In this document: positions 1-64,000 of the stretch, piece after piece
Position numbering within the stretch: position 1 is the stretch's first letter
Layout of the letters: the number at the start of each line of letters is the position of its first letter
From: Rhodobacter viridis
Lineage (GTDB): Bacteria; Pseudomonadota; Alphaproteobacteria; Rhodobacterales; Rhodobacteraceae
Length of the DNA: 64,000 nt
Assembly: GCF_003217355.1 (NCBI RefSeq)
Contig: NZ_QJTK01000002.1
Coordinates: forward strand, 186,001-250,000
Direction: 5' to 3'
Notes under the pieces: generated by a model
What the model saw: only the letters and a program-made list of their open reading frames with translations
What the model was told of the DNA's origin: nothing
Databases searched by the model: none
Program-made: the position numbers and the translations under genes

Positions 1-22
1 GCCGACCGGCGCCAAGGTCTGA
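1..22 (+). CDS. 3' end of upstream gene, possibly rsfS (partial)
   Basis: Only the last few codons are in the window. Reading from base 2 gives ..PTGAKV followed by TGA at 20-22; a second frame also closes at 31-33. RsfS (ribosome silencing factor) commonly precedes rlmH, and its C-terminus often ends a few residues after a Leu/Met-Trp-x-Pro segment, which the tail could fit. Too little sequence is present to identify the gene from homology, so the assignment is inference from gene order. Confidence 0.3.
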
Positions 23-45
23 TCGGCAGCTGAAAGGGGCGGCGC

Positions 46-513
46 ATGAAGGTGACCATCTGCGCGGTGGGCAAGCTGCGCAAGGGCCCCGAGCTGGATC
101 TGATCAATGATTATCTGGACCGCTTCGGCAAGGCCGGGCGGTCTTTCGGTCTTGGTCCGGCGACACTTCTTGAGGTCGAGGACAAGCGCAATCTGGGCAT
201 GGAGGCCGAGGCGGCGCTTCTGGAGCGCGCGGTTCCTGCCGGATCGGTGCTGATCACGATGGACGAGCGGGGGGATGTGGTCTCCTCGCCCGATTTTGCT
301 GCGCGGTTGGGCGGCTGGCGGGATGCCTCGCACGATGTGACCTTTGTCATCGGCGGGGCGGATGGCATCGCCCCGGCGCTGCGCGCCAAGGCCGACTGGT
401 CGCTCAGTTTCGGCAAGATGGTCTGGCCGCATATGCTGGTGCGGGTGATGCTGGCCGAACAGCTCTACCGCGCCGGGCAGATTCTGGCGGGCACGCCCTA
501 TCACCGCCTCTGA
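46..513 (+). CDS. rlmH: 23S rRNA (pseudouridine1915-N3)-methyltransferase RlmH
   Basis: A 155-residue SPOUT-class methyltransferase of normal family length. It uses SAM to methylate pseudouridine 1915 in helix 69 of 23S rRNA on the assembled 70S ribosome. The family pattern is clear: N-terminal KVTICAVGKLRKGPE, a central SAM-binding glycine loop FVIGGADGI (about residues 101-109), and the C-terminal knot segment EQLYRAGQILAGTPYHRL, which ends in the conserved Y-H-R. The start ATG follows a purine-rich AAAGGGG. gpmI follows 65 bp downstream on the same strand. Confidence 0.95.
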   Translation: MKVTICAVGKLRKGPELDLINDYLDRFGKAGRSFGLGPATLLEVEDKRNLGMEAEAALLERAVPAGSVLITMDERGDVVSSPDFAARLGGWRDASHDVTFVIGGADGIAPALRAKADWSLSFGKMVWPHMLVRVMLAEQLYRAGQILAGTPYHRL

Positions 514-578
514 GCCCGCCGAACTTGCCGTTTCAGCACGGGCAGCGTAGGAAGGGGCAAATTCGTCAGGAGGCGCTC

Positions 579-2099
579 ATGACCCGTCCGAAACCCGTTG
601 TTCTGTGCATTCTCGATGGCTGGGGCGAGCGCGCCGAAACCGAGGGCAACGCGCCGAAACTGGCCCATACGCCGAACCTCGACCGGGTCTTTGCGACCTG
701 TCCGAAAGCGACGCTGATCACCCATGGCAATGATGTCGGGCTGCCGACCGGGCAGATGGGCAATTCGGAGGTCGGGCACACCAACATCGGCGCCGGGCGC
801 GTCGTGGCGATGGATCTGGGGCAGATCGATCTGGCGATCGAGGATGGCAGCTTCTTCCAGAACGCGCCGATCCTTGAATTCATTGAAAAAGTGAAGACCG
901 CGGGGGGCCGCGCGCATCTGATGGGCGTGGTGTCCGATGGCGGCGTGCATGGCCACATCGAACACGTTCTGGCGGCCTGCAAGATGATTGCCGGGGCAGG
1001 GGTTCCGGTGGTGCTGCATGCGATCACCGATGGGCGCGACGTGGCCCCGGATTCCTCGGCCCGGTTCGTTGACGATCTGTGCAAACGCCTGCCCGCGGGT
1101 TGCACCGTTGCCACGGTGATCGGTCGTTACTGGGCGATGGACCGCGACAACCGCTGGGAACGCGTCGGCACCGCCTTTGATGCGATCGTGAAAGGGCAGG
1201 GGTTCAGCGCGGCCACTCCGGCCGAAGCCGTGGCGCAGAGCTATGCCAAGGGCGAGATGGACGAGTTCATCAAGCCGACCGTGATCGCAGGCTATGCGGG
1301 CACGGCAGATCACGACGGCTTCTTCTGCCTGAACTTCCGGGCCGACCGGGCGCGGGAAATCCTGCGCACGCTCGGCGAGCCGGGCTTTGCGGAATTCGAC
1401 GTCTCGGCGCGGCCGACCTGGTCGGCGATGCTCGGCATGGTCGAATATTCCGTCACGCATAACGCTTACATGACGGCGGCCTATCCCAAACGCGATATCG
1501 TCAATACTTTGGGCGAATGGGTTTCGAAACAAGGTCTTACACAGTTCCATCTGGCGGAAACCGAGAAATACCCGCATGTGACCTTCTTCCTGAACGGCGG
1601 CAAGGAAGCGCCCTGGGCGGGCGAAGATCGCTACATGCCGAAATCGCCGAAAGTGGCGACCTATGATCTGCAACCCGAAATGTCGGCCCCCGAGGTCACC
1701 GACAAATTCGTCGAGGCGATCGAAAAGGGCTATGATCTGATCATCGTCAACTATGCCAACCCGGACATGGTCGGCCATACCGGCAGCCTTCCGGCGGCGA
1801 TTGCCGCCTGCGAGGAGATCGACCGCGATCTGGGCCGGGTTCTGGCCGCGCTCGAAAAGGCCGGGGGGGCGATGATCATCACCGCCGATCACGGCAACTG
1901 CGAAACGATGATCGACCCGGTGACGGGCGGGCCGCACACGGCGCATACGACGAACCTCGTGCCGGTGGCGCTGGTCGGCGGCCCCGCGGGCGCGCGGTTG
2001 CATCCGGGGCGGCTGTCCGATCTGGCGCCGACGTTGCTTGACCTGATGAAGTTGCCCGTGCCGCCGGAAATGACCGGCAAGACGTTGATCGAGACATGA
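579..2099 (+). CDS. gpmI: 2,3-bisphosphoglycerate-independent phosphoglycerate mutase
   Basis: A 506-residue cofactor-independent, metal-dependent mutase interconverting 3- and 2-phosphoglycerate in glycolysis and gluconeogenesis. The alkaline-phosphatase-type N-terminus VVLCILDGWG carries the first metal aspartate. The nucleophilic serine is in GNSEVGH (about Ser63), and C-terminal metal ligands sit in ITADHGN and HTAHTTN. I chose the ATG at 579 because CAGGAGG lies directly upstream; a longer reading from 525 adds 18 residues that do not resemble the family. The stop overlaps the start of the next gene by 4 bp (ATGA), which implies translational coupling. Confidence 0.96.
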   Translation: MTRPKPVVLCILDGWGERAETEGNAPKLAHTPNLDRVFATCPKATLITHGNDVGLPTGQMGNSEVGHTNIGAGRVVAMDLGQIDLAIEDGSFFQNAPILEFIEKVKTAGGRAHLMGVVSDGGVHGHIEHVLAACKMIAGAGVPVVLHAITDGRDVAPDSSARFVDDLCKRLPAGCTVATVIGRYWAMDRDNRWERVGTAFDAIVKGQGFSAATPAEAVAQSYAKGEMDEFIKPTVIAGYAGTADHDGFFCLNFRADRAREILRTLGEPGFAEFDVSARPTWSAMLGMVEYSVTHNAYMTAAYPKRDIVNTLGEWVSKQGLTQFHLAETEKYPHVTFFLNGGKEAPWAGEDRYMPKSPKVATYDLQPEMSAPEVTDKFVEAIEKGYDLIIVNYANPDMVGHTGSLPAAIAACEEIDRDLGRVLAALEKAGGAMIITADHGNCETMIDPVTGGPHTAHTTNLVPVALVGGPAGARLHPGRLSDLAPTLLDLMKLPVPPEMTGKTLIET

Positions 2100-3241
2100 T
2101 CCGCAAGGCGGTCGTTGCCTTCCTGTTTTCGGCGGGGGCGGCCTTGGCCAGCCCCGCTGGTGACGTGGCGCAAAAGGCCGCCGAGGATCTGCGCGCCTCG
2201 ATCGAGGCGCTGGATGCCGCACAGACCAAGGCCGACCGGGTGGCGGCGCTGACGCAGACGATTTCCGCCTATGAAAAGGGCCTTGGCGCGCTGCGCGACG
2301 GGCTGCGTCGGGCCTCGGTCCGCGAAGCCGAGATCCGCGCAAAATTCGAGGCGAAGCGCGAAGACATCGGCCGGCTTCTGGGCGTGATGAGCACGATGAG
2401 CAGCACCGAAGGGCCGCTTTTGCTGCTGCATCCCTCCGGGCCCTTGGGCACCGCGCGCTCGGGCATGATGCTCGGCGCCGTGACGCCCGCGCTTCAGGCC
2501 GAGGCGGAAAAGATGCGCACCGATCTGGTCGAGATCCAGGAGCTTCGCAGCGTGCAGGGCAATGCCGAAAAGGTGCTCGAAACCGGGTTGAGCTCGGTGC
2601 AGGCGGCCCGCACGGCGCTGTCGAAGGCGATGGCGGATCGCTCGAAACTGCCCAAGCGCTACATGGAAGAACCCGAAGAGCTGCGCGAGCTGGTCGAAAG
2701 TGTCGATACGCTGGAGGGGTTCGCCTCGGGTCTGGCCGATCTGGAAGGCGATATCGGCCCGCCGCTGGCCGATTTCACCGAAGCCAAGGGCGATCTGCCG
2801 ATGCCGGTTCTTGGCACGGTGCTGCGCAAATTCAACGAGGCCGATGCGGCGGGGATCCGTCGTCCGGGGCTGGTGGTGGCCACCGCGCCCGCAGCGCTGG
2901 TGACGACGCCCTGGCCCGCCACGATCCGCTATCGCGGCCCGCTTCTCGACTACGGAAATGTGATGATCCTTGAACCCGCGGAAGGCTATCTTCTGGTTCT
3001 GGCGGGGCTGGGCAGCGTCTATGGTGAGACCGGAGACGTGCTTGCGGCGGGGGCTCCGGTCGGGCTGATGGGCGGGCGCGAACCCGGAGCACAGGAATTC
3101 GGCGAGGATTTCCTGAAGAACGCGCAGATGGGGAGTGGCGCCACGCGCTCGGAAACGCTTTATATCGAGTTGAGGAAGGGCAAGAAGCCCGTGGACCCCG
3201 CGCCGTGGTTCACCCCGACGAAAGACCAGAACAAGGGCTGA
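2096..3241 (+). CDS. EnvC/NlpD-like murein hydrolase activator (degenerate LytM domain)
   Basis: A 381-residue predicted periplasmic protein. It has a signal peptide (VVAFLFSAGAALA, cleavage near residue 18), a long alanine/glutamate/arginine-rich coiled coil (about 20-220), and a C-terminal M23/LytM-like beta domain (about 255-370). Active LytM enzymes have His in the GN-x-V-x-I-x-H and Y-x-H-L motifs; here the matching region reads GNVMILEPAEGYLLVLAGL with both histidines missing. It should therefore activate amidases rather than cut murein. It sits between gpmI and ctpA, the usual gpmI-envC-ctpA order in proteobacteria. Coupled to gpmI by a 4-bp overlap. Confidence 0.85.
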   Translation: MIRKAVVAFLFSAGAALASPAGDVAQKAAEDLRASIEALDAAQTKADRVAALTQTISAYEKGLGALRDGLRRASVREAEIRAKFEAKREDIGRLLGVMSTMSSTEGPLLLLHPSGPLGTARSGMMLGAVTPALQAEAEKMRTDLVEIQELRSVQGNAEKVLETGLSSVQAARTALSKAMADRSKLPKRYMEEPEELRELVESVDTLEGFASGLADLEGDIGPPLADFTEAKGDLPMPVLGTVLRKFNEADAAGIRRPGLVVATAPAALVTTPWPATIRYRGPLLDYGNVMILEPAEGYLLVLAGLGSVYGETGDVLAAGAPVGLMGGREPGAQEFGEDFLKNAQMGSGATRSETLYIELRKGKKPVDPAPWFTPTKDQNKG

Positions 3242-3243
3242 AA

Positions 3244-4620
3244 ATGAAGAAATTCGTCATTGCCGCACTGGGCGGAACGATCGCCGGGACATTGCTCTCG
3301 GTGCAGGTGGCGCCGCTGCTGGCGGAAGAGACGTCGAAACCGGCCTCGGTCTATCAGGAGCTGGACCTGTTTGGCGATGTGTTCAAGCGCATCCGCAGCG
3401 ACTACGTCGAGCAGGTGGATGACAAGAAGCTGATCGAAGCCGCGATCAACGGGATGCTGTCCTCGCTTGATCCGCATTCGAGCTACATGCCCGCCGATGA
3501 ATACGACGACATGAAGGTGCAGACGCGCGGCTCCTTCGGCGGTCTGGGCATCGAAGTGACGATGGAAAACGGCGCGGTCAAGGTCGTGTCGCCGATGGAC
3601 GGGACGCCCGCCGCAGCCGCCGGCATTCAGTCGGGCGATTTCATCACCCATGTGAACGGCGAAAGCCTGATGGGGCTGACGCTGGATGACGCCGTCGACA
3701 AGATGCGCGGCCCGGTCGGCAGCGAAGTGACGCTGAAGATCGTTCGCGAAGGCAAGACCGAGCCTTTCGACGTGGCCCTGACGCGCGACACGATCAAGCT
3801 GACCGCGGTGAAGGGACGGCTCGAGGCGAATACCGCCGTTCTGCGCATCACCACCTTCAACGACCAGACCTTCCCGAACCTGCAAGAAAGCCTGAAGAAG
3901 GTCGCCGACGAGGCGGGCGGGATCGACAAGCTGAATGGTGTCGTGATCGATCTGCGCAACAACCCCGGTGGTCTGCTGACGCAGGCGATCGCGGTTTCGG
4001 ACGCGTTCCTCGACAAGGGCGAGATCGTCTCGACCCGCGGCCGCAAGTCCGAGGACAGCGAGCGGTTCAATGCCACACCGGGCGATCTGGTGAATGGCAA
4101 GCCAATCGTGGTGCTGATCAACGGTGGCTCCGCCTCGGCCTCGGAAATCGTCACCGGGGCGCTGCAGGATCACCACCGCGCCATCGTGGTGGGGACGAAG
4201 AGCTTCGGCAAGGGCTCGGTGCAGACGGTCATTCCGGTGCAGAACGAAGGCGCGATGCGGCTGACCACCTCGCGCTACTACACGCCCTCGGGGCGGTCGA
4301 TTCAGGCGCTGGGGATTGCCCCCGATATCGTCGTGCCGCAGCCGCCCGAAGCGCCGGATGCCGACAAGGCGACCGAGGACACACCGGAAACCCGGTCCGA
4401 AGCCGATCTGCGCGGCGTGCTGTCGAACGACTCGATGACCGAGGACGAGAAGAAGCAGGCCGAAGAAGAGCGCAGCAAGGCCGAGGAGGCCGCGAAACTG
4501 CGGCTCGAGGACTTCCAGTTGGCCTATGCCATCGACATCATCAAGGGGCTGGCCGTTGCCGGTCAGACGCTGGTGCCGGTGGACGATCCGAGAACCGCGG
4601 CCAAACCCGCAAAACCGTAA
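3244..4620 (+). CDS. ctpA: C-terminal processing serine protease (S41 family, CtpA)
   Basis: A 458-residue exported S41 peptidase. It has an N-terminal signal or anchor ([17 protein letters not shown]), a PDZ domain around residues 90-165 (FGGLGIEV...GMDD-type carboxylate loop), and a catalytic core with GGSASASEI. The middle Ser of SASAS (about 298) and the Lys of FGKG (about 323) form the Ser-Lys dyad. A charged Glu/Lys-rich C-terminal tail follows. Enzymes of this family trim C-termini of periplasmic proteins and often act on murein hydrolases. ATG at 3244 is 2 bp after the envC-like stop; the reading from 3205 lies inside that gene and is rejected. A terminator follows. Confidence 0.93.
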
Positions 4621-4626
4621 CAAGAC

Positions 4627-4650
4627 GGGGGGCCGAAAGGCCCCCTTGCT
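4627..4650 (+). terminator. Rho-independent terminator after ctpA
   Basis: A GGGGGCC / GGCCCCC stem around a GAAA tetraloop is followed by TTGCTT. It lies 7 bp after the ctpA stop and just ahead of the rppH ribosome-binding site, so it probably attenuates rather than fully separates rppH from the upstream operon. Confidence 0.75.
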
Positions 4651-4663
4651 TCATGAGGACAAG

Positions 4664-5152
4664 ATGACCCCCGAAGAGCTTGCCGCGCTGCCCTATCGCA
4701 AGAATGTCGGCCTTGTGCTGATCAATGCCGAAGGCCTGATCTTTGCCGGTCAGCGCATCGACAATCCGGGCAACGCCTGGCAGATGCCGCAAGGGGGCAT
4801 CGACGATGGCGAGCGGCCGAAGGAAGCCGCGCTGCGCGAATTGGAGGAAGAAACCGGGGTTCGCGCGGATCTGGTCGAGAAGATCGCCAAGACCGAGGAT
4901 TGGCTGATCTATGACCTGCCCGAGGATCTGATCGGCAACATCTGGGGTGGCAAATATCGCGGCCAGAAGCAGAAATGGTTCCTGTTCCGCTTTCTCGGCC
5001 AGGACAGCGATGTGAATATCGCGACCGAACACCCGGAATTTTCGGTCTGGCGTTGGATGGAACCGGCCGAACTGGTGGAAAAGATCGTGCCGTTCAAGCG
5101 CGCGGTCTATGAGCAGGTGTTCGACACCTTCGCCGAACACCTGAAGAAATGA
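4664..5152 (+). CDS. rppH: RNA pyrophosphohydrolase RppH (Nudix)
   Basis: A 162-residue Nudix hydrolase that removes pyrophosphate from 5'-triphosphorylated transcripts and so starts mRNA decay. The Nudix box is complete: [17 protein letters not shown] followed by EEETGV (about residues 45-67). The N-terminal [11 protein letters not shown] and the aromatic-rich [11 protein letters not shown] segment are typical of the RppH/IalA group. ATG at 4664 follows TGAGGAC, and the family N-terminus starts there. It converges with nadC, whose stop is 9 bp downstream. Confidence 0.93.
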
Positions 5153-5161
5153 TCTGATCCG

Positions 5162-6004
5162 TCAGAAGTCGAGGCCAAGGTCGAAGGTGCGCGCCGAATG
5201 GGTCAGCGCACCCGACGAAATGTAATCGACCCCGGTCGCGGCGACTTCGGCGATGCGTTCCAGACGCATGTTGCCTGACGCTTCCAGCACGACGCGGCTG
5301 TGGGTCAGTGCCACCGCCTCGCGCAGGGTGGGCGTGTCCATGTTGTCGAGCAAGATCACGTCAGCCCCGCCAATCGACAGCGCCTGATCGAGCTGATCGA
5401 GGCTGTCAACCTCGAGTTCGACGCGCATCATGTGGCTGCGCGCGGCTTTCGCGGCTTCCAGAACGGCGCGAATGCCCCCGGCAGCGGCGATGTGGTTGTC
5501 CTTGATCAGGATCGCATCGGAGAGGCCAAAGCGGTGGTTCGAGCCGCCCCCATGCGCGACCGCGGTTTTCTCGATCAGGCGCAGACCGGGGGTGGTTTTC
5601 CGGGTGCAAGTGATGCGGGTCTTGGTGCCGCGGGTTTGCGCAACGAAACTGGCGGTCAGGCTGGCAATGCCGGTCATCCGGCCCGCGAAGTTCAGCGCAA
5701 CCCGTTCCCCCATCAGGATCGACGCCGCCGAGCCCGAAATCGTCATCAGGCATTGGCCCTTGCCGCAGGGATGGCCGTCGGCGACATGGGTCGTGACCAC
5801 GAGCGTCGGATCGACAAGGCGGAAGGCGAGGGTGGCCACCTGCATCCCCGAGACCACACCCTCTTCACGGGCGTTGACGCGGGCCTCGTAGCGGGTGGCG
5901 GCGGGAACGACGGCACGGGTGGTGACATCGCCCATCGGCGACAGGTCTTCCATCAGCGCGGCGCGGATCACGGGTTCGAGCAGGAAATCGGGCAGGGGGG
6001 TCAT
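5162..6004 (-). CDS. nadC: Nicotinate-nucleotide diphosphorylase (carboxylating), QPRTase
   Basis: A 280-residue quinolinate phosphoribosyltransferase, the third enzyme of de novo NAD synthesis (quinolinate + PRPP to nicotinate mononucleotide, CO2 and PPi). Recognisable family segments are TCTRKTTPGLRLIEKTAVAHGGG (PRPP/quinolinate arginine and lysine residues, about 133-155), HRFGLSDAILIKDNHI and the C-terminal DYISSGALTHS. It is last in the nadA-nadB-nadC operon, with its ATG overlapping the nadB stop by 4 bp, so it is translationally coupled. Confidence 0.96.
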   Translation of the reverse strand: MTPLPDFLLEPVIRAALMEDLSPMGDVTTRAVVPAATRYEARVNAREEGVVSGMQVATLAFRLVDPTLVVTTHVADGHPCGKGQCLMTISGSAASILMGERVALNFAGRMTGIASLTASFVAQTRGTKTRITCTRKTTPGLRLIEKTAVAHGGGSNHRFGLSDAILIKDNHIAAAGGIRAVLEAAKAARSHMMRVELEVDSLDQLDQALSIGGADVILLDNMDTPTLREAVALTHSRVVLEASGNMRLERIAEVAATGVDYISSGALTHSARTFDLGLDF

Positions 6005-7563
6005 TCTTCCTCCAGCGCGCGGGACCGGATGGTCCGCGCTTCGGTCAAGGTCAGAAAGCTGCGTTTGGCTTGAACAGGGTCTGTTTTCGGGAAGTCGGAG
6101 CGGTAATGGCCGCCCCGGCTTTCGGTGCGGATCAGCGCCGCGGCGGCAATCAGCGTGGCGGTGGCGGTCATGTTGCGCAGGGCTTCGCGCTCGGCCTTTG
6201 CCTCGATCTCGGCAATCGTGCGCAGGGCAGAGGTGAGCCCAACCGCATCGCGGACGACACCGACGCCATCGGTCATCGCCTGCCGCAAGCGGGCGACGGC
6301 GGCCTCGTCGACGGGGTGACCGCCTGCCGGAAAGGTGAGGGTGATCCGGTCGGCACCGGCCATGGGCAGCGTTTCGGCAATACCCTCGGCGCAGATGCGG
6401 GCAAAGACGAGGGCTTCCAGAAGCCCGTTCGAGGCCAGCCGATTGGCGCCGTGCAGCCCGGTCGAGGAGGCCTCGCCGCAGACCCAGAGCCGGTTCAGCG
6501 AGGATCGGCCGCGGTCATCGACGGCAATTCCGCCCATGTGATAATGCGCGGCGGCGGCGACCGGGATTGGCTGCGAAACAGGGTCTATTCCGGCTGAAAA
6601 GCAGGCCTCCGCGACGGCGGGAAAGCGTTTCGGAAGCTCGTCTCCCAGCACCTGCCGGGTGTCCAGAACCGGGTTCCGGCCCGCCTGCCGTTCCAGATAG
6701 ACGGCGCGGGCGACGATATCGCGCGGAGCCAGTTCGGCATCGGGATGAATCGGCAGCATGAAACGCTCGGCACGGTCATTCAGCAGGACCGCGCCTTCGC
6801 CACGCAGGGCTTCGGTCGCGAGCGGGGCCGGGTCTTCACCCGTGGCAATCGCGGTCGGGTGGAATTGCACGAATTCGGCATCGGCAATCAACGCGCCTGC
6901 GCGAGCGGCCATGCCGATGACCTGACCCCGGATGCGCGGCGGGTTGGTGGTGACGGCGAAAAGCCCGCCCGAGCCACCGCCCGCCAGCAGCACCGCGGGG
7001 GTGCGGATCAGCACGCGGCCGGTCGAGGCGGCGGCGGATTCCACCCAGATCCCAGTGACGGCACCGTTTTCGACCTCGAGCCGCGTTGCGATCGCGCCTT
7101 CGATCACCTGAACCGAGGGACAGGCGCGGACGGCAGCGATCAGCGTCTGCATGATCTCGTATCCGGCCTGATCGCCCTTGACCCGCACGACGCGGGGGCG
7201 GGAATGCGCGGCCTCGCGCGACATCACGTAATCACCCTGCGCATCGCGGTCAAACGGCGCGCCCAAGGCGGTCAGATCTAGGATACGATCGCGAGCCTCG
7301 ATGGTCACCAGACGCGCGATTGCCGCATCGACGGTGCCCGCGCCCGCGGTTTCGGTGTCCTTCGCGTGATCCTCGGCGCTGTCGGGCGGGGCCATTGCGG
7401 CGGCAACACCGCCCTGCGCCCAAGCCGACGACGCACCCTCGCCCAAGCTCTCGGGCGAGATCACCAGAACCGGGTGCGGCGCCAGTTTCAGCGCTGCGTA
7501 AAGCGCCCCCAGCCCCGCACCGACGATGACGACGCGCGGGGTTTCGATCACCGGATCGCTCAC
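6001..7563 (-). CDS. nadB: L-aspartate oxidase
   Basis: A 520-residue flavoprotein that oxidises L-aspartate to iminoaspartate, the substrate of NadA. An N-terminal FAD Rossmann motif (VVIVGAGLGALYAALKL), SSAWAQGGVAAA, the succinate-dehydrogenase-like HPTAI segment and the GGSGGLF and AAAHYHMGGI motifs are all present. The start is GTG at 7563: GTGA overlaps the nadA stop by 4 bp, and homology begins right there; a longer reading into nadA is rejected. The C-terminal half carries two copies of a dispersed AACAGGGTCT-type motif written with unusual codons (see findings). Confidence 0.95.
   Translation of the reverse strand: MSDPVIETPRVVIVGAGLGALYAALKLAPHPVLVISPESLGEGASSAWAQGGVAAAMAPPDSAEDHAKDTETAGAGTVDAAIARLVTIEARDRILDLTALGAPFDRDAQGDYVMSREAAHSRPRVVRVKGDQAGYEIMQTLIAAVRACPSVQVIEGAIATRLEVENGAVTGIWVESAAASTGRVLIRTPAVLLAGGGSGGLFAVTTNPPRIRGQVIGMAARAGALIADAEFVQFHPTAIATGEDPAPLATEALRGEGAVLLNDRAERFMLPIHPDAELAPRDIVARAVYLERQAGRNPVLDTRQVLGDELPKRFPAVAEACFSAGIDPVSQPIPVAAAAHYHMGGIAVDDRGRSSLNRLWVCGEASSTGLHGANRLASNGLLEALVFARICAEGIAETLPMAGADRITLTFPAGGHPVDEAAVARLRQAMTDGVGVVRDAVGLTSALRTIAEIEAKAEREALRNMTATATLIAAAALIRTESRGGHYRSDFPKTDPVQAKRSFLTLTEARTIRSRALEEE
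6073..6085. repeat. Dispersed palindrome AACAG-N3-CTGTT, copy in nadB
   Basis: AACAGGGTCTGTT is a perfect 5+5 inverted repeat inside the nadB C-terminal coding region (minus strand PKTDPVQ). A second near-copy, AACAGGGTCTATT, is at 6577-6589, and a half-copy AACAGGGTC is at 8881-8889 in dnaQ. In all three the minus strand codes Asp-Pro-Val as GAC CCT GTT. Confidence 0.5.
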
Positions 7564-8612
7564 TGGGCCAGCTTCCGCGACAGATCGATCATGCGCTCGA
7601 CCGCAAGGCGGGCGTTGTCGATCAGGGCGGGGTCGACGGTGACCTCTTCGGTGCCGGTGTGCAGCGACCACAGGATCTTTTCGAGCGTGATCATCTTCAT
7701 GTAGGGGCACATGTTGCACGGCCCCAGAAACTCGACCGAGGGCAGGGCATCGGCGATGTTCGACGCCATCGAGCATTCGGTGACGAGCATCACCTGCGCC
7801 GGTTTTTCGCGGGTCACGAAGTCGATCATCCCCGCGGTCGAGCCCGAGAAATCCGCCTCGGCCACCACATCAGGCGGGCATTCCGGGTGGGCGATGATCT
7901 TCGTGCCGGGGTGATAGGCGCGGAAATCGCGCAGATCGGCGGGCGTGTATTGTTCGTGCACGATGCAGGAGCCCGCCCACCAGACGACGTTCTTTTGCGG
8001 CACGGCTTTCGCGACGTTCTGCGCCAGATACTGGTCGGGCGTCATGATGATCGTGGGTTCGGGCAGGGCCGCCACGATCTGCGCCGCATTGGCCGAGGTG
8101 CAGCAGATGTCCGAGGCCGCTTTCACCGCCGCCGTCGTGTTGACATAGCTGACCACCGGCGCGCCCGGATATTTCGCCCGCATCTGGGCAATGCCTTCGG
8201 GCGTGATGCTTTCCGCGAGCGAACAACCGGCCTGCGCATCGGGGATCAGCACGCGCTTGGCCGGGTTCAGGATCTTTGAGGTCTCGGCCATGAAATGCAC
8301 GCCGCATTGCACGATCGTTTCGGCTTCAACTTTCGTCGCCTCGATTGCCAGTTGCAGGCTGTCGCCCACGACATCGGCGACACCGTGATAAATCTCGGGC
8401 GTCATGTAGTTATGCGCCAGGATCACCGCGTTCTTTTCGCGCTTCAGCCGGTTGATCGCGCGGATATAGGGCGCATGGCGGGCGAAATCGGGCAGGGGGA
8501 TCACGCGGTCCATGCGGGCGTGAATATCGGCCATTTCCTGCGCCAGCGTCAGCGACGGTGTCAGGTCATAGGCCTCGGCCAGAGCCGCGCGCATCGTAGC
8601 GAAGTCCAGCAT
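7560..8612 (-). CDS. nadA: Quinolinate synthase
   Basis: A 350-residue [4Fe-4S] enzyme that condenses iminoaspartate with dihydroxyacetone phosphate to quinolinate. The three conserved cluster-ligand cysteine regions are visible: VQCGVHFMAET, SCIVHEQY and CNMCPYMKM. Other family blocks are LAHNYMTPEIYH and HPECPPDV. ATG at 8612 is preceded by GGGGAGGGAGCCC on the minus strand; upstream in-frame residues to 8786 are not family-like and run into dnaQ. First gene of nadA-nadB-nadC. The 118-bp gap to dnaQ holds tandem 9-mers that may be an operator. Confidence 0.96.
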   Translation of the reverse strand: MLDFATMRAALAEAYDLTPSLTLAQEMADIHARMDRVIPLPDFARHAPYIRAINRLKREKNAVILAHNYMTPEIYHGVADVVGDSLQLAIEATKVEAETIVQCGVHFMAETSKILNPAKRVLIPDAQAGCSLAESITPEGIAQMRAKYPGAPVVSYVNTTAAVKAASDICCTSANAAQIVAALPEPTIIMTPDQYLAQNVAKAVPQKNVVWWAGSCIVHEQYTPADLRDFRAYHPGTKIIAHPECPPDVVAEADFSGSTAGMIDFVTREKPAQVMLVTECSMASNIADALPSVEFLGPCNMCPYMKMITLEKILWSLHTGTEEVTVDPALIDNARLAVERMIDLSRKLAQ

Positions 8613-8630
8613 GGGCTCCCTCCCCAAAAC

Positions 8631-8655
8631 TGCGAACGCCCAATATTGCGAACGC
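8631..8655 (-). repeat. Tandem direct repeat upstream of nadA
   Basis: TGCGAACGC occurs at 8631-8639 and again at 8647-8655 (GCGTTCGCA in the direction of nadA), with a 16-bp period. The second copy borders an AATATT that could be a -10 element for nadABC. The arrangement suggests a repressor site for NAD-responsive control. I cannot match it to a known regulator motif. Confidence 0.4.
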
Positions 8656-8730
8656 GATGCATCTAATGGCTGCGGAGCGGGGATGGAATGGGAAAATTGC
8701 CGCAACGATGCGTTTTGTGAAATATATGTG

Positions 8731-9426
8731 TCAGCGGGGTCGCTTCCAGATCGCGCCATCGCCCAGTTTGGCGACGAAAGCGGCATGGGCTTCCGCCTCG
8801 GCTTCGGTGATGCGCGAGGGCAGCGGAACGGGGCGCGGACGGGGCCGCCAATCGGCGGTGGAAACCGCGTTTTTGGCCGGAACAGGGTCGATATTCAGCC
8901 CGAAACCCGGTTGCCGTCCGCCGATCAGTTCCAGATAGACCTCGGCCAGGATCTCGGAGTCGAGAAGCGCCCCGTGCAGGGTCCGGGACGAGTTGTCGAT
9001 GCCGAAGCGCCGACACAGCGCATCGAGCGTCGCGGGCGAGCCCGGAAATTTTCGCCGCGCCATCGCCAGCGTATCGAGCGCCCGATCATTGGGGATCAGC
9101 GGCTTTTGCACCCAGCCAAGCTCGGCATTCAGGAATTTCATGTCGAAGGCGGCGTTGTGGATCACCAGCTTCGAGTCATCGCCGATGAAATCGAGGAAAT
9201 CCTGCGCGATCTGGATGAACTTCGGCTTGTCGCGCAGGAAATCGTCGCCAAGGCCATGCACGGCAAAGGCTTCCTGCGGCATCGCCCGTTCGGGGTTGAT
9301 GTATTGGTGATAGGTCCGCCCGGTGGGGACGTGGTTCATCAGCTCGACCGCGCCGATTTCGACGATCCGATGCCCTTCGGAGGGTTCGAATCCGGTCGTT
9401 TCGGTGTCGAGGACGATCTCACGCAT
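8731..9426 (-). CDS. dnaQ: DNA polymerase III epsilon subunit (proofreading 3'-5' exonuclease)
   Basis: A 231-residue DEDDh exonuclease. ExoI is [10 protein letters not shown] with the two metal-binding acidic residues; ExoII is [15 protein letters not shown]; ExoIII is [17 protein letters not shown], with the general-base His and last Asp. The C-terminal tail after about residue 180 is the expected linker and polymerase alpha-binding extension. It edits mismatches during chromosome replication. It lies downstream of coaE on the minus strand, its start overlapping the coaE stop by 8 bp, in the conserved maf-aroE-coaE-dnaQ series. Confidence 0.95.
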
Positions 9427-10015
9427 GGCGGCTCCGCAGGTGTTTGATCAGCTTTCGCACCTCGGCGCGGGTCTGTTCAAGAGTGAAGGTCTCGATCAAG
9501 AAATCGGCGCGGCGGCGTTTTTCGGCATCGGGCAACTGGCGGGCAAGAATCATGTCCAACTGTGCCTCGGTCATCTGGCCGCGGGCCAGAACGCGGGTGC
9601 GTTGCACATCGGGCGCGGCGGTGATGACAAGGACAGCATCACAGTCCTTGTCCGCGCCGGTTTCATAAAGCAGCGGAATGTCGAGAAGGATCAGATCATC
9701 GGCGTTATGGGTAAGTAAAAACGCCTGACGTGCGGCCTGAACCAGCGGATGAACAACCGATTCCAGCTGGGATAGAGCCTGTTTATTGGATTGCAGAAGC
9801 GTCTTCAATCGGTCGCGATCCACCGCGCCATCACGGATTGCATCGGGGAAGATTTCGGCCAGCGGGGCAACGGCGGCCCCATCTTTTGCGTAAAGCGCGT
9901 GCACGGTGGCATCCGCATCCCAGACCGGAATGCCCTCTTCCGCAAACAGCCGCGCCGTCGTCGATTTCCCCATGCCGATGGAGCCGGTGAGACCGAGACG
10001 GAACGGGCGGGTCAT
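9419..10015 (-). CDS. coaE: Dephospho-CoA kinase
   Basis: A 198-residue P-loop kinase performing the last step of coenzyme A synthesis (ATP-dependent 3'-phosphorylation of dephospho-CoA). The Walker A motif GSIGMGKST is at residues 11-19, DADATVH follows, and [13 protein letters not shown] is the typical substrate-binding block. The start overlaps the aroE stop by 4 bp and its own stop overlaps dnaQ by 8 bp, so the three genes are translated as a coupled group. Confidence 0.95.
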
Positions 10016-10842
10016 GCCGCCAGCACCACGACGCGGAGTTCCGGGGTGACCTCGGGGCGGTGCCCGAACCAGCGTTCAAAGCCGGGAACCGCCTGATGCA
10101 GCAACATGCCAAGGCCATCGACGGTGACACAACCGCGGGCGGCGGCGGCGTCCAGAAAATCGGTGCGCAGGGGGGTGTAGACGCAATCGGTGACGACGGC
10201 CGAAGCGGAAAGCGCGTCGAGCGGAAGGTCGAAGGTCGCTTTCCCAGCCATGCCGAGCGAGGAGGTGTTCACCACGGTCGCGGCGCCGTCGAAAATCTGG
10301 CCGACCTTGTCCCAGTCTTCGACCACGACGCGGGGGCCGAAGGCGGTGCGAAGTGCCTCGGCCCGGGCGCGAGTACGATTGGCGATGCGGATTTCCGGAC
10401 AACCGGCGTCGAGCAGGGCGACAACGATGGCGCGGGCGGCACCACCGGCCCCGATCACCGCGGCCGGGCCAGAATCTGCCTGCCAGCCCGGAGCGCCCTC
10501 GATCAGATTGGCGAGAAAGCCGATGCCATCGGTGTTGTCGGCATGAATCCGGCCGGTTTCATCGAAAACGAGCGTGTTCGCCGCGCCGATCCGTGCGGCG
10601 CGGTCGGACACCACATCGGCCAGCGCCAGCGCGGTTTCCTTGTGTGGAATCGTGATGTTGCAGCCGACAAACCCGGCCTTGGGCAGGGTGCGCAGCACGG
10701 GCTCCAGATCGCCCTCGGCCACATCCATCGGGATGTAATGGCCACGAATACCGTAAGTTTTCAGCCAATGCCCATGCAGCGCGGGCGAGCGGGAATGATT
10801 GATCGGATGCCCGATCACGCCAGCCAGAGGAATTCGGGTCAT
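10012..10842 (-). CDS. aroE: Shikimate dehydrogenase (NADP)
   Basis: A 276-residue enzyme reducing 3-dehydroshikimate to shikimate in aromatic amino acid synthesis. Visible motifs: substrate-binding NHSRSPALHGHWL at the N-terminus, CNITIPHKE with the catalytic Lys, NTDGIGF with the catalytic Asp, the NADP-binding GAGGAARAIVVAL and the adenosine-phosphate-selective ANRTRARAE. It overlaps maf by 4 bp upstream and coaE by 4 bp downstream. Confidence 0.96.
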   Translation of the reverse strand: MTRIPLAGVIGHPINHSRSPALHGHWLKTYGIRGHYIPMDVAEGDLEPVLRTLPKAGFVGCNITIPHKETALALADVVSDRAARIGAANTLVFDETGRIHADNTDGIGFLANLIEGAPGWQADSGPAAVIGAGGAARAIVVALLDAGCPEIRIANRTRARAEALRTAFGPRVVVEDWDKVGQIFDGAATVVNTSSLGMAGKATFDLPLDALSASAVVTDCVYTPLRTDFLDAAAARGCVTVDGLGMLLHQAVPGFERWFGHRPEVTPELRVVVLAA

Positions 10843-11438
10843 GTCGTCAGCTCTCCTCGCGCGCGCAGCCAGTTCAGGACTTCGATCAGGGGCAGGCCCA
10901 GCACGGCAAAGTAATCGCCCTCGATGGCAGAGAACAACCGCACCCCTTCCTCTTCGAGCTTGTAACAGCCGACCGCGTGACGGATCGAGTCCCAGTTGCG
11001 TGCGACATACTCGGCGATGAAGGCGTCGGAAAGCGGATGCATGGTCAAGCGCACCTCGGCCACATGGCGCCAGAGCGGGCGGCCATCCTGCACGACGACC
11101 AGCGCCGAAAGCAGGCGATGCGTGCGACCCGAAAGGCTTTGCAGATGCGCGATCGCCTGATCGGGGCTTTCGGGCTTCGCAAAAATCTCGCCCTGCAGTT
11201 CGAGCACCTGATCGGCGCCCAGAACGAGCGCGCCGGGATGACGAGCAGATTGCTTCATCGCCTTCGCTTCGGCCAGTTGATCGGCGACATCGCGCGGCTT
11301 CGCGCCTTCCTGTTCGAGCGCCTGGCGGATCGCCTCTTCATCGACACGGGCGGGGGCGATGGTCACCGAAAGCCCGGCAGAGCGCAAAAGCTGCGCGCGG
11401 ATCTGCGAGGAAGAGGCCAGAACAAGGTCGGGGAGCAT
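10839..11438 (-). CDS. maf: Maf family nucleotide pyrophosphatase (YceF/YhdE-like)
   Basis: A 199-residue Maf/HAM1-fold protein. The N-terminal PDLVLASSSQIRAQLLRSAG is the family signature, although the usual S-x-S-P-R-R reads SSSQIR here. The acidic VDEEAI, catalytic-type VLGADQVLEL and SGRTHRLLSAL blocks are present. Maf proteins hydrolyse non-canonical nucleoside triphosphates and have been linked to septum control. ATG at 11438 is chosen because the family N-terminus starts there; a 51-residue upstream extension is unrelated. First gene of the leftward maf-aroE-coaE-dnaQ group, transcribed away from the origin candidate. Confidence 0.92.
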   Translation of the reverse strand: MLPDLVLASSSQIRAQLLRSAGLSVTIAPARVDEEAIRQALEQEGAKPRDVADQLAEAKAMKQSARHPGALVLGADQVLELQGEIFAKPESPDQAIAHLQSLSGRTHRLLSALVVVQDGRPLWRHVAEVRLTMHPLSDAFIAEYVARNWDSIRHAVGCYKLEEEGVRLFSAIEGDYFAVLGLPLIEVLNWLRARGELTT

Positions 11439-11833
11439 GTGGACAACCGTTGGGAAAACCGGATGGGGGAGCCTGGGGACAGAAGGTGGTGCAACTTTTC
11501 CTCCCCGGGAAGGGGCGAGTTTGTCAAGGAACGAAAGGAGACTCCCAGCATGTGGGAAGGACGACACTGCGGATGTGAGGAAGTGCCGCAACCCACAAGA
11601 ACAAAATGGAACACTCCCAAACCGCCCACGTCGGTATCAACCACGCAAGTCATTGATAAAAAAGGGTCTGTTTGACTTTTCAACAGGGTTTTACGATGCC
11701 CTATCCGAGCCTTTCAAGGCATGGGAAAAGACTTGGAAAACCCGACTATCCACACTGTCCACAGCCCTTACAAAATCAACATCTTTTCTTTTCAATAATA
11801 ATTCTTAAGAAGAAGCCGACACAGGAGGCACAG
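11439..11833. other. Candidate chromosomal replication origin (oriC)
   Basis: This 395-bp gene-free gap lies between divergent maf and hemJ. DnaA-box-like 9-mers fitting NTNTCCACA are seen: TTGTCCACA (minus strand, 11438-11446) and two touching head-to-tail copies, CTATCCACA (11746-11754) and CTGTCCACA (11755-11763). They abut a stretch from about 11768 to 11812 that is roughly 80% A+T in a genome near two-thirds G+C, suitable as an unwinding element. AATCAACATCTTT (11774-11786) is one base off an IHF consensus. parAB and two parS sites lie 3-8 kb away. Gene content (maf side, hemJ-rho-mnmEG-rsmG-parAB side) fits alphaproteobacterial origins. Boxes are few and imperfect, so this stays a candidate. 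Confidence 0.55.
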
Positions 11834-12310
11834 ATGTTCGAACTCGTCACGGATTTCCTTTCGGATTGGTATTTCTGGACGAAGTCCCTGCATGTGATGT
11901 CGGTCCTGGCCTGGATGGCGGGTCTGTTCTACCTGCCGCGGCTTTACGTCTACCACGTTGAAGGGCTGAAGAAGCAGGGCGTGAAACGCGGGTCGGAGAT
12001 GGATCTGCTGTTCCAGCACCAGGAGCGGATGCTGCTCAAGGCGATCATGAACCCGGCCGCGGTCTCGACCTGGTTCTTCGGTCTTTGCCTTGTCTTCACG
12101 CCGGGCATCATCGACTGGAGCATGCAATGGCCCTGGATCAAGGGCGCCTGCGTGATCGCGATGACGGTGTTCCACCTGTTCCTTGCCAAGGCGCGGCTGA
12201 AATTCGTCGATGGCAAGAACGAGCTGGCCGGTCGGCAATGGCGGATGATGAACGAGGTGCCGACGTTGCTGATGTTCCTCATCGTCATCGCGGTGATCGT
12301 GAAGTTCTGA
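11834..12310 (+). CDS. hemJ: Protoporphyrinogen oxidase HemJ
   Basis: A 158-residue integral membrane protein of the HemJ (former UPF0093) family, which oxidises protoporphyrinogen IX to protoporphyrin IX for heme and bacteriochlorophyll synthesis. Four hydrophobic segments are visible (about 10-28, 58-80, 86-105, 135-152). The conserved N-terminal KSLHVMSVLAWMAGLFYLPRLYVYH holds the invariant His and the arginine-tyrosine region. AGGAGG at 11823-11828 sets the start at 11834. It is the first rightward gene after the origin candidate. Confidence 0.9.
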   Translation: MFELVTDFLSDWYFWTKSLHVMSVLAWMAGLFYLPRLYVYHVEGLKKQGVKRGSEMDLLFQHQERMLLKAIMNPAAVSTWFFGLCLVFTPGIIDWSMQWPWIKGACVIAMTVFHLFLAKARLKFVDGKNELAGRQWRMMNEVPTLLMFLIVIAVIVKF

Positions 12311-12315
12311 TTTCG

Positions 12316-12345
12316 TTGACTCGCCGCGGGCTTTGGGCGTAGAAG
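12316..12345 (+). promoter_or_regulatory. Possible sigma70-type promoter for rho
   Basis: TTGACT (12316-12321) and TAGAAG (12340-12345) are separated by 18 bp in the 130-bp gap between hemJ and rho. This is the best match to a housekeeping promoter in the gap. The remaining leader (about 90 nt) is GC-rich with CCGGCCGTCCGGCCG; rho leaders are often autoregulatory. Confidence 0.4.
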
Positions 12346-12442
12346 CGCCCCAGCCCCGGCCGTCCGGCCGACAGGTTTTGCCGAACCCTGACCCATGCTG
12401 CGCCGCCCCGACGGGGTCTGGCGCCTTTCGCGGATGGATGCG

Positions 12443-13711
12443 ATGACCGAACGTTTGAACCTTTCCGATCTCAAGGCGAAAAGCCCCAAGGACCTGCTGG
12501 CGATGGCCGAGGACTGGGAGATCGAAAACGCCTCGACCATGCGCAAGGGCGAGATGATGTTCTCGATCCTCAAGGAGCATGCCGAGGACGGCGTCGAAAT
12601 CGGCGGCGATGGCGTGCTCGAGGTGCTGCAGGACGGGTTCGGCTTCCTGCGCTCGCCCGAGGCGAACTATCTGCCCGGCCCCGATGACATCTACGTTTCG
12701 CCCGACATGATCCGGCAATACAGCCTGCGCACCGGCGATACCGTCTGGGGCATCATTCGCGCGCCGGGCGAGAATGAACGCTATTTCGCGCTGACCGCGG
12801 TCGAGAAGATCAACTTCGAAGATCCGGAAAAGGCGCGTCACAAGGTCAGCTTCGACAACCTGACGCCGCTTTACCCCGATGAACGGCTGAAGATGGAGAT
12901 CGAGGATCCGACGATCAAGGATCGCTCGGCCCGGATCATCGATCTGGTGGCACCGATCGGGAAAGGCCAGCGCTCGCTGATCGTCGCGCCGCCGCGGACC
13001 GGCAAGACGGTTCTGCTGCAGAACATCGCGCATTCGATCGAGGTGAACCACCCCGAGTGCTACCTGATCGTGCTTCTGATCGACGAACGTCCCGAGGAAG
13101 TCACCGACATGCAGCGCTCGGTGAAGGGCGAGGTGATTTCCTCGACCTTCGACGAACCGGCGACGCGGCACGTTGCGGTGGCCGAGATGGTGATCGAAAA
13201 AGCCAAGCGTCTGGGCGAGCATAAACGAGATGTTGTGATCCTGCTTGACTCGATCACAAGACTTGGCCGGGCTTTCAACACGGTCGTGCCGAGTTCGGGC
13301 AAGGTGCTGACCGGTGGTGTCGATGCGAACGCGCTGCAGCGTCCGAAGCGCTTCTTCGGTGCGGCGCGGAACATCGAAGAGGGCGGCTCGCTGACCATCA
13401 TCGCGACGGCGCTGATCGATACCGGCTCGCGGATGGACGAGGTGATCTTCGAAGAATTCAAGGGCACCGGCAACAGCGAGATCGTGCTGGACCGGAAGGT
13501 TGCCGACAAGCGCGTCTTCCCGGCGATGGACATTCTCAAGTCGGGCACGCGGAAGGAAGATCTGCTGGTCGACCAGAAAGACCTGCAGAAGACCTATCTG
13601 CTGCGCCGCATCCTGAACCCGATGGGCACGACGGATGCGATCGAATTCCTGATCTCGAAGCTGAAGCAGACGAAAACCAACGGCGAGTTCTTCGATTCGA
13701 TGAACGGCTGA
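12443..13711 (+). CDS. rho: Transcription termination factor Rho
   Basis: A 422-residue hexameric RNA-dependent ATPase. N-terminal Rho domain ([32 protein letters not shown]), the RNA-binding cold-shock fold ([15 protein letters not shown], about 50-115), Walker A APPRTGKT (about residue 180), Walker [10 protein letters not shown] and the Q-loop/R-loop region SGTRKEDLL are complete. Start at 12443 gives the family length (E. coli Rho is 419); an in-frame ATG at 12434 adds three residues and cannot be excluded, and neither has a strong ribosome site. Confidence 0.95.
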
Positions 13712-13738
13712 GGTATCGTTGCCCCGAGAGGGATTTCG

Positions 13739-15022
13739 ATGGACACGATCTATGCGCAGGCATCCGGCCGCGGCAAGGCCGGCGTTGCGGTCATTCGCCT
13801 GTCCGGGCCGCGTGCTTGGCAGGCGATTGCGGCTTTGTGCGGCCGTTTGCCCGCGCCGCGGCAGGCTTCGGTGCGGCTGTTGAAGATCGAGGGCGAAGTT
13901 CTCGACGAGGCACTGGTGCTGTGTTTCGAGGCGGGTCGCAGTTTCACGGGCGAAGAATCCGGCGAGTTGCATCTGCATGGGGCGGTAGCGACGGTTGCCG
14001 CGGTGCTGAAAGCGCTCGGGTCGCTGGGTTTTCTGCGTCTGGCCGAGCCGGGCGAATTTACCCGGCGGGCGATGGAAAGCGGGCGGCTGGATCTGTCACA
14101 GGTCGAGGGCCTGGCGGATCTGATCGAGGCCGAGACCGAGGCACAGCGCAAACAGGCTTTGGCGGTTCTGTCCGGTTCGGTTGGGCGGATGGTCGAGACC
14201 TGGCGCAGCAAGCTCATCCGGGCGGCGGCGCTGATGGAGGCCTGCATCGATTTCGCCGATGAGGATGTGCCCGAGGATGTGACACCGGAAGTGCGCGGTT
14301 TGCTGGGCGATGTCTCGGGTCAACTGGCGCAAGAGATGGCGCGGATTTCGGTGACCGAACGGATACGCGAGGGCTTTGAAGTTGCGATCGTCGGGCGTCC
14401 GAATGCCGGGAAGTCGACGCTTTTGAACGCGCTGGCGGGGCGGGAAGCCGCGATCACCTCGGAAGTTGCGGGAACGACGCGCGATGTGATCGAAGTCCGG
14501 ATGGATCTGTCCGGTCTGGCGGTGACGTTGCTGGATACCGCGGGTCTGCGCGATACCGAAGACCAAATCGAGGCGATCGGGGTTGCCCGGGCGATCGCGC
14601 GGGCGAAGCAGGCGGATCTGCGGGTGTTCCTGCTGGATGACGGCGATATTCCGCTGCTGGAGCCGATCGCAGATGATCTGATCGTGCGCGGCAAGGCTGA
14701 TCTGGGCGGACCGGGCGATCTGCGCGTATCCGGCAAGACCGGGGAAGGCATCGATGCGCTTGTCTCGGCAATCACCACGCGTCTGTCCGAACGGGCGGCC
14801 GGGGCAGGGGTGATGACCCGGGAGCGCCATCGGGATTGTCTGATTCGGGCTGAGGCGGCCTTGCGGGCGTCGTCTGTTGAGCTAGCTCATGGGCTTGAGC
14901 GGCTTGACCTGGCTGCAGAGCAATGTCGGACCGCCGTTCGGGCCTTGGAATCCTTGCTGGGGCGGGTTGATGTCGAGAGCCTTCTTGACGAGATCTTTTC
15001 CAGTTTCTGCATCGGCAAGTGA
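13739..15022 (+). CDS. mnmE: tRNA-5-carboxymethylaminomethyl-2-thiouridine GTPase MnmE (TrmE)
   Basis: A 427-residue GTPase that acts with MnmG to modify the wobble uridine (U34) of several tRNAs. It has the N-terminal folate-binding domain ([23 protein letters not shown]), the inserted G domain with [12 protein letters not shown] (G1, about 222-233), TTRD (G2) and DTAGLRDT (G3), and the C-terminal FCIGK with the family's functional cysteine. The G4 motif is not a clean NKxD. mnmG follows 3 bp later, as in most alphaproteobacteria. Confidence 0.95.
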
Positions 15023-15025
15023 GGA

Positions 15026-16897
15026 GTGTTTCACGTGAAACATTTTGACGTCATCGTCGTCGGAGGGGGGCACGCCGGGACCGAGGCAGCGCATGCCGCA
15101 GCCCGGATGGGGGCTAACACCGCGCTTGTCACGATGCGCCGCGAGGCGATCGGGGTGATGTCCTGCAACCCGGCGATCGGCGGGCTTGGGAAAGGCCATC
15201 TGGTGCGCGAAGTCGACGCGATGGATGGGGTGATGGGCAAGGCTGCCGATCGTGCGGGCATTCAGTTTCGCTTGCTGAATCGACGCAAGGGTCCTGCGGT
15301 GCAGGGTCCGAGAACACAGGCGGACCGCAAGCTCTATCGCCTCGCGATCGCCGAGCTTTGTGCGGGGCAGCCCCGTCTCGAAATCGTCGAAGGCGAAGTG
15401 GTCGATCTTCTGATGGATGGGGTCGCCATTTCCGGCGTGCGTCTGCAGGACGGGTCGGAGATTTCTGCTGCTGCGGTCGTGATGACGACCGGCACGTTTC
15501 TGAACGGCGTCATTCACATCGGTGATCAACGGACCGCAGGGGGCCGCGTCGGAGATCGCCCCTCTGTACCGCTTTCGCATCGGCTGCGGGAGCTTGCGCC
15601 GAATGTTGGGCGTTTGAAAACCGGCACGCCGCCGCGGCTTGATGGAAAGACCATCAATTGGGATATCCTTGAGGCACAGCCCGGCGACGATGATCCTGTG
15701 ATGCTGAGTTTCCTGAGCCAAAAGCCGTTCGTGCGGCAGATTGCCTGTGGCATCACCCATACGAACGAATCGACCCACGAGGTGATTCGGAATAACCTTC
15801 AGCGGTCCGCGATGTACGGTGGGCACATCGAAGGCGTCGGGCCGCGCTATTGCCCGTCGATCGAGGACAAGGTGGTGCGGTTTGCCGATAAAACCTCGCA
15901 TCAGGTGTTCCTCGAGCCCGAGGGTCTGGACGACGACACGGTTTATCCGAACGGAATTTCCACGTCTTTGCCGAGTGATGTGCAAGAAGCCTATGTGCGC
16001 TCGATCCGGGGTCTTGAGGAGGTTCGTATCCTGCAGCCTGGCTATGCGATCGAATATGACTTTGTCGATCCGCGGGCATTGACCTTGACGCTGGAACTGC
16101 GGGAGCAGGCGGGTCTTTTCCTTGCGGGCCAAATCAATGGTACCACCGGCTATGAAGAAGCCGCCGCGCAAGGGCTTGTTGCGGGTCTGAATGCGGCTTG
16201 CAAAGCCCTCGGGCGTGAGCCAGTCACCTTCAGCCGGACCGATTCCTATATTGGCGTGATGATCGACGATCTTGTGGGGCGCGGGGTCAATGAACCCTAT
16301 CGCATGTTCACCTCGCGCGCCGAGTATCGGCTTTTCCTTCGGGCTGACAATGCGGATCAGCGACTTACACCGCGCGGTATCGAGCTTGGGTGTGTCGGGG
16401 AGGAACGCGCGCGGGCTTTCGCGTGCAAGAGTGATGCGATGGACGCAGGAAAGGCAATCCTCGATTCGATTGTCTTAACTCCGAAGCAGGCAGTTTCTCT
16501 TGGTCTCGAGCTCAATCAGGATGGGGTCAAGCGCAGCGCGTTCCAATTGCTTTCGTTCCCTCAGGTCACCTTCGGCCAACTTGCGGGCTTGTTTCCAGAA
16601 TTGGCGAATATCCCCGCAGCGACTGCAGAGCAGCTTTCGAACGAGGCGCTCTATGCAAATTATATCGCCCGGCAGCAACGTGACGTCGAGGCGATGCGCC
16701 GCGACGAGAATTGGGAGATTCCCATCGATTTTGACTATGGCGTTCTGTCTGGCCTGTCCAACGAGCTGAAGCTGAAATTCTCTGCCGCGGCGCCGCGCAC
16801 TCTGCATCAGGCGGGTCAGGTTGATGGTGCGACGCCGGCCGCTTTGGCCTTGATCCTTGCGCGTTTGCGGCAGAACAAGCGGGCAGCGCAGAAATGA
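15026..16897 (+). CDS. mnmG: tRNA uridine-5-carboxymethylaminomethyl modification enzyme MnmG (GidA)
   Basis: A 623-residue FAD enzyme, partner of MnmE in U34 modification. FAD-binding [21 protein letters not shown] is at the N-terminus; [24 protein letters not shown] and TGTFLNG are family blocks; the C-terminal helical domain ends with the tRNA-binding/MnmE region. Start choice is open: GTG at 15026 (Met-Phe-His-Val-Lys-His) directly abuts GAGGAG, while GTG at 15035 (Met-Lys-His-Phe) lies 8 nt after GAGGAG (15021-15026), better ribosome spacing. Either way a parS site spans the start. Stop overlaps rsmG by 4 bp. Confidence 0.95.
15027..15042. other. parS: parS centromere site 1 (perfect 16-bp palindrome)
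   Basis: TGTTTCACGTGAAACA matches the universal ParB-binding parS consensus at all 16 positions. It overlaps the first codons of mnmG, where it reads Phe-His-Val-Lys-His. parA and parB are 2.5-4 kb downstream. Confidence 0.95.
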
Positions 16898-17517
16898 CCG
16901 GTCCGGAGCTCTTCGCTGCTCACTTCGATGTTTCACGTGAAACAATTCAGCTGCTGGAGCAGCTGGAAGCGCTGCTGCGCAAATGGAATTCGGCGATCAA
17001 TCTGGTTTCGCCGAATACATTGTCGGAAATCTGGTCGCGCCATTTTCTCGATTCGGCACAGCTTCTCGATATGCTTGACACCACTCCCGAGCGCTGGGGT
17101 GATCTTGGAAGCGGCGGTGGCTTTCCCGGCCTGGTCGTTGGCGTTCTTGCCAAGGAAAGGTTTCCGGATATGAAGCTGACCTTGGTTGAAAGCGACAAGC
17201 GCAAGGCGGCATTCCTGGCGAATGCCGTTCGAGATCTGGGTATTTTCGCGAAGGTCGAGCCCATGCGCATCGAGATGCTGGGTCCACTTCATGCCGACGT
17301 GCTTTCCGCGCGCGCACTTGCATCGCTTGATCTTCTTCTTGGCTTTGCCGAGCGTCATCTGTCACCCGATGGCATCGCACTCTTTCCAAAGGGAAATCGT
17401 TGGCGCGAAGAGGTTGCGTTGGCGAAGCAGAAATGGTCCTTTGACTGCGAACAGAAACCCAGTGCCACGGATCCGGAGTCTGTGGTCTTGAAAATCAAGG
17501 GGTTGCAACGTGTCTGA
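16894..17517 (+). CDS. rsmG: 16S rRNA (guanine527-N7)-methyltransferase RsmG (GidB)
   Basis: A 207-residue SAM-dependent methyltransferase for G527 of 16S rRNA, the modification whose loss gives low-level streptomycin resistance. The N-terminal helices ending in [13 protein letters not shown], the SAM motif [19 protein letters not shown] (about 69-87), [11 protein letters not shown] and [12 protein letters not shown] are all family features. It starts inside the mnmG stop (ATGA) and its stop overlaps parA by 8 bp. A perfect parS site is embedded in codons for DVSRETI (residues 12-18). Confidence 0.95.
16929..16944. other. parS: parS centromere site 2 (perfect 16-bp palindrome)
   Basis: A second exact TGTTTCACGTGAAACA, inside rsmG, in a different reading frame from site 1 (it codes Val-Ser-Arg-Glu-Thr here). 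It lies 1.9 kb from site 1 and 0.6 kb before parA. Confidence 0.95.
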
Positions 17518-18325
17518 TCTCACACGCCCGGCTCAGCCTAGAATCATAGCCATCGCCAACCAGAAGGGCGGTGTCGGGAAAACGACCACGGCAATCAATC
17601 TTGCCGCGGCGATGGCAGAACGTGGATGCCGCGTTTTGCTCGTCGATCTTGATCCGCAGGGGAACGCTTCAACCGGTTTGGGTATTGAAGCGCAGGACCG
17701 AAAGTTCAGCACCTACGATTTGATCTTTGGGGATGCTCCGCTTTCGGATGTCATCCAGCAAACGGCCTTCGAAGGCCTTTTCATTTCGCCTGCGACGACT
17801 GATCTTTCGTCCGCGGATATGGAACTGGTTTCGTCAGAGAAACGCAGCTTTCTGCTGCATGATGCGCTGCGGCAGACTGACATCGATCGCTATGCGTTTG
17901 ACTATGTGCTGATCGACTGCCCGCCGTCGCTCACTCTGATGACCGTGAATGCCATGGTTGCGGCGCAATCCATCCTGGTTCCGCTGCAGGCCGAGTTCTT
18001 CGCGCTCGAAGGACTGTCGCAGTTGATGCTGACGATTCGCGAGGTTCGTCAGACGGCGAACCGGGATTTGCGCATCGAGGGCGTGGTTCTGACGATGTAC
18101 GATGTGCGTAACAACCTCTCGCAGCAAGTGGAAGCTGATGCGCGGGCAACGCTGGGGGAACTGGTGTTCCGCACGATGATCCCGCGTAACGTGCGGATTT
18201 CTGAAGCACCCTCCTATGCTCTACCGGTTCTGAGCTACGATGCCGGGTCGAAGGGCGCCGAGGCTTATCGATCGCTGGCGGCAGAATTGCTTGACCACCA
18301 CGCAACAACAAGAACGAAAGGCTAG
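17510..18325 (+). CDS. parA: Chromosome partitioning ATPase ParA (Soj)
   Basis: A 271-residue deviant Walker-type ATPase. After a short N-terminal tail, [21 protein letters not shown] holds the deviant Walker A with the signature Lys; [14 protein letters not shown] and the Walker B-like VLIDCPPSL follow. ParA dimers bind DNA non-specifically and pull ParB-parS complexes to drive origin segregation. GTG start at 17510 overlaps the rsmG stop by 8 bp. parB follows after 3 bp. Confidence 0.96.
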
Positions 18326-18328
18326 GTC

Positions 18329-19234
18329 ATGAGCGACAAGAAACCCGAGCGCCGCGGCCTTGGTCGCGGTCTGTCTGCGCTGATGGCGGATGTTCAGCTT
18401 CCGGCCGTGGAGCCCGAAACCGCTCCGCGTCGCAAGGATCTCCTGGTTCCCATTGAAAAAATCGTCCCGAATCCGGATCAGCCGCGCCGAACCTTCGCGC
18501 CCGAGGCGCTTGAAGAGCTGCGGGCTTCGATCGCAGAGAAGGGGATCATTCAGCCGCTGATCGTCCGAAAGCATCCGCGCGAAACCGAAATCTACGAGAT
18601 TGTCGCGGGCGAACGTCGCTGGCGTGCGGCGCAACTGGCGAAATTGCATGAGCTCCCGGTGATCGTGCGCGACTTCACGGACACGGAGGTTCTTGAAGTC
18701 GCGATCATCGAAAACATTCAGCGCGCCGATCTGAACCCGCTTGAAGAAGCGATGGGGTATCGGCAGCTGATGGATCGCTTCGGCCATACTCAGGAGAAAC
18801 TGGCGGAGGCCTTGTCGAAAAGCCGCAGCCATATCGCAAACCTGTTGCGCTTGCTGAACCTGCCCGATGAAGTGCAGGAATTCCTGCGCGAGGGCAAGTT
18901 GACGGCGGGACATGCGCGGGCGCTGGTGACCGCAACAGACCCGGTTCGGCTTGCCAAGGATACGATCGCGAAGGGGCTTTCGGTCCGCGACGTCGAACGG
19001 CTCGCGAAAGATGGTGGCTCGACGGCGTCTGGATCCTTGGCGAAGGCAGCAGCCTCCCGCGCACCGAGAGAGAAGGATGCGGACACCCGAGCGCTCGAGG
19101 CCGATCTTTCGGCCACGATCGGCATGTCGGTCAGCATCGATCATGAGGGGGCGGAAGGCGGGCGTCTCACGATTCGATATGCGACGCTCGACGATCTTGA
19201 TCGCCTATGCCAGGCGCTGAGCCATATCGGTTGA
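18329..19234 (+). CDS. parB: Chromosome partitioning protein ParB (Spo0J)
   Basis: A 301-residue parS-binding CTP-dependent clamp. The N-terminal RRGLGRGLSALMAD is the ParA-contact/start motif. The conserved CTP-binding region includes PNPDQPRRTF, GIIQPLIVR and GERRWRAAQLA (box II). The central helix-turn-helix GHTQEKLAEALSKSRSHIANLLRLL binds parS. The C-terminal dimerisation domain (LEADLSATIGMSVSI onward) is present. A perfect inverted-repeat terminator follows. AACAGACCC at 18934-18942 is one copy of the dispersed motif described in findings. Confidence 0.96.
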   Translation: MSDKKPERRGLGRGLSALMADVQLPAVEPETAPRRKDLLVPIEKIVPNPDQPRRTFAPEALEELRASIAEKGIIQPLIVRKHPRETEIYEIVAGERRWRAAQLAKLHELPVIVRDFTDTEVLEVAIIENIQRADLNPLEEAMGYRQLMDRFGHTQEKLAEALSKSRSHIANLLRLLNLPDEVQEFLREGKLTAGHARALVTATDPVRLAKDTIAKGLSVRDVERLAKDGGSTASGSLAKAAASRAPREKDADTRALEADLSATIGMSVSIDHEGAEGGRLTIRYATLDDLDRLCQALSHIG

Positions 19235-19250
19235 TCTTCAGCTGAAGAAT

Positions 19251-19292
19251 GGCTGTGAACTGATCTTTCGAGGTCGGTTCACAGCCGTTTTT
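19251..19292 (+). terminator. Terminator after parB
   Basis: GGCTGTGAAC (19251-19260) and GTTCACAGCC (19277-19286) form a perfect 10-bp stem with a 16-nt loop, followed by GTTTTT. The right arm overlaps the last codon of the convergent coiled-coil gene, so the element separates the par and flagellar operons. Confidence 0.75.
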
Positions 19293-19650
19293 CTTTCGCC
19301 TTCTGCCGCTCTTCGAGCAATTGACGCGCGATTTCACCGAGGTTTCGGTGTCGTCCGGTCGCAGCCGCCGTGCGTTGCTTCTGTGCGTCGATCAACGGCT
19401 GCAGGTTCGCCATCAGATCGTCGATCTGCGCATGACGCATCTGGGCCCATTTTTCGAAGCTTTCCGCGGCCCGCGCCGACATGAGATTGTCTCCACCGGC
19501 CTTCCACGCCGCTTGCACATCCTGCGTGATCTTCTGCCGTTCGGCTTCAAGGCGCAGACGACGCAGGTTCAACTTGGCAAGTTCGGCCATCTCGCGGTCC
19601 CGGATCATCGAGGCGATATCGTTCATTGACTCAAGGTCTTTGCGCTTCAT
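19279..19650 (-). CDS. Small coiled-coil protein downstream of flhB, unknown function
   Basis: A 123-residue, strongly charged, almost wholly helical protein (Lys/Arg/Glu/Gln/Ala-rich, no membrane segment, no signal peptide). Heptad-like segments cover roughly residues 15-55 and 85-123. It is the last gene of the leftward flhA-fliR-flhB operon and starts within the flhB stop (4-bp overlap), so it is co-translated with the export apparatus. Size, helicity and location resemble FliJ/FliH-type export chaperones, but I see no diagnostic motif and do not assign the name. An internal ATG at 19626 (Met-Asn-Asp-Ile) is a possible alternative start. Confidence 0.7.
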   Translation of the reverse strand: MKRKDLESMNDIASMIRDREMAELAKLNLRRLRLEAERQKITQDVQAAWKAGGDNLMSARAAESFEKWAQMRHAQIDDLMANLQPLIDAQKQRTAAATGRHRNLGEIARQLLEERQKAKEKRL

Positions 19651-20735
19651 TTCCGAGCTCCGCGTTCCCGAGACCGACGACGCATCTTCTCAGCAAAGCG
19701 GATAGCCGCTGCCACGGGCCGATAGTGATCAGGGTGGATTTCGTTGCCGATTTCAACCGCCGCATAAAGCGCGCGTGCGGTCGGCGGATCGGAATGGATC
19801 GGAACACCGGACTCTGCCGCGACTTCGCGGATCCGTGCCGCAACTTCGTCGACACCTTTTGCCACGCAAATTGGTGCGCGCTTCGCGCCACGTTCCCATT
19901 TCAGCGCCACGGCATAGTGCGTCGGGTTGACGATCACCACATCGGCTTTCGCGACATCGGCGATCATCTGCTTGGTTGCGATCTCGATCGCCTTTTGACG
20001 GCGTTGCGCCTTGATATGGGGGTCGCCTTCGGACTGTTTCATCTCGTCGGTCAGTTCCTTGCGCGTCATCTTGTTGCGGCGCATGAACTCAAATCTTTGC
20101 CACAGGTAGTCTATGGCACCGATGACACCCGCAAGCAGTAGCATCAGCAACAAGAACTCGACGATCATTTCCGGGAAACGACCAGAGATGATGCGGGCGT
20201 CATATTGCTGCGCCAGCAGAATTCCCGGAAGTTCGCGCAGGATGAATTTGCCAAGGATGATCGAGATCACCACAAGTTTCACGAAGCTTTTCGCGAATTC
20301 GAACAGGCCTGTGCGGCCGAATTTCTGTTTGAAATTCGAGATCGGGTCGATGCGGCTGAACTTCGGCATCAGCTTTTCGGGGGCGAAGACGATCGCGCGT
20401 TGCGCCATCAAGGCGCCCAGTACGAAAACGCCGGGCAGGATGAGCCAGGGAGCAATAGAGAGGCCAGCCCGGACCAGAAGACCGCCAGCGACGGCGGTTC
20501 CGCCGCCGAGCATTTGCTTGGAGATCGTATCTGCCTGATCGATCAGCACGCTGGCCCAGCTGCCAAAGCTTTCGAGCGTGCTTTTCCCGAAGGCGAGGGC
20601 CGTGACGACGAAAGCCGCGTAAACGGCGGCCACTGCGACTTCGGAAGATCGGACCAGATCGCCCTGTTTTCGAGCCTGCTCGATTTTCTGCGGAGTTGGG
20701 TCGAATTCCTTTGAGCTGTCGTCTTCCTCGCTCAT
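19647..20735 (-). CDS. flhB: Flagellar export apparatus protein FlhB
   Basis: A 362-residue component of the flagellar type III export gate. The N-terminal charged region (FDPTPQKIEQARKQGDLVRS) and four membrane segments (about 35-50, 85-110, 150-170, 190-210) precede a cytoplasmic domain with the self-cleavage motif VIVNPTHYAVALKW. The cut between Asn270 and Pro271 switches export from rod/hook to filament substrates. Its start lies in the fliR stop (4-bp overlap). Confidence 0.95.
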   Translation of the reverse strand: MSEEDDSSKEFDPTPQKIEQARKQGDLVRSSEVAVAAVYAAFVVTALAFGKSTLESFGSWASVLIDQADTISKQMLGGGTAVAGGLLVRAGLSIAPWLILPGVFVLGALMAQRAIVFAPEKLMPKFSRIDPISNFKQKFGRTGLFEFAKSFVKLVVISIILGKFILRELPGILLAQQYDARIISGRFPEMIVEFLLLMLLLAGVIGAIDYLWQRFEFMRRNKMTRKELTDEMKQSEGDPHIKAQRRQKAIEIATKQMIADVAKADVVIVNPTHYAVALKWERGAKRAPICVAKGVDEVAARIREVAAESGVPIHSDPPTARALYAAVEIGNEIHPDHYRPVAAAIRFAEKMRRRSRERGARK

Positions 20736-21508
20736 TGCGCCACCTCGAAGGGGGCTGCGAGGAAGGTTTCGAAGGCGTCATGCCAGACGACAAGCCCGGT
20801 CGGCAACGCGATCATCAAAAGCGCAAGGCCGCCGAGGGTCTGCGCCGGGGCGCCGATCATCGTCACCATCAGCTGCGGCATGGCGCGGTTGATGGCGCCA
20901 AGTGCGACGTTGTAGATCAGCCCGGCGATGACGAAGGGCGAGGCGATGGAAAAGCCGAGCGCAAAGCTGTGCGAGATGCCGCCGAGGCCCCATCGCCGGA
21001 ACAGATCGGCATCGGGGAAGGCCCCGGGCGGCAGCACCCTGTAGGAGCCGAGGAAGATCTCGGTGACCTTCACATGCAGGCCGAAGTGCACCGAAATGGC
21101 GAGGCCCGCGAGCACGAGAAGTTCTCCGACGGCAGGTTGCGGTTCGCCGGTGGTGCCGCCGAAAAGCTGCGACAGCGAGGTCGATTGCGCGGCGATCGTG
21201 CCCGCGATCTGCAGACAAAGCACGAAAAGCCGCAACATTAGGCCAAGGAAAACGCCGATCACGATTTCCGCGAACAACCAGACCACCACGGGCAGGCTGG
21301 TGTCCGGAGCATTCACGAAGGGCTGTGCCCCCGGCATCACGATGGCGGTGAAGGCGAGCGAAAGGCCGAGCTTCACCCGCGTCGGCACCATCATCTCGCC
21401 AAAGGCCGGCATCACGGACATCGTGCCACCCACACGCAGAAAGACGATGAAGCCGATCCAGAGAAAACTCCGTGCCGATTGCATCAGGTCTGCAAGTTCT
21501 GCGGTCAT
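20732..21508 (-). CDS. fliR: Flagellar biosynthesis protein FliR
   Basis: A 258-residue polytopic export-gate protein. Hydrophobic segments include FLWIGFIVFLRVGGTMSVMPAF, LSLAFTAIVMPG, VVVWLFAEIVIGVFLGLMLRLFVLCLQIAGTIAAQ and the C-terminal MIALPTGLVVWHDAF. FliR assembles with FliP/FliQ and FlhB as the substrate channel. ATG at 21508 overlaps the flhA stop by 4 bp; upstream in-frame sequence belongs to flhA and is rejected. Confidence 0.93.
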   Translation of the reverse strand: MTAELADLMQSARSFLWIGFIVFLRVGGTMSVMPAFGEMMVPTRVKLGLSLAFTAIVMPGAQPFVNAPDTSLPVVVWLFAEIVIGVFLGLMLRLFVLCLQIAGTIAAQSTSLSQLFGGTTGEPQPAVGELLVLAGLAISVHFGLHVKVTEIFLGSYRVLPPGAFPDADLFRRWGLGGISHSFALGFSIASPFVIAGLIYNVALGAINRAMPQLMVTMIGAPAQTLGGLALLMIALPTGLVVWHDAFETFLAAPFEVAQ

Positions 21509-23592
21509 GGTTGCACCACCCCGACCATCGAGGGCCGCGCGTCGAGCCCGATTTCCTCGAAGCTGAGCACCGGGGCAAGAATGCCCTTGGCGCCCAGAAC
21601 CGTCTTCAGGAAGCGACGACGGCGCGTCGAGGTCACGATTGCGGGGAATATCCCGGATTCGCCCGCACGAGCAATCCGTTCGGCGACGTTGTTGGCAAGA
21701 CGGTTGAACTTGTCCGGCGGCAGGGCAACGTCGGTCTGACCACGGTCGCCCGCAACCTGGAAAGCCGCGAAAGTGTCTTCCCATTCCGGCGCGAGTTGCA
21801 GCAGCGGCAGCGTGCCGTCGTCGCGACGGTATTCGGCGACAAGCTGGAAGCCCAGACGCTGGCGGACATGTTCGCAGATCGCCTCCGGTGATTGCATGCC
21901 CCGGACTTCGGCGATGGATTCGACGATCACCAGCAGGTTGCGGATCGAAACACGCTCTTCCAGAAGCAGGCGCAGCACCGCAAGCAGCAGATCGACTGGA
22001 ACCTTGTCTGGGATCAGTTCGTCCAGAAGGCGACGGTTCGAATCGGCCCGCGCCGCGTCTGAGAGGTTGCACACCTCGTCAAGCAGCCGACGCAGCGCGC
22101 GCAGGGTCATCAGCCGGCCGAAGTTGCGACGAATAACCTCAAGAAGATGGGTCGCCAGAACTTCGGTCGGGCTGACGACCGTCGATCCGGCAAGCGCGGC
22201 GTCTTCCTGCCGCGAGGGCGGAAGCCAGCGCGCAGGCGCGCCATAGACCGGTTCGCGCACATCCTCGCCGTCGGGCAGGAAGTCGCGGTTGTCGGTGATC
22301 AGGGCGAGAACGCGATCGGGGAAGAGCTTGTCCTTGGCCTGTTCGACACCCTGGATGCGGATGCGATAACAGCCGGAATCCAGCGTCGCATCGTCGGTCA
22401 GCCGGATTTCGGGCAGGATCAGACCATAGCTTGCGGCAACATGGTTGCGCATGTTGGTGATCCGCGCGTCAAGGCCGGTCGCCGGATCAAGCGCCATCGC
22501 CACCAGATCCGGGGCAAATTCGACGTGAATGTCGTCGACATCGAGCACGTCACCGATCGATTTGCGTTTCTTCGGCTCGGCCGTATCGGGCATCTTCATC
22601 GCCTCCAGTTCGGCTTTCTTCTGCGCGTTGCGCTTCACCATGTAGGCCGTGCCGCCCAAAACCGCTGCACCCGTCATGAAAGGCACGAAGGGCAGGCCCG
22701 GAACTATGGCGAAGCCCGCCATCAGCATTGCGACGGTGATCAGCGCCGAAGGATAGCGCGACAGCTGTTCGAAAAGCGCGGTATCGGCCGAGCCCTTGGC
22801 GCCGCCGCGCGACAGCAGGATGGCGGAGCCGATCGAGATGATCACGGCCGGAATCTGGCTGGTGAGGCCGTCGCCGACGGTGAGGATCGCATAGGTTTCA
22901 AGCGCGCGATCCAGCGGCATGCCATGCACGATCGTCCCGATCGCAAGGCCGACGACAAGGTTCAAGAGCGTGATCAGAAGACCCGCCACCGCGTCGCCCT
23001 TGACGAATTTCGACGCACCGTCTAGCGAGCCGAAGAAGGTCGTTTCCGCCTGTTCCTTTTCGCGCCGCGACCGGGCCTCGGCATGGTCGATGGCGCCGGC
23101 GTTCATGTCGCTGTCGATGGCGAGTTGCTTGCCGGGCATCGCATCGAGGGCGAAGCGGGCGCCCACTTCGGCCATCCGGCCCGCGCCCTTGGTGATGACG
23201 ATGAAGTTGACGATCAGGATCACGCCGAAGACGACGAGCCCGATCATCACCGAGCCGCCCATGATGAAATTGGCAAACCCCTCGATCACATGGCCCGCGG
23301 CGGCGGTTCCGGTATGGCCGTTGCCGATGATCAGCTTCGTCGAGGAGACGTTCAGCGACAGCCGCAGCATCAGCGAGGCAAGCAGGATCGTCGGGAAGGC
23401 CGAGAAATCCAGCGGCCGCTCGATGAAGAGCGTCACGGTGAAGATCAGGATCGCCAGCGCGAAGGAGACCGCAAGGCCGGTATCCAGCACCCAGGCCGGA
23501 ACCGGCAGGATCATCATCACGATCACCGCCATCAGCGCCAGCGCCAGAAGGATGGTCGGCTGGAAGATCGCCGACATCGTCAACTTCGGCAT
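21505..23592 (-). CDS. flhA: Flagellar export gate protein FlhA
   Basis: A 695-residue protein forming the cytoplasmic nonameric ring of the export gate. The N-terminal half has about eight membrane segments. A conserved FHIPEP-type loop lies around residues 140-200 (TKGAGRMAEVGARFALDAMPGKQLAIDSDMNAG). The C-terminal half (from about 330) is the soluble chaperone- and substrate-docking domain. Length and layout are standard. It begins 1 bp inside the sltF stop (TGATG). Confidence 0.96.
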   Translation of the reverse strand: MPKLTMSAIFQPTILLALALMAVIVMMILPVPAWVLDTGLAVSFALAILIFTVTLFIERPLDFSAFPTILLASLMLRLSLNVSSTKLIIGNGHTGTAAAGHVIEGFANFIMGGSVMIGLVVFGVILIVNFIVITKGAGRMAEVGARFALDAMPGKQLAIDSDMNAGAIDHAEARSRREKEQAETTFFGSLDGASKFVKGDAVAGLLITLLNLVVGLAIGTIVHGMPLDRALETYAILTVGDGLTSQIPAVIISIGSAILLSRGGAKGSADTALFEQLSRYPSALITVAMLMAGFAIVPGLPFVPFMTGAAVLGGTAYMVKRNAQKKAELEAMKMPDTAEPKKRKSIGDVLDVDDIHVEFAPDLVAMALDPATGLDARITNMRNHVAASYGLILPEIRLTDDATLDSGCYRIRIQGVEQAKDKLFPDRVLALITDNRDFLPDGEDVREPVYGAPARWLPPSRQEDAALAGSTVVSPTEVLATHLLEVIRRNFGRLMTLRALRRLLDEVCNLSDAARADSNRRLLDELIPDKVPVDLLLAVLRLLLEERVSIRNLLVIVESIAEVRGMQSPEAICEHVRQRLGFQLVAEYRRDDGTLPLLQLAPEWEDTFAAFQVAGDRGQTDVALPPDKFNRLANNVAERIARAGESGIFPAIVTSTRRRRFLKTVLGAKGILAPVLSFEEIGLDARPSMVGVVQP

Positions 23593-24380
23593 CAGTTCAC
23601 CTCGGTCTTGTTCAGGGAGATGGCGAAGAGACTGGCACCCGGAGCGGCTCCCAGTGGCGGCGAGACGGTCCCGGTGCGGCGCAACAGCGGATAGGAATTC
23701 ACGCGCGGCGGCTTCGGCGGCGTCATCGGTGCATTCATCGCGGCCACGATGTCCGGAATTTCGGGAATGTTGTCACCGGGCATGCCATTCGGCGCGTCGT
23801 TCATTGCCAAAACGTCGTTCTCGGATCCGCCGCCCAGATAGCGCTGGCGCAATTCGGCGAAACGGGCGGAATAGCGATCAGCATGTTCCTTGGTCCGCGA
23901 ATGATAGGCCCCGGCGGCATCGTTCCACGAGCCGGTCTCGGTGTAGAGATCGGCGAGGAATTGTGCCGCATAAAGCGCATTGGCCTTGGGATCGAACATC
24001 TCGTCGATCGACGAGAAATGTTCCGAATGCCATTTGTAATTGATCTGGAAGCAGCCGACGTCGAAGCTGCGGGCCCCGCGTTGGAATTCCTTGAACACAT
24101 AGGAACGGGCTTCGTCGAGCGTGTCGAACCAGTGCCCGGTCCCCTCCATGTTCACGGTCCAGGGCCAGGGACGCAATTTGCCGTCGATCTTCTTGCCGGT
24201 TTCGGTCAGCGTGATCGCTTTCAGCACCGAAACGGGAACACCCGTGCGTTGCGAGGCAAACTCGGCGACCTGTTCGCAAGTGGCGGAAATGCTTTTCGTC
24301 GACTCGGACGCCAGCGCAGGACGCAGCGAGGCGGAGAGGCCAAGCATGAAAATTGTGACGATTCGCCAATGCCTTGGCAT
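23592..24380 (-). CDS. sltF: Lytic transglycosylase (SLT domain), probable flagellar muramidase SltF
   Basis: A 262-residue exported protein. It has an N-terminal signal (WRIVTIFMLGLSASLRPALA) and a goose-lysozyme/SLT-like domain: TGVPVSVLKAITLTETGKK contains the expected catalytic Glu (TLTETG), and FDVGCFQINYKWH and ALYAAQFLADLYTETGSWNDAAGAYHS are typical of the family. Its place directly upstream of flhA (1-bp overlap) matches the dedicated flagellar enzyme SltF, studied in Rhodobacter sphaeroides, which opens murein for the rod; that identity is inference from context. ATG at 24380 follows GGGGGAACCCC; an upstream ATG at 24413 would add 11 residues before the signal. Confidence 0.85.
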   Translation of the reverse strand: MPRHWRIVTIFMLGLSASLRPALASESTKSISATCEQVAEFASQRTGVPVSVLKAITLTETGKKIDGKLRPWPWTVNMEGTGHWFDTLDEARSYVFKEFQRGARSFDVGCFQINYKWHSEHFSSIDEMFDPKANALYAAQFLADLYTETGSWNDAAGAYHSRTKEHADRYSARFAELRQRYLGGGSENDVLAMNDAPNGMPGDNIPEIPDIVAAMNAPMTPPKPPRVNSYPLLRRTGTVSPPLGAAPGASLFAISLNKTEVN

Positions 24381-24449
24381 GGGGTTCCCCCTTGATTCAG
24401 CAGTTCTTGCCAAGGCTGAAGCTAGGGAGAGAAGGTTTATATCCGGTAA

Positions 24450-25259
24450 TCAGACGTCAGAATCTTCGGTCTGGGGTCTCAGCTGCGAGAGATATTGGGC
24501 ATGCAATCCGGGGGCGCCGACCAGCAGTCCCTCGATCTGGGCGCTGGGGGTGTTGAACCGGATCGGTCCGCCGGCGCGGTCTGTCACCAGCGCCCCGGCG
24601 CAGGTGGCGATCAGACTTGCCGCGGCGACATCCCATTCCCAGGTCGGGCGCACGGTCAGGCTGGCGTCAAAGCGTCCCTCGGCGACAAGACACAGCCGCC
24701 AGGCCAGCGAAGGGCGGAAGAACCGGCGATAAGCGGGCTTTTCCGCGCGCCAGTTCGTGGCGATATCACAGACTTTCGAGGCCAGCAGGCTCGAGCCGTC
24801 GATCGGGCCGGGGTCGGAATTGCGGATCGGTTGCCCGTTGAGCAGCGCCGGTCCACCGCGCACGGCGGCATAGGTTTCTTCGAACACGGGCAGATGCACG
24901 ACACCTGCCAGCACCTCGCCATCTTCGACGACGGCAATGGCATGAGCAAAGCCCGGTTCGTTCGACAGAAAGGCCCGCGTCCCGTCGATCGGATCGACCA
25001 CGAACAGCCGGTGGCAGGACAGCCGGGCCTCGTCGTCCTGACTTTCCTCGGACAGCCAGCCATAGTCGGGCCGGGCCTTGCGCAGCATATGCGCGAGCAA
25101 GTCGTTCACCGCCAGATCGGCTTCCGAGACCGGACCGGCATCACCGGCCTTGTCCCACTGTTTTGGCGCGTGTTTCCAGTATTGCAGCGCCAATTCGCCC
25201 GCGGCTTCGGCGGCCCGGATCAGCAGCTCAAGGTCGGTGGCGGCGTCATGCTCCGGCAA
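24450..25259 (-). CDS. cysQ: 3'(2'),5'-bisphosphate nucleotidase / inositol monophosphatase family (CysQ-like)
   Basis: A 269-residue Li+-sensitive-type metal-dependent phosphatase. The first metal site is LSEESQDD, the second is VVDPIDGTRAFL (DPxDGT motif), and the third is WEWDVAAASLIATCAGA. In sulfur assimilation, CysQ recycles PAP (adenosine 3',5'-bisphosphate) to AMP; the exact substrate of this member cannot be read from sequence, and inositol phosphatase activity remains possible. Its start overlaps the end of pmbA by 14 bp on the same strand. Confidence 0.85.
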   Translation of the reverse strand: MPEHDAATDLELLIRAAEAAGELALQYWKHAPKQWDKAGDAGPVSEADLAVNDLLAHMLRKARPDYGWLSEESQDDEARLSCHRLFVVDPIDGTRAFLSNEPGFAHAIAVVEDGEVLAGVVHLPVFEETYAAVRGGPALLNGQPIRNSDPGPIDGSSLLASKVCDIATNWRAEKPAYRRFFRPSLAWRLCLVAEGRFDASLTVRPTWEWDVAAASLIATCAGALVTDRAGGPIRFNTPSAQIEGLLVGAPGLHAQYLSQLRPQTEDSDV

Positions 25260-26592
25260 TCGTCAGCCCCTCGAGCAGAAGCGACGGCACGACGTGGCTC
25301 AGATGGCCGCGGGCATCATTGGCGGGGATGATCCGGCGCAGCATCTCGCGCAGGTTTCCGGCCACGGTGCATTCGTTCACCACATGCGAAATCTGACCGT
25401 TTTCAACCCAATAGCCTGCGGCCCCGCGCGAATAATCGCCGGTGGTCGGGTTGATCGTCGCGCCGATGAACGAGGTCACCAGAAGCCCGGTGCCCATGTC
25501 ACGGATCAGATCCTCGCGCGATTTCGTGCCCTGCGACAGCGCCACATTGCCCGCAGCGGGCGAGGGCGGCGTCGATGTTCCACGCGACGCATTGCCGGTG
25601 CTTTGCATGCCGAGCTTGCGGGCGGTGGCAAGATCCAGCACCCAGCCGGTCAGCACGCCATCCTCGACGATGGCGCGGCGGGCAGGGGGCAGGCCCTCGG
25701 CGTCGAAGGGACGCGAGCCCGAGATGCGGCGGCGGAACGGGTCTTCGATCAGGCTGATGCCTTTGGGCAGCACCTCGGCATGCAGACCGTCGCGCAGCCA
25801 CGAAGCCCCGCGGGCGATGGCGGTGCCGTTGATCGCCGAGAGAAGATGGCCGATGAGGCTCGCCGCGACGCGTTCATCGAGCAGCACCGGGAAGGATCCG
25901 GTTTTCGGCCGCACCGGGCCAAGACGGGCAATGGCACGTTCGCCCGCCTGCGCCCCGATCGAGGTGGCCGAGGGCAGATCGGCGCCGAAAATCCGCGCTT
26001 CGGACGCCCAGTCGCGTTCCATTGCCTCGCCTTCGCCCGCAATCGCGACGGCGGAGGTCGAGCGCGAGGTGCGGGCGTAACCGCCCGAAAAACCGTTTGT
26101 TCCCGCCATGTGCAGCAGCCGCTTCGACCACGAGGCCGAGGCCGATTGCACCTGCGAGACACCTTTCACCGCCAGCGCCGCGGCTTCCGCCTCGCGCGCG
26201 TCGGTTTCCAGCGCCGTGGCCGAGGGTTCCGCACCCGGATCGGCCAGTTCCAGCGCCGCAGCGTCCCAGTCCCGGGCCAGTTGCGCCGGATCGGCGAGAC
26301 CGGCATGGGGGTCTTCGGGCGCCTCGCGCGCCATCGCCACCGCACGTTCGGCCATGTCGGTCATCGTGCGGGCGGAAATATCGGAGGCCGAGACACAGGC
26401 CTGACGCCCGCCAATCAGCACCCGCAAGCCGATCTCCAGCCCTTCGGAGCGTTCCGCCTGTTCCAGCACCCCGCCGCGGACATCAATCGACACGGCGCGG
26501 CCATCGACGGCGATCGCATCGGCGGCCTCGGCCCCGGCCTTGCGGGCGGCGGAGAGCAGAGCATCGGTCAGATCGGCAAGAACGGGGGGCAT
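25246..26592 (-). CDS. pmbA: TldE/PmbA-type metallopeptidase-family protein
   Basis: A 448-residue member of the TldD/PmbA family. The family's glycine/serine-rich segments GTNGFSGGYARTSRS and the C-terminal GYWVENGQISHVVNECTVAGNLREML are clear. TldE-type proteins lack the HExxxH zinc site found in TldD, and none is visible here, so this is the non-catalytic or regulatory partner of a TldD encoded elsewhere. TldD/TldE degrade unstructured peptides and mature some RiPPs. A strong terminator lies just upstream, so it is likely transcribed from its own promoter together with cysQ. Confidence 0.9.
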   Translation of the reverse strand: MPPVLADLTDALLSAARKAGAEAADAIAVDGRAVSIDVRGGVLEQAERSEGLEIGLRVLIGGRQACVSASDISARTMTDMAERAVAMAREAPEDPHAGLADPAQLARDWDAAALELADPGAEPSATALETDAREAEAAALAVKGVSQVQSASASWSKRLLHMAGTNGFSGGYARTSRSTSAVAIAGEGEAMERDWASEARIFGADLPSATSIGAQAGERAIARLGPVRPKTGSFPVLLDERVAASLIGHLLSAINGTAIARGASWLRDGLHAEVLPKGISLIEDPFRRRISGSRPFDAEGLPPARRAIVEDGVLTGWVLDLATARKLGMQSTGNASRGTSTPPSPAAGNVALSQGTKSREDLIRDMGTGLLVTSFIGATINPTTGDYSRGAAGYWVENGQISHVVNECTVAGNLREMLRRIIPANDARGHLSHVVPSLLLEGLTIAGA

Positions 26593-26607
26593 CGGCTCTC
26601 CTTGTGA

Positions 26608-26635
26608 AAAACCGCCCGGGAAACCGGGCGGTTTT
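26608..26635 (-). terminator. Terminator between the DUF2125 gene and pmbA
   Basis: AAAACCGCCCGG and CCGGGCGGTTTT form a perfect 12-bp stem around a GAAA loop (TTTC on the minus strand). Both flanks are T/A-rich, so it could work in either direction; in context it ends the leftward DUF2125 transcript, 21 bp after its stop. Confidence 0.85.
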
Positions 26636-26655
26636 GCTGTTCCGGTGATATCGTC

Positions 26656-28164
26656 TTACTTGATCGGCTGGCCGTTGGCCAGAATATGGCCGCCTTCCTT
26701 GAACTCGATCTTCGAGGTGAACAGATCATCCCCCGTGGGCACGGCATACATGCCCATCATCATCTTGGCGAACATCACCTGATCTTGCGGCATCACGCCC
26801 ATGGCAACGAGCCCGTCCATCAGCTTGTTCGCGCCCGACAGCTTCAGATCGACGGCGCCGAGCGGCATCGGCATGCCCATCGAATTGTCGAAAGTGAGCG
26901 CGCCGGCGCCGGTCAGCTCGGCCCCGGCAGCGGTCAGTTGCAGCTTGTTGACGTCGAGGCTGTCGATTTCGACGGGCGGCACCGGCGAGGCGGCCGCGGC
27001 AGGCGAGAACAGATCGACCATCGCCTTGCCCTTGCCGGTCAGGTCGATGATCAGCGTCGCCGGGCCATGGCCGAGTTTCGTCGTCGGGTCGATCATCTTC
27101 CAGATCTGATCCGAGAGGCTGAGCCCGACCAGCGAGACCTTGCCGGTGAAGGGCTGCGGTTCCGCCGTCGCCGCAAGCGGCATGGCAAAGTCGATCTCGC
27201 CCTGATCGATGCTTGCCGACATCGGCATCGGGAATTCCGCGGTCTGAACGTCAACCTTGGTCTTGGTACCGGTCGCCGCATAGCGCACCGCATCGCGTGA
27301 AAAGGCGATGATCGCATGGCCGCTTTCGGCCGAGCCCGAGACAGTCACCGGACCCTGCTTGGTATCCGAGTCCATCGTGAAGGTCAGCGCGCCATAGCTC
27401 ATGTCGCTGTTGGTGTGCATGCCCTTGGCGATCGCATCGCCGAGTTTCGCCGCATCGGCGCCCTCGGGCATCATGGTGTCGCCCTTGATCGCCAGATCCT
27501 TCATGTCGATCTTTGCGTTGATCGTGGTCGCATCCTCGGGGTCGGTGCCGGTCATCGTCAGCGACATGCCGGTGGCCTTGAGATCGGCCTTGGTGCCCTG
27601 ACCGCCCACCGAAGACATCGACTGCGTGCCAGTCAGCCCGGTCAGCGTCATGCCCAGAAGGGCGGGCTTGCCGCCCGGAGTCGCGGGTTGTGCCTCGATG
27701 TTGGCCGTCACGCTCGGCGCGTCGACGAGATAGGACATCTCCTCGGGCGTGCCCGAAATCACGACGCTGGCATCGGTCTTGTCGATCTTGATCTTTGCCG
27801 TCTCGGATTTGCCGGTGGCGTCGGTCGTTTCATTGGTGCCGTCGATTTCGCCATCGACAGTGCCTTGCACGGTCCCGTCGCCCAGATCCTCGAGCAGGAT
27901 CGAGGGCACGTTCAGCACGGTTTTCGAAACCGTCTTGTCTGTGCCGATCTCGGTGGTGGTCTCGTTCGTCAGGACAAGATCGGAAATCGTCAGAACGTCG
28001 CCATCGCGCTCGACCGAGCCGGGGGTGACGGTGAAACCGTAAGCGGAATATTGTTTTTGCCAGCTTTCCCAGACCTGCTCCGGGGTAACGTCGGCGAGTG
28101 CCGCCGTCGAGCTCATCAGAAGCGCGATGAAAGTGGTTGTGCCAGCGGACGTGAGCCGTGCCAT
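26656..28164 (-). CDS. DUF2125 family exported protein
   Basis: A 502-residue protein with an N-terminal signal peptide (TSAGTTTFIALLMSSTAALA|DVTPEQVW), predicted to be periplasmic. The mature part is threonine/aspartate/methionine-rich beta-type sequence with no cysteine motif or recognisable active site. It resembles the alphaproteobacterial DUF2125 family, whose function is unknown. ATG at 28164 is preceded by GAGGTCCCC; 15 upstream in-frame residues are excluded because the signal peptide starts at this Met. Monocistronic, bounded by a terminator downstream and a divergent gene upstream. Confidence 0.75.
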   Translation of the reverse strand: MARLTSAGTTTFIALLMSSTAALADVTPEQVWESWQKQYSAYGFTVTPGSVERDGDVLTISDLVLTNETTTEIGTDKTVSKTVLNVPSILLEDLGDGTVQGTVDGEIDGTNETTDATGKSETAKIKIDKTDASVVISGTPEEMSYLVDAPSVTANIEAQPATPGGKPALLGMTLTGLTGTQSMSSVGGQGTKADLKATGMSLTMTGTDPEDATTINAKIDMKDLAIKGDTMMPEGADAAKLGDAIAKGMHTNSDMSYGALTFTMDSDTKQGPVTVSGSAESGHAIIAFSRDAVRYAATGTKTKVDVQTAEFPMPMSASIDQGEIDFAMPLAATAEPQPFTGKVSLVGLSLSDQIWKMIDPTTKLGHGPATLIIDLTGKGKAMVDLFSPAAAASPVPPVEIDSLDVNKLQLTAAGAELTGAGALTFDNSMGMPMPLGAVDLKLSGANKLMDGLVAMGVMPQDQVMFAKMMMGMYAVPTGDDLFTSKIEFKEGGHILANGQPIK

Positions 28165-28273
28165 GGGGACCTCGTGGGTAAAGGAATTGCGCCACCTTCC
28201 GCTGCACATCAGTAATGGTCAAGGGGCAATGGGGTTGCTAACACCCTTGGGAAAGCTGACCGCGGAGGGGAAG

Positions 28274-28885
28274 ATGATCCATGTGAAATCGGCCGAGGGC
28301 GTCTTTACGGTGACGATCGACCGGCCGGAAAAGGCGAATTCGCTGACCCGTGCAATGTTGTCCGAGATCGCCGATGCGGCCGAGGCGGCAGGCCGTGCCG
28401 AGGCGCATGCTTTTGTGCTGCGCGGCACGGGCAAGGTGTTTTCGGCGGGGGCCGATCTGGACGAAGCCCACGCAGGTCTTGCCACCGATCCGGTCTGGGA
28501 GCGGCTTTCGGGGGCGGTCGCGGCGCTGCCGTGTCTCACCATCGCGGCGCTGAACGGCACGCTTGCGGGGGGCGCGATGGGGATGGTTCTGGCCTGCGAT
28601 CTGCGGATTTCCGTGCCGCAGGCCAAGGTCTTCTATCCGGTGATGAAGCTGGGCTTCCTGCCGCAACCCTCTGATCCGAAACGTCTTGCGACACTGATCG
28701 GCCCGGCGCGGGCGAAGATGATCCTGATGGCAGGCCAAAAGATCGAGGCGGCCGAGGCGTTGACCTGGGGCCTGATCGACCGGATCGTCGCCCCCGAGGC
28801 GATGGAAGAGACCTTGGCAGCGCTTGTCGCCGATGTGACCGCCGCCAAGCCTGCGCATGTGGCGGCGATCAAGGCGCTGATCTGA
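28274..28885 (+). CDS. Enoyl-CoA hydratase/isomerase family protein (short)
   Basis: A 203-residue crotonase-fold protein. The N-terminal FTVTIDRPEKANSLTRAML, the oxyanion-hole region GKVFSAGADLDEA, and GTLAGGAMGMVLACDLRIS with VFYPVMKLGFLP are family blocks. It is about 55 residues shorter than typical hydratases: the C-terminal helical lid is missing, and the protein ends soon after AEALTWGLIDRIV. The position matching the first catalytic Glu of hydratases is Ala/Gly-rich, so the reaction cannot be called. ATG at 28274 follows GGAGGGG. Converges with the DUF2853 gene with no gap. Confidence 0.8.
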   Translation: MIHVKSAEGVFTVTIDRPEKANSLTRAMLSEIADAAEAAGRAEAHAFVLRGTGKVFSAGADLDEAHAGLATDPVWERLSGAVAALPCLTIAALNGTLAGGAMGMVLACDLRISVPQAKVFYPVMKLGFLPQPSDPKRLATLIGPARAKMILMAGQKIEAAEALTWGLIDRIVAPEAMEETLAALVADVTAAKPAHVAAIKALI

Positions 28886-29227
28886 TCAGAGGTAGTGGCT
28901 TTCCTTCCGGAAATGCCGGACCAGCATGTAATAGATCACCGCGCGGTATTTGCGCGGCTCCGAGCGGCCATAGGTCTCGATCGCGGCATCGATGGCATCG
29001 TCGAGATCCGGCCCCTCGGGCAGGCCCAGTTTCTTGCCCAGAAAATTGCGTCGAATGTGATCGATCTCGGATTTCTGCGTCGCTGCGACGATCTCGGCAT
29101 CGGGATCGTAGATTGCTGGTCCGCAGCCGATCGTGACCTTTTCCAAAAGCGCCATGTCCGGGGTTATGCCGCATTTGCCCTGCAAATCCTCGGCATATTT
29201 CGCAATCAATGCGTCCCGCTTGCCCAT
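28886..29227 (-). CDS. DUF2853 family protein
   Basis: A 113-residue small soluble protein matching the DUF2853 family: KRDALIAKYAEDLQGKCGITPDMALLEKVTIGCGPAIYD at the N-terminus, then LGKKLGLPEGPDLDDAIDAAIETYG. Function unknown. Residues to 29392 upstream in frame are not family-like and the ATG at 29227 fits the family N-terminus, so that start is used. The last residues, VRHFRKESHYL, form a basic/aromatic tail. Single-gene unit. Confidence 0.8.
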   Translation of the reverse strand: MGKRDALIAKYAEDLQGKCGITPDMALLEKVTIGCGPAIYDPDAEIVAATQKSEIDHIRRNFLGKKLGLPEGPDLDDAIDAAIETYGRSEPRKYRAVIYYMLVRHFRKESHYL

Positions 29228-29356
29228 CGTCCTTTTCTCCCGTGTCGGCGCGCTTCGTCCCGCGCAAAGCCTAGGCGGGAGTTCGTCGTGAAACAAAGGG
29301 AAATCCCCGGATCCGCGCGGGCTGCGGCGCGTCTTTGCCGATCGGGCAGGGCCAAC

Positions 29357-29382
29357 GAAAAGCGGGGCCCGAAGGCCCCGCT
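29357..29382 (-). terminator. Terminator after ahcY
   Basis: AGCGGGGCC (29361-29369) and GGCCCCGCT (29374-29382) form a 9-bp stem with a CGAA loop. On the minus strand the stem is followed by TTTT, placing a standard intrinsic terminator 20 bp past the ahcY stop. Confidence 0.85.
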
Positions 29383-29402
29383 TGCTGCCCATGAAGGCAG
29401 GA

Positions 29403-30794
29403 TCAGTAGCGGTAGTGGTCCGACTTGAACGGGCCTTCGACGGTGACGCCGATATAGGCTGCCTGATCGGGACGCAGCGTCGTCAGTTTCACGCCGATCT
29501 TCTTCAGATGCAGACGCGCCACCTTTTCATCGAGCGATTTCGGCAGGATGTAGACGCCGGGCTGATACTCGGCGCCCTTGGTGAACAGCTCGATCTGCGC
29601 CAGCACCTGGTTGGTGAAGCTGGCCGACATCACGAAGCTGGGGTGACCCGTGGCGTTGCCGAGGTTCAGCAGACGGCCTTCGGACAGCAGGATGATCCGC
29701 GCGCCCGAGGGCATCTCGATCATGTCCACCTGGTCCTTGATGTTGGTCCATTTGTGGTTGCGCAGGGCAGCGACCTGAATTTCGTTGTCGAAATGGCCGA
29801 TGTTGCCGACGATGGCCATGTCCTTCATCTCGCGCATGTGCTCGATGCGGATCACGTCCTTGTTGCCGGTGGTGGTGATGAAGATGTCGGCGTCGGCGAC
29901 GACGTCTTCCAGCACCACGACTTCGAACCCGTCCATCGCGGCTTGCAGCGCGCAGATCGGATCGACTTCGGTCACCTTCACCCGGGCGCCAGCCCCGCGG
30001 AGCGACGCCGCCGAGCCCTTGCCCACGTCGCCATAACCGCAGACGACCGCGACCTTGCCCGCCATCATCGTGTCGGTGGCGCGGCGGATGCCGTCAACCA
30101 GCGATTCCTTGCAGCCGTATTTGTTGTCGAATTTCGACTTGGTGACAGAGTCGTTCACGTTGATCGCCGGGAAGGGCAGCTGGCCCTTCTTGTGCAGGTC
30201 GTAAAGACGATGCACGCCCGTCGTGGTTTCCTCCGAAACGCCCTTGATCGCTTCGCGCTGCTGGGTGAACCAGCCGGGGGTCTCCACCATGCGCTTCTTG
30301 ATCTGGTTGAACAGGCAGACTTCCTCTTCCGAGGTGGGCGTGGCGATCAGATCGGTTTCCCCGGCTTCGACGCGGGCGCCGAGCAGGATGTACAGCGTCG
30401 CATCGCCGCCATCGTCGAGGATCATGTTGCAGGTGCCTTCCGGGAACTGGAAGATCTTGTCCGTATAGGCCCAGTATTCTTCCAGCGTCTCGCCCTTGAC
30501 GGCAAAGACCGGCGTGCCGCCCGCGGCGATGGCGGCGGCGGCGTGGTCCTGGGTCGAGAAGATGTTGCACGAGGCCCAACGCACGTCGGCGCCGAGCGCC
30601 TTCAGCGTTTCGATCAGCACCGCGGTCTGGATCGTCATGTGCAGCGAACCGGCGATGCGGGCGCCCTTCAGCGGCTGGCTTTTGCCGAATTCCTCGCGGC
30701 AAGCCATCAGGCCCGGCATTTCGGTTTCGGCAATGTCCAGTTCCTTGCGGCCGAACTCGGCCAGTTTGATATCCTTGACGATGTAATCGGCCAT
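29403..30794 (-). CDS. ahcY: Adenosylhomocysteinase (S-adenosyl-L-homocysteine hydrolase)
   Basis: A 463-residue NAD-dependent enzyme that splits S-adenosylhomocysteine into adenosine and homocysteine, relieving product inhibition of methyltransferases. [40 protein letters not shown], the NAD-binding [18 protein letters not shown] and the C-terminal [22 protein letters not shown] are diagnostic. ATG at 30794 has GAGGAG upstream; a 35-residue N-terminal extension is rejected. In R. capsulatus this gene is reported to be activated by HvrB, and hvrB is nearby here, separated by orf5. Confidence 0.97.
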
Positions 30795-30823
30795 CGGGCG
30801 CTCCTCGAATTTCAGTCGGCGGT

Positions 30824-30852
30824 TGCATAGCACCTTGAGCCCCTTGGCGCAA
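30824..30852 (-). promoter_or_regulatory. Candidate ahcY promoter
   Basis: On the minus strand TTGCGC (-35, 30852-30847) and TATGCA (-10, 30829-30824) are 17 bp apart, 30 bp upstream of the ahcY start. The 127-bp gap is shared with divergent orf5 and is the expected target of HvrB. Confidence 0.4.
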
Positions 30853-30870
30853 CGAACCCAACCTGCGACG

Positions 30871-30899
30871 TTTACAGACCCTTTCGCTTTGGCTAGCAC
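30871..30899 (+). promoter_or_regulatory. Candidate promoter of the HD-domain gene (orf5)
   Basis: TTTACA (30871-30876) and TAGCAC (30894-30899) with a 17-bp spacer lie 23 bp before the start at 30922. Both hexamers are imperfect, which fits a promoter needing an activator such as HvrB. Confidence 0.35.
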
Positions 30900-30921
30900 G
30901 GGGCAAAACGGGGGAAAGTCG

Positions 30922-31512
30922 ATGAAACGGGCGTGGCAGAGGATGCTTTCGGGGCGCAGGCTGGATCTGCTCGACCCGACGCCGATGGATATCGAAATCG
31001 AGGATATCGCCCACGGCCTGGCCTTCGTCGCGCGCTGGAACGGGCAGACGCTCGGCGATTACGCCTATTCGGTGGCAGAGCATTCGCTGCTGGTGGAAGA
31101 GCTTTTCGCCCGCGCCAATCCCGGCATCGATCTGCGCTGGCGGTTGGCGGCGCTTCTGCACGATGCGCCCGAATATGTGCTCGGCGACATGATCAGCCCG
31201 GTCAAGGCGGCAATCGGGGCTGACTATGGGGAGCTGGATGCGCGGTTGACGGCGGCGGTGCATCTGCGCTTTGGCCTGCCCGCCGTGCTGCCCGCCCCGA
31301 TCAAGAAGGCGATCAAGGCGGCAGACACGGTTTCAGCCCGGCTCGAGGCCGAACAGATCGCAGGTTTTTCAGAGGCCGAGGCGGACAGGATCTTTGGAAA
31401 GCCCGATCCTGTCCTTGTGCGGGGTCTGGCGATCCGCCTGCGTCCCCCGCCCGAGGTGCGCGCAGATTTTACCGCGCGCCACCATGCCTTGCTGAGTGCC
31501 CTCAGCGGTTGA
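30922..31512 (+). CDS. HD-domain phosphohydrolase (YfbR-like; R. capsulatus orf5)
   Basis: A 196-residue HD-superfamily hydrolase. Metal ligands fit the order [11 protein letters not shown] (His), [13 protein letters not shown] (His-Asp), and a distal Asp in [14 protein letters not shown]. The layout resembles YfbR-type 5'-deoxynucleotidases and other HD nucleotide phosphatases; the substrate is not readable from sequence. ATG at 30922 follows GGGGGAAAG. It is divergent from ahcY and upstream of hvrB. The equivalent R. capsulatus orf5 is reported to be co-controlled with ahcY by HvrB, suggesting a link to nucleotide or SAH metabolism. Confidence 0.8.
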
Positions 31513-31594
31513 ACTTGTATTCGCCAGCGTTGCGGGCGCGGGGGGCATAGCCACCCATGGCCAGAGCCATCACTTCTCCAAGAATCCGAAACAT
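31502..31594 (-). CDS. Small 30-residue protein between orf5 and hvrB, unknown function
   Basis: ATG at 31594 is preceded on the minus strand by TAAAGGAGATCCGTG, an ideal ribosome-binding site with AGGAG about 7 nt from the start. The reading frame runs 30 codons to TGA at 31502-31504. The product begins MFRILGEVMALAMGGYAP, a short hydrophobic/amphipathic stretch, and ends with a charged GEYKFNR tail. Codon choice (GCC, CGC, AAC, GGC) fits genomic use. It overlaps the end of orf5 by 11 bp on the opposite strand and is divergent from hvrB. I recognise no family. Confidence 0.6.
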   Translation of the reverse strand: MFRILGEVMALAMGGYAPRARNAGEYKFNR

Positions 31595-31692
31595 CACGGA
31601 TCTCCTTTACTTCACTTGTGGCCCCAAAATGCCTTGACCGGCGTCGCAAGGCGAGTCAGGAATTTTTCCACAGGTGATAGGTGAGCTAACAG

Positions 31693-32571
31693 ATGAGCGA
31701 GATCGATTGGCGGCGTATGCCCCCGCTTACAGCGCTGCGCGCCTTTGCCGCAACGGCAAGCGAGGGGGGGTTCAGTGCGGCGGCCCGCAAGCTGAATGTC
31801 ACCCACGCTGCCATAGCGCAACAAGTTCGCGCGCTTGAGGCCGATCTGGACGTGCCGCTGGTGTGGCGGGACGGCAAGCATCTGCACCTGACCCCCGAGG
31901 GCGAACGCTTCGCCAAGGCGCTGGCGGACGGGTTTTCGATGATACAATCGGCGGCAGAAATGCTGCGCGCGGACAATAGCGAGAAGGCGCTTTCGGTGAC
32001 GGTTCCCCCGGCTTTTGCCTCGGAATGGCTGATGCCGCGACTTGCGCGGTTCTGGAAGAAACACCCCGATATTCCGCTCTCGCTGTTGCCCGATCCGCGG
32101 GTGGTGGATCTGAAGGAAATCGGTGCGAATATCGGTATTCGTTTTGGCGTAGGAAAATGGCCGGGCGTTATTTCCGAATTTCTGACGGCTGCCCCTCAGG
32201 TTGTAGTGGCGGCGCCGGAATTGCTGGGAGGGCGAAAGAAACTATCTCTGCGCGAAATGGCGATGCTGCCGTGGGTGCGGGAAGGCGATTGGCCCGAACA
32301 GATGCAACTATTGGAGTCCATGGGGCTGGTTCCGGCGGCGCTGAAATTCGTCGATTTCCCGAACGAGGAATTGGCGCTTGCGGCCGCGCGCGAAGGGATC
32401 GGCCTGCATCTGGAAACCGAGGCTCTGATCGTTGAAGATCTCAAAATCGGCTGGCTGGTGAAAATTCACGAACTGACCGAGGAAAGCTTGGGCTATTATA
32501 TCGTAAGGCCGCCGGGTCGATTGAACCCCGCGGCCAAGATCTTCATCGAGTGGTTGAAGGCAGAAGCCTGA
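31693..32571 (+). CDS. hvrB: LysR-type transcriptional activator HvrB
   Basis: A 292-residue LysR regulator. The N-terminal winged helix-turn-helix is clear: LTALRAFAATASEGGFSAAARKLNVTHAAIAQQVRALEADLDVPL (about 10-54), followed by the linker helix and a periplasmic-binding-protein-like effector domain (from about 95). In R. capsulatus HvrB activates ahcY and orf5 and autoregulates; the arrangement here is identical. Ends 1 bp before the convergent hvrA stop. No membrane segment. GGTGAGC lies upstream of the ATG. Confidence 0.93.
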   Translation: MSEIDWRRMPPLTALRAFAATASEGGFSAAARKLNVTHAAIAQQVRALEADLDVPLVWRDGKHLHLTPEGERFAKALADGFSMIQSAAEMLRADNSEKALSVTVPPAFASEWLMPRLARFWKKHPDIPLSLLPDPRVVDLKEIGANIGIRFGVGKWPGVISEFLTAAPQVVVAAPELLGGRKKLSLREMAMLPWVREGDWPEQMQLLESMGLVPAALKFVDFPNEELALAAAREGIGLHLETEALIVEDLKIGWLVKIHELTEESLGYYIVRPPGRLNPAAKIFIEWLKAEA

Positions 32572-32883
32572 TCAGATCGTCAGATCCTCGAGCGATTTGC
32601 CCGCGGCCAGCGCGGCTTCGACCCATTTCGGCTTGCGGCCGCGCCCGGTCCAGGTTTCGGACGGGTTTTCCGGGTTCGCATATTTTGCTGCAACGGTCTT
32701 GCGCGGCTTGGTGGCGCCTGCAACGGCCAGGATTTCGGCCAGCGGATAGCCCATCTTGCGGGCCATTTCTTCCAGCTCTGCGAGAGCTTCCTTTTTCTTG
32801 CGATCTTCGTAAGTCGCAATCGCGCGATCGACCTTGGACCGCAGCGCCTTGAGTTCGTTCAGAGAAAGCGCATCGATATCCAT
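32572..32883 (-). CDS. hvrA: H-NS-family trans-activator HvrA
   Basis: A 103-residue H-NS-like protein. The N-terminal helical oligomerisation segment (LNELKALRSKVDRAIATYEDRKKKEALAELEEMARKMG) is followed by the C-terminal DNA-binding motif TWTGRGRKPKWVEAALAAGKSLEDL. In R. capsulatus HvrA activates the puf and puh photosystem operons under dim light and affects nitrogen fixation. It follows regA on the same strand. The start codon lies in the right arm of a perfect 15-bp inverted repeat whose loop contains the Shine-Dalgarno GGAGGC, so translation may be structurally controlled. Confidence 0.94.
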   Translation of the reverse strand: MDIDALSLNELKALRSKVDRAIATYEDRKKKEALAELEEMARKMGYPLAEILAVAGATKPRKTVAAKYANPENPSETWTGRGRKPKWVEAALAAGKSLEDLTI

Positions 32884-32918
32884 GAAAGCCTCCGGTGAAG
32901 TGGTTTCATGGATATCGA
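32873..32918 (-). promoter_or_regulatory. Perfect 15-bp inverted repeat spanning the hvrA start
   Basis: TCGATATCCATGAAA (32873-32887 and, inverted, 32904-32918) is a perfect 15/15 inverted repeat with a 16-nt spacer. In the hvrA transcript the spacer is CCACUUCACCGGAGGC, which holds the ribosome-binding site, while AUG and codons 2-4 lie in the 3' arm of the stem. It could be an RNA switch on hvrA translation or a DNA operator. Confidence 0.75.
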
Positions 32919-32949
32919 GTATTATTCCCGCGCAATCAAGATTTATTTA

Positions 32950-33504
32950 TTATCGCGGGCTGCGTTTGGCCAAAATCCGCTGCAACGTGCGACGGTGCAT
33001 ATTGAGACGCCGCGCGGTTTCCGAGACGTTGCGATCGCAAAGCTCGTAAACGCGCTGGATATGTTCCCAACGCACGCGGTCGGCGCTCATCGGATTTTCC
33101 GGCGGCGGCGGCAAGGATTCCCCCTTGGCCAGAAGCGCATTGGTGATGTCATTCGCATCGGCTGGTTTCGACAGATAATCCGTCGCGCCCATTTTCACCG
33201 CCGCAACCGCGGTGGCAATCGCGCCATATCCGGTCAGCACGACGATCCGCGCCTCGGGGCGACGCTCGCGCAGCGCTTCCACCACTTCAAGACCATTGCC
33301 GTCTTCCAGCCGCAGGTCGATCACGGCATAGGCCGGTGCCCGGTTCTGCACGATCGCCTTGCCGGCCGAAACCGTTTCCGCGATCTCGGTCTGAAAACCG
33401 CGCTTTTCCATTGCGCGCGCAAGCCGGGTCAGGAAAGCGTTATCGTCATCGACCAGCAGCAGCGACCTGTCGCTCCCGAGTTCGGCGAATTCTTCTTCGG
33501 CCAT
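32950..33504 (-). CDS. regA: Response regulator RegA (PrrA family)
   Basis: A 184-residue response regulator. The receiver domain has the acidic pocket LLLVDDD (about 15-21), phosphoacceptor Asp63 in YAVIDLRLEDGNG, Thr in VVLTGYG and Lys in YLSKPAD. A proline linker (LPPPPENP) leads to the Fis-type helix-turn-helix (ERVYELCDRN-like, then VSETARRLNMHRRTLQRIL). RegA turns on photosynthesis, carbon and nitrogen fixation and respiration genes under low oxygen. ATG at 33504 gives the known 184-residue length; an upstream ATG adds five residues. Middle gene of senC-regA-hvrA. Confidence 0.97.
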   Translation of the reverse strand: MAEEEFAELGSDRSLLLVDDDNAFLTRLARAMEKRGFQTEIAETVSAGKAIVQNRAPAYAVIDLRLEDGNGLEVVEALRERRPEARIVVLTGYGAIATAVAAVKMGATDYLSKPADANDITNALLAKGESLPPPPENPMSADRVRWEHIQRVYELCDRNVSETARRLNMHRRTLQRILAKRSPR

Positions 33505-33556
33505 GGCTCCCCCTTTCACCCTCTTTGTTCAAGTCTAAATCTATATTTGGCGCTGG

Positions 33557-34222
33557 TCAATTTCCGTTGCCGGAACCGGGCGTTGCGCCCTCGGACTTCA
33601 GCGCGTCAAGGAAGCAGCCGACACTTTCGGCCACCGTTTCGGGTGTGGCATCGCGATCGTAATAATCGAGGAAGCCAAGCTTCGGATCCATCAGATAGGT
33701 CTGGGTCGAATGATCGACCAAGGTCGCCGGATCACCGGGCGTGCGGATCATGTAATAGGCGCGATAGGCCTTGACCGCGGCGTCGACCTGCTCGGTCGTA
33801 CCGGTCAGGCCGATCATTTTCGGGCTCATCAGATCGGTGAATTCGCTCAGCACGGGCGGCGTGTCCCGGGTCGGATCGACCGAGATGAAGATCGGCGTCA
33901 CGTCGTAACCGCGCGTCGACAGCAGATCGATCGCGGCCGCGTTGCGGGTGCTGTCGATCGGGCAGACATCGGGGCAATAGGTGTAGCCAAAGTAAATCAG
34001 GCTCGGCTTGGTGATCACGTCCTTGTCGGTGACGGTCGCACCGGTTTCCGAAACCAGCGTGAACGGCCCGCCGATCTTGGCGGCGGCACTGCCAACGCCC
34101 TTGCGGCATTGCGCGAAGCGATCGGGTTCCGAACTGCCGAAGGACAGGACGACAGAGACGCCCACCACGGCGACGACGGCTGCCGTGGCAACCAGCGCGG
34201 CGGTCTTGCTCGAAACGTTCAT
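33557..34222 (-). CDS. senC: SCO1/SenC/PrrC family copper chaperone-like protein
   Basis: A 221-residue membrane-anchored thioredoxin-fold protein. One N-terminal membrane segment (about 8-27) precedes the SCO domain with YFGYTYCPDVC (Cys83, Cys87) and a distal His171 in LVDHSTQTYLMDP, together forming the copper-binding site. SenC helps assemble the CuA or CuB centre of cytochrome oxidase and influences the redox signal reaching RegB. First gene of the senC-regA-hvrA unit, divergent from regB. ATG at 34222; a 44-residue upstream extension runs through the promoter region and is rejected. Confidence 0.95.
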   Translation of the reverse strand: MNVSSKTAALVATAAVVAVVGVSVVLSFGSSEPDRFAQCRKGVGSAAAKIGGPFTLVSETGATVTDKDVITKPSLIYFGYTYCPDVCPIDSTRNAAAIDLLSTRGYDVTPIFISVDPTRDTPPVLSEFTDLMSPKMIGLTGTTEQVDAAVKAYRAYYMIRTPGDPATLVDHSTQTYLMDPKLGFLDYYDRDATPETVAESVGCFLDALKSEGATPGSGNGN

Positions 34223-34258
34223 CGCTTCTCCTTCACGTGCAGGTGATTGATTGCTCAG

Positions 34259-34284
34259 CGCAACGGGAATATCAAGGGGTTGCG
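34259..34284. promoter_or_regulatory. Inverted repeat in the senC/regB divergent promoter region
   Basis: CGCAAC (34259-34264) and GTTGCG (34279-34284) are separated by 14 bp, within the 97-bp region between the divergent senC and regB starts. RegA is known to regulate its own locus; this is a candidate operator, but I cannot confirm it as a RegA box. Confidence 0.3.
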
Positions 34285-34319
34285 GTGAAGGTGAGGCGGT
34301 GGGGACGACGATGGCAGAT

Positions 34320-35705
34320 ATGATGAGGGCTGTCGACCGGCCGGAATTCGACATGTCGGCGAGTTTGAGCCATCAGGAATGGGTCCGGCTGCGGACGCTG
34401 ATCCTGTTGCGCTGGGCCGCGGTCGTCGGTCAGATTGCAGCTTTGGCGGCGGCTTATATCAAATACGACATCGACCTGAACCTGCCGATGTGTCTGGGCA
34501 CCGTGGGCTTTGCCGTCGCGGCCAATATCGCCGCGATCTATCTTTACCCGGAATCCCGGCGGCTGTCGCAGGCCGAAGTGACGGCGACACTTCTGTTCGA
34601 TACTGCACAGCTGGCCTTGCTGCTGTCGCTGACCGGGGGGCTCAACAACCCCTTTGCGCTGCTGATCCTGGTCCCGGTGACGATCGCCGCGACGGCGCTG
34701 AAGTTGCGCCCGACGCTGCTTCTGGGCGGCGCGACGATCGCGATGATCACCTTCGTCGCGGTCTTCAACGAGCCTTTGCGCACCCGCGCTGGCGAGTTGA
34801 TCGATGTTCCGCACATGATCGAATTCGGCTCCTGGGTGGCGATCGTGATCGGCGTGATCTTCCTTGGCGCCTATGCGCACCGGATCGCGCAAGAGATCCA
34901 TTCGATGTCGGATGCCCTGTTTGCAACGCAAATGGCGCTGTCGCGTGAACAGAAGCTGACCGACCTTGGCGGTGTGGTGGCCGCGGCGGCGCATGAACTC
35001 GGCACGCCCTTGGCGACGATCAAGCTCGTCTCGACCGAACTGGCCGAGGAGTTGATCGACGATCCCGAATTGCATGACGATGCGGTGCTGATCCGCGAGC
35101 AGGCCGAACGCTGCCGCGACATCCTGCGGTCGATGGGACGGGCGGGCAAGGATGACGTGCATTTGCGCACGGCTCCACTGCTCGCCGTGCTGCGCGAAGC
35201 TGCCGAGCCGCATCTGGACCGCGGCAAGATGATCTATTTCGACGTCGTTCCGGGCGAGGGTGGCTCCGAACGGCAGCCGACGATCTACCGCTATCCCGAG
35301 CTCGTCCATGCCCTGCGCAACCTGATCCAGAACGCCGTCGATTTCGCGCAGACCACGGTCTGGGTCGATGCCGAATGGACCGATCGCAGCATCATCGTGC
35401 GGGTCACCGACGACGGTCGCGGCTACTCGCCAAGCGTCATCAACCGCATCGGCGATCCCTTCATCTCGACCCGCTCGGCCGAGCGCAAGGAATACGAGGG
35501 GATGGGGTTGGGGCTCTTCATCGCGAAGACGCTTCTGGAACGCACGGGGGCGAAACTGCGATTCGCGAACGGCTCCGAGCCCTATCAGAAGAAGGCTCCG
35601 GTGCCGCGGCGCTCGGGTGCGGTGGTCGAATTGCGCTGGCATATCGGGCGTCTGATCGCACCCGAGACCGGCCCGCTTGGCGAGAATCTTCCGATCACGG
35701 CCTGA
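34320..35705 (+). CDS. regB: Redox-sensing histidine kinase RegB (PrrB family)
   Basis: A 461-residue membrane sensor kinase with six hydrophobic segments in the first 180 residues. The quinone-binding motif GGLNNPF is at 106-112. The H-box AAAAHELGTPLATIKL has His225. The redox box AERCRDILRSMGR has Cys265, whose oxidation or disulfide bonding silences the kinase. N-box (ALRNLIQNAVDFA) and G-boxes (DDGRGY, GMGLGLFIAKTLLE) follow. The start at 34320 reproduces the published His225/Cys265 numbering; ATG at 34311 has a slightly better ribosome site and would add three residues. Divergent from senC. Confidence 0.96.
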   Translation: MMRAVDRPEFDMSASLSHQEWVRLRTLILLRWAAVVGQIAALAAAYIKYDIDLNLPMCLGTVGFAVAANIAAIYLYPESRRLSQAEVTATLLFDTAQLALLLSLTGGLNNPFALLILVPVTIAATALKLRPTLLLGGATIAMITFVAVFNEPLRTRAGELIDVPHMIEFGSWVAIVIGVIFLGAYAHRIAQEIHSMSDALFATQMALSREQKLTDLGGVVAAAAHELGTPLATIKLVSTELAEELIDDPELHDDAVLIREQAERCRDILRSMGRAGKDDVHLRTAPLLAVLREAAEPHLDRGKMIYFDVVPGEGGSERQPTIYRYPELVHALRNLIQNAVDFAQTTVWVDAEWTDRSIIVRVTDDGRGYSPSVINRIGDPFISTRSAERKEYEGMGLGLFIAKTLLERTGAKLRFANGSEPYQKKAPVPRRSGAVVELRWHIGRLIAPETGPLGENLPITA

Positions 35706-35726
35706 GGAAAATAATCCTCTGTTAAC

Positions 35727-35742
35727 TTAACTGCACATTAAC
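35727..35742 (+). promoter_or_regulatory. CtrA-binding box upstream of divL
   Basis: TTAA-CTGCACA-TTAAC is an exact match to the full CtrA consensus TTAA-N7-TTAAC. A second overlapping GTTAAC precedes it. It lies 48 bp before the divL-like start in the 84-bp gap after regB. Confidence 0.7.
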
Positions 35743-35789
35743 CTTTCTTCATCAATCATGACTGCGGGACAGGCGAGAGGGCTGCAGTC

Positions 35790-37397
35790 ATGCAGATTGA
35801 GATTTTCCAGGCGATTCTGATCGCGGCAACGTCGGTTGGGTCCGCTTTGCTTGCTTTGCTTCTGGTCAGCATGGTCAATGCCCGCCGGGCAGAAACGGCG
35901 GCTCGGGTCGCAACCCTGCCTGTGCTCGAGCAGACCGTCTTCCTGTTTGACGATCAGGATCTGGTGGATGCCACCGGACCTGCGCGTGCCCTGCTCGACG
36001 CCTCGCCGATGGCGCTTTCGGATTGGGCGCGTCTGTGCGCCTTTGTGGCGCCGCGGTTTGAAGGCTTCGAAAGCACGATCGCGAAGCTCGCCGAACTGGG
36101 CCGGATCGAACTGGTTTCGAAACCCGAAGAAGGCCGCCGCACGCAGATCCAGCTGATCGCCGAAGAGGTGAATGGCCTCGCGCGAATCACCCTCAATGAT
36201 CCCGAGGCCGAGGGCCGTGGTGTTCTTGTCGACGGGCTGTCGCAACGGGCGCTGGAAGATGAACTTGATCTGCTGCGGGTGACGCTCGACCGCGCGCCGA
36301 CGCTGATCTGGCGGCAGGACGAGACCGGCACGATCACCTGGGCGAACCGCGCCTATGTGCTGCGGTCGGGGGCTTTTGCCGAAAACGAGGAAGCTCTGGT
36401 CTGGCCGCTGCCGCATCTCTTCCACATGGAAGAAAATCCCCGTCACACCGGCCCGCGTCGTCTGCGGCTCGACGATGGCGACGAACGCGCCGCCTGGTTT
36501 GATTGCCACAGCTTCCCGCTGGAAAAGGGCGCGCTTTACTTCGCCCTGCCGGCCGATGCGACGGTGCGGGCGGAAAAGGCGCTGCGCGATTTCGTGCAGA
36601 CCCTGACCAAGACCTTCGCCGATCTGCCGATCGGTCTGGCGATCTTCGACCGGGCGCGGCAACTGCAGCTGTTCAACCCGGCCCTGATCGAACTCACCCA
36701 GCTTGGCGCCGACTTCCTGTCGAACCGGCCGACGCTGTACGCCTTTCTTGACCGTCTGCGCGAGGCGCGGATGATGCCCGAGCCGAAGGATTACCGCAGC
36801 TGGCGGCTGAAGATGACCGAACTGGAACAGGCCGCCGCCGCGGGCTTCCATTCGGAAACCTGGATGCTGCCCTCGGGTCAGACCTATCGGGTGACCGGCC
36901 GTCCGCATCCCGATGGTGCCGTGGCCTTCCTGTTCGAAGATATTTCTTCCGAGGTTTCGCTGACCCGTCGCTTCCGCGCCGAGCTGGAGCAGGGGCAGGA
37001 GATCCTCGACATGATGAGCGAGGCGGTGGCGGTGTTTCAGCCCTCGGGCGAGCTCTCGGCCTCGAATGCGGCCTATGATCGGCTCTGGGGCGTGGAAACC
37101 AACACCTCGCTGACCCGCACCACCATTCTCGACGCCGTGCGGCTCTGGCAGGGCAAATGCGATGCCTCGGATATCTGGACCTCGGCGCGGGGCTTCAACA
37201 ACCGTCTGGGGCAGCGCGCCCCGATCGAGGCCACCGTGCGCCGTCGCGAAGATGGGCTGATGATTGGCTGCCGCTTCGCCCCGATGACCGGGGGCGCGAT
37301 GATGGCCAGCTTTCTTCCCAAGGGCGTCGTGACCCTTGATCCGCCGACCCGGGCCGTCTTCGACGAAGACCGCACGGTCACGGTTCTGGCAAGTTAA
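35790..37397 (+). CDS. divL: Membrane-anchored multi-PAS protein without a kinase domain (DivL-like)
   Basis: A 535-residue protein with one N-terminal membrane helix (about 5-28) and then at least two or three PAS-like regions (about 160-245, 265-385 and 395-500): LDRAPTLIWRQDETGTITWANRAY, FADLPIGLAIFDRARQLQLFNPALIELT and MMSEAVAVFQPSGELSASNAAYDRLW. There is no H-box and no ATP-binding N/G box; the protein ends after the last PAS. A kinase-less PAS protein named DivL controls CtrA phosphorylation and gene transfer agent production in R. capsulatus, and I infer that this is it from architecture and location near the reg genes. A perfect CtrA box lies upstream. Confidence 0.65.
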   Translation: MQIEIFQAILIAATSVGSALLALLLVSMVNARRAETAARVATLPVLEQTVFLFDDQDLVDATGPARALLDASPMALSDWARLCAFVAPRFEGFESTIAKLAELGRIELVSKPEEGRRTQIQLIAEEVNGLARITLNDPEAEGRGVLVDGLSQRALEDELDLLRVTLDRAPTLIWRQDETGTITWANRAYVLRSGAFAENEEALVWPLPHLFHMEENPRHTGPRRLRLDDGDERAAWFDCHSFPLEKGALYFALPADATVRAEKALRDFVQTLTKTFADLPIGLAIFDRARQLQLFNPALIELTQLGADFLSNRPTLYAFLDRLREARMMPEPKDYRSWRLKMTELEQAAAAGFHSETWMLPSGQTYRVTGRPHPDGAVAFLFEDISSEVSLTRRFRAELEQGQEILDMMSEAVAVFQPSGELSASNAAYDRLWGVETNTSLTRTTILDAVRLWQGKCDASDIWTSARGFNNRLGQRAPIEATVRRREDGLMIGCRFAPMTGGAMMASFLPKGVVTLDPPTRAVFDEDRTVTVLAS

Positions 37398-37436
37398 GGG
37401 GGTTGCCGCGGGGGGCAGGGCCGCTAGAGTGCGGCC

Positions 37437-37913
37437 ATGCAAAACACCCCCGCGCTTCTCCGTTTCGATCTGCCCGACGCCGATGCCACCGACCGCTTCG
37501 GCGTTGCTCTGGGTTCGCTGTTGCGCGCGGGCGATGTGCTGTTGCTCGAAGGTCCGATTGGTGCTGGCAAGACCCACTTTGCGCGCGCGCTGATCCGCGC
37601 GCGTCTTGGCCCTGCCGAAGATGTGCCCTCGCCCACGTTCACGCTGGTTCAGGTCTATGGCGCCGACCCCGAGATCTGGCACGCCGATCTTTACCGCCTC
37701 ACCCATCCCGACGAAGCCATCGAGCTTGGTCTCGAGGAAGCTTTCGACACCGCGATCTGTCTGATCGAATGGCCCGAGCGCCTGGGCGATCTGCAACCGA
37801 AAAAGGCTCTGTTTCTGCGTTTCTCGCTGACGGACGCGGGTGCCGCGCGTCAGGTTCAGCTTTTTGGCGACGCGGATTGGGCGCAGCGTCTGACCGCGCT
37901 GGGGCAGAAGTAG
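37437..37913 (+). CDS. tsaE: tRNA threonylcarbamoyladenosine biosynthesis ATPase TsaE
   Basis: A 158-residue P-loop ATPase needed with TsaB/TsaD for the t6A37 tRNA modification. Walker A is GPIGAGKTHFARALIRA (about 40-47), then SPTFTLVQVY, the Walker B-like WHADLYRL and the family ending IEWPERLG. Length and motifs are standard. amgK starts 2 bp after its stop, so tsaE, amgK and murU form one transcription unit. Confidence 0.94.
   Translation: MQNTPALLRFDLPDADATDRFGVALGSLLRAGDVLLLEGPIGAGKTHFARALIRARLGPAEDVPSPTFTLVQVYGADPEIWHADLYRLTHPDEAIELGLEEAFDTAICLIEWPERLGDLQPKKALFLRFSLTDAGAARQVQLFGDADWAQRLTALGQK
37801..37813. repeat. Dispersed motif copy in tsaE
   Basis: AAAAGGCTCTGTT at 37801-37813 contains the conserved half GGCTCTGTT (AACAGAGCC on the minus strand) of the dispersed element described in the findings; the left palindrome arm is degenerate. 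Confidence 0.4.
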
Positions 37914-37915
37914 AC

Positions 37916-38917
37916 ATGGCTGCGCGTGATCCCGAGATCGAAGAATTTCTGCGCCGTTTCGGTTGGGCGCAGGCCCGCCGCACGGCATTGGCGGGCGATG
38001 CTTCCGCCCGCCGTTATGACCGGCTGCATCGACCCGGGGCGACGGCGGTTCTGATGATCGCTCCCCCGGGCGAAGAGATGCACCGGTTTCAACGCATCGA
38101 CCACTGGCTTCTGGCGCAGGGCTTTTCTGCCCCCCGGATTCTGGGTTTCGACGCCGAGGCTGGCCTGATGCTGCTCGAAGATTTCGGCGATGACCAACTT
38201 GCGCGCCTGCTGCGGCAAGACCCGAAAACCGAGGCCGCGCATTACGCCGCGATCACCGAGTTTCTTCTGGATCTGCACCGCCTGCCGCCGCCCGATTTTG
38301 TCCCCAGCCTTGACGATCAGGGGCTTGGCGGCCTCGTCGCGCTGACCCGCGACTGGTATCCTTTGCGCGATGAAACCGCGGCCGAGAGGCTTGCCCCTCT
38401 GGTGACCCAGCTCTGTGGCGACCTTGCCCCCCTGCCGCCGGTTCTGTCGCTGCGCGATTTCCACGCCGAAAACGTGATCATCCTGCCCGGGCGCGTCGGG
38501 TCTGCGCGCCTCGGCCTTCTCGATTTTCAGGACGCCGTCGCCACCCATCCGGTCTACGATCTCGTCTCGGCGCTGCAAGATGCCCGTCGTGATGTCTCCC
38601 CCGCCGTCGTCGCGGCGGAAAAGGCCCGCTACGCGGCCGCCCGTGATCTGGATCCGCACGCGATCGACCACGCCTTTGCCCTGATCGGGGCGCAACGCGG
38701 GCTGCGGATCCTTGGCATTTTCGCGCGGCTTTGTCTTTGCATGGGCAAGCCCGGGTACGTCGATCTGATCCCCCGGGTCTGGACCCAGATGCAGCACAAT
38801 CTGGCGCATGACGCCCTTGTGCCGCTGCGCGAGGGGGTGACACAAGCCCTGCTTCCGCCCGATGCGGCGCTGCTTGAAAGGATGAGACAGCAATGCGGTC
38901 AACACCCGATGCGCTGA
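37916..38917 (+). CDS. amgK: N-acetylmuramate/N-acetylglucosamine anomeric kinase AmgK
   Basis: A 333-residue kinase of the aminoglycoside-phosphotransferase fold. The N-terminal LAGDASARRYDRL is typical of AmgK, LLEDFGDD follows, and the catalytic loop LRDFHAENVII and metal-binding LLDFQDA are present. AmgK phosphorylates C1 of MurNAc released in murein recycling; MurU, encoded next, then makes UDP-MurNAc, bypassing the fosfomycin-sensitive MurA step. ATG at 37916 lies 2 bp after the tsaE stop. Its stop overlaps murU by 25 bp. Confidence 0.9.
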   Translation: MAARDPEIEEFLRRFGWAQARRTALAGDASARRYDRLHRPGATAVLMIAPPGEEMHRFQRIDHWLLAQGFSAPRILGFDAEAGLMLLEDFGDDQLARLLRQDPKTEAAHYAAITEFLLDLHRLPPPDFVPSLDDQGLGGLVALTRDWYPLRDETAAERLAPLVTQLCGDLAPLPPVLSLRDFHAENVIILPGRVGSARLGLLDFQDAVATHPVYDLVSALQDARRDVSPAVVAAEKARYAAARDLDPHAIDHAFALIGAQRGLRILGIFARLCLCMGKPGYVDLIPRVWTQMQHNLAHDALVPLREGVTQALLPPDAALLERMRQQCGQHPMR

Positions 38918-39585
38918 TGCTTTTCGCGGCCGGTCTTGGCACGCGGATGAAGGAATTGACCCGAACCCGGCCGAAACCGCTGATCGAAGTGGCCGGAAAG
39001 CCGCTCCTTGACCACGCGCTTGATCTGGCGCGCGAGGGCGGTGCCAGCCGGATCGTTGCCAATGCACATTACCTTGCCGATCAGATCACCGCACATCTGG
39101 CGCGCAGCGAGGTGCTTGTTTCCGACGAGCGCGATGTCGTTCTGGAAACTGGCGGCGGCCTGCGCAAGGCACTGCCGCTGCTGGGTCCCGGTCCGGTTTT
39201 CACCCTGAACACCGATGCGATCTGGACCGGGCCGAATGTGATCTCGACGCTGAAGGCGGCATGGGATGGTGATCGCATGTCAGCCCTTCTGGCGCTTGTT
39301 CCGCGCGAGGCGGCTGTTGGCTACAGCGGCGCGGGCGACTTTTCGCTGGCGCTGGATGGTCGGATCAGCCGCGGCGAAGGCTACGTCTATACTGGCGCTC
39401 AGATCCTCGATCCAGCCGGAATAGAGACGATTTCGGACCCTGTCTTCTCGCTCAATCTGCTCTGGAACCGGATGATCGCCGAGGGGCGTGCCTATGGCGT
39501 GATCCATCGCGGCGGCTGGTGCGATGTCGGTCGCCCCGAATGCCTCCCCTTGGCCGAAGGGCTTCTCTCCGATGCCGCCCGCTGA
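38893..39585 (+). CDS. murU: N-acetylmuramate-1-phosphate uridylyltransferase MurU
   Basis: A 230-residue sugar-phosphate nucleotidyltransferase. The nucleotide-binding loop LFAAGLGTRMKELTRTRPKPLIEVAGKPLL is at 10-39, LNTDAIW holds a metal Asp, and GYVYTGAQIL and WCDVGRPECL are typical of MurU. It converts MurNAc-1-phosphate and UTP to UDP-MurNAc. Paired with amgK (25-bp overlap) it gives a complete recycling branch. AATAGAGAC at 39420-39428 is a variant of the dispersed motif and uses the rare codon ATA. Confidence 0.9.
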   Translation: MRSTPDALMLFAAGLGTRMKELTRTRPKPLIEVAGKPLLDHALDLAREGGASRIVANAHYLADQITAHLARSEVLVSDERDVVLETGGGLRKALPLLGPGPVFTLNTDAIWTGPNVISTLKAAWDGDRMSALLALVPREAAVGYSGAGDFSLALDGRISRGEGYVYTGAQILDPAGIETISDPVFSLNLLWNRMIAEGRAYGVIHRGGWCDVGRPECLPLAEGLLSDAAR

Positions 39586-42511
39586 GCCGCATGTCTTCGC
39601 CCTGCCGCCCGGCGTCGATTTCGCCCGGGAACTGGTGCAGGGCCTCGTTGCCCGAATGCAGGACGAACCGCCCGAGGCGATGGCGCGGCTGCGCCTGATC
39701 CTCAACGCCGGGCGAATGAGCCGCCGCGTGCGCGAGGAATTCGACCGTCTCGGCACCCGCTTCCTGCCCCGGATCGAGCTGGTTTCGGATCTGGCTCGCG
39801 TGCCGATGCCGGGCCTGCCCGCGCCGGTGCCGCCGCTGCGGCGCAAGCTTGACCTCGCCTGTCTGGTCGATCGCCTTGCTCGCGGCCTTCCGGCATTCGA
39901 AACCGGCTCCGGCATCTTCAGCCTGACCGACAGCCTGCTGACCCTGATGGCCGAGATGCAAAGCGAGGGCGTGCATCCCGACGTCTTCGAACATCTCGAC
40001 ATTCAGGCCTCGCATGCCGAACATTGGCGGCAGAGCCTGGTCTTCATCCGCATCGTCGCGCGCTATTTCGAGGCCGGGTCCGCGCTGGATGCCGAAGCCC
40101 GGCAGCGTCGGGTGGCCGAGATGATGGCTCACACTTGGGCCGAGACGCCCACCGAGGATCGGATCATCATCGCCGGGTCGACCGGCTCGCGGGGGGCAAC
40201 GCGGCTTCTGATGCAGGCGGTCGCGCGGTTGCCGCGGGGCATCCTGGTTCTGCCCGGCTTCGACTTCGACATGCCGCAGATGGCCTGGAACAGTCTCTGT
40301 TCTGGCCCAATTCCGATCGAAGACCACCCGCAATATCGCTATCTTCCCATCCTCGACGCGCTCGACCTCCGCCCGCAACAGGTGGAACGCTGGACCGAAA
40401 CGCCGCCGCCGTCGCCCCAACGCAACGCGCTTGTCTCGCTGGCGTTGCGTCCCGCGCCGGTGACCGACCAATGGATGCAGGAGGGCCGGGCCTTCACCGA
40501 CCTGCCCGCCGCGGCCTCGCAGATGACCCTGATCGAAGCCAGCGATCCGCGGCAGGAGGCGCTGGCCATCGCTTTGATCCTGCGCGAGGCGGTCGCGCAG
40601 GGGAAAAAGGCGGCGCTGATCAGTCCCGATCGGATGCTGACCCGTCGCGTCGCGGCCGCGCTCGACCGCTGGGGCATCGTGCCCGACGATTCTGCCGGTC
40701 AACCGCTGCCGCTGACCGCGCCCGGTCGTCTGATCCGGCATCTTGCCCGGCTTTGTGGCCGCAAGCTGTCGATGGAAAACCTGCTTGTCGTGCTCAAGCA
40801 TCCGCTGGTCGCGACCGGCTCGACCCTGCGCGGGGCGCACCTGCGGCTGACGCGTGAATTTGAACTGTCGCTGCGCCGCAAGGGACCGGCCTTTCCCGAT
40901 GCCATCGCCCTGCGCGATTGGGGCGGAACCGAGGACGCCGAGCGTCAGCACTGGTCGGAGTGGCTTGCCGCGCTGCTCGATCTGCTTGAAACGGACGCTC
41001 AATCTTCCATTTCAGCCTGGTTAGAGACGCTTTTGGCGCTGCTTGAGGGACTCGCGGCCGGTCCCGGGGGAACGGTTGCGGCCAGCGAACTCTGGTTGGC
41101 CGAGGCCGGTCAGGCGGCCTTTCGAACCCTTGCCGACCTCGCCGCGCAGGAGGAAACCGGGCTTCAGATCAGTGCCGCCAATTTCGCCGATCTGATCGAT
41201 TCGCTTCTGCAGGAGGGGCAGGTGCGCTCGACCCTTGTCGCGCATCCGCTGGTGTCTTTCCTCGGTACGCTGGAGGCCCGTTCGCATGGGGCCGAGCTCG
41301 TCATTCTGGCTGGTCTGAACGAGAAAAGCTGGCCCGAGATCCCGTCGCCCGATCCCTGGCTCAGCCGCAAGATGCGTCTGGATGCGGGTCTGTTGTTGCC
41401 CGAACGGCAGATTGGCCTTTCCGCGCATGACTTTCAGCAGGCGATTGCCGCGCCCGAGGTCGTGCTTTCACGCGCCCGTCGCGACAGCGAAGCCGAAACG
41501 GTGCCGTCGCGCTGGCTGAACCGGCTTCTCAACCTCGCGGGCGGTCTGACTCATGCGCAAGGGCCCGAGGCGGTCGCCGAGATGCGCGCGCGCGGAGCGC
41601 GGTTCCTTGACATGGCCGCTGCGCTCGATCTGCCCGAGCAACTCCCTTCCCCTGCACCGCGTCCCGCGCCGCGCCCGCCCGCCGAGGCCCGTCCGCGGCA
41701 GCTTCCGGTGACGGCGATCAAGACGCTGATCCGCGATCCTTATGCTGTCTATGCCGGGCGGATCCTGCGCTTGCGGCCGCTTGATCCGCTCAAGCCCGGC
41801 CCCGATCCGCGTCTGCGCGGCGAGGCGCTGCACCGTATCGTCGAGCTTTTCGTCAAGGGTTTCGATCCGTCGATCAGTCTCGATACAAGCCAAAAACGCT
41901 TGTCCGAGATCGCCGAGACCGTCTTGCAAGAGATGATCCCTTGGCCCTCGACGCAGCGGCTCTGGCTTTACCGGCTTTTGAAGATCGCGCCGCAGCTGGT
42001 GGCGCAGGAAGCACAGCGACGGGTGGAGGCGGTGCCCGCGGTGATCGAAACCTCGGCCACGATCGACCTTGGGGTTCAGGGCTTCACCCTGATGGCGCGG
42101 CCGGATCGGATTGATCTGCACGACGATGGCACGGCGCTTGTCTACGACTACAAGTCCGGCACGCCGCCCAAGGAAGCCGAGGTCCGGCATTTCGACAAGC
42201 AATTGCTGCTTGAGGCTGCGATGATCGAGCGCGGGGCTTTTGCCGAGATCGGCCCGCGGCATGTTGCGGCGATGAGCTACGTGCATCTGGGGGGAAATGG
42301 CGACTGCCGGATGCTCGCGCTGGGCCGCGAGGATGTCGAGGAGACCTGGACCCGGCTTCAGGGGCTCATCGCGCGCTATCTGTCGCCATCGCAGGGCTTT
42401 GCCGCCCGCCGCGCGATGCAGATGAGCCGCGATATCAGCGATTATGATCATCTGTCCCGGTTCGGCGAATGGGACATTACCGATCTGCCGGTCCCGGAGG
42501 ATGTTGGATGA
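39572..42511 (+). CDS. addB: Double-strand break repair protein AddB
   Basis: A 979-residue subunit of the AddAB helicase-nuclease. It has an inactive helicase-like N-terminal half and a C-terminal PD-(D/E)XK nuclease domain: LPVTAIKTLIRDPYAVYAGRILRL, GEALHRIVELFV, and LVYDYKSGTPPKEAEVRHFDKQL with the Asp and Lys of the nuclease core. The usual iron-sulfur cysteine cluster of Gram-positive AddB is not seen, as expected for alphaproteobacteria. ATG at 39572 overlaps murU by 14 bp. The stop overlaps addA by 4 bp. Confidence 0.92.
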   Translation: MPPAEPHVFALPPGVDFARELVQGLVARMQDEPPEAMARLRLILNAGRMSRRVREEFDRLGTRFLPRIELVSDLARVPMPGLPAPVPPLRRKLDLACLVDRLARGLPAFETGSGIFSLTDSLLTLMAEMQSEGVHPDVFEHLDIQASHAEHWRQSLVFIRIVARYFEAGSALDAEARQRRVAEMMAHTWAETPTEDRIIIAGSTGSRGATRLLMQAVARLPRGILVLPGFDFDMPQMAWNSLCSGPIPIEDHPQYRYLPILDALDLRPQQVERWTETPPPSPQRNALVSLALRPAPVTDQWMQEGRAFTDLPAAASQMTLIEASDPRQEALAIALILREAVAQGKKAALISPDRMLTRRVAAALDRWGIVPDDSAGQPLPLTAPGRLIRHLARLCGRKLSMENLLVVLKHPLVATGSTLRGAHLRLTREFELSLRRKGPAFPDAIALRDWGGTEDAERQHWSEWLAALLDLLETDAQSSISAWLETLLALLEGLAAGPGGTVAASELWLAEAGQAAFRTLADLAAQEETGLQISAANFADLIDSLLQEGQVRSTLVAHPLVSFLGTLEARSHGAELVILAGLNEKSWPEIPSPDPWLSRKMRLDAGLLLPERQIGLSAHDFQQAIAAPEVVLSRARRDSEAETVPSRWLNRLLNLAGGLTHAQGPEAVAEMRARGARFLDMAAALDLPEQLPSPAPRPAPRPPAEARPRQLPVTAIKTLIRDPYAVYAGRILRLRPLDPLKPGPDPRLRGEALHRIVELFVKGFDPSISLDTSQKRLSEIAETVLQEMIPWPSTQRLWLYRLLKIAPQLVAQEAQRRVEAVPAVIETSATIDLGVQGFTLMARPDRIDLHDDGTALVYDYKSGTPPKEAEVRHFDKQLLLEAAMIERGAFAEIGPRHVAAMSYVHLGGNGDCRMLALGREDVEETWTRLQGLIARYLSPSQGFAARRAMQMSRDISDYDHLSRFGEWDITDLPVPEDVG
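40289..40301. repeat. Dispersed palindrome AACAG-N3-CTGTT, copy in addB
   Basis: AACAGTCTCTGTT, extended to CCTGGAACAG...CTGTTCTGG, is a perfect 5+5 inverted repeat inside addB. Confidence 0.5.
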
Positions 42512-45500
42512 ACCCGCGCAACCCCGCCACCGAACGGCAGGTTCAGGCCGCCGATCCTGCCGCCTCGACCTGGCTTGCCGCGAATGCCGGATCGGGCAAG
42601 ACAAAGGTGCTGACCGACCGCGTGGCGCGGCTGCTTTTGGCTGGAACAGAGCCACAAAAGGTTTTGTGCCTGACCTACACCAAGGCTGCTGCCGCCGAGA
42701 TGCAGAACCGGCTTTTGAAGCGCCTGGGAGACTGGGCGATGCTGCCGGATGCCGAGTTGCGGGCGCAATTGGGCGCGCTGGGTGAAGCCGGGGCGCTCGA
42801 TGCCGAGTCTTTGGCTCGTGCGCGGCGACTTTTCGCGCAGGCGATCGAGACGCCCGGCGGCTTGAAAATTCAGACCATCCATGCCTTCTGCGGTGCGCTG
42901 CTGCGGCGCTTCCCGCTCGAGGCCGGGGTCTCGCACGGGTTTGCCGAAATCGATGACCGCACCGCCGCGCGGATGCGCGAGGAAGTTCTGGAAGATATCG
43001 CCTCGGGGCCGGATCGGCCGATTTTCGACCGCTTCCTGCAATCGTTCACCGGCGCCGATCTGGCTGGCATGATCGGCGAAATCAGCCATGACAGAGACGC
43101 TTTTTTGCGTCCGGTGACCGAGGCGGATCTGCGCAAGGTTCTGGGCCTTGCCCCGGATCTGCGGTCAGACAGCTTGCCCGGCGCGGTCTTTCTGCCCGGC
43201 ACGGATCGGGTGATCGCCGATGCGATCCCGCTTTTGAAAACGCAATCGGCCACGATGAAGACACTGGCGGCGGAGCTGTCGCTGCTCGATCTTGTTGCGC
43301 CGGGGCCGGTGGATCTGGCCCGTCTCTCCGATCTTTGCCTCGTCAAGGATGGCAGTCGCGTCTCGGCCAAGCTCCTGACCAAGGGCGCCGTCGAGGCCTT
43401 TGGCCCCGATCTTGCCGAGGAATTCCTCGACTTGGCCGAGCGGGTGCGCTGGGCGCGGGAACAGGAAAACGCCCTTGCAACGCTCGCCCGGACGCGGGCG
43501 CTGCATGATTTTGCCCATGTGTTTCTGCCCACGCTCAAGCGCAAGAAGGCGCAGGGCGGCTGGCTTGATTTCGACGATCTGATCGAACGGGCGGGGGCGC
43601 TGCTTTCTGATCCGTCCGTGGCGCAATGGGTTCTGTTCCGGCTTGATGGCGGCATCGATCACATTCTGGTGGACGAGGCGCAGGACACCTCGCCCGGGCA
43701 ATGGCGGGTGATCGAGCGGCTGGCGGATGAATTCACCTCGGGCGATGGGGCGCGGGATAACCGTCGCACGATCTTTGTGGTGGGGGACCGCAAGCAGTCG
43801 ATCTATTCCTTTCAGGGTGCCGATCTGACCCATTTCGAGGCGATGAAGAGCCTGTTTTCGGCAAAGTTCGCGGCGATCTCGCGGCCGCTGCAGGATGCTG
43901 CGCTTCTGCATTCCTTCCGCTCGTCGCTGGCGATCCTGCGGCTGGTCGATCTGACCTTTCGCGGCGATCCGGCGCTGGCGCTGGGCGGTGCTCCCGAACA
44001 TCTGGCCTTCCATGAAACGCTTCCCGGGCGCGTCGATCTTTGGCCCGCCGTGCCGAAACCCGACAAGACCGAGCCCGAGGACTGGGATGACCCCGTCGAT
44101 CAGCCAGGCGCCGATACCGCCCCCGTGGTGCTGGCGCGGGCGATTGCCGCCGAGATCCGGGCGATGGTCGATGCCGGGGTGCAGCTTCCGGGCCGCGATG
44201 GCCCCCGGCCGGTAACGGCGGGGGATTTTCTGATCCTGGTGCAACGCCGCTCGGGGCTCTTTTACGAGATCATCCGAGCCTGCAAGGCCGTCGGGCTTGA
44301 GGTTGCGGGGGCGGATCGGCTCAAGCTTGGCGGCGAGCTTGCCGTCAAGGATATCGTCTCTGTTCTGGCCTTTTTGGCCACGCCCGAGGACGATCTGTCG
44401 CTGGCCGAGGCGCTGCGCTCGCCGCTTTTCGGCTGGAGCGAGGATCGGCTTTTCCGTCTTGCCCAGCCGCGCAAGGGCTATCTCTGGGCGGCGCTGCGTG
44501 AGGGAAGCGACGAAGCAACGCTGACGCTGTTGCGCGATCTTCTTGATCAGGCGGACTTCCTGCGGCCCTATGATCTGATCGAACGGCTTTTGACCCGCCA
44601 CGAAGGCCGCAAGCGTCTGGTGGCCCGGCTTGGCGCCGAGGCCGAGGAGGGGATCGACGCGCTGATCGCGCAGGCCTTGGCTTATGAACAGACCGAAGTG
44701 CCCAGCCTGACGGGCTTTCTGGTCTGGCTTGGTGCCGATGAAATCGAGATCAAGCGCCAATCGGACAGTGCCGGAACCGCGCTGCGGGTGATGACGGTGC
44801 ATGGTTCGAAAGGGCTCGAGGCGCCGATCGTGATCCTGCCCGACACGGCCAAGTTGCGCAATTCGCAGCGCGGCGAGGTGCTGTTGGCCGAGGGGCTTCC
44901 GTTCTGGAAATCCGCCGCGGCGACGATGCCGCCCGCGCTGTCCGAAGCTCAAGAGGAAATGCTGGAGCGACAAAAGCACGAGCGGTTGCGGCTGCTTTAC
45001 GTGGCGATGACCCGGGCCGAGAAATGGCTGATCGTTGCCACGACGGGCGACGAAGACGAGAGCGGCGAAAGCTGGCATGCGCTGATTTCCGATGGCATGA
45101 AAGCTGCCGGAACAGAGACGGTTTCGGCGCTTTCCGCGCCCTTGCAGGCGCTTGGTTCCGTGCAGCGCTTTTCGCATGGCGACTGGCCGGAAAATGGCAC
45201 TCCGAGCCGCAAGGCCGAGACGGCGCGGATCACGCTGCCGGACTGGGCGCGCGAGCGGGTTCCGCCTGCGATGCAAGCGGCAAAGGTGCTGTCGGCCTCG
45301 GATCTGGGCGGGCCGAAGGCACTGCCCGGGGAAACCGCGGAACTCTCCACCGAAGCCGCGATGTTGCGCGGGCGGCAGTTGCACCTGCTTCTGGAGCATC
45401 TGCCGCAATCCCCGGCCGAAACCTGGCCCGATCTGGCGCAGTCTCTGCTCGGTTTCGGCAGTGACAGAGCCTTTCCGGAGGAGATCGACGCCCTCCTGGC

Positions 45501-45873
45501 CCAAGCCCGCGCGGTGCTGCAAGCGGTCGAAAAGGCGGGGTTCCTTGGCCCTGATACCTTGGCCGAGGTGGAGCTGACGGCCGAGCTGCCGGAACTGGGC
45601 GGGCAACGGCTGCATGGCATCATCGACCGGCTGCAGGTCTCGCCCGACCGGATCCGCGTGCTCGATTACAAGTCGAATGCGGTCGTGCCGAAAACCGCCG
45701 ATCAGGTGCCGCTCGGGCTCTTGCGGCAGATGGCAGCCTATCGCTCCGCGCTGCGACAGATTTATCCGGGCCGCGCGATCGACAGTTTTCTGCTGTGGAC
45801 CGCGACGGGCGAGATCATGCCGTTGGGTGACACCCTGTTGGAGGATGCCCTGCGGTTGGCCACAGCATCTTGA
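42508..45873 (+). CDS. addA: ATP-dependent helicase-nuclease subunit AddA
   Basis: A 1121-residue UvrD-type superfamily 1 helicase with a C-terminal nuclease. Walker A AANAGSGKTKVLTDRV (about 26-41), motif Ia VLCLTYTKAAAAEM, motif II LVDEAQDTSPGQW, motif III VGDRKQSIYSFQGA, motif V MTVHGSKGLEAPIVIL and motif VI LLYVAMTRAEKWL are complete. The end contains VLDYKSN of the PD-(D/E)XK nuclease. AddAB loads RecA after double-strand breaks and takes the role of RecBCD. ATGA overlap with addB. Several copies of the dispersed AACAGAG-type motif fall in this gene (42645, 43091, 44356, 45111, 45464). Confidence 0.95.
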   Translation: MNPRNPATERQVQAADPAASTWLAANAGSGKTKVLTDRVARLLLAGTEPQKVLCLTYTKAAAAEMQNRLLKRLGDWAMLPDAELRAQLGALGEAGALDAESLARARRLFAQAIETPGGLKIQTIHAFCGALLRRFPLEAGVSHGFAEIDDRTAARMREEVLEDIASGPDRPIFDRFLQSFTGADLAGMIGEISHDRDAFLRPVTEADLRKVLGLAPDLRSDSLPGAVFLPGTDRVIADAIPLLKTQSATMKTLAAELSLLDLVAPGPVDLARLSDLCLVKDGSRVSAKLLTKGAVEAFGPDLAEEFLDLAERVRWAREQENALATLARTRALHDFAHVFLPTLKRKKAQGGWLDFDDLIERAGALLSDPSVAQWVLFRLDGGIDHILVDEAQDTSPGQWRVIERLADEFTSGDGARDNRRTIFVVGDRKQSIYSFQGADLTHFEAMKSLFSAKFAAISRPLQDAALLHSFRSSLAILRLVDLTFRGDPALALGGAPEHLAFHETLPGRVDLWPAVPKPDKTEPEDWDDPVDQPGADTAPVVLARAIAAEIRAMVDAGVQLPGRDGPRPVTAGDFLILVQRRSGLFYEIIRACKAVGLEVAGADRLKLGGELAVKDIVSVLAFLATPEDDLSLAEALRSPLFGWSEDRLFRLAQPRKGYLWAALREGSDEATLTLLRDLLDQADFLRPYDLIERLLTRHEGRKRLVARLGAEAEEGIDALIAQALAYEQTEVPSLTGFLVWLGADEIEIKRQSDSAGTALRVMTVHGSKGLEAPIVILPDTAKLRNSQRGEVLLAEGLPFWKSAAATMPPALSEAQEEMLERQKHERLRLLYVAMTRAEKWLIVATTGDEDESGESWHALISDGMKAAGTETVSALSAPLQALGSVQRFSHGDWPENGTPSRKAETARITLPDWARERVPPAMQAAKVLSASDLGGPKALPGETAELSTEAAMLRGRQLHLLLEHLPQSPAETWPDLAQSLLGFGSDRAFPEEIDALLAQARAVLQAVEKAGFLGPDTLAEVELTAELPELGGQRLHGIIDRLQVSPDRIRVLDYKSNAVVPKTADQVPLGLLRQMAAYRSALRQIYPGRAIDSFLLWTATGEIMPLGDTLLEDALRLATAS

Positions 45874-45925
45874 CGCGAGGCCGGGCCAGACCTAGCTTCC
45901 CACAACCCTCAATCTGGAGAATCCC

Positions 45926-46246
45926 ATGGCTACCGTCGCCGTCACCGATGCCACCTTTGACGCCGAAGTGCGCCAATCCGACCTGCCCGTTGTCGTCGAC
46001 TTCTGGGCGGAATGGTGTGGCCCCTGCAAGATGATCGGCCCGTCGCTGGAAGACCTGTCGACCGAGCTGGCCGGCAAGGTGAAGATCGTCAAGGTCAACG
46101 TCGATGAAAACCCCGACAGCCCGGCCACGCTGGGTGTGCGCGGCATTCCGGCGCTGTTCCTGTTCAAGAACGGTCAGGTCGTGTCGAACAAGGTCGGCGC
46201 TGCGCCGAAAGCCGCGCTGCAGGCCTGGATCGAAGCCTCGCTCTGA
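45926..46246 (+). CDS. trxA: Thioredoxin 1
   Basis: A 106-residue thioredoxin with the active site WAEWCGPCK (Cys31, Cys34), the cis-proline segment [12 protein letters not shown] and the C-terminal amphipathic helix. It is a general cytoplasmic disulfide reductant; in Rhodobacter thioredoxin 1 also affects photosystem gene expression. GGAGAATCCC precedes the start. A terminator follows, so it is probably a single-gene transcript or the end of the add unit. Confidence 0.97.
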
Positions 46247-46267
46247 TCGCAGCGACATCGACTTCGG

Positions 46268-46289
46268 GGGCGCCTTCGGGCGCCCTTTT
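46268..46289 (+). terminator. Terminator after trxA
   Basis: GGGCGCC-TTCG-GGCGCCC (46268-46285) followed by TTTT: a 7-bp stem with an extra-stable UUCG loop and T tail, 21 bp after the trxA stop. Confidence 0.85.
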
Positions 46290-46358
46290 GCATGCGCGCC
46301 ATCGGTCATCTTGCAAGCCGCGCGCCTCCCGCACATATCTGCGCAAACGGAGGGCAAC

Positions 46359-46916
46359 ATGACCGACGAGAAATTTCCCGGCTGGCACGGCACGACGATC
46401 ATCGGCGTGCGCAAGGGCGGCCGCGTGGTGGTGGCAGGGGACGGGCAGGTGAGCCTTGGTCAGACGGTGATCAAGGGCACGGCGCGCAAGGTGCGCAGGC
46501 TCAGCCCCGGCGGGCGCGAGGTGGTGGCGGGCTTTGCCGGATCGACGGCGGATGCGTTCACGCTGCTCGAACGGCTCGAGAAAAAGCTGGAGGCGGCACC
46601 CGGTCAACTGGCGCGCGCCTGTGTGGAACTCGCGAAAGACTGGCGCATGGACAAATATCTGCGCAATCTCGAAGCGATGCTGATCGTCACCGATGGCGCC
46701 GATCTTTACGTCATCACCGGCGCGGGCGACGTGCTGGAGCCCGAACATGACGTGACCGCGATCGGCTCGGGCGGGAACTATGCCCTGGCTGCGGCGCGGG
46801 CGCTGATGGACAGCGAACATGACGCCGAAACGATTGCCCGCAAGGCGATGGCGATTGCCGCCGACATCTGCGTTTACACGAACGGCAACCTGACCGTGGA
46901 GAGCATCTCGAAATGA
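46359..46916 (+). CDS. hslV: ATP-dependent protease peptidase subunit HslV (ClpQ)
   Basis: A 185-residue N-terminal-nucleophile threonine protease. Unlike enterobacterial HslV, where the catalytic Thr directly follows Met, the family start here is [11 protein letters not shown] before [23 protein letters not shown], so about 11 residues must be removed to expose the catalytic Thr (about residue 12). This extended N-terminus is usual in alphaproteobacteria. Forms the double ring with HslU. ATG at 46359 follows GGAGGGCAAC. Stop overlaps hslU by 4 bp. Confidence 0.95.
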
Positions 46917-48214
46917 CGAGCCTTACCCCGCGCGAGATCGTGTCGGAACTTGATCGCTTCATCATCGGCCAGGCCGAGGCGAAACGCGCCGTCGCCGTGG
47001 CCCTGCGCAATCGCTGGCGGCGCCAACGCCTCTCGCCCGAGATGCGCGAAGAGGTCTATCCGAAAAACATCCTGATGATCGGGCCGACCGGCGTCGGCAA
47101 GACCGAGATCAGCCGGCGGCTTGCCAAGCTTGCAAAAGCCCCGTTCCTGAAGGTGGAAGCGACGAAATTCACCGAAGTGGGGTATGTCGGCCGGGATGTG
47201 GAACAGATCATCCGCGATCTGGTCGATGTGGCGATGGTCGAAACCCGCGAGCGGATGCGCGAGGAGGTCAAGGCCCGCGCCCACAAGGCGGCCGAAGACC
47301 GGGTGATCGAGGTTCTGGCCGGGACCGATGCCCGCGAGGCGACGCGGGAGATGTTCCGCCGCAAACTGCGCGATGGTGAACTCGACGACAAGCAGATCGA
47401 GATCGAGGTGGCCGATGCCGCCTCTGCGCCGCAGATGATGGCGGGCAATCCCGGCATGGAAATGCAGATGCAGGGCTTGCAGGATCTGTTCAAGGCCTTC
47501 GGTGCCAATCGCAAGACCCGGCGCAAGATGAGTGTCGCGGAAAGCTACGAGGTGCTGATTTCCGAGGAAGCCGACAAGCTTCTGGACGACGAGGCGGTGA
47601 AAACCGCTGCGATCGAGGCGGTCAGCCAATCCGGCATCGTCTTCCTAGACGAGATCGACAAGGTCGCTGCGCGGGCCGAAACCCGCGGCGCCGATGTCAG
47701 CCGCGAAGGCGTGCAGCGCGATCTGCTGCCGCTGATCGAGGGTACGACGGTTTCGACGAAATACGGGCCGGTGAAGACGGATCACATCCTGTTCATCGCC
47801 TCGGGGGCGTTCCATATCGCCAAACCCTCGGACCTGTTGCCGGAACTGCAGGGCCGTCTGCCGATCCGCGTCGAATTGCGGCCGTTGACCGAGGAAGATT
47901 TCGTCCGCATCCTGACCGAGACCGACAATGCCCTGACGCGCCAATACACCGCGCTGATGGCGACAGAGGAGGTCACGGTGACCTTCACCCCCGACGGCAT
48001 CGCGGCCTTGGCCCGGATCGCCGCCGAGGTGAACCGCTCGGTCGAAAACATCGGCGCGCGGCGGCTTTACACGGTGATGGAGCGGGTCTTCGAGGAACTG
48101 TCCTTCACCGCGCCAGACCGCTCCGGCGATCAGGTCACGGTGGATGCGGGCTTTGTCGAGCGGCACCTGGGCAGTCTGGCGCAATCCGCCGATCTGAGCC
48201 GCTACGTGCTCTGA
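46913..48214 (+). CDS. hslU: ATP-dependent protease ATPase subunit HslU (ClpY)
   Basis: A 433-residue AAA+ unfoldase that feeds substrates to HslV. Walker A is [15 protein letters not shown] (about 57-71); the pore loop is the GYVGRDVE block; the I-domain lies about 105-235; Walker B is IVFLDEIDK; the sensor and C-terminal tail DLSRYVL, which docks into HslV, are present. Coupled to hslV through ATGA. Heat-shock control is expected but I see no clear sigma32 promoter upstream of hslV. Confidence 0.96.
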
Positions 48215-48225
48215 GCACTGGCAGT

Positions 48226-48251
48226 CGGGGAGGCATGTGCTATCCTCCCCG
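48226..48251 (+). promoter_or_regulatory. Inverted repeat between hslU and the DUF900 lipoprotein gene
   Basis: CGGGGAGG (48226-48233) and CCTCCCCG (48244-48251) form an 8-bp stem with a 10-nt loop. There is no T-run, so it is a poor terminator. The left arm carries the only Shine-Dalgarno-like GGGGAGG before the gene at 48254. Confidence 0.4.
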
Positions 48252-48253
48252 GC

Positions 48254-49360
48254 ATGCAGATGCGTTTTCTACTCGTTGCCGTTTTCGTTGGTGTCATCAG
48301 TTGCTCCCCCCGGGGGGAGCTTGTCTATGCGCCGGACCACACGACACATATCCGGCAGGTTTTCGTCGGCTCGACCCGCGGGCTTGATCCCGAAACCGGG
48401 GCCGCGTTCGGCATCACCCGCAGCGAGACGCTGCAGCGGGCGCGGTTTGACGTTTCGGTGCCGCCCAACCATACGGCCGGGCAACTGCATTACCCGCTCG
48501 AGGGGCGCAAGGTCGATCCGCAGAAGGATTTTCTGGTCGCCGGGTCGCAGAAATACCCGGATGCCACCGCCTTTCAGACCGAACTGCGCCGCAGTCTGAA
48601 GGAAAGCGGCGGCGAGGCCGTCGTTTTCGTGCACGGGTTCAACAACACCTTTGCCGAGGGGCTCTATCGTCTGGCGCAGATGGGCGAGGATTTCGATCTG
48701 CCGAAGACGCTCGTCTATTACGCCTGGCCGTCGCGCGGGCATGTGCTGGGCTATGCCTATGACCGCGATTCCGCGATCTTTGCCCGCGACGGTCTGCGCG
48801 AGACGCTGCGCGAGCTTGACCGGGCCGGGGCGAAGCGGATCCTGCTCGTCGGGCATTCGATGGGGTCGTCGGTGACGATGGAAACCCTGCGCGACATCAC
48901 GCTTTCGGATGAAACTGAGATCCTGTCGCATCTGGCCGGGGTGATGCTGATCTCGCCCGATATCGACGTCGACATGTTCCGCGAACAGGCGCGCACCATC
49001 GGGCATCTGCCGCAGCCCTTCGTGATTTTCACCTCGCAAAAGGACAAGGCGCTGCGGCTTTCGTCGCGCATCGCGGGCGAGCGGGATCGGCTGGGCACGT
49101 TGCAAGACATCAGCCGCGTTGCCGATCTGAAAGTGACGATGATCGACACCGCGGCTTTCTCGACCGATGACGGGCATTTCAACGTCGCCAGCAACCCGGC
49201 GCTGATCCGGATGCTCGGCCGCACCGGGCAGTTGGCGAAGATCCTTGAAGGCGAGCAAAGCGGCAAGGGCAACCTTGCGACGGGCGTCGTGCTTTCGGTG
49301 CAGGATGCGACGCGGATCGTGCTCTCGCCGATCACCGCGCTGGGCGGCGGCACGAATTAA
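48254..49360 (+). CDS. DUF900 alpha/beta-hydrolase lipoprotein
   Basis: A 368-residue predicted lipoprotein: signal sequence MRFLLVAVFVGVISC with a lipobox-type VISC (cysteine about residue 17). The mature domain is a DUF900 alpha/beta hydrolase: oxyanion/His-Gly motif VVFVHGFNNTFAEG, nucleophile elbow LLVGHSMGSSVTMETL, and a late catalytic His in DDGHFNVASNP. Esterase or lipase activity is likely; the substrate is unknown. No good ribosome-binding site sits before the ATG. It converges with smr, the stops overlapping by 4 bp. Confidence 0.82.
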   Translation: MQMRFLLVAVFVGVISCSPRGELVYAPDHTTHIRQVFVGSTRGLDPETGAAFGITRSETLQRARFDVSVPPNHTAGQLHYPLEGRKVDPQKDFLVAGSQKYPDATAFQTELRRSLKESGGEAVVFVHGFNNTFAEGLYRLAQMGEDFDLPKTLVYYAWPSRGHVLGYAYDRDSAIFARDGLRETLRELDRAGAKRILLVGHSMGSSVTMETLRDITLSDETEILSHLAGVMLISPDIDVDMFREQARTIGHLPQPFVIFTSQKDKALRLSSRIAGERDRLGTLQDISRVADLKVTMIDTAAFSTDDGHFNVASNPALIRMLGRTGQLAKILEGEQSGKGNLATGVVLSVQDATRIVLSPITALGGGTN

Positions 49361-49959
49361 CGCATCCGGCGCAGATAGACGTAATAGGCGCCCGAGCCGC
49401 CGTGCTTCAGATGCGCCTCGGTCACCTGCATCACCACGGCGCCCAAGGGCGGCAGGCGCAGCCATTGCGGCACCTGATGGCGCAGCACGCCCTGACGCTG
49501 CGGAATCGGGCCATCATCCAGGCCGCGTTTGCCCTTGCCGGTGATCACCAGCGCGAGGCGACAGCCGCGTTCCTGCGCCGAGAGCAGAAAATGGATCAGC
49601 TCGGGATGCGCCTGCGACAGCGTCATGCCATGCAGGTCGATCTTCGCCTCGGGGTCCAGCTTGCCGCGGCTCATCTCGCGATGGGTCTTGCGGTCCATCA
49701 CGATCGGTTGGCGGTGCAGTTGCTCGGAAATCGAGGGCGCCAGATCCAGCCGCCAGGAAAGGTCCGCTGACTGCTGACCGACGCGGAAATCCTTCATCTC
49801 GAAGCGCGGCTTCTTTGGCGGATGATGCGGGTGCGGATGCGCGTTTTCAGGCTCTGTTTCGGCCGAAATCGGGGCGTGACGGTGCATCGCATGGGTGGTC
49901 GAGGCGACCTTTTCCCACAGCTCGCGATCCTCTGCCGACAGCAGCCGACGCCGTTTCAT
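49357..49959 (-). CDS. Smr (MutS2 C-terminal-like) domain protein
   Basis: A 200-residue protein with a basic N-terminus (MKRRRLLSAEDRELWEKVA), a low-complexity His/Pro linker (about 25-55) and a C-terminal Smr domain (about 110-200) with KIDLHGMTLSQAHPELIHFL and the nuclease-type LVITGKGKRG. Stand-alone Smr proteins are proposed DNA or RNA endonucleases acting in repair or ribosome rescue. It lies at the end of timA-mltA-smr with a 4-bp overlap to mltA, the same order as in other alphaproteobacteria. Confidence 0.88.
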   Translation of the reverse strand: MKRRRLLSAEDRELWEKVASTTHAMHRHAPISAETEPENAHPHPHHPPKKPRFEMKDFRVGQQSADLSWRLDLAPSISEQLHRQPIVMDRKTHREMSRGKLDPEAKIDLHGMTLSQAHPELIHFLLSAQERGCRLALVITGKGKRGLDDGPIPQRQGVLRHQVPQWLRLPPLGAVVMQVTEAHLKHGGSGAYYVYLRRMR

Positions 49960-50846
49960 GACCGCCTCCGCAGCATCACCATTCGCCCGCGGGTGTTCAC
50001 CGCCCCGGCCCGCGCGCCCGCTCCGGGCCCCGAGCCAAGGAAGATATCCCCGCGTCCCGGTCCCTTTATCGCCGAACCAATATCCTGCGCCACCAACAAT
50101 CGCGTGCCAAGACCCGGGCAGTCGATCCAGACCGGCGTGCCAAGCGCGATCACCTCGGGGTCGACGGCGAGCGAGCGTTCCGCCGTGACCGGCCGCCCGG
50201 TGGCACCAAGCGGGCCGCTTCCCTCGGGCAGATCAAGCGGGCGGAAGAACACATAGGAGGGGTTCGTCTCCAGCAGGTCTGCGACGGCTTCGGGATTTTC
50301 GGCACACCAGCGGCGGATCACCTCGGGCGTCATTTGGGCCGGATCAGAGACGATTCCGCGCCGGATCAGCTCTGCCCCGATCGAGCGATAAGGGTGCCCG
50401 TTCTTGCCGGCAAAGCCCAGCCGCAGCGTGCTGCCACCCTCGAACCGCAACCGGACCGAGCCCTGCACCTGCGCCAGAAAGGCCTCGATCGCGCTTTCGA
50501 CAAAGGCGATTTCGTGGCCAGTCAACAGGTTGCCCCGGCTGATCTCGGCCCGGCCGTGCCATAGGTGACCCGGCTGAAAATCCGGGGGCGGGCGATGCAG
50601 CGGGGCGGGAAAGCGGTCGCTGCAAGCACGCGCGGCGAGCAGTTCCGGTTCGTAATAGGCAGTGAAATGGGCGGTGCCCGGGGGCACGATCTCGACCGGC
50701 TCGAACAGAGTTTCGAATCGCGCGCGGGGCTGCAGTTCTGCCAGATCTGAACCGGAAAGCCCGATCAGATCGGCGGTCGTCGCAAAGACGGCCCAGGCCG
50801 CCGCGTGGTCCTCGTTGGCCCAACCGGGCAGGTCGGACCAGAGCAT
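49956..50846 (-). CDS. mltA: MltA-type lytic transglycosylase lacking a visible signal peptide
   Basis: A 296-residue protein with the MltA fold (AHFTAYYEPELLAAR, IGAELIRRGIV, ETNPSYVFFRPL) and the 3D domain (LAVDPEVIALGTPVWID, LLVAQDIGSAIKGPGRGDIFLG) containing the catalytic Asp. MltA cleaves murein to anhydro-muropeptides. The first Met (50846) starts directly in the mature-like domain (LWSDLPGWANEDHAAAW), so no export signal is visible. Upstream, the same frame reads GCC and then the timA TGA stop, so no longer native N-terminus exists unless the stop is read through. See findings. Confidence 0.88.
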   Translation of the reverse strand: MLWSDLPGWANEDHAAAWAVFATTADLIGLSGSDLAELQPRARFETLFEPVEIVPPGTAHFTAYYEPELLAARACSDRFPAPLHRPPPDFQPGHLWHGRAEISRGNLLTGHEIAFVESAIEAFLAQVQGSVRLRFEGGSTLRLGFAGKNGHPYRSIGAELIRRGIVSDPAQMTPEVIRRWCAENPEAVADLLETNPSYVFFRPLDLPEGSGPLGATGRPVTAERSLAVDPEVIALGTPVWIDCPGLGTRLLVAQDIGSAIKGPGRGDIFLGSGPGAGARAGAVNTRGRMVMLRRRS

Positions 50847-50849
50847 GGC

Positions 50850-51509
50850 TCAGCCGCCGGTGGCGACAAGCTGCCAGTTCGGATCGGGGCTGCCCATGAC
50901 GCGGGCAAAGGTCCAGCTGTCGCGTTGCTTGCGCGGGGACTTCGGATCGCCCTCGACCACCTGACCATTCGCATCGCGGGCGACCGAGATCAGCTCGCCG
51001 CCAAAGCGCACGGTCACCTCGGCCTCGCGGGTGCGTTCGTCGAAGCTCGCCTCGGTCAGCACCAGTTCGCGCAGACCAAGGAAATCCGCCTCGACCGTCA
51101 GGCCCTGCTGCTGCCGGTCGGCCACGGCGCTCTCGAACGCCTCCAGCACCTCGGGCGCGAGGAAGCGGCGCACCGTGGACAGATCGCCGCGCTCGAAGGC
51201 CATGAGGATCATTTCATAGGCGGCTTTCGAGCCTTGCAGGAAGGCGGCGACATTGAAGGACGGTTCGACGCGCTTCATCTGCGCCAGCGCGACGGCGGCA
51301 TCCGATCCCTCGGTCACATGGTCGATGATGTCGTGATCCGGTCCGCCCTCGATCACCTCGAAGGTCTCGGGGCCGCGCGGGCTCGGACGTTCGATCGGCG
51401 CGAAGTCGTCTTCGTAGCCGTCGCGCGTCCCCAGAACGCTCTTGAGCTTCAGGATCAGGAAGATCGCGATAGCGGCAAGAACGATCAATTGGAAGATGGC
51501 TGGGCTCAT
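50850..51509 (-). CDS. timA: Tim44-like membrane-anchored protein (TimA)
   Basis: A 219-residue protein with one N-terminal membrane segment (IFQLIVLAAIAIFLILKL, about 4-21), a charged linker and a Tim44-like C-terminal domain (from about 70: AFLQGSKAAYEMILMAFERGDLSTVRRFL). The bacterial TimA family is related to the mitochondrial import motor subunit Tim44; its bacterial role is envelope-associated but unclear. ATG at 51509 is used because the membrane segment starts there. Divergent from fxsA, and first of timA-mltA-smr. Confidence 0.87.
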   Translation of the reverse strand: MSPAIFQLIVLAAIAIFLILKLKSVLGTRDGYEDDFAPIERPSPRGPETFEVIEGGPDHDIIDHVTEGSDAAVALAQMKRVEPSFNVAAFLQGSKAAYEMILMAFERGDLSTVRRFLAPEVLEAFESAVADRQQQGLTVEADFLGLRELVLTEASFDERTREAEVTVRFGGELISVARDANGQVVEGDPKSPRKQRDSWTFARVMGSPDPNWQLVATGG

Positions 51510-51620
51510 GGGATTTTCCGCGGCGATGTTGACGATTGGAACCGGTGCTTCTCCCACTTATGTAAGGGAGCGGTGCATTCAAGTCCACCGACGCCCTTGT
51601 CCCACCCCCCGGAGGTTAGA

Positions 51621-52100
51621 ATGTGGTTTCTGATGCTTCTGATGGCATGGCCGCTGATCGAGATCGGCCTTTTCGTCGAGATCGGCGGGCGGTTGGGGCT
51701 CTGGCCGACGCTGGGGCTGGTTCTGGGCACGGCGGCGCTGGGCATTGCGGTGCTGCGCGCGCAAGGCGATCGGGCGCAGGCCGGATTGCGGCAGGCGATG
51801 CAGGGCTTTGGCAATCCTGCCGTGCCGCTGGCGCAGGAGGCGCTGATCCTTGTTGCCGGGGGCCTGCTGATCCTGCCCGGGTTCTTCACCGATCTTGCGG
51901 GGCTGCTGCTTCTGCTTCCGCCGGTCCGGGCGCTGCTGATTGCCCGGCTTTCGAAACGCGTTGTCGTTCAAAGCTTCGGCACCATGTCCCAGACCGTCCG
52001 TCCCGAGCCCGAGGGCGGGCAGGTCATCGACGGTGACTTTCAGGAAATCGACGCGAAAAACCCTGCGCTCAAGGGAAATTCGGGCTGGACTCGCCATTGA
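51621..52100 (+). CDS. fxsA: FxsA family membrane protein
   Basis: A 159-residue small membrane protein. The N-terminal helices (MWFLMLLMAWPLIEIGLFVEIG, WPTLGLVLGTAALGIAVL) and the later hairpin (LILVAGGLLILPGFFTDLAGLLLLLPPVRALL) are the FxsA/UPF0716 pattern, ending in an acidic soluble tail. E. coli FxsA overexpression blocks F-plasmid exclusion of phage T7; the native role is unknown. GGAGG at 51611-51615 precedes the start. secB follows in the same direction. Confidence 0.9.
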   Translation: MWFLMLLMAWPLIEIGLFVEIGGRLGLWPTLGLVLGTAALGIAVLRAQGDRAQAGLRQAMQGFGNPAVPLAQEALILVAGGLLILPGFFTDLAGLLLLLPPVRALLIARLSKRVVVQSFGTMSQTVRPEPEGGQVIDGDFQEIDAKNPALKGNSGWTRH

Positions 52101-52150
52101 GGCAAGGCCTCCGGGATGCTAGAAAGTCGCAACGATTTTTGGAGTGACCC

Positions 52151-52645
52151 ATGACCGAAGCCATGAACGGGGCGGCTCAGCCGCAGATGAAGATGAGCAT
52201 TCTCGCGCAGTTCGTGCGCGACATGTCCTTTGAAAACGCGGTGGCGCTGAACGGGCTGCAAAGCCCCGAAGTGCAGCCCGAAATGCAGGTGCAGGTCAGC
52301 CTTGATGCGCGCAAGCGTCCTGCGGATCATCAATATGAAGTGATCACCAAGTTCAAGATCACCTCGACCAACAAGGCGACCAACTCGCCGCTTTACCTGC
52401 TGGAAGTCGATTACGGCGGGATCTTCCACATCGAGGGCGTGCCGGAAGATCAGATGCACCCCTTCCTGCTGATCGAATGCCCGCGCCAGCTTTTCCCCTA
52501 TGTGCGGCGCATCGTCTCGGACGTGACCCGCGACGGCGGCTTCCCGCCCTTCAACCTCGATCCGGTCGACTTCGTGGCGCTTTATCGCGCTGAACTCGCC
52601 CGCCGGAATGAGGCGCAAAAGGCAAGTGAGGCGATCGTCAACTGA
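52151..52645 (+). CDS. secB: Protein-export chaperone SecB
   Basis: A 164-residue tetrameric chaperone that keeps preproteins unfolded and delivers them to SecA. Family features: MKMSILAQFVRDMSFENAVAL at the N-terminus, the beta-rich VQVSLDARKR and LLEVDYGGIFHIEGV, LIECPRQLFPYVRRIVSDVTRDGGFPPFNLDPVDFVALY at the C-terminus. Start has GGAGTGACCC upstream. A strong terminator follows. Confidence 0.96.
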   Translation: MTEAMNGAAQPQMKMSILAQFVRDMSFENAVALNGLQSPEVQPEMQVQVSLDARKRPADHQYEVITKFKITSTNKATNSPLYLLEVDYGGIFHIEGVPEDQMHPFLLIECPRQLFPYVRRIVSDVTRDGGFPPFNLDPVDFVALYRAELARRNEAQKASEAIVN

Positions 52646-52712
52646 TCGCCCCAAGGTTGATTTTGCGAACGCGTCAACCTGCCTCAGGGACAAGGTGACC
52701 TGCTGACTTCGG

Positions 52713-52743
52713 AAGCCATCGCATTCAAAATGCGATGGCTTTT
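52713..52743 (+). terminator. Terminator after secB
   Basis: AAGCCATCGCATT (52713-52725) and AATGCGATGGCTT (52729-52741) form a perfect 13-bp stem with a 3-nt loop, followed by TTGCTTT. It ends the fxsA-secB transcript 18 bp before the idi start, so the idi promoter must be very close to or inside it, or idi relies on read-through. Confidence 0.85.
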
Positions 52744-52760
52744 GCTTTCGGGTCGGTCAC

Positions 52761-53291
52761 ATGAGTGAGCTTATACCCGCCTGGGTTGGCGACAGATTGA
52801 CCCCGGTGGACAAGTTGGAGGTGCATTTGAAAGGGCTCCGCCACAAGGCGGTGTCGGTTTTCGTCATGGATGGCGAAAACGTGCTGATCCAACGGCGCTC
52901 AGAAGAAAAATACCATTCCCCCGGTCTCTGGGCGAACACCTGCTGCACGCATCCGGGCTGGAATGAACGCCCCGAGGAATGCGCGGTGCGTCGCCTGCGC
53001 GAAGAGATGGGGATCACCGGGCTTTATCCCGCCCATGCCGACCGCCTTGAATATCGCGCCGATGTGGGCGGCGGGATGATCGAGCATGAGGTGGTCGATA
53101 TCTATCTGGCCTATGCCAAACCGCATATGCGCATCGACCCCGATCCGCATGAGGTGGCCGAGGTGCGCTGGATCGGGCTTTACGATCTCGCGGCCGAAGC
53201 CGGTCGCCACCCCGAGCGGTTCTCGAAATGGCTCAACATCTATCTGTCGAGCCATCTCGACCGGATTTTCGGCTCGCTCCTGCGCGGGTGA
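52761..53291 (+). CDS. idi: Isopentenyl-diphosphate delta-isomerase, type I
   Basis: A 176-residue Nudix-like isomerase interconverting isopentenyl and dimethylallyl diphosphate for carotenoid, quinone and bacteriochlorophyll tails. The catalytic cysteine and metal ligands lie in GLWANTCCTHPGWNE; RRLREEMGITG is the Nudix-like helix; EHEVVDIYL carries the active-site Glu pair; the metal His residues come from KLEVHLKGLRHKAVSVFV. Length equals that of the idi known from the R. capsulatus photosynthesis cluster (orf176), but the neighbours here (secB, tamA) are not photosynthesis genes. Confidence 0.93.
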   Translation: MSELIPAWVGDRLTPVDKLEVHLKGLRHKAVSVFVMDGENVLIQRRSEEKYHSPGLWANTCCTHPGWNERPEECAVRRLREEMGITGLYPAHADRLEYRADVGGGMIEHEVVDIYLAYAKPHMRIDPDPHEVAEVRWIGLYDLAAEAGRHPERFSKWLNIYLSSHLDRIFGSLLRG

Positions 53292-53407
53292 CGGTCAAAG
53301 CCACGCGCTTGCCCCCAAAACCGGCGAAAACGCACCCATCCCCGATCCCGGCTCTGGCATTCTGCGCGCAAAGCTGCATCATTCACCCTATTGACCGGGG
53401 GGTGAAA

Positions 53408-55204
53408 GTGTCTTTGCGTCTTTCTGCGAGCGTGTTCGTTCTTGTCGCCGCCTGCGCCTCCGTGGCGTCGGCCGAAACGCAATTTCAGCTGCAGCTTTCC
53501 GCACCCGACCCGGCGCTGGCGAAGACGCTGGAACAGGCCTCGCTCTCGCGCAGCACCGCGAGCAACAAGGAGTCGGATGCGCAGGGTCTGTTCGGCGCCG
53601 CCCGGGCGGATTACGCCCGGCTGGTCAGCGCGCTTTATGACGAGGGGCGCTATGGCGGCTCGGTCTCGATCCTGATCGACGGGCGTGAGGCGGCGGGCAT
53701 CGCGCCGATGGATGCTCCCGAGCGCATCGATCGGATCGAGATCACGGTCGATCCCGGCCCGGTGTTCCGGTTTTCGCAAGCCGCGATTGGGCCGCTCGAT
53801 CCGGCGACGAAACTGCCCGCAACCTTCCGTCTGTCCGAGGTGGCGCGGTCGTCGGTCATCATCGAAGCGGCCGGGAACGGCGTTTCCGCCTGGCGCGATG
53901 CCGGCCATGCCAAGGCCTCGGTCGCCCGGCAGTCGATCAGCGCCGATCACCGCAAGCAGGAGCTGGCCGCCGATATCGCGCTGGATCCCGGTCCCCTGAC
54001 CTGGTTCGGCACGCTGCACATGACCGGGAACGAGCGGCTGCGTAACGCGCGTCTGGCCAAGATCGCGGGCTATCCCACGGGCGAAGTCTTTTCGCCTGCC
54101 GCGCTGGAAGAGGTTCGCAACCGTCTGCGCCGCACCGGCATCTTCAGCGCCGTGACCCTGACCGAGGCAGAGACCCTGCGCGACGGCAAGCTTCTCGATG
54201 GCGAGCTGACCGTGGTCGAGGCAAAGCTGCGTCGGCTCGGGTTCGGCGCCGAGGTGTCGACCTCGGACGGGGCCACGATCTCGGGCTATTGGCTGCATCG
54301 CAACCTGATGGGCGGTGGCGAGAAACTGCGGCTTGATGCCGAGGTCTCGGGCATAGGGATGAACAGTGGCGGCACCGACTACAGTTTCGGCGCAAGGCTT
54401 GATCGCCCTGCCACTTTCTCGCCTGATACCGCCGCCTATCTGAAGACCGAAATCGCCCGCGCGCATGAAGATGATTACACCCTGAGCGGCTATGGGCTCA
54501 GCTTCGGGCTGAGCCATATCTTCAACGCGAAACTCTCGGCCGAGGCCGGGATCGGCTATGAATGGGCGAAGATCGAGGATGACGCCGGCGAGCTGATCTA
54601 TCGGCAGATGACCTTCCCGATGTCGGCCACCTGGGAAAACCGCAACGTGCCGACCGATCCGACTCGCGGCACCTATGCCAAGATCGATCTGATGCCTTTC
54701 TACGGGCTTGGCACCACCGGCTCCGGCGCGCGGCTGCAGGGCGACCTGCGCGCCTATCGCGGCTTTGGCGCGAACGACCGCTTCGTGCTCGCCGGGCGGG
54801 CGCAGATCGGCGGCGTTTTCGGCTCTGATCTGGCGGAAACGCCGCGCGATTACCTGTTCTATTCGGGCGGCGGCGGCACCGTGCGCGGCCAGCCCTATCA
54901 GGCGCTTGGCGTGACCGAGCTGGAGGGCGGCACGTTGCATACGGGCGGCACCCGCTTCGTCGGCCTTTCCGCGGAATTGCGCGCGGGCGTCACCGAAAAG
55001 ATCGGTGTCGTGGCCTTCTACGATGCGGGCTACATCAGCGCCTCGGATTTCTTCGGTCGCGGCGGCGACTGGCATTCCGGCGCGGGCCTTGGCGTGCGCT
55101 ACAAGACGCCGATTGGCCCGATCCGGCTTGATATCGCCGCCCCGGTCGATGGCGACACGGGCGACGGCCCGCAACTTTACCTTGGCATAGGGCAGGCGTT
55201 CTGA
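53408..55204 (+). CDS. tamA: Outer-membrane translocation/assembly protein TamA (Omp85 family)
   Basis: A 598-residue Omp85-family protein. Signal peptide SLRLSASVFVLVAACASVASA, POTRA-type domains across about 80-290 (ITVDPGPVFRFSQAAIG; WFGTLHMTGNERLRNARLAKIAGYPTGEVFS) and a C-terminal beta-barrel (about 300-598) with the usual FLYSGGGGTVRGQPYQ loop and terminal phenylalanine (LGIGQAF). With TamB it links inner and outer membranes for outer-membrane protein insertion and phospholipid transport. GTG at 53408 is chosen because GGGGGG lies at good spacing; GTG at 53402 is an alternative. Overlaps tamB by 1 bp (TGATG). Confidence 0.9.
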   Translation: MSLRLSASVFVLVAACASVASAETQFQLQLSAPDPALAKTLEQASLSRSTASNKESDAQGLFGAARADYARLVSALYDEGRYGGSVSILIDGREAAGIAPMDAPERIDRIEITVDPGPVFRFSQAAIGPLDPATKLPATFRLSEVARSSVIIEAAGNGVSAWRDAGHAKASVARQSISADHRKQELAADIALDPGPLTWFGTLHMTGNERLRNARLAKIAGYPTGEVFSPAALEEVRNRLRRTGIFSAVTLTEAETLRDGKLLDGELTVVEAKLRRLGFGAEVSTSDGATISGYWLHRNLMGGGEKLRLDAEVSGIGMNSGGTDYSFGARLDRPATFSPDTAAYLKTEIARAHEDDYTLSGYGLSFGLSHIFNAKLSAEAGIGYEWAKIEDDAGELIYRQMTFPMSATWENRNVPTDPTRGTYAKIDLMPFYGLGTTGSGARLQGDLRAYRGFGANDRFVLAGRAQIGGVFGSDLAETPRDYLFYSGGGGTVRGQPYQALGVTELEGGTLHTGGTRFVGLSAELRAGVTEKIGVVAFYDAGYISASDFFGRGGDWHSGAGLGVRYKTPIGPIRLDIAAPVDGDTGDGPQLYLGIGQAF

Positions 55205-58200
55205 TGCGGTGGTTGCTTCTTCCCCTGGTCCTGCTTCCGCTTCCCGCTTTGGCGCAGGAGGCCGATCAAGCCCAGACCGAGCGTGACCGCTCCTATCTGA
55301 CCGGTCTGATCGAGGACAACCTCTCCGGGGCCGGGCGCGAGATCCGGCTCGAGGGGTTCAAAGGCGCGCTGTCCTCGCGCGCCAGTTTCGACATGCTGAC
55401 GATCGCCGATGACCAGGGCGTCTGGCTGACCCTGCGCAATGGTGCGATGAGCTGGGATCGCGCGGCGCTGCTTCTGGGCAAGGTCTCGGTCGAGGAGCTT
55501 TCGGCGGCCGAGATCGACCTGCCGCGCCTGCCCGTCACGCCGCCGCAGGAAACCGCGCCCGAGGCGAAACCCTTTGCTTTGCCGAAGCTGCCGGTCTCGG
55601 TCGATATCGGCTCTGTGAAGGCGCAAAAGGTGGTTCTGGGCGAAGCCGTTCTGGGGCAGGCGGCCGAGTTTCAGCTCGATGGTTCGTTGCGGCTGTCGGG
55701 GGGGGAAGGCGAAACCGACCTCACCGCGACCCGCACCGATGGCCCGAAAGGACGGCTGGCGCTGAAGGCCAGTTATGCCGAAGACAGCGGTGCGCTGCTT
55801 CTGGATCTGCTCGTGACCGAGGCGCAGGACGGCATCGCCTCGGGGCTGATCGGCCTGCCGGGGCGGCCCTCGCTGACGCTGTCGATGAGCGGGCTGGGCA
55901 CGGTCGAGGATTTCAAGGCCGATGTGCTTCTGGGCACGGCCGGGGTGTCGCGGATCACCGGGACGGTGGCGCTGAAGGGCAAGGACGGCACGCAGGGTTT
56001 CGAGGCAAGCCTTGGCGGCGATGTCGCGGATCTGCTGCCGCCGGAATATCGCAGTTTCTTCGGCCCCGCGGCGCGGCTTGATCTGGCGGGGGCGCGCAGT
56101 GCAACCGGCATGCTGCGGCTGAGCAAGCTCGATCTGCAGGGGCAGGCGGTCAGTTTGAACGGTGCGCTTGATCTGCGCCCCGATGGCCTGCCGGACCGCT
56201 TCGATCTGTCTGCAAAACTTGGGCTCGAAAGCGGCGAGCCGGTGATTTTGCCGCTCTCCGGCGCACCGGTCAGCCTGCGCAGCGGGCAGCTGAAGCTCGG
56301 CTATGACCGCGCAAAAAGCGAGGGCTGGAGCCTTGTCGCCGATCTTTCGGGGTTGAGCCGCGAAGCCGATACGCTCTACCGGCTCAGCCTGTCGGGCTCG
56401 GGCCGGATCGGGCCGCAGACGGTGGGCGGGGCGCTGAACCTGATCGCGACCGGGCTTGCGCCCTCCGACAAGGCGCTGGCCGAGGCGCTGGGACCCTTTG
56501 CCTCGGGCAAGTTGCAGTTCTTCTGGCAAAAGGGGCACAATCTGACGGTGCCCAACCTGACCCTTGGCACGCGCGACTTCACCACGCGCGGTCGCTTTAC
56601 GCTCGGCGATGATCTGGCGGTTTCGGGGCATTTCGAGGCTGACCACCGCAAGCTTGCGAGCCTCTCCACGCTGGCCGGTCGGGCGCTTTCTGGCTCTGTT
56701 TCGGCCGATCTTGACGGAACCTACGTGCTGTCGAGCGGCGCCTTCGATGCGGCGGCCAAGGTTGATGCCACCGATCTGCATCTTGATCAGGCGCAGGCCG
56801 ATGCGCTTTTGGCCGGGCAGGCGCAGATCAGTCTGTCGGCCAAGCGCGATGACAAGGGCTTCACCCTGCGCGACCTTTCCGCCGATGCCGGAGGGGCGTC
56901 GCTGCGGGCTTCGGGCGTTCTGAACAGCGCAGAAAGCACGCTCTCGGCCCGGCTTGAGGCGCAAAATCTCGGGCGTCTTGGCGCGGGCTATGGTGGCGCC
57001 CTCGGGTTTGATGCGAAGCTGACCGGGCCCCTCAATGCGCGGGCGCTGTCGGTCACCGGCAGTGGCAAGAACATGGCCTTGCCACAGTCCGATCTGAACC
57101 GGATTCTGGCAGGACAGAGCCAATTTGCCCTCACGCTGCGGCAAGCGAATGGCAGCTTCCATCTGGCCGATCTGACCCTGTCGACGCCGCAGCTTTCCGC
57201 CCCGGCGAAGCCGCGCAAGGATCAGCCGAAGGTTTTCGATCTGTCCACCAAACTTTCGAACGTTGCCCTGCTGGCGCCCGGTTTCCCGGGACCGCTCGCG
57301 GTGTCGGGCAGTCTGACCGATCAGGGCAATCGCTACGGGCTGGATCTGCGCGGCACCGGGCCGGGCGGCACGCAGGCGACGGTCAAGGGCAGTGTGGCCG
57401 TCGATGGATCGACAGTCGATCTGGCGATTTCCGGTCGGGCCGAGACGGCGCTTGCGAACAGTTTCCTCGAGCCGCAATCGATCCGCGGCCCGCTGACCTT
57501 CGATCTGGCGCTGAAGGGGGCGCCGGGGCTTTCGGCGCTGTCCGGGCAGATCATGGCCTCGAACCTGCGCCTTGCCGCGCCCACTTTGGGGCAGGCGCTG
57601 AGCGATGTCGATCTGCAGGCGAAGCTGGCGAATGGCACGGCGCAACTTTCGGGTCAGGCGAGTTTCGCGGGTGGCGGCACGCTGGATCTTTCGGGGCCGG
57701 TCGGGCTGACAGGGCCTTTCCCGGCGAAACTGGCGCTGGTGTTGGACCGCGCCCGTCTGCGCGACCCCGAGCTTTACGACACCCGCGTCAGCGGCAAGCT
57801 GGCGATCAATGGCGGGCTGACCGGCGCGTTGCGGATTGGCGGCGCCCTGACGCTTGAGGAAACCGAGTTGCGGATTCCGGCTGGCGGTCTTGGCGGGGCC
57901 GGATCGATTCCCGCGATCACGCATCTGGGCGAGCCTGCGAAGGTGCATCAGACCCGCGTGCGGGCCGGGCTGATCGAGACGGCCAAGGCGGCGAAAGGCG
58001 GCAGCAGCGCGATCGGGCTCGATGTGACAGTCTCGGCGCCGCAGCAGATTTTCGTCCGTGGCCGTGGGCTGGATGCCGAGCTGGGCGGGCAGCTGCGCGT
58101 CACCGGCACCACCGCCAACATCGTTCCGGTCGGTCAGTTCAGCCTGATCCGGGGTCGGCTTGACGTGCTGGGCAAGCGCTTCGATCTGACCGATGGCCAA

Positions 58201-58704
58201 GTCGCGCTGCAAGGCGCGTTGGTGCCCTGGGTGATGTTCAAGGCGACGACCTCGCAAGACGATCTTGACATCAGCCTGACGCTGGAGGGCGAGGCGACCG
58301 AGCCGACGCTCACCATCGCCTCCTCGCCCGAACTGCCCGAAGAAGAGGTTCTGGCGCGGCTTCTGTTCGACAAGGGGCTGACGAACCTCTCGCCCCTGCA
58401 GGCGGCGCAGCTGGCTTCGGCGGTGGCGACCCTGGCCGGCAAGGGCGGCGATGGCATCGTCTCGAAGCTGCGGCAGGGCTTTGGTCTTGATGATCTCGAT
58501 GTCGGCACCGACGACAGCGGCAATGCCACGGTGAAAGCGGGCAAATATCTGGCAAAGAACGTCTATTCCGACGTGTCGGTGGACAGTTCCGGTCAGGCCG
58601 AGGTGACGCTGAACCTTGATATCACCAAGCAGATCACCGCCAAGGCCTCGGTCGGCTCGGCGGGGGACAGCTCGCTTGGGGTCTTTTACGAAAAGGACTA
58701 TTGA
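55204..58704 (+). CDS. tamB: Translocation/assembly module protein TamB (DUF490)
   Basis: A 1166-residue periplasm-spanning AsmA/TamB-type protein. N-terminal membrane or signal segment (WLLLPLVLLPLPALA), then hundreds of residues of repetitive beta-strand sequence rich in L-D-G-A-L, forming the long hydrophobic groove typical of lipid-transfer beta-taco proteins. The C-terminal DUF490/TamB domain (about 850-1166) includes GQLRVTGTTANIVPVGQFSLIRGRLDVLGKRFDLTDGQV and the final FYEKDY. It is coupled to tamA. The end overlaps the convergent LysR gene by 7 bp. Confidence 0.92.
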   Translation: MRWLLLPLVLLPLPALAQEADQAQTERDRSYLTGLIEDNLSGAGREIRLEGFKGALSSRASFDMLTIADDQGVWLTLRNGAMSWDRAALLLGKVSVEELSAAEIDLPRLPVTPPQETAPEAKPFALPKLPVSVDIGSVKAQKVVLGEAVLGQAAEFQLDGSLRLSGGEGETDLTATRTDGPKGRLALKASYAEDSGALLLDLLVTEAQDGIASGLIGLPGRPSLTLSMSGLGTVEDFKADVLLGTAGVSRITGTVALKGKDGTQGFEASLGGDVADLLPPEYRSFFGPAARLDLAGARSATGMLRLSKLDLQGQAVSLNGALDLRPDGLPDRFDLSAKLGLESGEPVILPLSGAPVSLRSGQLKLGYDRAKSEGWSLVADLSGLSREADTLYRLSLSGSGRIGPQTVGGALNLIATGLAPSDKALAEALGPFASGKLQFFWQKGHNLTVPNLTLGTRDFTTRGRFTLGDDLAVSGHFEADHRKLASLSTLAGRALSGSVSADLDGTYVLSSGAFDAAAKVDATDLHLDQAQADALLAGQAQISLSAKRDDKGFTLRDLSADAGGASLRASGVLNSAESTLSARLEAQNLGRLGAGYGGALGFDAKLTGPLNARALSVTGSGKNMALPQSDLNRILAGQSQFALTLRQANGSFHLADLTLSTPQLSAPAKPRKDQPKVFDLSTKLSNVALLAPGFPGPLAVSGSLTDQGNRYGLDLRGTGPGGTQATVKGSVAVDGSTVDLAISGRAETALANSFLEPQSIRGPLTFDLALKGAPGLSALSGQIMASNLRLAAPTLGQALSDVDLQAKLANGTAQLSGQASFAGGGTLDLSGPVGLTGPFPAKLALVLDRARLRDPELYDTRVSGKLAINGGLTGALRIGGALTLEETELRIPAGGLGGAGSIPAITHLGEPAKVHQTRVRAGLIETAKAAKGGSSAIGLDVTVSAPQQIFVRGRGLDAELGGQLRVTGTTANIVPVGQFSLIRGRLDVLGKRFDLTDGQVALQGALVPWVMFKATTSQDDLDISLTLEGEATEPTLTIASSPELPEEEVLARLLFDKGLTNLSPLQAAQLASAVATLAGKGGDGIVSKLRQGFGLDDLDVGTDDSGNATVKAGKYLAKNVYSDVSVDSSGQAEVTLNLDITKQITAKASVGSAGDSSLGVFYEKDY

Positions 58705-59588
58705 GCTGCGGTGCGGGCGATCCAGTCTCGGAATGCCACCAGCGCGGGCGAGGGGGTGACGCCCTCCGGCCAGACCAGATAATAGGCGCCGACGCCCGAG
58801 ACCGGCTCGCCCGGGGTGCGGATCAACCGCCCCTCGGCGATTTCGGGCAGCGCCAGAAACTCGGGCAAAAGCGCGATGCCGACGCCATGCGCGGCCGCCT
58901 GCATCATCGGGGCGAATTGGTCGAACATGATCCCGCGCGTGGCGGGCGCCTGCAGCCCATGATGGGCGAACCAGGCCGTCCAGGCATTCGGACGCGATTC
59001 CAGCTGCAACAGAGACTGGTCGAGCAGATCCTCGGGGCTTCGCATCGGATGGGCGCAGGCGAAATCTTCGGAACAGGCGGCGATGATGCGTTCCTCGAAC
59101 AGCAGCATGTGTTCGGCATCGGGCCAGTGCCGCACGCCGAAATGGATCGCGGCGTCAAAGGTCTCGGTCGCGAAATCGAAGGGCCGCAGCCGCGTGCCCA
59201 GGTTCAGCGTCACGCCGGGGTTTTCCGCCAGAAAGCTTGCCAGCCGCGGCGCCAGCCAGCGCGTGCCGAAGGTCGGCAGAATCGCAAGGTTCAAGACCCC
59301 GCCACCCGGATTGGCGCGCAGCCCCAGCGAGGCCCGCGCGATCAGCTCCAGCGCCTTGCGCACGTCGCGGGCATAGGCCTGCGCGGCCTCGGTCGGCATC
59401 AGCCGCCGCCCCTCGCGTCGGAAAAGTTGCACGCCCAGCTGCCCTTCAAGGTTCTGCACCAGACGACTGACCGCCCCTTGCGTCAGCGACAACTCCCGCG
59501 CGGCGGCGGCGGTCGAGCCGAGCCGACAGACCGCCTCGAAGGCGGCCAGCAGCGAGACCGAGGGAATGTAGCGTCTGGGCAGGGTCAT
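58698..59588 (-). CDS. LysR-type regulator divergent from gcdH (GcvA-like)
   Basis: A 296-residue LysR regulator. Helix-turn-helix: SLLAAFEAVCRLGSTAAAARELSLTQGAVSRLVQNLEGQLGVQLF (about 10-55). The effector domain resembles the GcvA subgroup (FGTRWLAPRLASFLAENPGVTLNL). Divergent orientation and a 90-bp shared promoter region suggest that it controls glutaryl-CoA dehydrogenase, as GcdR-type regulators do; this is inference. No specific operator is clear in the gap, apart from AT-rich TAGATTAGCGTATTTT near 59632. Confidence 0.85.
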   Translation of the reverse strand: MTLPRRYIPSVSLLAAFEAVCRLGSTAAAARELSLTQGAVSRLVQNLEGQLGVQLFRREGRRLMPTEAAQAYARDVRKALELIARASLGLRANPGGGVLNLAILPTFGTRWLAPRLASFLAENPGVTLNLGTRLRPFDFATETFDAAIHFGVRHWPDAEHMLLFEERIIAACSEDFACAHPMRSPEDLLDQSLLQLESRPNAWTAWFAHHGLQAPATRGIMFDQFAPMMQAAAHGVGIALLPEFLALPEIAEGRLIRTPGEPVSGVGAYYLVWPEGVTPSPALVAFRDWIARTAAQ

Positions 59589-59678
59589 GTATGTGCTCCG
59601 TGCATCGACATAAGCCGGAATAGCGGTAGATTAGCGTATTTTCCTCGCGCATAAAGCATCGAACGCATGGAGGACCAG

Positions 59679-60887
59679 ATGGCCCTGAAACCCAAGGATG
59701 CCCCCGATCTTGCCCGGTTTGACTGGGATGACCCGCTGCGCCTGAACGGCCAGCTGACCGAAGAGGAACGGATGCTGCGCGATGCGGCCCGGGCCTATGC
59801 GCAGGAAAAGCTGCAACCGCGGGTGATCCGCGCCTTTGCCGAGGAAGAAACCGATCCCGCCATCTTCCGCGAGATGGGCGAGATGGGCCTTCTGGGCGTG
59901 ACCATCCCCGAGGAATACGGCGGGCTTGGCGCCTCTTATGTGGCCTATGGTCTGGTGGCGCGGGAAATCGAACGGGTCGATAGCGGCTATCGCTCGATGA
60001 TGTCGGTGCAATCTTCGCTCGTCATGTATCCGATCTATGCCTATGGCACCGAGGAGCAGCGGCGGAAATATCTGCCGAAGCTTGCCTCGGGCGAATGGAT
60101 CGGCTGTTTCGGTCTGACCGAGCCTGACGCCGGTTCGGACCCGGCCAGCCTGAAGACCGTCGCGAAGAAGACAGCCAATGGCTATGTGCTGACCGGCTCG
60201 AAGATGTGGATCTCGAACGCGCCGATCGCGGATGTCTTTGTCGTCTGGGCGAAATCCGAGGCGCATGGCGGCAAGATCAAGGGTTTTGTGCTGGAAAAGG
60301 GTCTGAAAGGGCTCTCGGCGCCGAAGATCGCGGGCAAGCTGTCGCTGCGGGCTTCGATCACCGGCGAGATCGTGATGGACGGGGTCGAGGTTGGCGAGGA
60401 CGCGCTTCTGCCGGGCGTCGAGGGGCTGAAGGGGCCGTTTGGCTGTCTGAACCGGGCGCGGTACGGCATTGCCTGGGGCGTGATGGGCGCGGCCGAGTTC
60501 TGCTTCCATGCGGCGCGGCAATACGGGCTCGATCGCAAGCAGTTCAACAAGCCGTTGGCGCAGACGCAGCTTTACCAGCTGAAACTGGCCAATATGCTGA
60601 CCGACATCACGCTGGGTCTGCAGGCCTGTTTGCAGGTCGGGCGGCTGATGGATGACGCCAATGCCGCGCCCGAGATGATCTCGCTGATCAAGCGCAACAA
60701 CTGCGGCAAGGCACTGGAGGCGGCCCGTCATGCGCGCGACATGCATGGCGGCAACGGGATTTCGGAATCGTTCCAGGTGATCCGCCACATGGTGAACCTT
60801 GAAACGGTGAACACCTACGAGGGCACGCATGATGTGCATGCGCTGATCCTTGGGCGCGCCGTGACCGGGCTTCAGGCGTTCTTCTGA
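59679..60887 (+). CDS. gcdH: Glutaryl-CoA dehydrogenase
   Basis: A 402-residue acyl-CoA dehydrogenase-family flavoprotein. The subgroup marks are [22 protein letters not shown] (substrate arginine region), [18 protein letters not shown] (FAD), [17 protein letters not shown], and the catalytic Glu in [25 protein letters not shown]. It oxidises and decarboxylates glutaryl-CoA to crotonyl-CoA in lysine, tryptophan and aromatic breakdown. ATG at 59679 is used because GGAGGA (59669-59674) is well spaced; ATG at 59667 would add four residues and put the ribosome site inside the gene. Confidence 0.93.
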
Positions 60888-61693
60888 ATCCGGTGCCGTT
60901 CGGCCAGTTCGGCGTTCATCGCAGCGCCGAACAAAACCGAAAATGCGCCGAGATAGAGCCACATCAGAAGCGCGATCACCGCCCCCAGCGAGCCGTAAAC
61001 CTTGTTGTAGGTGCCGAAATTCGCAAGATAGGTGGTGAGGCCGATCGAGGCCCCGCCCCAGACCAGTGTCGCCACCACCGCGCCCAGCGAAAACATCGGA
61101 TCGCGGCGCACCGGGCGATAGGGGGCGAAGCGGTACAGCACGCCCAGCACCGTCAGCATCAACAGCACCATCGCGATCCAGGGCAGGCCCGAGAGCAGGA
61201 CGGTTGTCACCGCGTGAAAGGGCAGAAAATTCGCCACGATCGGAATCGCGACGATCGTGGCCATCGCCGCCAGCATCACGCCGACCAGCGCCACCGTCAT
61301 CAGATAGCCGAAGAGGAAGCCGAAGATCGTGTTGCGCGGCACCGATCCGTGGATCACGTTCAGACCCTGCACCAGCGCATCGACCCCGGCGCGGGCGGAA
61401 AACAGCGCGAAAAGCACCGACACCAGCGTCCCCCAGCCGATCACCCCGCGCGGACCGGCCAGCAGCATGCTGACCTGCGCATCCAATATCGCATAGGCCT
61501 CGGGCGGGATGAAATTCTGCGCCACCTCCAGATAGGTGCGGATCACCACCGGATCGGCGACCGTGCTCCAGATCGAGATCGTCGCGGTCAGGCCCGGAAA
61601 GACCGCCAGCATGGCATAGAACGCCACCCCGGCCGAGATCAGGAAAATGTTGGTCTGGGACAGCCTGTCCCGCAAGCCAAAGATGAACCGCAT
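60872..61693 (-). CDS. YihY/BrkB (virulence factor BrkB) family membrane protein
   Basis: A 273-residue polytopic membrane protein with about six membrane segments. [26 protein letters not shown] is the family hallmark near the N-terminus, and [54 protein letters not shown] is the conserved C-terminal pair. Older literature calls members ribonuclease BN by mistake; function is unknown, probably transport. ATG at 61693 follows GGAGGCACC; the upstream 31 residues are rejected. Its 3' end overlaps gcdH by 16 bp, convergent. Confidence 0.9.
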
Positions 61694-61784
61694 GGTGCCT
61701 CCGGCTTTACCATCGCCGATTGCGACGCGGGGCACAACTTGCGCGACGATCCGGGCTGTGGTCTTCTGACGCAGTCTGGAGGAC

Positions 61785-62816
61785 ATGATGACCTATACCC
61801 CCGCCGAAAACCGCTATTCCCGAATGATTTACCGCAAATGCGGGGCCTCGGGGCTGAAACTGCCCGCGATCTCGCTGGGCCTGTGGCACAACTTCGGCCA
61901 CGACACGCCGCATTCGGTGAAGCAGGCGATCTGCCGGACCGCCTTTGATCTTGGCATCACCCATTTCGATCTGGCGAACAACTATGGCCCGCCCCCCGGC
62001 TCCGCCGAGGAGGCCTTCGGGCAGATCCTGAAAACCGATTTCGCCGGGCTGCGGGACGAACTGATCATCTCCTCGAAAGCCGGTTATGACATGTGGCCGG
62101 GGCCCTATGGCGAATGGGGCAGCCGGAAATATCTGATCGCCTCCTGCGACCAGTCGCTGAAGCGGATGGGGCTCGACTATGTCGACATCTTCTATTCGCA
62201 CCGCTTCGACCCCGAAACGCCGCTCGAGGAAACCATGGGCGCGCTCGAGCAGATCTGGCGCTCGGGCAAGGCGCTTTATGTGGGGATTTCGTCGTACAAT
62301 TCCGAGCGCACCCGCGAGGCCGCGGCGATCCTGCGCGCGATGGGCGTGCCGTTGCTGATCCATCAGCCGAGCTACAACATGCTCAACCGCTGGATCGAGC
62401 GCGACGGTCTGGTCGAGACGCTTGCCGATCTGGGTGTCGGCTCGATCGCCTTCACGCCGCTGGCGCAGGGTCTGCTGAGCTCGAAATACCTCAAGGGCAT
62501 TCCCGAAGGGGCACGCGCGGGGCAGGGCAAGTCGCTGGATCCCGGCACGCTGACGCCGCAGGCGCTCGACAAGATCCGCGCGCTGAACGCGATTGCCGAG
62601 CGGCGCGGGCAGACCTTGGCGCAGATGGCTGTGGCCTGGGTGCTGCGCGGCGGCATCACCTCGGCGCTGATCGGGGCCTCGAAACCCGAACAGGTGGTGG
62701 ATTGCGTGGCCGCGCTGGGCAATCTGTCCTTCAGCCCCGAAGAATTGACCGAGATTGACCTTCACGCACAGGACGAGGCCATCAACCTATGGGCAAGATC
62801 GTCAGAGAACCGCTGA
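61785..62816 (+). CDS. Aldo/keto reductase (L-glyceraldehyde-3-phosphate reductase-like, YghZ/GprA)
   Basis: A 343-residue (beta/alpha)8 NADPH reductase. The catalytic tetrad is visible: Asp and Tyr in HFDLANNYGPPPGSAEE, Lys in IISSKAGYDMWPGPYGEWGSRK, His in YVDIFYSHRFDPETP. These blocks match the YghZ/Mgr subgroup closely; such enzymes detoxify methylglyoxal and L-glyceraldehyde 3-phosphate. Two adjacent ATGs (61785, 61788) are both possible starts, after GGAGGAC. The 3' end overlaps the following cytochrome peroxidase gene by 28 bp. Confidence 0.88.
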   Translation: MMTYTPAENRYSRMIYRKCGASGLKLPAISLGLWHNFGHDTPHSVKQAICRTAFDLGITHFDLANNYGPPPGSAEEAFGQILKTDFAGLRDELIISSKAGYDMWPGPYGEWGSRKYLIASCDQSLKRMGLDYVDIFYSHRFDPETPLEETMGALEQIWRSGKALYVGISSYNSERTREAAAILRAMGVPLLIHQPSYNMLNRWIERDGLVETLADLGVGSIAFTPLAQGLLSSKYLKGIPEGARAGQGKSLDPGTLTPQALDKIRALNAIAERRGQTLAQMAVAWVLRGGITSALIGASKPEQVVDCVAALGNLSFSPEELTEIDLHAQDEAINLWARSSENR

Positions 62817-64000
62817 AACAGGCTCTGTTCTGGCTGCTTTCGGGGGGGGCGGCGCTGGCCGCCGACCTGCCTGCGCCGCTGAGCGATGCCGATTACACCC
62901 CGGTCAACATGGCCGAGGTCACGCTTGGCCGGGATCTGTTCTACGATCCGATCCTTTCGGGCAATCGCAACACCTCTTGCGCCACCTGTCACCATCCGCG
63001 CTTTGGCACGGGCGACGGGCTGAGCCTTGGTCTGGGCGAAGGCGCGGTGGGTCTTGGGCCGGATCGGCACATCACCGAAACGAACGTGCCCGAACAGCGC
63101 ATTCCCCGCAACGCCCCCGCGATCTTCAATCTCGGCGCGAAGCAGGTCAAGGTTCTGTTCCATGACGGAAGGATCGAGGTCGATCCCAGTCGCCCCTCGG
63201 GTCTGCGCACGCCGATGGAAGACGAGATGGTGAGCGGTTTCGCCTCGATCCTGTCGGCGCAGACGATGTTTCCGGTGCTCTCGCCCGACGAGATGGCCGG
63301 GCATTACAACGAGAACGAGATTTCCAAGGCGGTACGGGAAGGCTTCATCACCGGGCCGGATGGCGCCTGGGCGCGGATCTCGGCGCGGGTGGCGGGCATC
63401 CCGGCCTATCAGGCCGCGTTCGAGAAAGCCTATCCCGAGATTGCCGCCGGGCGGCCGATCGCCTTCACCGACATCTCGAACGCGATCGCGCAATTCGTCG
63501 CCTTCGAGTGGCGCTCGGACGACAGTCCCTTCGATGCTGTCTTGCGAAAACAGGCTCTGTTTCAGCCGGAAGCGGCGAATGGGGCGGATCTTTTCTATGG
63601 GTCGGCGGGCTGTTCTACCTGCCATTCCGGGCCGCTTCTGACCGATCATGCTTTCCATGCGATGGGCGAGCCGCAGCTCGGCCCCGGCAAGGCGGAACGG
63701 TTCGAGCGCCATTCGCGCGACGAAGGCCGGTATCGGGTGACGAACAACCCGACCGATATTTTCGCTTTCCGCACGCCAAGCCTGCGGAATGTCGCGCAGA
63801 CCGGGCCCTGGGGCCATGCGGGCAGCCACAAGGATCTGGCGGCTTTCGTCACCGATCATGCCCGTCGCGGCGATCAACTGGCAAGCTATGACCGGGCCGA
63901 AGCAGTGCTACCTGCGTTGCCGAAGACGAAACCGGACTGGAAGATCCTCGACAATCCCGAGGAAGTGGCGGCGATCAAGGCGGCGGCCGTTGCCCCCGTT
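62789..64000 (+). CDS. Di-heme cytochrome c peroxidase / MauG-type protein (truncated by window end)
   Basis: At least 404 residues, open to the end of the window. ATG at 62789 starts a signal peptide (ALFWLLSGGAALA|ADLPAPL). Two heme c motifs are present: CATCH (Cys64-His68) and CSTCH (Cys275-His279), spaced as in bacterial di-heme peroxidases. Other family blocks are VTLGRDLFYDPILSGNRNTSC, RIPRNAPAIFNLG, LFHDGRIEVDP and FRTPSLRNVAQTGPWGHAG. It should reduce H2O2 in the periplasm with c-type cytochrome electrons. It is already longer than a typical CcpA (about 330), so a MauG-like or extended subgroup is possible. Overlaps the reductase gene by 28 bp. Confidence 0.88.
   Translation, partial: MGKIVREPLKQALFWLLSGGAALAADLPAPLSDADYTPVNMAEVTLGRDLFYDPILSGNRNTSCATCHHPRFGTGDGLSLGLGEGAVGLGPDRHITETNVPEQRIPRNAPAIFNLGAKQVKVLFHDGRIEVDPSRPSGLRTPMEDEMVSGFASILSAQTMFPVLSPDEMAGHYNENEISKAVREGFITGPDGAWARISARVAGIPAYQAAFEKAYPEIAAGRPIAFTDISNAIAQFVAFEWRSDDSPFDAVLRKQALFQPEAANGADLFYGSAGCSTCHSGPLLTDHAFHAMGEPQLGPGKAERFERHSRDEGRYRVTNNPTDIFAFRTPSLRNVAQTGPWGHAGSHKDLAAFVTDHARRGDQLASYDRAEAVLPALPKTKPDWKILDNPEEVAAIKAAAVAPV
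62817..62829. repeat. Dispersed palindrome AACAG-N3-CTGTT, copy in the peroxidase signal peptide
   Basis: AACAGGCTCTGTT, a perfect 5+5 inverted repeat, codes Lys-Gln-Ala-Leu-Phe (codons ..A CAG GCT CTG TT.) early in the gene. Confidence 0.5.
63549..63561. repeat. Dispersed palindrome AACAG-N3-CTGTT, second copy in the peroxidase gene
   Basis: AACAGGCTCTGTT again, 732 bp after the previous copy in the same gene and frame, once more coding Lys-Gln-Ala-Leu-Phe. It lies just before the second heme motif. Confidence 0.5.

Follow-up and report, generated by a model that had tools for sequence, protein, structure and literature searches.

A conserved RNA hairpin at the hvrA start of Rhodobacter and Thioclava, possibly a read-through silencer with a built-in promoter

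The 64-kb window (the whole stretch of DNA analysed here) belongs to a Rhodobacter near R. capsulatus, and its HvrA is 86-87% identical to that of R. capsulatus SP108, a strain which carries the same hairpin at its hvrA start (locus L056). RegA and HvrA have roles in photosynthesis and nitrogen fixation. Both genes are encoded on the minus strand, 66 nt separating the end of regA from the hvrA AUG, and the genes and hairpin elements are as follows, in the order of the minus strand.

33532..33560, minus strand: promoter-like TTGACC-17-TAGACT just 5' of regA, from the consensus scan
32950..33504, minus strand: regA, response regulator, with the ATG start chosen (the mechanical open reading frame begins at 33519)
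32904..32918, minus strand: 5' arm of the hairpin, TCGATATCCATGAAA in the hvrA sense, from complementarity and compensatory changes; it includes the -10-like GATATC
32888..32903, minus strand: 16-nt loop with the Shine-Dalgarno sequence GGAGG (32889-32893), from the repeat listing and the sequence
32873..32887, minus strand: 3' arm, made up of the last 4 leader bases, the hvrA AUG and the codons up to base 2 of codon 4
32572..32883, minus strand: hvrA, H-NS family (PF00816, Pfam Histone_HNS), from the open reading frame and Pfam

The promoter-like site upstream of regA is a possible source of a read-through transcript, and regA may have its own start there. At the other end of the locus, the hvrA stop codon abuts that of a convergent LysR-type gene (31693-32571) at 32569-32572, and there is no room for a terminator between the two genes.

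The two arms, 32873-32887 and 32904-32918, are complementary at 15/15 positions around a 16-nt spacer in the inverted-repeat listing of the window, exactly as the first-pass annotation had claimed. Its description of the contents was equally accurate: in the hvrA sense the spacer contains CGGAGGC (32894-32888), and the 3' arm reads UUUC followed by AUG GAU AUC GA, so that it holds the start codon and the coding sequence as far as base 2 of codon 4. It had also judged such a repeat very unlikely by chance, and this was borne out by several comparisons. The repeat is the longest perfect one listed in the window with arms up to 60 nt apart. Over 400 kb of this contig, with loops of 3-40 nt allowed, it comes fourth; of the three longer ones, two are members of a repeat family and one resembles a terminator. 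For a 101-nt stretch, the RNA fold z was -5.3, and 0/200 shuffles folded as well. Compared with 89 gene starts with ATG and a Shine-Dalgarno sequence in the 400 kb, the hvrA start ranked first in fold z (-5.9; next -2.6) and first in the predicted cost of opening -18..+15 (28.3 vs a mean of 15.2, sd 4.5 kcal/mol), and seventh in raw folding energy. When all 317 crude open reading frame starts of the 400 kb were used, many of which are probably miscalled, it was second in fold z, 10th in opening cost and 61st in raw energy; restricting the stretch to -14..+3, which leaves half the stem intact, put it 17th of 317 by opening cost and 23rd by energy. No description of a hairpin at the hvrA start was found in the literature searched by titles and abstract starts.

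A palindrome family of the form GTATTTGnnCCAAGAAGAA-N~10-TTCTTCTTGGnnCAAATAC was observed on the same contig outside the window, with 19 matches in 400 kb that form seven two-armed copies and five single arms (sites include L165:10486-10546, L167:6647-6712, L167:16173-16218 and L181:15245-15304). The arms of this family vary between copies yet largely stay complementary.

The genus search covered 18 Rhodobacter genomes, 17 of which gave an HvrA-like match and 13 a match downstream of regA (L003-L015). In all 13 of these regA-linked loci a hairpin was predicted over the Shine-Dalgarno sequence and/or the start codon, with fold z from -1.95 to -7.3. A match was present in 13 of 16 Thioclava genomes, from which 10 distinct linked loci were used, and most of these also fold a hairpin over the Shine-Dalgarno sequence and/or the start of hvrA. 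The Thioclava stem is a different one (for example GCUCCGGAU/AUUCGGAGC) and closes the Shine-Dalgarno sequence. The element held in the helix thus varies by species, the AUG in some and the Shine-Dalgarno sequence in others, and it appears to be closure that is conserved, not sequence, with the helix shifting from an AUG-in-stem to a Shine-Dalgarno-in-stem form.

The Rhodobacter covariation alignment comprised seven sequences of the AUG-in-stem form, and L007, with its helix in another register, was excluded from the pair count. Standard pairs occupied 96.2% of the pair cells, 8/15 pairs were invariant, and both sides had changed in 3/15 pairs (six such cells). The covariation score was reached by 0/500 shuffles and two weaker measures by 20/500 and 11/500, and pairing fell to 24-47% when the partners were slid by 1-3 columns. 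One compensated change, at columns 6-47, corresponds to a silent substitution in the third codon of L012. For Thioclava, where 6 of the 10 distinct loci were aligned, both partners had changed in 2/11 pairs, and the covariation term amounted to only -0.11. The first-pass annotation had made its idea depend on whether pairing is kept between relatives whose arms vary, and that was the pattern found: the arms vary and the pairing is kept. Sequence comparison therefore gives good support for an RNA element that is under selection at the RNA level and whose structure controls translation. This part of the translational switch proposed in that annotation stands with the covariation, and the triggers that it named gained no support.

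The covariation also bears on a reading at the DNA level, in which the repeat is a protein operator, as the first-pass annotation had suggested as well, or a coincidence of a -10 GATATC with the codons GGATATC. GATATC is itself palindromic and is present in both arms of most AUG-in-stem species, as such a reading would have it; however, the compensation at leader columns 15-38 and 16-37 is outside both constraints, in addition to that at the synonymous codon position 6-47, the arm sequence of Thioclava differs from that of Rhodobacter, and the position of the stem shifts. A palindromic operator or a coincidence is thus very improbable.

The closure was compared with other positions of the same loci. 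In a control set of 23 loci (13 Rhodobacter and 10 Thioclava, omitting the distant L162), fold z was below -2 at the hvrA start in 19/23, at the regA start in 0/23 and at three sites inside regA in 0/23 each. The four loci that failed the cut were L010 (-1.95) and the Thioclava loci L070, L159 and L160 (-1.2 to -0.4). A wider set held 98 distinct regA-linked hvrA starts from loci L003-L162, the rest being unlinked, without the motif by which hvrA was found, or duplicates. In this set, which leans to close relatives (80 of 457 relatives were kept, chosen as the best, and of the 231 family genomes that matched RegA, 30 contributed loci), z was below -2 in 27 starts and not in 71, with a median z of 0.18 in the latter. 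In a quick tree of RegA plus HvrA with 98 rows, 22 of the 27 hairpin loci were found in one group of 28 rows (SH-aLRT 84), which holds Rhodobacter, Thioclava, Pseudothioclava and Defluviimonas nitratireducens. The hairpin label required 7 changes on this tree vs 23.9 when shuffled, although some labels hinge on the z < -2 cut (L010 at -1.95; L092 beside L079). A single origin of the hairpin was rejected, since 7 changes are needed and Paracoccus onubensis (L115, L117) looks independent.

The hairpin was also considered as an intrinsic terminator or attenuator, and this was rejected: no U run follows the 3' arm, and the strict scan of the window lists no terminator there. In the regA-hvrA gap, a terminator was predicted in none of the 27 hairpin loci, the window included, vs 6/68 loci without the hairpin; this count omits the three loci of intermediate z (L010, L037 and L095). 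A terminator taking the place of the hairpin in the lineages without it had been expected, but the contrast between 6/68 and 0/27 is too small to count and this idea was set aside. At the base of the hairpin clade, locus L028 (genome G241) has a predicted intrinsic terminator in the gap and no hairpin, a single suggestive case.

A 15-bp stem between two cistrons, in a gap with no terminator found, would also suit a site for RNase III or RNase E at which the message is split into its regA and hvrA parts or the hvrA start of the polycistronic mRNA is destroyed. Such a site leaves unexplained why the helix covers the Shine-Dalgarno sequence or the AUG and why it overlaps a promoter-like motif (below), and as the main function of the hairpin it is quite improbable; RNase processing could nevertheless act together with the silencing of read-through that we favour.

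The closed start invites comparison with RNA thermometers such as ROSE and FourU, in which a hairpin closes the start site, and temperature was among the triggers proposed earlier. Unlike those elements, the hvrA hairpin is not predicted to melt near growth temperature: even at 50 C, opening is predicted to cost 14.6-23.8 kcal/mol in the 6 loci for which it was computed, and the helices are long and near-perfect in several species. No Rfam family matches either, since the covariance models gave 0 matches up to E = 5 in positions 32000-34500 of the window. A thermometer can thus hardly be expected here. A small RNA or a loop-binding protein, the former also among the proposed triggers, remains without support, as the loop has no long conserved seed except the Shine-Dalgarno sequence. 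The decoy AUG described in the 5' arm does open a frame of 16 codons that ends in UGA, but an AUG is present there in only 3/13 Rhodobacter loci (L003-L005), and in L004 and L005 the spacer is 1 nt shorter, which changes the frame of the decoy. In a more general form, all hvrA mRNAs would carry the whole hairpin, and an RNA-binding protein, a small RNA, a helicase or HvrA itself would open or lock it. The strong and conserved closure of the start suits such a regulated gate, and a gene of the H-NS family is a plausible target; against it, the loop sequence and even the closed element differ between species, so that no common binding site is seen. A further point against it comes from the position of the putative promoter of hvrA.

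A two-block motif with fixed spacing lies in the gap between the two genes, and its second block falls on the 5' arm. The first-pass annotation did not include this motif. The elements assigned to it are as follows.

32934..32939, minus strand: predicted -35 TTGATT of hvrA's own promoter, with TTG in 13/13 Rhodobacter, 17 nt before the -10-like block
32911..32916, minus strand: predicted -10 GATATC, inside the 5' arm, after a 17-nt spacer, from the motif alignment and promoter scoring
32904..32906, minus strand: predicted start of a short hvrA mRNA, at about -22 from the AUG and about 6 nt after the -10

In the 13 Rhodobacter gaps, the second hexamer overlaps the 5' arm of the hairpin or lies directly beside it, and TTG-N22-TATC is exact in 11/13, the hexamer ending in TAAC in L010 and in TTTC in L014. 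In the spacer columns, 5-11 of the 13 loci agree. With the alignment anchored on the TTG, the distance from the regA stop to the TTG is 10-24 nt and that from the hexamer to the AUG 24-30 nt. Passages of PMC8407463 describe alphaproteobacterial sigma70 promoters as having a TTG in the -35 element, mostly a 17-nt spacer and usually no T at -7, with 6 nt as the commonest distance from the -10 to the start. A scoring matrix of our own was made along the lines of this source, and the start was placed about 6 nt after the -10.

With this matrix, the best sigma70-like site started at -27..-19 in 44/82 cluster representatives vs 14.1 expected from shuffles, although the z cut, the matrix and this interval were all chosen after many sequences had been viewed. 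Representatives with the hairpin had a start in the interval in 15/18 cases vs 3.8 expected, and those without it in 29/64 vs 10.3 expected. In stretches of equal length, a start at -27..-19 was found in 22/23 gaps vs 26/92 regA coding segments. From the sequence we infer that the motif is a promoter of hvrA, starting transcription near -22 in the window, and since such starts are also enriched in loci without the hairpin, the promoter seems to predate the hairpin.

Judged by consensus, this putative promoter is weak (-10 GATATC), and the strict scan of the window does not list it. TTG-N22-TATC alone is not rare (7 sites in the window vs 1.63 expected), and individual loci reached p < 0.1 against shuffles in 9/27 hairpin loci and 35/71 others. 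Pairing with the MDI codons, and not a role as a -10 element, may be what conserves GATATC in the 5' arm. With the TTG set at -36..-34, a C at -37 was present in 10/13 and a T at -9 in 12/13 Rhodobacter gaps. Passages of PMC3441632 give C-37, TTG and T-9 as preferences of RpoHI in R. sphaeroides, and CTTG-N22-TATC (32911-32940) fits these, suggesting that the hvrA promoter may be of the heat-shock type.

A start farther upstream was also weighed, in which the hvrA mRNA begins at or just before the hairpin from an A/T-rich block, so that the RNA keeps most of the hairpin, and the 5'-terminal hairpin throttles translation or stabilises the mRNA. This block, at about -44 to -36, has 4-6 of 6 TATAAT matches in 7/7 AUG-in-stem Rhodobacter, which is better than GATATC, and the best-scoring site of L011 starts at -38. 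No TTG, however, precedes the hexamer of the block by 15-19 nt in any of the 7 loci, and the TTG present in 13/13 Rhodobacter is instead spaced 17 nt from the block in the arm. We consider this upstream start improbable.

The cost of opening the ribosome site was computed with the 5' end of the RNA placed at varying positions, locus by locus, in the 27 loci with a hairpin. The predicted start lay past the point at which the hairpin fails in 25/27 loci, vs 8.8 expected with even placement, the exceptions being L011 and L031, whose best-scoring site starts upstream of that point. The same result counts against the regulated gate, in which every hvrA mRNA would carry the whole hairpin, as the promoter-like motif would put the 5' end of the mRNA past the failing point; on balance, that gate seems rather unlikely. 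In the 27 hairpin loci, the predicted median opening cost was 19.2 kcal/mol for the long form and 8.3 kcal/mol for the short form, vs 10.9 and 7.9 kcal/mol, respectively, in the 71 loci without the hairpin. For the window, the predicted cost was 30.6 kcal/mol in the read-through form vs 10.1 kcal/mol in the short form. In the Rhodobacter and Thioclava loci, the Shine-Dalgarno sequence or the AUG was predicted to be closed (P unpaired < 0.2) in 20/23 long transcripts and in 5/23 of the predicted short transcripts; the latter include the window's own Shine-Dalgarno sequence and the AUG of L011, the Rhodobacter starts in this test, that of L011 included, being set from the anchored TTG.

The explanation that we favour, with moderate confidence and on the basis of predicted structures, is that the hairpin is a cis-acting silencer of read-through and that the short mRNA from hvrA's own promoter is open for translation. 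An mRNA running from regA into hvrA would carry both arms, fold, and close the hvrA AUG (the Shine-Dalgarno sequence in other species), so that RegA would be made from it and HvrA would not. hvrA would have its own promoter in the 66-nt gap, with the DNA of the 5' arm as its -10 region, and the leader made from it would be about 20-25 nt long, without most or all of the 5' arm; in the window, 13 of the arm's 15 bases would be absent. Such a short mRNA could not form the hairpin and would be translated, and HvrA synthesis would depend on the shape of the transcript and not on a ligand. In R. capsulatus, hvrA was described as transcriptionally coupled with regA (PMC5359404), in passages on the coupling that mention no hairpin; this coupling is in keeping with a read-through mRNA in need of silencing. 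The full combination, in which the shared mRNA makes RegA with its hvrA locked, and HvrA is made only from the promoter built into the lock, perhaps with a heat-shock-type sigma factor, is put forward only tentatively and, taken as a whole, is unlikely.

Similar arrangements exist in other systems. In the transposase genes of IS10 and IS50, a hairpin in read-through RNA closes the start, and the native promoter starts transcription inside the hairpin; there it guards against fortuitous insertion beside a promoter, whereas hvrA faces a fixed neighbour, regA. The leaders of T4 gene e (lysozyme) and I-TevI are also alike in having the Shine-Dalgarno sequence and/or the AUG in a helix on long transcripts (passages of PMC3014915). 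According to the same passages, long early transcripts of gene e form an inhibitory structure that reduces synthesis 100-fold, the transcripts of the late promoter, which start just upstream of the gene and lack the 5' portion, are well translated, and in related phages the late promoter lies in the DNA of the 5' strand (PMC3014915). A helix over the Shine-Dalgarno sequence or the AUG on the longer transcript was likewise found for hvrA, with those 20/23 loci predicted closed together with covariation, and by analogy the best reading is that the hvrA leader works like that of gene e. Unlike gene e, hvrA belongs to a cellular operon of two regulators, its promoter would be vegetative or of the heat-shock type and not a phage late promoter, its hairpin turns over between the AUG-in-stem and Shine-Dalgarno-in-stem forms, and the difference in translation is a predicted one.

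In the full combination with a heat-shock-type promoter, HvrA would respond to stress or light without depending on the oxygen signal driving RegA. If the proposed silencing holds, the two regulators would be separately tunable from one stretch of DNA, and RNA-seq of the operon would reveal little about how much HvrA is present. The hairpin would then place a trick known from phages in an ordinary cellular operon, where it has been kept across two genera.
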